Source: a virus
DNA: 26,463 nucleotides
Direction: 5' to 3' (one strand)
Virus record (IMG/VR): IMGVR_UViG_3300002835_000934
Location: 1 to 26,463 of that record
Under the pieces are notes generated by a model. The model was not told where the DNA came from, did no database searches, and was given only the letters and a program-made list of their open reading frames with translations. Within the stretch, counting starts at the first letter, position 1. Every line of letters starts with the position of its first letter. Shown piece by piece: positions 1 through 26,463 of the stretch. A program made the translations under genes and the position numbers.

Positions 1-257
1 CTATAAATATAGAAGAAGATATTTTATATAATTCCGAATATGTTGAAGAGGGGGGTTATAAAGTTCATGATTTCAAAAAAATAAAACCATCTTTTAAAAT
101 CGATATTTATCAAAATAAAGGCGAATCTTTTGCCTCTTTATTAGAAAATCCTTCTGAGGATATAAAATCAAATAATGAAAATCCAATCGAACAAAAAACA
201 GAGGAAGAAATTTTAGCGGAATTTCAGAGAGAAGCGAGTTCATTAAGATCTAAATAA
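1..257 (+). CDS. Unknown protein, C-terminal fragment
   Basis: The window opens inside an open frame (codons begin at base 3) that ends with TAA at 255-257, leaving 84 residues of the C-terminus. The visible part is acidic and hydrophilic: glutamate-rich stretches surround a lysine patch, and it ends in a probable helix (EEEILAEFQREASSLRSK). I see no catalytic motif, cysteine cluster or membrane segment. It lies 6 bases before the sigma-like gene on the same strand, so it probably belongs to the same transcript. I do not recognise the family and the missing N-terminus prevents a call. Confidence 0.7.
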   Translation, partial: INIEEDILYNSEYVEEGGYKVHDFKKIKPSFKIDIYQNKGESFASLLENPSEDIKSNNENPIEQKTEEEILAEFQREASSLRSK

Positions 258-263
258 TTTAAT

Positions 264-974
264 ATGCCAAAAAAGAAAAAAGGCATTGTTAGACCCTCTT
301 TTGAAGAATCGATAGAAATAATCAATTCTGAAATACAAAAACGCAAACATCGTTGGCATCTTACCGCAATTGCATGGATGGATTTTGAAGATATCGCGCA
401 AAGACTACGACTACATATTTACAAAAAATGGGAGAAATGGGACCCAGCTCGCCCTATGCGTCCTTGGTTAAATCAAGTCATTAATCATCAAATGACTAAT
501 ATGCTAAGAAATCATTATTCCAATTTTTCACGCCCATGTTTGAAATGTCCATTTAATACTGGAGAATACGGATGTTCAATTTATGGTACGCAAAATAATT
601 CATGCAAAGATTATAAAAAATGGGAAAAAAGTAAAAAATCTGCATATGATGTTAAATTTCCATTAAGTATTCATAGTCCAAATCATGATAACCCAGAAAC
701 TACTTTGGAAAATATATTACATGATACAGAGTATATTCTAGACATAGAAAGCTTGATGCCACTTTTTCATGAAATGATGAAAAAACATTTAAGTACAATT
801 GAATGGAAAGTTTATGATTATATGTTTCTTCAACATTTGGGAGAGGCAGATGTAGCAAAAAAAATGGGTTATAAACTAAGTTTAAAAGAAGGGCGGCCAG
901 CTTATAGACAGATTAGTAAAATCAAATCTAAAATTTTACAAAAAGCGCGTGAAGTTGTAAAGGAGGTTTTATAA
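264..974 (+). CDS. Phage sigma-70-family-like transcription factor with Cys4 insert
   Basis: The 236-residue protein has the layout of a small sigma factor. Residues about 20-85 resemble region 2, with an acidic-aromatic helix (WMDFEDIAQRLRLHIYKKW) followed by a basic segment ending in a conserved-looking RPWLNQVINHQ. Residues about 175-236 resemble region 4, with an ordinary helix-turn-helix (EADVAKKMGYK) and a basic C-terminal helix. Between them lie C92, C95, C104 and C114, a likely zinc site not typical of short bacterial sigma factors. In other large phages, sigma-like proteins of this size direct late transcription; here it sits just upstream of packaging genes and could recognise the TTAGTGTAA motif found before later blocks (inference). 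Its stop overlaps the next start by one base (TAATG). The start has no Shine-Dalgarno sequence; upstream is AATTTAAT. It could also be a non-sigma HTH regulator. Confidence 0.6.
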   Translation: MPKKKKGIVRPSFEESIEIINSEIQKRKHRWHLTAIAWMDFEDIAQRLRLHIYKKWEKWDPARPMRPWLNQVINHQMTNMLRNHYSNFSRPCLKCPFNTGEYGCSIYGTQNNSCKDYKKWEKSKKSAYDVKFPLSIHSPNHDNPETTLENILHDTEYILDIESLMPLFHEMMKKHLSTIEWKVYDYMFLQHLGEADVAKKMGYKLSLKEGRPAYRQISKIKSKILQKAREVVKEVL

Positions 975-2086
975 TGGAAGAAATTCTGACATTAGAACAG
1001 CAAAATAGATTAAAAGAATTTTTGCAAAAAAATCCTGAAGCTACCCTTACAGAGATTACCGCTTACACTTATAATAATGAAAATATTGATAGCCGTAGTA
1101 AAGAAGGACGTATACTAAAAAAATATCTATTAGATAATAATATTGAATATAAAAATCGTTCAATATTTCAAAGAGATCGTGTTTCACTAACTAAAGATCA
1201 AGAAGAATTTATAAAAAATAATTATAAAAATCAACATTATTTAGACATGGCAAAAATTTTATTTAAAAATAATAATTTAACCCATTTAAGTCTTGAATCG
1301 CGCGAAGTTAACAAATATGTTAACAAACTACAAAAGGCTGATCCTACATATTTAGATATGACTACTTATGTCCCTAAAGAATCAGAGGCGCCAGCACAAA
1401 GTCATATTGGGGAATATTTTCCACCGCGCCGTATGGATCAAACTTTGTATAGAATTAATAAATATCTTAATTTAGGCTGGGAAGAAAAGAAATTAAAAGC
1501 TATGCAACTTAAACAGGTTGAAATGCTTCAAAGATATTTGAATACTTTTAGTTTTTGCTATCAAATTAATACTTATCGCCGTGAAGATGACCGTAAATTA
1601 TTTGAGGATGCTTTTATTCGTTATACATATGACAAGGAAGATTTAACACAAGAAGAATTAGATCAATTTATTACTTTATGCACAGAAGTTGTTACGGCTT
1701 CTACAATTTTACAACAAGTTGAAGATTTGCGTCAATTATTACGTCAAGCCTCCGAAGAGGATGAGGGGCGCAATATTAAAATGAGTCTTAACGAGGCGAT
1801 TAGTAGCTTACAAACTGAGTATAACCAATGTCGTAATAGGCAAAATAAATTATATAAATCACTTGTGGATGATCGATCTAAAAAAATACAGGAGCGGAAA
1901 CAAGAAAACGCTAGTATTCTTAATTTAGTACAGGCATGGAAAGACGAGGAGCGTCGTAAAAGTATTATTCATCTCGCAGAAGCCCAAAAACAGAATTTGG
2001 AAGATGAAGCTAAACGCCTGTCTTCTATGGATGAGTTAAAAGCGGTAATTCGTGGAATTGATATTGATGAAATGGTTCATAGTTAA
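974..2086 (+). CDS. HTH and coiled-coil protein, putative terminase small subunit
   Basis: This 370-residue protein is preceded by a clear Shine-Dalgarno sequence (AAGGAGG, 960-966), unlike most genes here. The N-terminal half contains two likely helical DNA-binding segments: about residues 5-60 (starting LTLEQQNRLKEFLQKNPEAT) and about 72-120 (SLTKDQEEFIKNNY onward). The C-terminal half, from about residue 215, is charged, rich in Glu, Gln, Arg and Lys, and predicted by eye to be helical coiled coil. DNA-binding N-terminus plus oligomerising helices, located one gene before the large terminase, fits a terminase small subunit, the DNA-recognition part of the packaging motor. It is longer than most small subunits, so another DNA-binding role is possible. 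The call rests mainly on layout and position. Confidence 0.45.
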   Translation: MEEILTLEQQNRLKEFLQKNPEATLTEITAYTYNNENIDSRSKEGRILKKYLLDNNIEYKNRSIFQRDRVSLTKDQEEFIKNNYKNQHYLDMAKILFKNNNLTHLSLESREVNKYVNKLQKADPTYLDMTTYVPKESEAPAQSHIGEYFPPRRMDQTLYRINKYLNLGWEEKKLKAMQLKQVEMLQRYLNTFSFCYQINTYRREDDRKLFEDAFIRYTYDKEDLTQEELDQFITLCTEVVTASTILQQVEDLRQLLRQASEEDEGRNIKMSLNEAISSLQTEYNQCRNRQNKLYKSLVDDRSKKIQERKQENASILNLVQAWKDEERRKSIIHLAEAQKQNLEDEAKRLSSMDELKAVIRGIDIDEMVHS

Positions 2087-2097
2087 TATAATATATT

Positions 2098-3030
2098 ATG
2101 AATAAAAATAAAATTTATTTAAAATGTAAAGTTTGTGGAGAAGAATTCAATTCTTTCTCAGACCTTCAAAAACATTTAAGATTTTATCATAAACTTTCTT
2201 GCAAAACATATTTTGAAACATATTGGAAACGTATTGACCGTTTTAATGGTAGTAAATTAGAATATAAATCATTTGACCAATATATTACCTGTGATTTCGT
2301 CGATAAGAAAAACTATAAAAACTGGCTAAAGACTTTGTCTCAAGAAGAGTGCGCTGATTATTTTAAAAGTAAATTAGACCAATATTGTAATTTAAAAAAC
2401 ATAGAAGTTGCCCCTTGTCAAGTAGAAGCTCAAAGTATTAATTGTTTATTACCAATAAGTACAATGGAAGCTTTGTCTGGAATGTGTTACAATGATCTAT
2501 GCCAAAAAATTGGATTACATTCCAGATTTAATTATCAAATTCCAGAGGATATTTCATGGACTCCAATTGCACAAATTATTGTAGATAGCCGTGAACAAAA
2601 GCCTTTTGATTTTAAAGAGCATACTATCTTAAATTCTAAATTAGAATATGGTGATTATTCTCTACATCCTAATAATAAATTAGCTATAGAAAGAAAAAGC
2701 TTAAGTGATTTATATGGAACTTTAAGTGGTGGGCGCGAGCGATTCGAACGCGAAATTCAAAAAGCTAAAAAACTAGACGGTTATATTGTAGTTGTTGCCG
2801 AATCAACTCTTAACAATATGATTTACCAAAAACAAAAATTTGGAAAAGCTTCTGGTGAGTTTATTGCTCATAATATGCGACAATTATTAAGGAAATATGA
2901 TAATTTACAATTTGTTTTTTGTGATGACCGTGAAGATGCTAAAATTAAAACTCTACATATCTTAGCAATGAATGAAGAAGCTTGTAAATTTGATTTGCAA
3001 TATTATTTTGATACACTATGGCACTTATAG
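2098..3030 (+). CDS. C2H2 zinc finger plus ERCC4/XPF-type nuclease
   Basis: The 310-residue protein begins with a textbook C2H2 finger: C10-x2-C13-x12-H26-x4-H31. A linker of unrecognised fold follows, then an ERCC4-family nuclease core from about residue 158: IIVDSREQ (D163, E166), YGDYSL (D186) and the diagnostic IERKSLSDL (E198, R199, K200, D204). These acidic and lysine residues form the metal-dependent active site in XPF/Mus81-type enzymes, which cut branched or flap DNA. Its 3' end overlaps the large terminase start by 13 bases, implying translational coupling and perhaps a role in resolving or trimming replicative DNA before packaging (inference). It has no Shine-Dalgarno sequence; the leader is AT only. 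Family assignment is strong; biological substrate is unknown. Confidence 0.82.
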   Translation: MNKNKIYLKCKVCGEEFNSFSDLQKHLRFYHKLSCKTYFETYWKRIDRFNGSKLEYKSFDQYITCDFVDKKNYKNWLKTLSQEECADYFKSKLDQYCNLKNIEVAPCQVEAQSINCLLPISTMEALSGMCYNDLCQKIGLHSRFNYQIPEDISWTPIAQIIVDSREQKPFDFKEHTILNSKLEYGDYSLHPNNKLAIERKSLSDLYGTLSGGRERFEREIQKAKKLDGYIVVVAESTLNNMIYQKQKFGKASGEFIAHNMRQLLRKYDNLQFVFCDDREDAKIKTLHILAMNEEACKFDLQYYFDTLWHL

Positions 3031-4922
3031 TAGGAAATCAAAAAAAATCTAAACCATTAGCTAACGTTAATAAAGAGTTACTGAATTTAAAAGGTGATTT
3101 AACTGACGAAGAGGCAAGGATTAGTCTTGCTAAATTTCTAAGATATAATCTTGGTTTTACCACGGAATTATCTATGGGTTTAACATTAGAAGCGTATCAA
3201 GAATTAACACTTAATTCTTTTTTTAATAGAAATTATTGCATGTTAGTTTGGGGTCGTGGTGGCGCTAAAAGTTTTTGCGCTGCAATCTATTGTATTCTTA
3301 AATGTATATTAGAGCCTGGGACTAAAATACTTATTGCGTCTATTAACTTTCGTACTAGTCGCCGTGTTTTTAATGAAATTGAAAAATTTTTAATGTCTCC
3401 AGGCGCGGCTTTAGCGAGACAATGTTTTGGTTTAAAAAGTAAACGAAATGACCAATACGAATGGCAAATTAATGGTGGTAGTATTACAGCTATTCCATTA
3501 ACTGGAGAAAAGATTCGTGGTATCCGCGCTAATGTACTTATTTTGGACGAGTTTTTACTTTTACCTCCAGATATTATTGACAATGTTCTTATTCCATTCT
3601 TAAGCTCCCCAAGAGACGTAGGTGAACGTATTCGTATTAGAAAATTAGAAGAAGAATTAATAAAAAAGGGTTTATTACATCCAGATAATCGGCATATTTT
3701 TGAGAACACATCTCAAATGTTATGTTTAAGTTCAGCAAGCTATACTTTTGAACATTTATTTCGTGTTTATCAGCAATGGTCACATTTAGTAGAACACCCA
3801 GACGAGCAAGAGTCTAAAGAAGGCGAGCTTCCTGGAACATATTTTATTTCTCAATTAAGTTATGAAGCCTTACCGCAACATATGGTCGATCAAGGCGCTA
3901 TCCAAGTTGCTAAAAGTGGTGGGAGTTCACACCATTCGTTTTTACGTGAATATTGCGCCCGTTTTATTGATGGTGGGGATAGTTATTTTTCACCTAAAAA
4001 AATGCATGAATGTACGATTTCAGATGGAGAATATCCAACTACTAAGGTAATTGGTGATAGTGATAAAAAATATATTTTAGCAATTGACCCGAACTTTTCG
4101 TCTTCTAAAGTTGCTGACTATTTTGCCATGAGTGTGATTGAGTTGGATGAAGAAAAAAAACAAGGCGTGTTAGTTCATGGATACCAAGCTGCGGGGTCAT
4201 CATTACAAGATCATATAAAATATTTTTATTATTTATATAAAAATTTTAATATTGCCTTGATTATTATTGACCATGCGGGTGCGGATACTTTTATAGATGC
4301 AGTAAATAATTCTCAGTTTTTTAAAGACATGAATCGTAAAGTTGGCTTTGTAGATTTTGATTCTGATAAAGAAAATGAAGATTATACAAAAATGTTAAAA
4401 GATTGCGCTCGTCAATATAATAAAGATTTTGGCAATATATGTATTAAACAATATTTTACAAGCTTCTTTTTGGGTCGCGCGAATTCTTATTTACAAACTT
4501 GTATTGATCATAAAAAAATATGGTTTGCCTCGCGCGCGAGCAACCATCCTGATATTTTAGAAAATATTTTTACAATGAATCTTCCGATGGAGTATATATA
4601 TCCTAGAGGTATTGGAGAAAAAGCGGATAACGAATATGAAACAAAAAAATTGACAGTCCGCGAATTTATAGAAGAGCAGGACTTCATTGTTCAAGATACG
4701 AAAGATCAATGTGCTAATGTTGAAGTAACCACAACATCTAGGGGTACCCAAAGTTTTGATTTGCCATCACATTTAAGAAAATCTACAAGTATAAATAGAG
4801 CTAGAAAAGATAACTATACTACTCTTATGTTAGGAAACTGGGGGGTTAAAGCTTATTTTGATATAATGGCTCCAGAAAATTTTGCAAAGAAAAATACAGA
4901 GTTTGTCGCAGAATTAATCTAA
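3018..4922 (+). CDS. terL: Terminase large subunit (packaging ATPase-nuclease)
   Basis: This is the motor that pumps DNA into the prohead and cuts the concatemer. The ATPase domain shows Walker A GRGGAKS (residues 79-85) and Walker B LILDEF (D177, E178), with an RxxRR-type region between. The RNase H-like nuclease half begins near residue 353 with ILAIDPNF (D357, first metal ligand) and continues with IIIDHAGAD (D418); the third acidic ligand is not assigned with confidence. At 634 residues it is at the long end of the usual range. The chosen ATG lies inside the end of the ERCC4 nuclease gene; a later start would shorten only the variable N-terminus. A TTAGTGTAA motif follows the stop, so the portal can be transcribed separately. 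Confidence 0.92.
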   Translation: MALIVGNQKKSKPLANVNKELLNLKGDLTDEEARISLAKFLRYNLGFTTELSMGLTLEAYQELTLNSFFNRNYCMLVWGRGGAKSFCAAIYCILKCILEPGTKILIASINFRTSRRVFNEIEKFLMSPGAALARQCFGLKSKRNDQYEWQINGGSITAIPLTGEKIRGIRANVLILDEFLLLPPDIIDNVLIPFLSSPRDVGERIRIRKLEEELIKKGLLHPDNRHIFENTSQMLCLSSASYTFEHLFRVYQQWSHLVEHPDEQESKEGELPGTYFISQLSYEALPQHMVDQGAIQVAKSGGSSHHSFLREYCARFIDGGDSYFSPKKMHECTISDGEYPTTKVIGDSDKKYILAIDPNFSSSKVADYFAMSVIELDEEKKQGVLVHGYQAAGSSLQDHIKYFYYLYKNFNIALIIIDHAGADTFIDAVNNSQFFKDMNRKVGFVDFDSDKENEDYTKMLKDCARQYNKDFGNICIKQYFTSFFLGRANSYLQTCIDHKKIWFASRASNHPDILENIFTMNLPMEYIYPRGIGEKADNEYETKKLTVREFIEEQDFIVQDTKDQCANVEVTTTSRGTQSFDLPSHLRKSTSINRARKDNYTTLMLGNWGVKAYFDIMAPENFAKKNTEFVAELI

Positions 4923-4934
4923 TAAAATATAAGA

Positions 4935-4960
4935 TTTTAGTGTAATAACCTGTTATAATA
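4935..4960 (+). promoter_or_regulatory. Putative late promoter motif before portal
   Basis: A perfect TTAGTGTAA (4937-4945) is followed 8 bases later by TATAATA (4954-4960), and the portal ATG is at 4965. The same 9-mer occurs before other block starts in this window and I did not find it inside any gene. Whether GTGTAA or TATAATA is the core element cannot be decided by reading. Confidence 0.5.
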
Positions 4961-4964
4961 AATT

Positions 4965-6866
4965 ATGGCACGAAATAATAATAAAAATATTAAATTTCCA
5001 GAACCACAGGTAATAGAAGGATCTATAAAGTCAAAAGACACTATAGAGTTAAAAGCAAGTCGTGGAGAGGTTAATACTTCTGTAAGAAGAAATCGAGCGT
5101 CTACTATTTCAAGAACAGATAAATATAAAAATATTGAGGGTGGAGTTATTCCTTTTATTTATGGTGGTGGGTACGGAAAGTATACTTCTAATATTAGTGT
5201 TAAAGATACTATTATTTTATGTCAAAAAGCCTATTATAACTTTTCAATATTTAGGAATACTATTGATTTAATGACTGAATTTAGTTGCTCTCCAGTTTAT
5301 TTTACCGGTGGAAGCGAGCAGTCAAGGAAATTCTTTCAAGCATGGGGTGATAGAATTAATTTATGGCGTTTACAAGATATGTTTTTCCGTGAGTTTTTCC
5401 GTAGCGGAAATGTTTTTCTTTATAAATTAAATGCTGAATTTACAAAACAAGATATGCGTGTTTTATCGGACTTAATCACAACAGAAGCAAGGACTGGGGA
5501 AATTCCAGTTAGGTATATCATGTTAAACCCTGCTGATATTCAAGCTATCGGATCAGCTTCATTTATTACTCCTCAATATGTTAAAGTTTTAAATGATTTT
5601 GAAATGAAGGTTTTAGTAAACCCAGATAATGAACAAGATCGACAATTGGCTCAGCGTGTAAAAAATTTAAAAGATATAAAAAATACAAGCAATATAACAC
5701 CAACAAATCAATACATGGTTTTTGAACTAGAGTCAGATAAATTTATACCAGTTTTTTATAAAAAACAAGATTATGAACCATTCAGTGTCCCAATGGGCTT
5801 CCCAGTTCTCGAAGATATTAACTGGAAGCAGGAACTTAAAAATATGGATATGGCAATCAGCCGTACTATACAGCAAGCAGTCCTATTGGTTACAATGGGA
5901 AATGATGAAGTTGGTATGCCGACCAAAGAACAAATCGGAACATTAAGAAAAATTTTTGAAAACGAAAGTGTTGGTAGAATTTTAGTTAGTGATTATACGA
6001 CAGATATTAAATTTATTATTCCTGAAATTAGTAATATTTTAGATCCTAAAAAATATGAAGTTGTAGATCGTGATATTCGTTACGGTCTTAATAATGTTCT
6101 TTTTGGTGAAGAAAAATATGCTAATACTAATACTAAAATTGAAGTATTTCTTTCTCGTTTAAAACATGCACGTGAGACATTCATGAATGATTTTTTACTT
6201 CCAGAAATGAAAAAAATCGGTAAAAATCTTGGATTTAAAAATTTACCAACAGCACGTTTTAAAGATGCGGATTTTAAAAATGATACAAACTTAACTCGTA
6301 TTTATTCCAGATTAATTGAATTAGGAGTATTAACTCCAGAAGAGGGAATCACAGCTATTGATACTGGGCGCTTACCTCTTCCGGAAGAAAGTATTAAATC
6401 GCAAGAACAATTTAAAACTCTTCAAGAAGATGGCTTATATCAACCTCTTTTAAATAAACCTCAACAACAACCTGTTGGGCGCCCATCTGGTACAGACGCT
6501 CCTCAAGCAAATAAAGCTCCGAGATCAACGCCTACAGTTCAAGCTTCTGAAGATAAATCTAAAATTAATGCAGATTTAGTTGCTAAAAATTTAGCCAAAT
6601 TTGATAATTTAATAGAATCAATTGAAAATTCTTTAAAAGAAAAATTTGATCGTAAAAGACTAACTAAAGAACAAAAAGAAATTATTCAAACTGTTGCAGA
6701 GACAATCGCAACAAATGAAAACCCTAAAGATTGGATAAATAAGATTACCGATTATATTAATAAACCAGTCCAATATAATGTCAATATGCAAGAAATAAAT
6801 AAAATTGCTGAAGAGTTTGGTTTAGATTACAAAACAGCTATTTTACTTTATCACAGTAAAATATAA
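4965..6866 (+). CDS. Portal protein
   Basis: The 633-residue product forms the dodecameric vertex through which DNA enters and leaves the head. Support comes from length, position directly after the large terminase, and a portal-like layout: a basic N-terminal tail, an alpha/beta core with the ordered YYNFSIFRNTIDLMTEF helix and FFREFFRSGNVFLYKL segment (about residues 88-165), a central helical stem/crown region, then a Pro/Gln-rich linker (about 495-525) and a charged helical C-terminus. I see no MuF-type extension or signal. No Shine-Dalgarno sequence precedes the ATG; the leader is TATAATAAATT, the same string found before the gene at 10227. Assignment is confident from context, less so from motifs, since portals have little sequence signature. 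Confidence 0.82.
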   Translation: MARNNNKNIKFPEPQVIEGSIKSKDTIELKASRGEVNTSVRRNRASTISRTDKYKNIEGGVIPFIYGGGYGKYTSNISVKDTIILCQKAYYNFSIFRNTIDLMTEFSCSPVYFTGGSEQSRKFFQAWGDRINLWRLQDMFFREFFRSGNVFLYKLNAEFTKQDMRVLSDLITTEARTGEIPVRYIMLNPADIQAIGSASFITPQYVKVLNDFEMKVLVNPDNEQDRQLAQRVKNLKDIKNTSNITPTNQYMVFELESDKFIPVFYKKQDYEPFSVPMGFPVLEDINWKQELKNMDMAISRTIQQAVLLVTMGNDEVGMPTKEQIGTLRKIFENESVGRILVSDYTTDIKFIIPEISNILDPKKYEVVDRDIRYGLNNVLFGEEKYANTNTKIEVFLSRLKHARETFMNDFLLPEMKKIGKNLGFKNLPTARFKDADFKNDTNLTRIYSRLIELGVLTPEEGITAIDTGRLPLPEESIKSQEQFKTLQEDGLYQPLLNKPQQQPVGRPSGTDAPQANKAPRSTPTVQASEDKSKINADLVAKNLAKFDNLIESIENSLKEKFDRKRLTKEQKEIIQTVAETIATNENPKDWINKITDYINKPVQYNVNMQEINKIAEEFGLDYKTAILLYHSKI

Positions 6867-6885
6867 ATTATTAATATAATTAATT

Positions 6886-6897
6886 ATTTAGTGTAAA
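6886..6897 (+). promoter_or_regulatory. Putative late promoter motif before adhesion module
   Basis: ATTTAGTGTAAA ends its GTGTAA core exactly 8 bases before the ATG at 6905 (spacer AGTATCCT). If TGTAAA acts as a -10 element the transcript would begin at or next to the ATG, giving a leaderless mRNA for the fibre module. Confidence 0.5.
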
Positions 6898-6904
6898 GTA
6901 TCCT

Positions 6905-7252
6905 ATGGTTCCTGGAAATTATAATTTACCAACTGGTTATAGAGGCGATACTTATGGCCCAATATCTTTTTATTTTTTAAATAATAGCGGTAGCGGTATA
7001 AGTTTTCATAATTACACTGGAGCGTTACAAGTTAAAAAATTTGAAAGTTCTAATACGGTAATTGGTTGGTACACAACAGATAGCTCAATGACAATTAGTG
7101 GCAATAAAGTAACTTTATTGCCCAAAAATGGTGATTGTATGAAAATTTTTCCTGGTATTTATAATTTTGATTTGCAACTCAGTTCCGGAAATAAAACAAG
7201 AACATATGTCAAAGGAAAGTTTCCTATAGAAGGAGATATAACAGATTTATAA
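6905..7252 (+). CDS. Small beta-rich virion protein, fibre-associated
   Basis: The 115-residue protein is mostly predicted beta strand: an N-terminal GYRGDTYGPISF, alternating hydrophobic strands, and ending VKGKFPIEGDITD. Short phage proteins opening with RGDT and continuing as a single beta-sandwich are common next to tail-fibre genes, where they are thought to act as adaptors or spike components. No enzyme motif, transmembrane helix or signal peptide is visible. It is four bases from the long fibre gene and shares its promoter. Function is inferred from fold impression and neighbourhood only. Confidence 0.55.
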   Translation: MVPGNYNLPTGYRGDTYGPISFYFLNNSGSGISFHNYTGALQVKKFESSNTVIGWYTTDSSMTISGNKVTLLPKNGDCMKIFPGIYNFDLQLSSGNKTRTYVKGKFPIEGDITDL

Positions 7253-7256
7253 AAAT

Positions 7257-14195: not shown

Positions 14196-16034
14196 ATGCC
14201 GACTTACGAAGATGAGCCAGTAAAAAATGTTGAACCTCTAACTGGGTTTGATTTGTCCGATTTACTTTTTTCTTTTTCGCGCCCCATCTCTATGTGCGCC
14301 ATGGAGTTAGGTAAGGTTGAAAATAATAAAATTATTGTGAGTAGCAAACTCAAAAATGTTGCCCTCTTGGAAGAACAAAGTGTAAATTTACAAATGGATA
14401 AAATGAAAGATTTTAAATACTCGATTCGTTTTGATGGCATTATTGTACAAGCAATGGTTTCATCTGATGAAGATAAATATTTAGCAGTAGCCTCGGTTGA
14501 TCAATTAAAAGAATATCTTCCCAAAAATGTTGATCTTGACGTTAACCGTGATTTAATGGGCGTTGCTTTTGACGCTTTTGTTGTTAATCGTGGAAATAAG
14601 AATGGCCATATAATTAGTACAGACGTTGCTTTGGCAATGGTTGAAAATTTTATTAATAAACCATTTAACATCGAACATAATCGTAAAGTTGTAGTTGGTG
14701 TCTGTACTGGTTATGGATTTAGTGAATTTGGTAGTAGTAAGCCATTAACTCTTGAGGAAGTAAAAGCAATGAAAGATCCTTTTAATGTTGTTCTTTCTGG
14801 TTATGTATGGAAAATTGTAAATCCAGAATTTGCTTCAGAGCTTGTTGAGAGTAGCGATCCATCTTCTAATAAATATTTATCAGTTAGTGCTAGTTGGGAA
14901 CTTGGGTTTAATGAATTTAATGTTGCTAAAGGTAATAAGAACTTAGCTGATGCAAGTATTATAGAAAATGAAGAAGATATTATAGAACTTAAAGATCGTT
15001 TAAAAGTTTTTGGTGGTAATGGTCTTAGTGAAGATGGTGAAATAATTCTTTTAAATCTTCAAGGGAGTGTTCTCCCTTTGGGTATTGGTTTTACAAATAC
15101 TCCTGCTGCTGAAGTTAGTGGTGTTGTTATTTCTTATGATAAACCACAAGTAGAAAAAGAATCCAAAGCTTCTATGTATGAAGTTAAAGAAGGTTTTGAA
15201 GGATGTAATGGGTTTGCTGTTTTAGAAGATGGTGAATTATATAAATGCTTTGAAACTAAAAAAGAAGCCGAAGATTATGTAAAAATGGAACAAGAAGATG
15301 ATGAAGAAGAAAATGAATTAGAATCTTCTGAAATTAAAATAAATAAAAAAAGTGTCCAAACCGTAAATAAAAATGTAAAAATTAATATGCAACTAAAAAA
15401 TATTGATGATATTACGGAAGATTCCATGAAAGAAGTTGCTGCTAGTGAAGTTCGTGAATTTATTTCGAACCGCATCGCAGATCTTGCTAAAGAATGGAAA
15501 TTAAAAGTTGAAGAAAAAGAAACTGCACTACAAGCCGCAGAAGATCAAATTTCTGCATTAAAGGTTGACCTCGAATCAATCAAAGCTGATAGTGATAAAG
15601 TAAAAGAAGAATTCAATAAAATTCAAGAAGACCTCAAGGCCAAAGAAATTGAAGCCAATTTTCAACGCAGAATGAGCTTACTTGATGAAGAATTTGATCT
15701 TACTGATGAAGATCGTAGTATTATTGCAGAAGATTTAAACGCCATTGAAAACGATGAACAATTCGAAAAATGGTATAAAAAGTTCTCTACATTCGCCGCA
15801 GCTAAAAAGAAATCAGCAAAAGCTGAATATAAAAAGGAAGAAATGAAAAAAGAAGAAATGAAAGAAGAAAAAGCTTCCGAAATAGCCGCGACAGAAACTA
15901 AAACAGTAGAAGAAGTAATTTCGAGTGCAGAGGTCAAGGAAGAAGTTCTTCCAAATGCTTCCTCTCCTCAAGAAGCAACATTAGTTGAAAAAATTAGTGC
16001 TGCTTTCAATAAAAATAGCGTAAAAATTAAATAA
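14196..16034 (+). CDS. Prohead protease fused to scaffold
   Basis: The 612-residue protein joins two capsid-assembly roles. Residues about 70-310 resemble an assemblin-type (S78/U35-like) prohead protease: FNIEHNRKVVVG supplies the likely catalytic H161 and KYLSVSASWEL the Ser (S229 or S231). A small cysteine-bearing module follows (about 327-365, VKEGFEGCNGFAVLEDGELY), of a type seen in other phage maturation proteases. From 366 on the protein is acidic and then coiled coil (about 405-500), ending in Lys/Glu-rich segments, as expected of an internal scaffold that is degraded after assembly. It precedes the decoration and capsid genes, the normal place for both functions. Cleavage sites cannot be predicted from sequence alone. 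Confidence 0.78.
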   Translation: MPTYEDEPVKNVEPLTGFDLSDLLFSFSRPISMCAMELGKVENNKIIVSSKLKNVALLEEQSVNLQMDKMKDFKYSIRFDGIIVQAMVSSDEDKYLAVASVDQLKEYLPKNVDLDVNRDLMGVAFDAFVVNRGNKNGHIISTDVALAMVENFINKPFNIEHNRKVVVGVCTGYGFSEFGSSKPLTLEEVKAMKDPFNVVLSGYVWKIVNPEFASELVESSDPSSNKYLSVSASWELGFNEFNVAKGNKNLADASIIENEEDIIELKDRLKVFGGNGLSEDGEIILLNLQGSVLPLGIGFTNTPAAEVSGVVISYDKPQVEKESKASMYEVKEGFEGCNGFAVLEDGELYKCFETKKEAEDYVKMEQEDDEEENELESSEIKINKKSVQTVNKNVKINMQLKNIDDITEDSMKEVAASEVREFISNRIADLAKEWKLKVEEKETALQAAEDQISALKVDLESIKADSDKVKEEFNKIQEDLKAKEIEANFQRRMSLLDEEFDLTDEDRSIIAEDLNAIENDEQFEKWYKKFSTFAAAKKKSAKAEYKKEEMKKEEMKEEKASEIAATETKTVEEVISSAEVKEEVLPNASSPQEATLVEKISAAFNKNSVKIK

Positions 16035-16049
16035 TAGAAAAATAAATAT

Positions 16050-16583
16050 ATGGCAAATTTAAAACCGTTTAGAGATTATGATGAGCACGATGTAATCAAC
16101 TTATTTGCTGTCAACTCTTCAAGCCTTAATAAAGGTAGTGTTGTTGTAGCTGATGGCAATGGCGTTGATTTTCGTAATCCTTCAATATTAGATAATCTTT
16201 CACCTTATTCAAATACGTACTCGGCACAATTTAATGTTCCTTGGACGGTTAGCGCAGCACCTTCTGGAGCTAGCGGAAAAATCGTTGGACTTCTTCTTAA
16301 AGATGTTCGTGAAGTTGATGAAAATGGAGAAAGATTAATGCACAATCCACGCAAGGCAGCCGAAATGGATGTTATTATTAGTGGACAAGCATGCCCAATT
16401 CTTACAAAAGGTTTAGTTCTCGTTAGCGGTATCGCTGGAGAACCAAACTTTGGTAGTGGCGCAGCTGTTGCTAATAATGGTGGTGGAAATTATAAAGTAG
16501 TTGAATATTCACAAAAAACAGTAGGTAAGTTCCTCGGTCCAAAAGATAACGAAGGTTTTGCTTTATTGAAAGTTGAATTATAA
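16050..16583 (+). CDS. Capsid decoration/head-stabilising protein
   Basis: The 177-residue protein is beta-rich, with Gly/Ala/Val-rich strands (KGSVVVADGNGVDF, SGQACPILTKGLVLVSGIAG) and a well-ordered C-terminus (KTVGKFLGPKDNEGFALLKV). Small proteins of this kind between a protease-scaffold gene and the major capsid gene commonly bind the capsid surface and stabilise the expanded head. There is no promoter motif in the 15-base gap, so it is co-transcribed from the 14167 site. The function call is from position, size and strand pattern. Confidence 0.68.
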   Translation: MANLKPFRDYDEHDVINLFAVNSSSLNKGSVVVADGNGVDFRNPSILDNLSPYSNTYSAQFNVPWTVSAAPSGASGKIVGLLLKDVREVDENGERLMHNPRKAAEMDVIISGQACPILTKGLVLVSGIAGEPNFGSGAAVANNGGGNYKVVEYSQKTVGKFLGPKDNEGFALLKVEL

Positions 16584-16608
16584 TAAAAAAAGATAGAAAT
16601 TTAAAAAT

Positions 16609-17730
16609 ATGAAAATACAATTCGAAAAAAATCCAGAACAAATTGAGCTTATCAAAGCTCTTGCTTCTGATAATAAAACTGTTGCTATGGAAGCCCAAGA
16701 AGCTTTCGCAGCATTTATAAGTGAAGTTGTACAGCAAGTTCTTTTACAAGCTGGCACAGCATCAATGATTTATCGTGACGTAGAATTTGACGAAGATGAC
16801 TCACCATCGATTCCTCTCGACTTATACTATGGAATGAATGAAGGCACTATTACTGTTTGGTCACAAACAGTTGGTGGTGGTTTACCAACCAATTTCGTAC
16901 AAGGTCTTCAAGAAATGAAGATCAATACGTATCGTCTTGACAGTGCTATTTCTATGGACAAACGTTATGTTCGTAGAGCACGTCTTGATGTTGTTGCTGC
17001 TGGTTTAGAGCGCATGGCCAATGAACTTCTTGTTAAACAAGAACGTAATGCATGGGCTGTAGTTCTTAAATTGCTTGCTGATGCCACAACACAAGGTAAA
17101 AAACACGTATTTAAAACAGGAACAGCTGGTACGTTCCAATTGGACGATATGAACAATCTCTGGACTTTAGTCCGCAGATTAAACGCTGCTTACACAACTG
17201 GTACCCCACAAGCTCTTCAAAGCCGTGGATTAACAGATTTATTTGTAAGTCCTGAAATCAAAGCTCAAATTCGCGCATTTGCTTATCAGCCAATGAACAC
17301 AAGAAGTGGTGGCGGAACAAGTGCTGGTAACGTTGCTCTTCCTGATAGCGTTCGTGAAGAAATCTACCGCTCGGCAGGAACGAGCGAAATCTTTGGTGTA
17401 ACAATTCATGAATTGTTAGAACTCGGAAAAAGTCGTAAATATAACGACTTATTCCAAAGTTTAGCCGGAGTAACATCATATACTCAATTTGATGGTTCTT
17501 CTTCGCCTGGATCTTTCACAAGTTCCTCGCAAGAATTATTGATTGGTGTTGATGCAAGCCGCAATGCGTTCTTACGCCCAGTAGCTATCCAAAGCGAAAG
17601 TCGTGGTCAAGTTCAGGTTCTTCCTGATGATCAATTCTTAGCCCGTAGTCAAAAAGTCGGCTTCTATAGTTTTGTAGAAGAAGGCCGCGTGGCTGTTGAT
17701 GCTCGTGCAGCTGTTGGTTTAATTGTCTAA
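16609..17730 (+). CDS. Major capsid protein (HK97 fold)
   Basis: The 373-residue protein is the head shell subunit. Layout fits an HK97-type capsid protein: an N-terminal helical arm, an E-loop-like Gly-rich segment (WSQTVGGGLPTNFVQGL, about 84-101), a long spine helix with many charged residues (about 115-150), a P-domain region with LFVSPEIKAQIRAFAYQP, and a C-terminal A-domain ending RVAVDARAAVGLIV. Codon choice is richer in C-ending and CGT codons than in neighbouring genes, as expected for the most highly expressed virion protein, and a strong terminator follows. No Shine-Dalgarno sequence precedes the ATG (AAATTTAAAAAT). Any proteolytic maturation site at the N-terminus is not evident. 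Confidence 0.85.
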   Translation: MKIQFEKNPEQIELIKALASDNKTVAMEAQEAFAAFISEVVQQVLLQAGTASMIYRDVEFDEDDSPSIPLDLYYGMNEGTITVWSQTVGGGLPTNFVQGLQEMKINTYRLDSAISMDKRYVRRARLDVVAAGLERMANELLVKQERNAWAVVLKLLADATTQGKKHVFKTGTAGTFQLDDMNNLWTLVRRLNAAYTTGTPQALQSRGLTDLFVSPEIKAQIRAFAYQPMNTRSGGGTSAGNVALPDSVREEIYRSAGTSEIFGVTIHELLELGKSRKYNDLFQSLAGVTSYTQFDGSSSPGSFTSSSQELLIGVDASRNAFLRPVAIQSESRGQVQVLPDDQFLARSQKVGFYSFVEEGRVAVDARAAVGLIV

Positions 17731-17753
17731 TTAAATTAAATAGTTTAAAAATT

Positions 17754-17785
17754 AAACCGCCCCTTAATTGGGGCGGTTTTTTTTT
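17754..17785 (+). terminator. Strong intrinsic terminator after major capsid gene
   Basis: A perfect 10-bp stem, AAACCGCCCC (17754-17763) and GGGGCGGTTT (17770-17779), encloses the loop TTAATT and runs into nine T residues (17777-17785). It ends the head transcript 24 bases after the capsid stop codon. Such a GC-rich stem is rare in this AT-rich sequence. Confidence 0.95.
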
Positions 17786-17817
17786 AGATTTTTTATAAAA
17801 TAAAAAATATCATTATT

Positions 17818-18189
17818 ATGAATAATGCTAAAAAGCGTGGGCGTAAACCAAAAATCATGCAAGTCCATGGTAAAGATGAAAATTCTCTTCCTAGTAATAT
17901 TTCGTCATCTTTAGATGAAATTTTAGGTGAAAAATTATCAATTTATACGGCTAAAAGTACAGATGAATATCGTGGACAATTAGCAGAAATGAATATGACT
18001 GATTTACAAGCCCATGCTTATAAGATTGGTTTAATTCCGACACAAGACCGAAAAGTTCTATCTGATAGGCTTGTCAATGAATTTATTAAATGGAATTCTA
18101 GATTTCAGTCACCAGATTCTAACGTTAATATTCAATCTATTACAGAATTAGATAATAAAGCACAAAAGATCTTAAGAGAAGGGGCTTAA
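17818..18189 (+). CDS. Small basic protein with AT-hook-like and SAP/Rho-N-like segments
   Basis: The 123-residue protein starts with a basic KKRGRKPK stretch (residues 5-12) that resembles an AT-hook, although the canonical RGRP core is interrupted by Lys. Residues about 57-92 (LAEMNMTDLQAHAYKIGL onward to SDRLVNEF) look like a SAP/Rho-N-type helix-extended-loop-helix, a small nucleic-acid-binding fold. It is placed just after the capsid terminator and before the connector genes, where phages often encode small head-completion proteins. A role touching DNA at the head vertex is possible, but not shown. The leader from the terminator to the ATG has no clear TTAGTGTAA, so expression may depend on read-through or an unseen promoter. 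Confidence 0.55.
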   Translation: MNNAKKRGRKPKIMQVHGKDENSLPSNISSSLDEILGEKLSIYTAKSTDEYRGQLAEMNMTDLQAHAYKIGLIPTQDRKVLSDRLVNEFIKWNSRFQSPDSNVNIQSITELDNKAQKILREGA

Positions 18190-18201
18190 TTTTTGTGTAA
18201 A
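18190..18201 (+). promoter_or_regulatory. Putative late promoter motif before connector genes
   Basis: TTTTTGTGTAAA matches the motif except for TTA to TTT. Its GTGTAA ends 8 bases before the GTG start at 18209 (spacer ATTATCAT), the same geometry as at 6905. Confidence 0.4.
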
Positions 18202-18208
18202 TTATCAT

Positions 18209-18745
18209 GTGAGTACTGAAATACAAAATTTAGAAGAATTTTTTAATAATGTATATTTAGATATCGGTGAGCCAAGTGATTATTCTGTATCTAGAGTATC
18301 CGCTTGGTTTTTAGATATTTCAAATTTAGGTAAATTAAATAATTTAATTGGCACATGTTTTGAAATTAAAGAACTTCAAGATAACCATTGTAACGTTACT
18401 GGGTATGAAATTTACCCATATTTTAAATCTGATCAATTAGCTATATATAAAATGCTATTTGATTATGAATATTTCAAAGGCGAGGCTAGAAATGTGGCAA
18501 AAAGCTCAGCTACGAAAGGTAGTGATTGGACAGATTTAAGAGAAGGTGATAGTAGTATTAAAAAAATTAATAAGAATGAAATTTCAAAGAATTTAAGAAC
18601 TATGTCTAGGGACGCAAAAGAAGACTTAGATAAAGCTGTTAAAATGTATCTTAAATATAATGCCATTCCAGATCAAATTGCTGGGGACGATACGGAGGGG
18701 GTCACCCATTATATAATTCAAGACTACCAAAGAACATTAAATTAA
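18209..18745 (+). CDS. Putative head-tail adaptor protein
   Basis: The 178-residue product starts at GTG: an ATG overlapping it at 18207 leads at once into TGA, and the next in-frame ATG is about 80 residues on. The N-terminal half is helical with acidic-aromatic segments (LEEFFNNVYLDIGEPSDY), and the C-terminal half is basic and helical (TMSRDAKEDLDKAVKMYLKY). Helical proteins of this length as the first gene after the capsid region usually form the adaptor ring on the portal. No specific family motif is recognised, so the call is positional. It has a promoter-like GTGTAA close upstream and no Shine-Dalgarno sequence. Confidence 0.5.
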   Translation: MSTEIQNLEEFFNNVYLDIGEPSDYSVSRVSAWFLDISNLGKLNNLIGTCFEIKELQDNHCNVTGYEIYPYFKSDQLAIYKMLFDYEYFKGEARNVAKSSATKGSDWTDLREGDSSIKKINKNEISKNLRTMSRDAKEDLDKAVKMYLKYNAIPDQIAGDDTEGVTHYIIQDYQRTLN

Positions 18746-18746
18746 T

Positions 18747-19178
18747 ATGGCAAGTTTAGTTTCAAATTCTGAAAAATTATTATTAAGTAGTGAATTTAAT
18801 GACCTTCACGATACTTTTTCTAGACTAGTAACTGTTTATAAAACGCCCGAAAGAGTTGTTATCTCTACTGACAACAATTATAATTTTTTATATAATGATC
18901 AGGAATCTATCGAAGTAACATACGTTCCAATTAGTGGACAGTTTGATTGTCGTATTGAGTGGCAAGACCCTTCCAAAATGATGGGTTGGGGGGAAATTCG
19001 TGAAGAAATTCGCGGAAACCTATGTCGCGTAAAAGCTAAAAAAGACTTTGTAGATTTTATTAGCGATGCAGAGAAAATTGAAATCGATGGTCGCCCAGTA
19101 CAATCTATGGGCACAAATCGTCCACATGGACTTTTTAATATAGATTTTTATACCCTATTTTTTAAGGAGAGCGAGTAA
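18747..19178 (+). CDS. Putative head-tail connector (stopper-like)
   Basis: The 143-residue protein has an N-terminal helix followed by a beta-rich domain (RVVISTDNNYNFLYN, IEVTYVPISGQFDCRIEW, FDVDFYT-like C-terminal strands ending IDFYTLFFKESE). A conserved-looking EEIRGNLCRVKAKKDF segment sits in the middle. Small beta-barrel proteins in this place commonly close the portal channel (stopper) or join head and tail. It starts one base after the adaptor stop and its stop codon ends on the A of the next ATG, so the neck genes are translated as a coupled set. Confidence 0.5.
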   Translation: MASLVSNSEKLLLSSEFNDLHDTFSRLVTVYKTPERVVISTDNNYNFLYNDQESIEVTYVPISGQFDCRIEWQDPSKMMGWGEIREEIRGNLCRVKAKKDFVDFISDAEKIEIDGRPVQSMGTNRPHGLFNIDFYTLFFKESE

Positions 19179-19756
19179 TGGCCGGACAAATTAATAAAAG
19201 ATTAATTCAAAAAGAAATTTTTAATAATCGAAATGTAAAAAAAATAGTTAGAGACCTTGTGCAACAAGAAGTTGAAAAAGAAAAAGCGTTATTTCGTGCA
19301 GAATTTGAATCTCACCCCGTAACTCAAGAATTAGAAGATGGAGAAAATGCATCTAATATTTCTAATACTCTTGGTGGCTATGGTAATTTGTTTTCTTTTT
19401 TGGGTTTTAGTAGGGGTACAAATCCTACAACACCCGTAAAAATTTTAATTCAAAAAATTTTATTAGATCGTAATGTCCAGGTAAGTAAAAATGGTTTTAA
19501 AATAAAAGTTAATATCCCATCTAAAGATGAATTTGGTGCTGTAACACCTTTACCATGGGAAGGTGGGCGTAGTTGGTTACTAGATGTCGAGCGTGGAATT
19601 TCTGGACTTGGTGCATTTTTATATGGACGTTTTACAAGTTCTCGTTCTGGTAGTGGTATTCAAAGTAAATATAATTATTCGAACCGCGTGTTTAGAAATG
19701 TAAAATATTTTAGTCAAATGTATAATAAATTTATTAAAAGATTGGGGGTTAAATGA
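19178..19756 (+). CDS. Putative neck/tail completion protein
   Basis: The 192-residue protein starts with a basic helical region (INKRLIQKEIFNNRNVKKIV), followed by a Gly-rich segment with NLFSFLGFSRGTNP (about residues 70-84), a strand-rich middle (NGFKIKVNIPSKDEF) and a basic C-terminus with PWEGGRSWLLDVERGISGLG. This mix resembles phage neck or tail completion proteins that sit between connector and tail terminator genes. It is one of few genes here with a good Shine-Dalgarno sequence (AAGGAG, 19164-19169), fitting internal re-initiation in an operon. It overlaps the next gene by four bases. Confidence 0.5.
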   Translation: MAGQINKRLIQKEIFNNRNVKKIVRDLVQQEVEKEKALFRAEFESHPVTQELEDGENASNISNTLGGYGNLFSFLGFSRGTNPTTPVKILIQKILLDRNVQVSKNGFKIKVNIPSKDEFGAVTPLPWEGGRSWLLDVERGISGLGAFLYGRFTSSRSGSGIQSKYNYSNRVFRNVKYFSQMYNKFIKRLGVK

Positions 19757-20601
19757 AAGCTACATATATCAATAATTTAATGTCTAGTTTTTATTTATGG
19801 CTAGATCATGAAATTTTACATAAGGGAGAAGCTTTTATAAATTATAGTGGGAAACTTTATAACTCACCAGATCCAAATTTTCCAACGAACTCTGTTTATA
19901 GCGCGCCATTTCGTCAATGGGTTTATGATAGTAGTATACAAAATTCAAATATTCCTTCTGGTATTTTTCTTAATGGAAATTACATTGCGCGTGGTACAAG
20001 TGGATTAAATATTGATTTTAATAAAGGTAGGGCAATTTTAAATAATAATACAAATTCTAATAATGTTACGGTAAATTATAGTTTTAAAGAATATAATATT
20101 TATTATACAGATGAACGTGAGGAAAAATTGTTATTTGAAAAAGCATATAACGTAACACCTAAAATAACCCAAATTACTGGAGGGCTAACTTATTTAGATA
20201 CTCCTTACCCATGTGTTTTTATAAAACATCGCATGGGCGAAAATATACCTTTTGCTTTTGGCGGGGAAGATACCACTCAAACAATAATTAGATGTATTAT
20301 ATTGGCTTCAAATAGTTTTTCATTAGATGGATTAATTTCTATATTAAATGATAGCGCTCGAAAGGTATTTCCAATATTAAATGCGCAAGATTTTCCATTT
20401 AATTATCTTGGAGATTTTAAAACGGGAAATAGTTTTAATTATAATGATTTATGTAAAAATCAGCCAGATTATAATTTAGTAAATATTAATAAAGTAACTG
20501 TCTCAAAATTAGATGAAATTGATAATTCTAAAATTAATAAAAAATGCGTGGCAGCTATCGTTGATTTTGAGTTAGAAAGCATAAGACAACCCAGAAACTA
20601 A
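19753..20601 (+). CDS. Putative tail terminator/completion protein
   Basis: The 282-residue protein is Asn- and Tyr-rich. The N-terminal helix (NLMSSFYLWLDHEILHKG) is followed by strands and a long middle region with PYPCVFIKHRMGENIPFAFG. The C-terminal part (RCIILASNSFSLDGLISILN onward) mixes strands and a helix as in proteins that cap the tail tube. It is the last gene before the tail tube, the usual position of the tail terminator, though it is larger than most. A GGGGG stretch lies upstream of the ATG and may act as ribosome contact. No catalytic motif is visible. Confidence 0.45.
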   Translation: MKATYINNLMSSFYLWLDHEILHKGEAFINYSGKLYNSPDPNFPTNSVYSAPFRQWVYDSSIQNSNIPSGIFLNGNYIARGTSGLNIDFNKGRAILNNNTNSNNVTVNYSFKEYNIYYTDEREEKLLFEKAYNVTPKITQITGGLTYLDTPYPCVFIKHRMGENIPFAFGGEDTTQTIIRCIILASNSFSLDGLISILNDSARKVFPILNAQDFPFNYLGDFKTGNSFNYNDLCKNQPDYNLVNINKVTVSKLDEIDNSKINKKCVAAIVDFELESIRQPRN

Positions 20602-20626
20602 AAGAATTTTAGGTGTCTGGAATAGA

Positions 20627-20646
20627 TTAATGATGTAATTATACTT
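20627..20646 (+). promoter_or_regulatory. Weak promoter candidate before tail tube gene
   Basis: ATGTAA (20633-20638) ends 8 bases before the tail tube ATG (spacer TTATACTT), matching the geometry at 6905 and 18209, but the upstream half of the motif is degenerate. A second partial match, TTTTAGGTGTCT, begins near 20608. A highly expressed gene would be expected to have its own promoter here. Confidence 0.3.
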
Positions 20647-21774
20647 ATGCCAAGAAATAGAACAATTTATAACGTGTTGGCTCTCTATGCTAGCCAAGTA
20701 CCAGCAAGTGGAATGCAAACTGGAATTAATACTGTTAGACAGTTAGGCCGTGTCCAATCTTTTGATGAAGATTTTAGTAGAAATTTCACAGATGTAAACC
20801 AATTTGGTAACTTAGCCTCTATTGACCGTATTGAAACAGAGGCGCCCACTGTAAATGCAAGCATGTCTTACTATTTAACAGACGGTCTTAACGAAAGACT
20901 TCTTGGTTTAACTGCCGCAACGACCGGCTCTGCATCAAATTCTTCTTGTATTTCTGGGCTATTAACTAAAACCACAGATGAAAAAAATTACTATTTATTA
21001 ATTGCTGACGAAGGTAACGATGCCGCCGGATATACAAACGCAAGAAGTGGTGTTATTGCTGTTGGTAATGCTTATATTACATCATATAGTGTTAATGCTG
21101 CAATTGGTGATATCCCAACTGCGACCGTAGATTTGGAAGCTTTGAATGTTCGTATTTATTCAAATCTTGGAGATGCAAGCGCAACACTTCGTGGTACTCC
21201 TTCTCCAGCAGTAGATCCAATTAATGGTCAGCTTTTAACGGGTTCCCGTTTCAGATTGCCACAAGCTTCTGCTGTTACTGGAGTCAATATTCCAACCGCA
21301 TTACTTCCTGGTGACATTACTTTTACTCCTACTGGTATCTTAGGTTTTGATAATACTGACCTTAAAGTTCAAGATTTTACTTTAACAGTTGACTTAGCAA
21401 GAACACCATTACAAAGAATGGGTTCTCGCTTCGCCTTCTCTCGTGAAATCGATTTCCCAGTTACGGCTACATTAGAAATGAATGCTGAAGTTGGTGATAT
21501 CCAAGGAACTGGAGATTTATCTAGTTTACTTTGCGATCAAAACTTGAACAACTTCACTATTACAATGAGAAGACAAGCTTGTGGTGGTACTGGAACAGCA
21601 GCCTTGACATATGAATTTAAAGGCGCTAAACTAACATCGCAAAGCTTTAGCTCTGCAATCGGTGACAATGCCACAATGAGTGCTACATTTGAAGTTCAAG
21701 TTGGTAGTGCCCAGCAAACTGATCGTGGTATCTTTATTTCTGGATCTTATGATCCATTCACGGTTGTTGTATAA
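20647..21774 (+). CDS. Major tail tube protein
   Basis: The 375-residue protein should polymerise into the tail tube. It shows the alternating strand pattern of tube proteins, with an N-terminal FTDVNQFGNLASIDRIETEA (about residues 48-67) and ASMSYYLTDGLNERLLGL that are typical of large tube proteins, a central domain with LEALNVRIYSNLG, and a C-terminal duplicated-looking strand set (DFTLTVDLARTPLQRMG, VTATLEMNAEVGDIQG). Position between the neck genes and the tape measure, codon usage like the capsid gene, and a following strong terminator all support this. No sheath gene adjoins it, which favours a siphovirus-type tail. Confidence 0.78.
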   Translation: MPRNRTIYNVLALYASQVPASGMQTGINTVRQLGRVQSFDEDFSRNFTDVNQFGNLASIDRIETEAPTVNASMSYYLTDGLNERLLGLTAATTGSASNSSCISGLLTKTTDEKNYYLLIADEGNDAAGYTNARSGVIAVGNAYITSYSVNAAIGDIPTATVDLEALNVRIYSNLGDASATLRGTPSPAVDPINGQLLTGSRFRLPQASAVTGVNIPTALLPGDITFTPTGILGFDNTDLKVQDFTLTVDLARTPLQRMGSRFAFSREIDFPVTATLEMNAEVGDIQGTGDLSSLLCDQNLNNFTITMRRQACGGTGTAALTYEFKGAKLTSQSFSSAIGDNATMSATFEVQVGSAQQTDRGIFISGSYDPFTVVV

Positions 21775-21794
21775 TTAAATATTAAATTATAATT

Positions 21795-21825
21795 AAATGG
21801 GCACCAAAAGGTGCCCATTTTTTTT
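21795..21825 (+). terminator. Strong intrinsic terminator after tail tube gene
   Basis: An 11-bp perfect stem, AAATGGGCACC (21795-21805) with GGTGCCCATTT (21810-21820), closes an AAAA loop and is followed by a T run to 21825. It lies 21 bases after the tail tube stop codon. A promoter-like GTGTAA begins 5 bases after the T run. Confidence 0.95.
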
Positions 21826-21837
21826 ATAAAGTGTAAA
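21825..21837 (+). promoter_or_regulatory. Putative promoter motif before tail assembly genes
   Basis: TATAAAGTGTAAA keeps AGTGTAA of the consensus and lies immediately after the tube terminator, so it could restart transcription for the lower-level assembly genes. The ATG at 21867 is 30 bases on, with AAAGG-type sequences between. Confidence 0.4.
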
Positions 21838-21866
21838 ACTTTATAAGGCAAAGGTATTTTAAAGGT

Positions 21867-22091
21867 ATGGATATTGATATTAATAATTTTATAAAAGGTA
21901 TTATTTCTCGTGATATCAAAAAACTATATTTAAGTTTTTTATATATTCTTGAAGATTTGCGAGATCAACAAAAAATTTCTTATGATGAATACCAACGTTT
22001 AAGAAAGCGTGTTTTAGATACTGGCAATGATTCCTATAGAAATATAGAAGAACAGTTAAATAATTTTGATTTAGTATTAAATAAAAAATAA
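21867..22091 (+). CDS. Unknown small helical protein
   Basis: The 74-residue protein appears fully helical: FIKGIISRDIKKLYLSFLYI and ILEDLRDQQKISYDEYQRLR suggest two or three amphipathic helices. It has no cysteine, signal or catalytic motif. It is the first gene after the tube terminator and is followed 9 bases on by the next tail assembly gene. Small helical proteins between tube and tape measure genes may be assembly factors, but I do not recognise this one. An AAAGG sequence is too close to the ATG to be a standard ribosome site. Confidence 0.6.
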   Translation: MDIDINNFIKGIISRDIKKLYLSFLYILEDLRDQQKISYDEYQRLRKRVLDTGNDSYRNIEEQLNNFDLVLNKK

Positions 22092-22100
22092 CATAATTAT

Positions 22101-22889
22101 ATGAATAAATGGCTATACGAATTTAAATCTTTTGAAATTGTAAAAAAAGATGACGGATCAACTAATAAAATTGAACACAATTTTGCCCTATTAAAACCAA
22201 ATAGAAGAATGCGTGAAGAGGCTGATTTATTTTATGCAGCTGAAACATCAAGATTTGCAAAAGCTGGAGTATTGCCTAAAGCCGCATGGAATACTATTTT
22301 ATCAAATGGCGGTGGAAGTATCAGCGAAAATGATCGTGAAGTTTACGGTCAATTATTATTAAAATTTAGAGATTTATCATTTGAATTACAATCTATTTTA
22401 ATTAAAGGCGAATCTGAAAAAAGCGAAAAAGAGAAAGCTCGTGTTGATGAACTTACTTCTGAATTGGAAGATATTAGAAAAGAAATTCATTCATTTGAAA
22501 CTTCTCAAATATCCATTTTTGAAAATACAGCTGAAGCAAAAGCAAGAAATCGTGCAATTTTATGGTGGATATTACATATCGCTTATCAAAAAAATGATCA
22601 AGAATATTTACCAATTTTTAATGGAGAATCCTTTTCTGACAAATTATCTATGTATGATAATTATGAAGATAATGAAGATAAATATGAATTTATTCTTGGC
22701 GTAATTCGCAGAATTACTTATTTAATTACTCTATGGTTTTTAGGTAGAGCTGAGTCAGAGGACGATTTTAAAAATTACGACAAGGCATTTTTAAAAGATA
22801 CGGAAGAGCCTTCTGAAAGTAAAAAAGAAGAAGAGCCATTACAAGAAGTAAATAATATACAAGAAATCGTAGAAATAAAGCCTGAATAA
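22101..22889 (+). CDS. Putative tail assembly chaperone
   Basis: The 262-residue protein sits in the place of tail assembly chaperones, between tube and tape measure. It starts with a strand segment (NKWLYEFKSFEIVKKDDG), continues helical (PNRRMREEADLFYAAETSRF), has a long charged coiled-coil stretch (about residues 90-150), a helix with ARNRAILWWILHIAYQ, and a disordered Glu-rich tail. The mainly helical, charged character fits a protein that coats the tape measure during assembly. No slippery sequence linking it to the next gene was found. Its stop (TAA, 22887-22889) is two bases before the GTG start of the next gene. Confidence 0.5.
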   Translation: MNKWLYEFKSFEIVKKDDGSTNKIEHNFALLKPNRRMREEADLFYAAETSRFAKAGVLPKAAWNTILSNGGGSISENDREVYGQLLLKFRDLSFELQSILIKGESEKSEKEKARVDELTSELEDIRKEIHSFETSQISIFENTAEAKARNRAILWWILHIAYQKNDQEYLPIFNGESFSDKLSMYDNYEDNEDKYEFILGVIRRITYLITLWFLGRAESEDDFKNYDKAFLKDTEEPSESKKEEEPLQEVNNIQEIVEIKPE

Positions 22890-22890
22890 T

Positions 22891-23901
22891 GTGCAAGAGC
22901 ATAGCGAATATGGTAAAATATATAGTGAAATTAGCAAAGGTTTTTCACAGGCAGAAATTAATAATCAGATAATTTATTTTAAACATCCCACTATAGCCGA
23001 ACATTTTGAAAATTACGCTAGTTATGATTTATTAGCTAAAATTGGTAAAAGTAAAGGTCTATCTTCTGAATCTGAAATTATTGACGAGGCTATCAATGGA
23101 GGTTGGTGGTCACGACAAAAAGAAAGTCAAATTTCCTTATTAGAAAAAACTATATCTAATTTAATAAAAACAAAAGAAAAATTACAATTCCTTTCACAAA
23201 AAAAGGATATCGATAGCCAAATTTTAAAAAATAAGGCTATTCTAATGAGTTATAATAAAGAAAGAAGGGATATTATCAGTTATAGTCTAGAAGATTTTAT
23301 TAACAATAGGTTGACTGAACAATTATTAATATTTTTTACATATCAAGATTGCGAATGTAAAAATAAATTTTTTAAAGATATAAAAGATTATTATGAGAAT
23401 AATGAAGATATAATAGAAAAAATTAAAAATACTTATTTTAATTATTCTTCTTTTTTGAATGAAAGAAATATTAAAATGACAGCTTCTTGTGGATTTTTTC
23501 AAAATTTAATTTATTTAAGCGAATCATCTTATGAATTTTGGGGTAGACCTACCGTTCAATGTTCGAAATATCAAATTGATTTATTATTATATGGTAAAAT
23601 GTATAAACAAATTATTAAAAATTATGCAGAAGACGGTAAACCAATAAATGAAGAGGTGCTTTATAATCCAGAAAAATTTGTAGATTGGGTTGAAAATAAA
23701 CAGGGTGGTAATACGGTAAAAAACCAAAAAACAGATAAAAGTAATGCCGTTAGTAGTTATGTTGGGGCGACACGCGAAGATTTAAAAGAATTAGGTGTAA
23801 AAGTGGAAAAAATTAAAGGCAAAAGCCTATTACAGATGGTAGAAGAAAAAGGCGGTACTCTAGAAAAATCTGACTATTTAAATGCGCGTATAAATAATTA
23901 A
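22891..23901 (+). CDS. Unknown tail assembly-region protein
   Basis: The 336-residue protein starts at GTG. An ATG at 22889, overlapping the previous stop, opens a different frame that closes after about 27 codons, so GTG is the start. It contains a helical N-terminal region (QIIYFKHPTIAEHFENYASY), a coiled coil (about residues 75-125), a segment with two Cys (YQDCECKNKFFKD, about 150-162) and a lysine-rich tail with KELGVKVEKIKGKSLLQMVE. I recognise no family. Position before the tape measure gene suggests a second chaperone or a tail-tip factor delivered early. TTAGTGTAA starts at the end of its stop region, so it closes a transcription block. Confidence 0.6.
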   Translation: MQEHSEYGKIYSEISKGFSQAEINNQIIYFKHPTIAEHFENYASYDLLAKIGKSKGLSSESEIIDEAINGGWWSRQKESQISLLEKTISNLIKTKEKLQFLSQKKDIDSQILKNKAILMSYNKERRDIISYSLEDFINNRLTEQLLIFFTYQDCECKNKFFKDIKDYYENNEDIIEKIKNTYFNYSSFLNERNIKMTASCGFFQNLIYLSESSYEFWGRPTVQCSKYQIDLLLYGKMYKQIIKNYAEDGKPINEEVLYNPEKFVDWVENKQGGNTVKNQKTDKSNAVSSYVGATREDLKELGVKVEKIKGKSLLQMVEEKGGTLEKSDYLNARINN

Positions 23902-23911
23902 TTAGTGTAAA
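23900..23911 (+). promoter_or_regulatory. Putative late promoter motif before tape measure gene
   Basis: AATTAGTGTAAA is a perfect copy of the motif, directly after the preceding stop codon. The ATG of the tape measure gene is 31 bases after GTGTAA, and AAGGAT sequences in between could serve as a ribosome site, so this transcript would have a normal leader. Confidence 0.5.
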
Positions 23912-23941
23912 TAATTATATTACAAGGATTAAGGATAATTT

Positions 23942-26463
23942 ATGGCTGCAATTAATTTAGATATTGGCGGTAATACTAGGCGTTTAGACAGGGATATACA
24001 AAAAACTGTCAATAAGGTCTATTCTATAAATCTTAAAACCAAAGGAGACCAACCTTTGGGACGTATTACTGGCAAAGTAAATGAATTTAATAAATCGTTA
24101 GATGCGTCTAACGCTCGTGTTATTGCGTTCGGTGCTAGTGCTGGGATTATATTTGGTTTAGAAAGAGCTTTTGGTGCATTAGTTAGATCCACGATAGAAG
24201 TTCAAAAATCACTCCAGGATATTAATGTTATTCTAAATGTTTCTAGCGAGCAGTTACAAAAATTCGGATCTGGACTTTTTAGTATCGCTCGTAATACTGG
24301 ACAGTCATTTCAAGAAGTTGCTAAAGCAGCAACTGAATTTTCTCGTCAAGGGTTAGGGGTCACAGAAACTTTAAAAAGAACTAATGAAGCCCTTATCCTT
24401 GCACGTTTAAGTGGTTTAGATACAGCCGCGAGTGTAGAAACTTTAACTGCTGCTGTTAACTCCTTTGCAGACCAAGCAGTTACAGCGACAGAAGTTGTAA
24501 ACAAATTTGCCACAGTTGACGCTGCTTTTGCTGTGAGTTCGGCAGATCTAGCAGATGCTATTTCGCGTGTTGGTAGCAGTGCTGCACAATCTGGTGTTAG
24601 TTTAAATGAACTTATTGCTATTGTTACATCTGCTCAACAAACTACTGCTCGTGGTGGTGCTGTAATTGGTAACTCATTTAAAACAATTTTTACGAGACTG
24701 CAAAGAGAAAAAGTTGTAGATCTTTTAGAAAGTTTGGGAATTAGTAACACAGACGCGAATGGTCAAGTAAAATCTACAATTCAACTTTTAACAGATCTTG
24801 GTAAAGTTTATGATACATTAGGTTCTCAACAGCAAGCTTATGTTGCCGAACAGGTTGGTGGCGTTTTCCAAATTAACATTTTAAAAGCTGCTCTTGCTGA
24901 TTTAGGAAAAGAGTTCTCAATATATAATAGCGCATTAAAAGTTTCTGCTGGTGCAACAGACCAAGCTCTTCGTCGTAATGAGGAATTAAATAAATCTTAT
25001 GCAGCACAAATTAACGCATTACAAGAAAATGCCAGACAACTTGCGGCAGCCGGAGGAGAAAGATTATTAGGGCCATCAATTGATCGCCTTGTTGGTGGAA
25101 CTAATGCAATTTTAGGTGGTATAAATGAAGGAGATGGTCAAGGCATCGGTGCTCAATTAGGTAAAGGAATCATTGATGGCCTTGGCCAATTTATAGCTGG
25201 CCCAGGTCTTGTTTTAATTGGCGGCGTATTATTAAAATTATTTAGCGATCTGAGCAAATTTGCTACAGGAAGTTTTCAACAATTATTAGGTTTAAATACA
25301 GCGGCAACACAGCAAAAAGATTTACAACAAAGTATTACTCAAATTTTATCAAAAAATCCAGATCTTTTAAAATTAGCATTACAGGGAACAGAGGGGCTCA
25401 ATACAGCCGCTAACGCTTTACTAGCAAATTTAAAAAATCAAACTGTAGAATTACAAAATCAAGAAAAAGTAGCAGCAAGAATTGCAAAAGCATTTGCGAC
25501 ACAAGCTGGCGTACGTGTTGCCGGTGGGATACCAGTTGTCCCAACTGGAAAAAGTGGTAAAGCCGCTGGTTACATTCCAAATTTTGCAGAAGAATTACAA
25601 GCTAAAGAACTTGGTGCAAAATCTAATGTTAAAGCTGTTCGCGGCATAGGTAAAATTGGTGGAAAGCCTTTTGAAGCTAATAATCAAGAATTTCAATTAA
25701 GAAATTTTGCAGGAACTGGCGAAACCGCAGTTATTCCAAAATATGGAAATGGAATAAAAGAAGCTGCTCAAATGATTGCGCGTGGCGAAAGCGGTTCAGT
25801 TTTAGACAAAAGTGATAGAAATAAAGCGATGGGTTTTGTTCCAAATTTTGCGACTGTTGATACTGTAGCAAATTTACAAAAACAGGCGTCAAAATCAGCT
25901 GGATTATTAAATCAATTATATAATGTTGGGGATCTAAAAGATAAAGGTATTCGTGATGAATATTTCAGACCCACAATAAAACGAGTTGCTTTACAAAAAA
26001 ACGTATCTCAATATACTAAAGAGGCTGATAGTTATATTAAAAATGCTAGAGAAAAAGCTTCTTCTAATCCGTCTTCTATTAATAAAGTATTTCAAAATTT
26101 AAAATATGGTGGTATTCCAATTTACAAATTTACAGATAAAATTAAACCAGAAACTTTACTTGACCCTAAAAAAGATCGTTTTAATAATACTAATATTAAA
26201 GGAGCAATGGGAGAAATTGACTCTCAAAAGCGTTTTGGATCGGGTCGTCGTACAGCAGAAAAACAAGGAGATTTGTTCGGTGCCGATTTTGTTGTTAAAA
26301 AACAAGGTGGAAATTATTTAGTAGAATCAAAAATAACACAAAGAAAAATTCCTGATAATATCCTTATTGCAAAAGCTTTGCAATATGAGGGTAAAACAGC
26401 TGGAGGTAAATATAAAAATAGAACAATAGATGAAGTTAAATTAAAAAATATTATTTTATCTTA
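23942..26463 (+). CDS. Tail tape measure protein with internal nuclease-like domain, 3' end missing
   Basis: The open frame runs from ATG at 23942 to the window edge (840 residues, no stop). Residues about 1-350 are TP901-type tape measure: SLDASNARVIAFGASAGIIF, then the Ala/Thr/Ser-rich helical core with ATEFSRQGLGVTETLKRTNE and ADAISRVGSSAAQSGVSLNE. Hydrophobic, possibly membrane-inserting helices lie at about 405-435 (IAGPGLVLIGGVLLKLF). GYIPNFA (543-549) and GFVPNFA (631-637) follow. Residues about 750-816 then carry E758, D782, E795 and K797 in the order and spacing of a PD-(D/E)XK nuclease core (GADFVV...LVESK). Tape measure proteins set tail length and enter the host envelope on infection, so an embedded nuclease could be delivered or could act in maturation (inference). 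The tape measure call is confident; the nuclease call is tentative. Confidence 0.85.
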   Translation, partial: MAAINLDIGGNTRRLDRDIQKTVNKVYSINLKTKGDQPLGRITGKVNEFNKSLDASNARVIAFGASAGIIFGLERAFGALVRSTIEVQKSLQDINVILNVSSEQLQKFGSGLFSIARNTGQSFQEVAKAATEFSRQGLGVTETLKRTNEALILARLSGLDTAASVETLTAAVNSFADQAVTATEVVNKFATVDAAFAVSSADLADAISRVGSSAAQSGVSLNELIAIVTSAQQTTARGGAVIGNSFKTIFTRLQREKVVDLLESLGISNTDANGQVKSTIQLLTDLGKVYDTLGSQQQAYVAEQVGGVFQINILKAALADLGKEFSIYNSALKVSAGATDQALRRNEELNKSYAAQINALQENARQLAAAGGERLLGPSIDRLVGGTNAILGGINEGDGQGIGAQLGKGIIDGLGQFIAGPGLVLIGGVLLKLFSDLSKFATGSFQQLLGLNTAATQQKDLQQSITQILSKNPDLLKLALQGTEGLNTAANALLANLKNQTVELQNQEKVAARIAKAFATQAGVRVAGGIPVVPTGKSGKAAGYIPNFAEELQAKELGAKSNVKAVRGIGKIGGKPFEANNQEFQLRNFAGTGETAVIPKYGNGIKEAAQMIARGESGSVLDKSDRNKAMGFVPNFATVDTVANLQKQASKSAGLLNQLYNVGDLKDKGIRDEYFRPTIKRVALQKNVSQYTKEADSYIKNAREKASSNPSSINKVFQNLKYGGIPIYKFTDKIKPETLLDPKKDRFNNTNIKGAMGEIDSQKRFGSGRRTAEKQGDLFGADFVVKKQGGNYLVESKITQRKIPDNILIAKALQYEGKTAGGKYKNRTIDEVKLKNIILS

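Follow-up and report, generated by a model that had tools for sequence, protein, structure and literature searches.

A putative PD-(D/E)XK-type nuclease cassette in the tape measure protein of an uncultured tailed phage, and cassette exchange at a repeated PNFA motif

The tape measure protein encoded at the end of a 26,463-base viral sequence (hereafter the window, which is a complete IMG/VR record) carries a domain whose best explanation, held at a probability of about 0.6, is a metal-dependent PD-(D/E)XK nuclease resembling UPF0102/YraN, constituting one exchangeable module in a tape measure whose C-terminal half consists of such enzymatic modules separated by G[FY][IV]PNFA motifs; it would be injected and play a role in conflict. 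The sequences themselves show where the domain begins and ends, that its E-D-ExK residues are conserved, that the motif recurs and that related phages exchange cassettes at this motif.

The last frame of the window (840 aa) is stop-free and open at its 3' end. It is a TP901-type tape measure, displaying a PhageMin_Tail domain and a very long frame within a tail gene block, and a PHROG search returned 19 tape-measure or related matches for it, the best being phrog_4211 (E 6.6e-52). An earlier note on this DNA had described a nuclease-like domain embedded in one uninterrupted tape-measure frame, behind two PNFA motifs, and our analysis bears out this layout: the frame runs without a stop from 23942 to 26463 after a TP901 N-terminus (PF10145, phrog_4211), two G[FY][IV]PNFA motifs precede the domain, at 25568 and 25832 (two found vs none expected), and residues E758, D782, E795 and K797 lie exactly where they had been placed in the 840-aa frame. 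The features of this region are as follows.

23942..26463, + strand: tape measure protein frame (PF10145 and PHROG tape-measure matches; complete in L003:6084-12884, 2266 aa)
24287..24862, + strand: TP901 / PhageMin_Tail domain, residues 116-307 (PF10145, E 5.6e-29)
25568..25588, + strand: PNFA motif 1 (GYIPNFA), cassette boundary (pattern search)
25589..25831, + strand: short first inter-motif segment of about 81 aa, 'KAVRGIGKIGGKPFEANNQEF..' type (small family with segments of 59-91 aa, comp 5)
25832..25852, + strand: PNFA motif 2 (GFVPNFA), cassette boundary (pattern search)
25853..26463, + strand: nuclease cassette of PD-(D/E)XK-like type (family f17), from residue 638 to about 849 (alignment A6, UPF0102 profile match with null, AlphaFold2 secondary structure)
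26213..26215, + strand: E758 (helix A, GEID), predicted catalytic; invariant in five relatives and aligned to the GE of UPF0102
26285..26287, + strand: D782 (first strand), predicted catalytic; invariant in five relatives and aligned with the aspartate of EID in UPF0102
26324..26332, + strand: E795-S-K797 (second strand), predicted catalytic ExK; E invariant, K in four of five relatives, R in L032; aligned to the VEVK of UPF0102

The sequence past position 26463, which the earlier note had proposed to obtain, was found in locus L003, which corresponds to the same phage (the matched stretches are 100% identical) and carries the frame on intact to 2266 aa; a relative with 82% identity (L004) encodes a tape measure of 3001 aa. 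PNFA motifs go on past the window end, the L003 and L004 tape measures containing five and six, respectively. The f17 cassette ends at motif 3, as seen in L003, and directly after this motif both L003 and L004 display a second E..D..DxK region (KGAVGVAFEGG .. NAGIDF .. YDAK). It is this wider context that the earlier note overlooked: many exchangeable cassettes exist, of which this domain is one, and a second E..D..DxK cassette follows directly. The GC content of the cassette part (25852-26463) is 28.8%, vs 38.1% in the N-terminal tape-measure part (23942-25570). Elsewhere in the window, we identified a gene for an ERCC4-type nuclease (2098-3030; phrog_3490, E 2.2e-17) that overlaps the large terminase gene (3018-4922), a sigma-70 region 2 protein (264-974; PF04542, E 1e-6), and a protein that combines three BppL_N repeats with a Phage_tail_C tip domain (10492-11784).

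The bare E-D-ExK pattern is weak evidence when taken alone, being close to chance: among shuffles of residues 640-840, the loose form E(10-40)D(8-20)[DE]xK was present in 70%, and the stricter form GE[IV]..D[FL]..[DE]xK in 0.17%. Because the loose motif is so cheap, the residues needed testing in relatives. Profile and pattern searches recovered the domain in five distinct tape measures, namely L003 (identical to the window), L004 (82% identity to the window domain), L339 (34%), L032 (23%) and L343 (17%), and a second and a third nuclease-first scan of viral contigs added one near-copy locus and nothing else. In the alignment of these five sequences (A6), the invariant positions are Y54, A58, G117, G120, E121, D123, F142, D145, E158, N189 and S212, with E121, D145 and E158 corresponding to E758, D782 and E795; the position of K797 is occupied by K in four of the five tape measures and by R in L032. 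Thus, the expected active-site arrangement, with E in a helix, D in a strand and (D/E)xK in the next strand, is conserved across the five relatives, the lysine in four of them.

A second line of evidence came from a profile of UPF0102/YraN (PF02021), constructed with 30 proteins taken from 40 bacterial genomes and compared by hhalign to all 81 families of inter-motif segments described below. UPF0102 and Mrr are established members of the PD-(D/E)XK superfamily. The window family ranked first among the 81 (probability 36.5, score 28.5, P 3.7e-4) and L032, a member of this family, ranked second, no other family scoring above 21. In the alignment, G..GE, D and VE.K fall on the catalytic residues of UPF0102, and the match extends into the following helix. 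None of 497 column-shuffled alignments reached the score of 28.5 (best shuffle, 23.1), and a known nuclease pair used as a yardstick, UPF0102 vs Mrr_cat, scored 32.7 in the same test. With the Mrr_cat profile the window family was also first of 81, with a weak score; VRR_NUC was tried as a further yardstick, with a member in none of 35 genomes. These profile comparisons point, with moderate strength and at a probability value of only 36.5%, to homology with a recognized PD-(D/E)XK family.

The cassette nevertheless lies outside the limits of that family, since a Pfam search with the domain gave no match even at E 10, below the UPF0102 gathering score, and a UPF0102 family search of the window record found no match, in a setting where 8 of 14 control genomes were positive. 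Pfam, PHROG and PDB sequence searches with the domain alone found no match either; the PDB entries retrieved by single-sequence search were at chance level and were discarded. The window domain therefore appears to be related to UPF0102/YraN rather than a member of PF02021. Both display the same order and spacing of G..GE, D and ExK, a predicted helix-strand-strand-helix succession and an aligned following helix; however, UPF0102/YraN is a free-standing cellular protein of about 120 aa, whereas the window domain is a tape-measure cassette that has a further helical region of about 100 aa at its N-terminus and does not score at Pfam level.

These results make it improbable that the motif arose by coincidence in an ordinary tape-measure linker devoid of any PD-(D/E)XK domain. 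Such an origin would agree with the frequency of the loose pattern in shuffles, the lack of library matches and the low confidence of the structure model, but it is difficult to reconcile with conservation at 17-34% identity and with first rank among 81 families, unequalled in 497 shuffles. Conservation in relatives and the profile match to UPF0102 together argue for a non-chance motif.

Structure prediction was less informative. AlphaFold2 on the five-sequence alignment yielded a mean pLDDT of 53.9, with values of 31-41 around the motif, and the structural check suggested by the earlier note gave no usable fold match, Foldseek finding none with a model too poor for a fold search. The PD-(D/E)XK fold is alpha-beta-beta-beta-alpha-beta, and the low-confidence order of elements comprises a helix at 105-128 (E121), strands at 144-151 (D145) and 154-161 (E158, K160), and a helix at 168-178, which is weakly suggestive of the expected arrangement. 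The PD-(D/E)XK reading of the earlier note is therefore sustained by the conserved residues, the in-register match to UPF0102 and the order of elements, and falls short on the fold; since the model is of low confidence and without a usable fold match, this reading is supported, not proven. With these comparisons integrated, we consider that the window domain is probably of PD-(D/E)XK type.

The relation between loci L339 and L067 illustrates how such cassettes are distributed. Their tape measures share 82% identity across residues 1-642, a stretch that stops only a few residues beyond PNFA motif 2 (GGYIPNFAKNK vs GGFVPNFAKNK); past this break, L339 carries a window-type nuclease and L067 a different segment, and identity returns at 41% where the next motif lies, rising to 81% downstream. 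In addition, the cassette that follows the window-type domain differs among its carriers, being of type f0 in L003 and L004, N50 in L339, f4 in L032 and N3 in L343. We regard it as very likely that the window-type domain is an exchangeable cassette.

To place this arrangement in a wider context, loci were gathered from viral contigs by a DNA pattern for GFIPNFA / GYIPNFA, and not by the nuclease residues. The motif was found in at least 120 viral contig stretches in one search and in at least 119 in a second; among the matches listed, nearly all loci display long frames with TP901-type N-termini and one to nine motifs. In at least 651 motif copies, G is present in 99%, and F/Y, I/V and F/Y dominate the other free positions, while P and N of PNFA were imposed by the search pattern. 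The segments between motifs, among the matches listed, fall into 81 families, 56 of which are single sequences. At least 183 metagenomic phage frames carry two or more motifs; among the matches listed, an E-D-(D/E)xK-type cassette occurs in 142 of 183, and two or more such cassettes in 15, counts that include fragments and some near-duplicate contigs and employ family labels that are partly a reading of motifs.

In the three largest E-D-(D/E)xK families (67, 28 and 11 sequences among the matches listed), E, D and K are nearly the sole D/E/K residues conserved at 90% or more. This bears on whether the window domain could be a degenerate, non-catalytic derivative of the fold with a DNA-binding or structural function, as the replacement of K by R in L032, the low overall similarity and the fast drift of tape-measure sequences might suggest. 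Given the constancy of E, D and K in these three large sister families, and the fact that the window family itself has few invariant positions, the predicted catalytic ones being among them, we find such a loss of activity rather unlikely.

The second cassette of the window phage, of type f0 (L003:8652-9335, in the same protein and beyond the window), has at least 67 relatives, in which E116, D135 and K157 are the only conserved D/E/K residues. Its AlphaFold2 model is confident (pLDDT 87.7) and found no fold match in PDB or BFVD; f0 may thus represent a new or different fold, or a very divergent nuclease. As the model is without a PDB or BFVD relative, we refer to it as an 'E-D-DxK cassette' and not as PD-(D/E)XK. 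A grouping of f0 and the window family, both of which carry E-D-xK, was considered and set aside: the direct profile link was not significant (probability 1.2), and they are consequently not claimed as one family.

Other cassettes gave Pfam matches to SNase (1.9e-9), NTase-associated (3.4e-8), GHKL ATPase (5e-5) and GNAT (7.4e-5) families, and a P-loop cassette matched P-loop proteins in the PDB (E 3e-4). The labels HAD-, kinase-, ART- and zincin-like are putative and derive from motif reading, and PDB profile searches gave no confirmation of the HAD-like and kinase-like ones. Individual observations include a 799-aa tape-measure cassette with a GHKL/HSP90-type ATPase match (L027:4352-6748); a P-loop kinase plus HIGH-type nucleotidyltransferase cassette (L339:4200-5700; L051:4886-6145), similar to the bifunctional NadR layout; an LYRGTS segment inside a tape measure (L089:517-1263), ADP-ribosyltransferase-like by motif reading; and an HExxH-type (zincin-like) cassette (L064:428-1390; L339 from about 6240), which by analogy with what is proposed for polyvalent proteins could act as a self-processing peptidase.

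Regarding function, the tape measure would fill the tail tube and exit ahead of or together with the DNA, so that its cassettes would enter the envelope or the cytoplasm; that of phage lambda interacts with partners in the inner membrane as injection proceeds (PMC13190303). Modules of 20-25 kDa would, if folded, fit tightly in a tail tube, and hence they may pass through it unfolded or be placed close to its tip. PNFA might be a site where modules separate or fold independently. Once inside, the predicted nuclease could act early, on the host chromosome, a resident plasmid, competing phage DNA or an RNA target. By analogy with tape-measure biology, delivery of the cassette into the cell as an effector seems to us slightly better than an even bet. 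Fast swapping would fit a role in conflict, as effector or counter-defence, better than an unchanging structural one, and cassette turnover together with the enzyme-like variety leads us to favour an early-conflict role with the host or competitors. An active DNase alongside phage DNA would need control or specificity, which counts against this explanation.

The main rival to the conflict role is a function in packaging or at the genome end, in which the PD-(D/E)XK domain would work inside the virion or act on the genome of the phage itself, for instance by trimming the DNA end or keeping it in place where head and tail join or at the tip of the tail. The carrier protein is structural and lies near the end of the DNA, and T4 gp4, a virion-associated 'head completion protein' with a TnsA-like REase fold whose DNase activity is needed for packaging, offers a precedent (PMC7824862); furthermore, the E-D-(D/E)xK cassettes in 142 of the 183 frames among the matches listed suggest a widespread, possibly housekeeping function. 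Nevertheless, the strong cassette turnover between close relatives and the SNase-, GNAT-, ART- and NTase-like companions, which make no sense for packaging, render this role unlikely.

More broadly, we give about even chances to the proposal that a widespread group of uncultured tailed phages uses the tape measure as a vehicle for polymorphic, motif-punctuated enzymes swapped at GFIPNFA, a tail-lumen effector system that would be undescribed so far. Predicted nucleases would be the commonest of these enzymes, accompanied by SNase-, acetyltransferase-, nucleotidyltransferase-, ADP-ribosyltransferase-, kinase- and protease-like ones. If so, the tape measures of many uncultured phages would carry effectors that act early, beyond their role as ruler and channel, and GFIPNFA would offer a simple means of cataloguing hundreds of new phage enzymes acting at entry, including counter-defence or anti-competitor nucleases. 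A concrete question becomes testable, namely which portions of the protein get into the cell and with what function.

With regard to novelty, tblastn searches of 50,697 phage records gave no match for the window cassette, the linker or the L339 cassettes, and one chance-level match (E 1) for the second L003 cassette. The PNFA motif was found in no cultured phage among the collections searched, and a motif scan of a genome collection returned for the most part isolated chance matches; three motifs were present only in L232, a contig of 4 kb assigned to Proteobacteria by binning. PNFA together with tape measure was not found in the literature searched, which contained no relevant motif report; the titles and abstracts listed mentioned no tape-measure nuclease cassette. 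That nothing turned up in these sequence and literature collections does not prove novelty.

Three known systems display partial resemblance. In their N-terminal parts, the PNFA tape measures share 25-30% identity with tape measures of SPbeta type and others, and SPbeta YomI, annotated as a lytic transglycosylase, shares the TP901-type N-terminal part (27-30% identity) and an enzymatic domain embedded in the tape measure; in YomI-type proteins, however, the domain is single and wall-degrading, whereas the window-type tape measures carry nuclease-like and other cytoplasm-type modules, and the PNFA motif was not found in muralytic tape measures such as YomI. The polyvalent proteins of phages and conjugative elements (Iyer et al., 2017) are multi-domain proteins thought to be delivered with the invading DNA and separated by peptidases, and contain several conflict-type enzyme domains per polypeptide (PMC5512222). 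Several distinct effector-type domains likewise occur in one PNFA tape-measure polypeptide; polyvalent proteins are separate delivered proteins, described in a text that mentions neither tape measures nor a punctuating motif (PMC5512222), whereas in the present case the tape measure itself serves as carrier and GFIPNFA as punctuation. Finally, the MuF polymorphic toxins of temperate phages also combine a virion-type N-terminal carrier with an exchangeable toxic domain (PMC12226406), but in these the carrier is the portal-associated MuF, the toxin is C-terminal and an immunity gene is present (PMC12226406), in contrast to the internal, serial cassettes of the PNFA tape measures.
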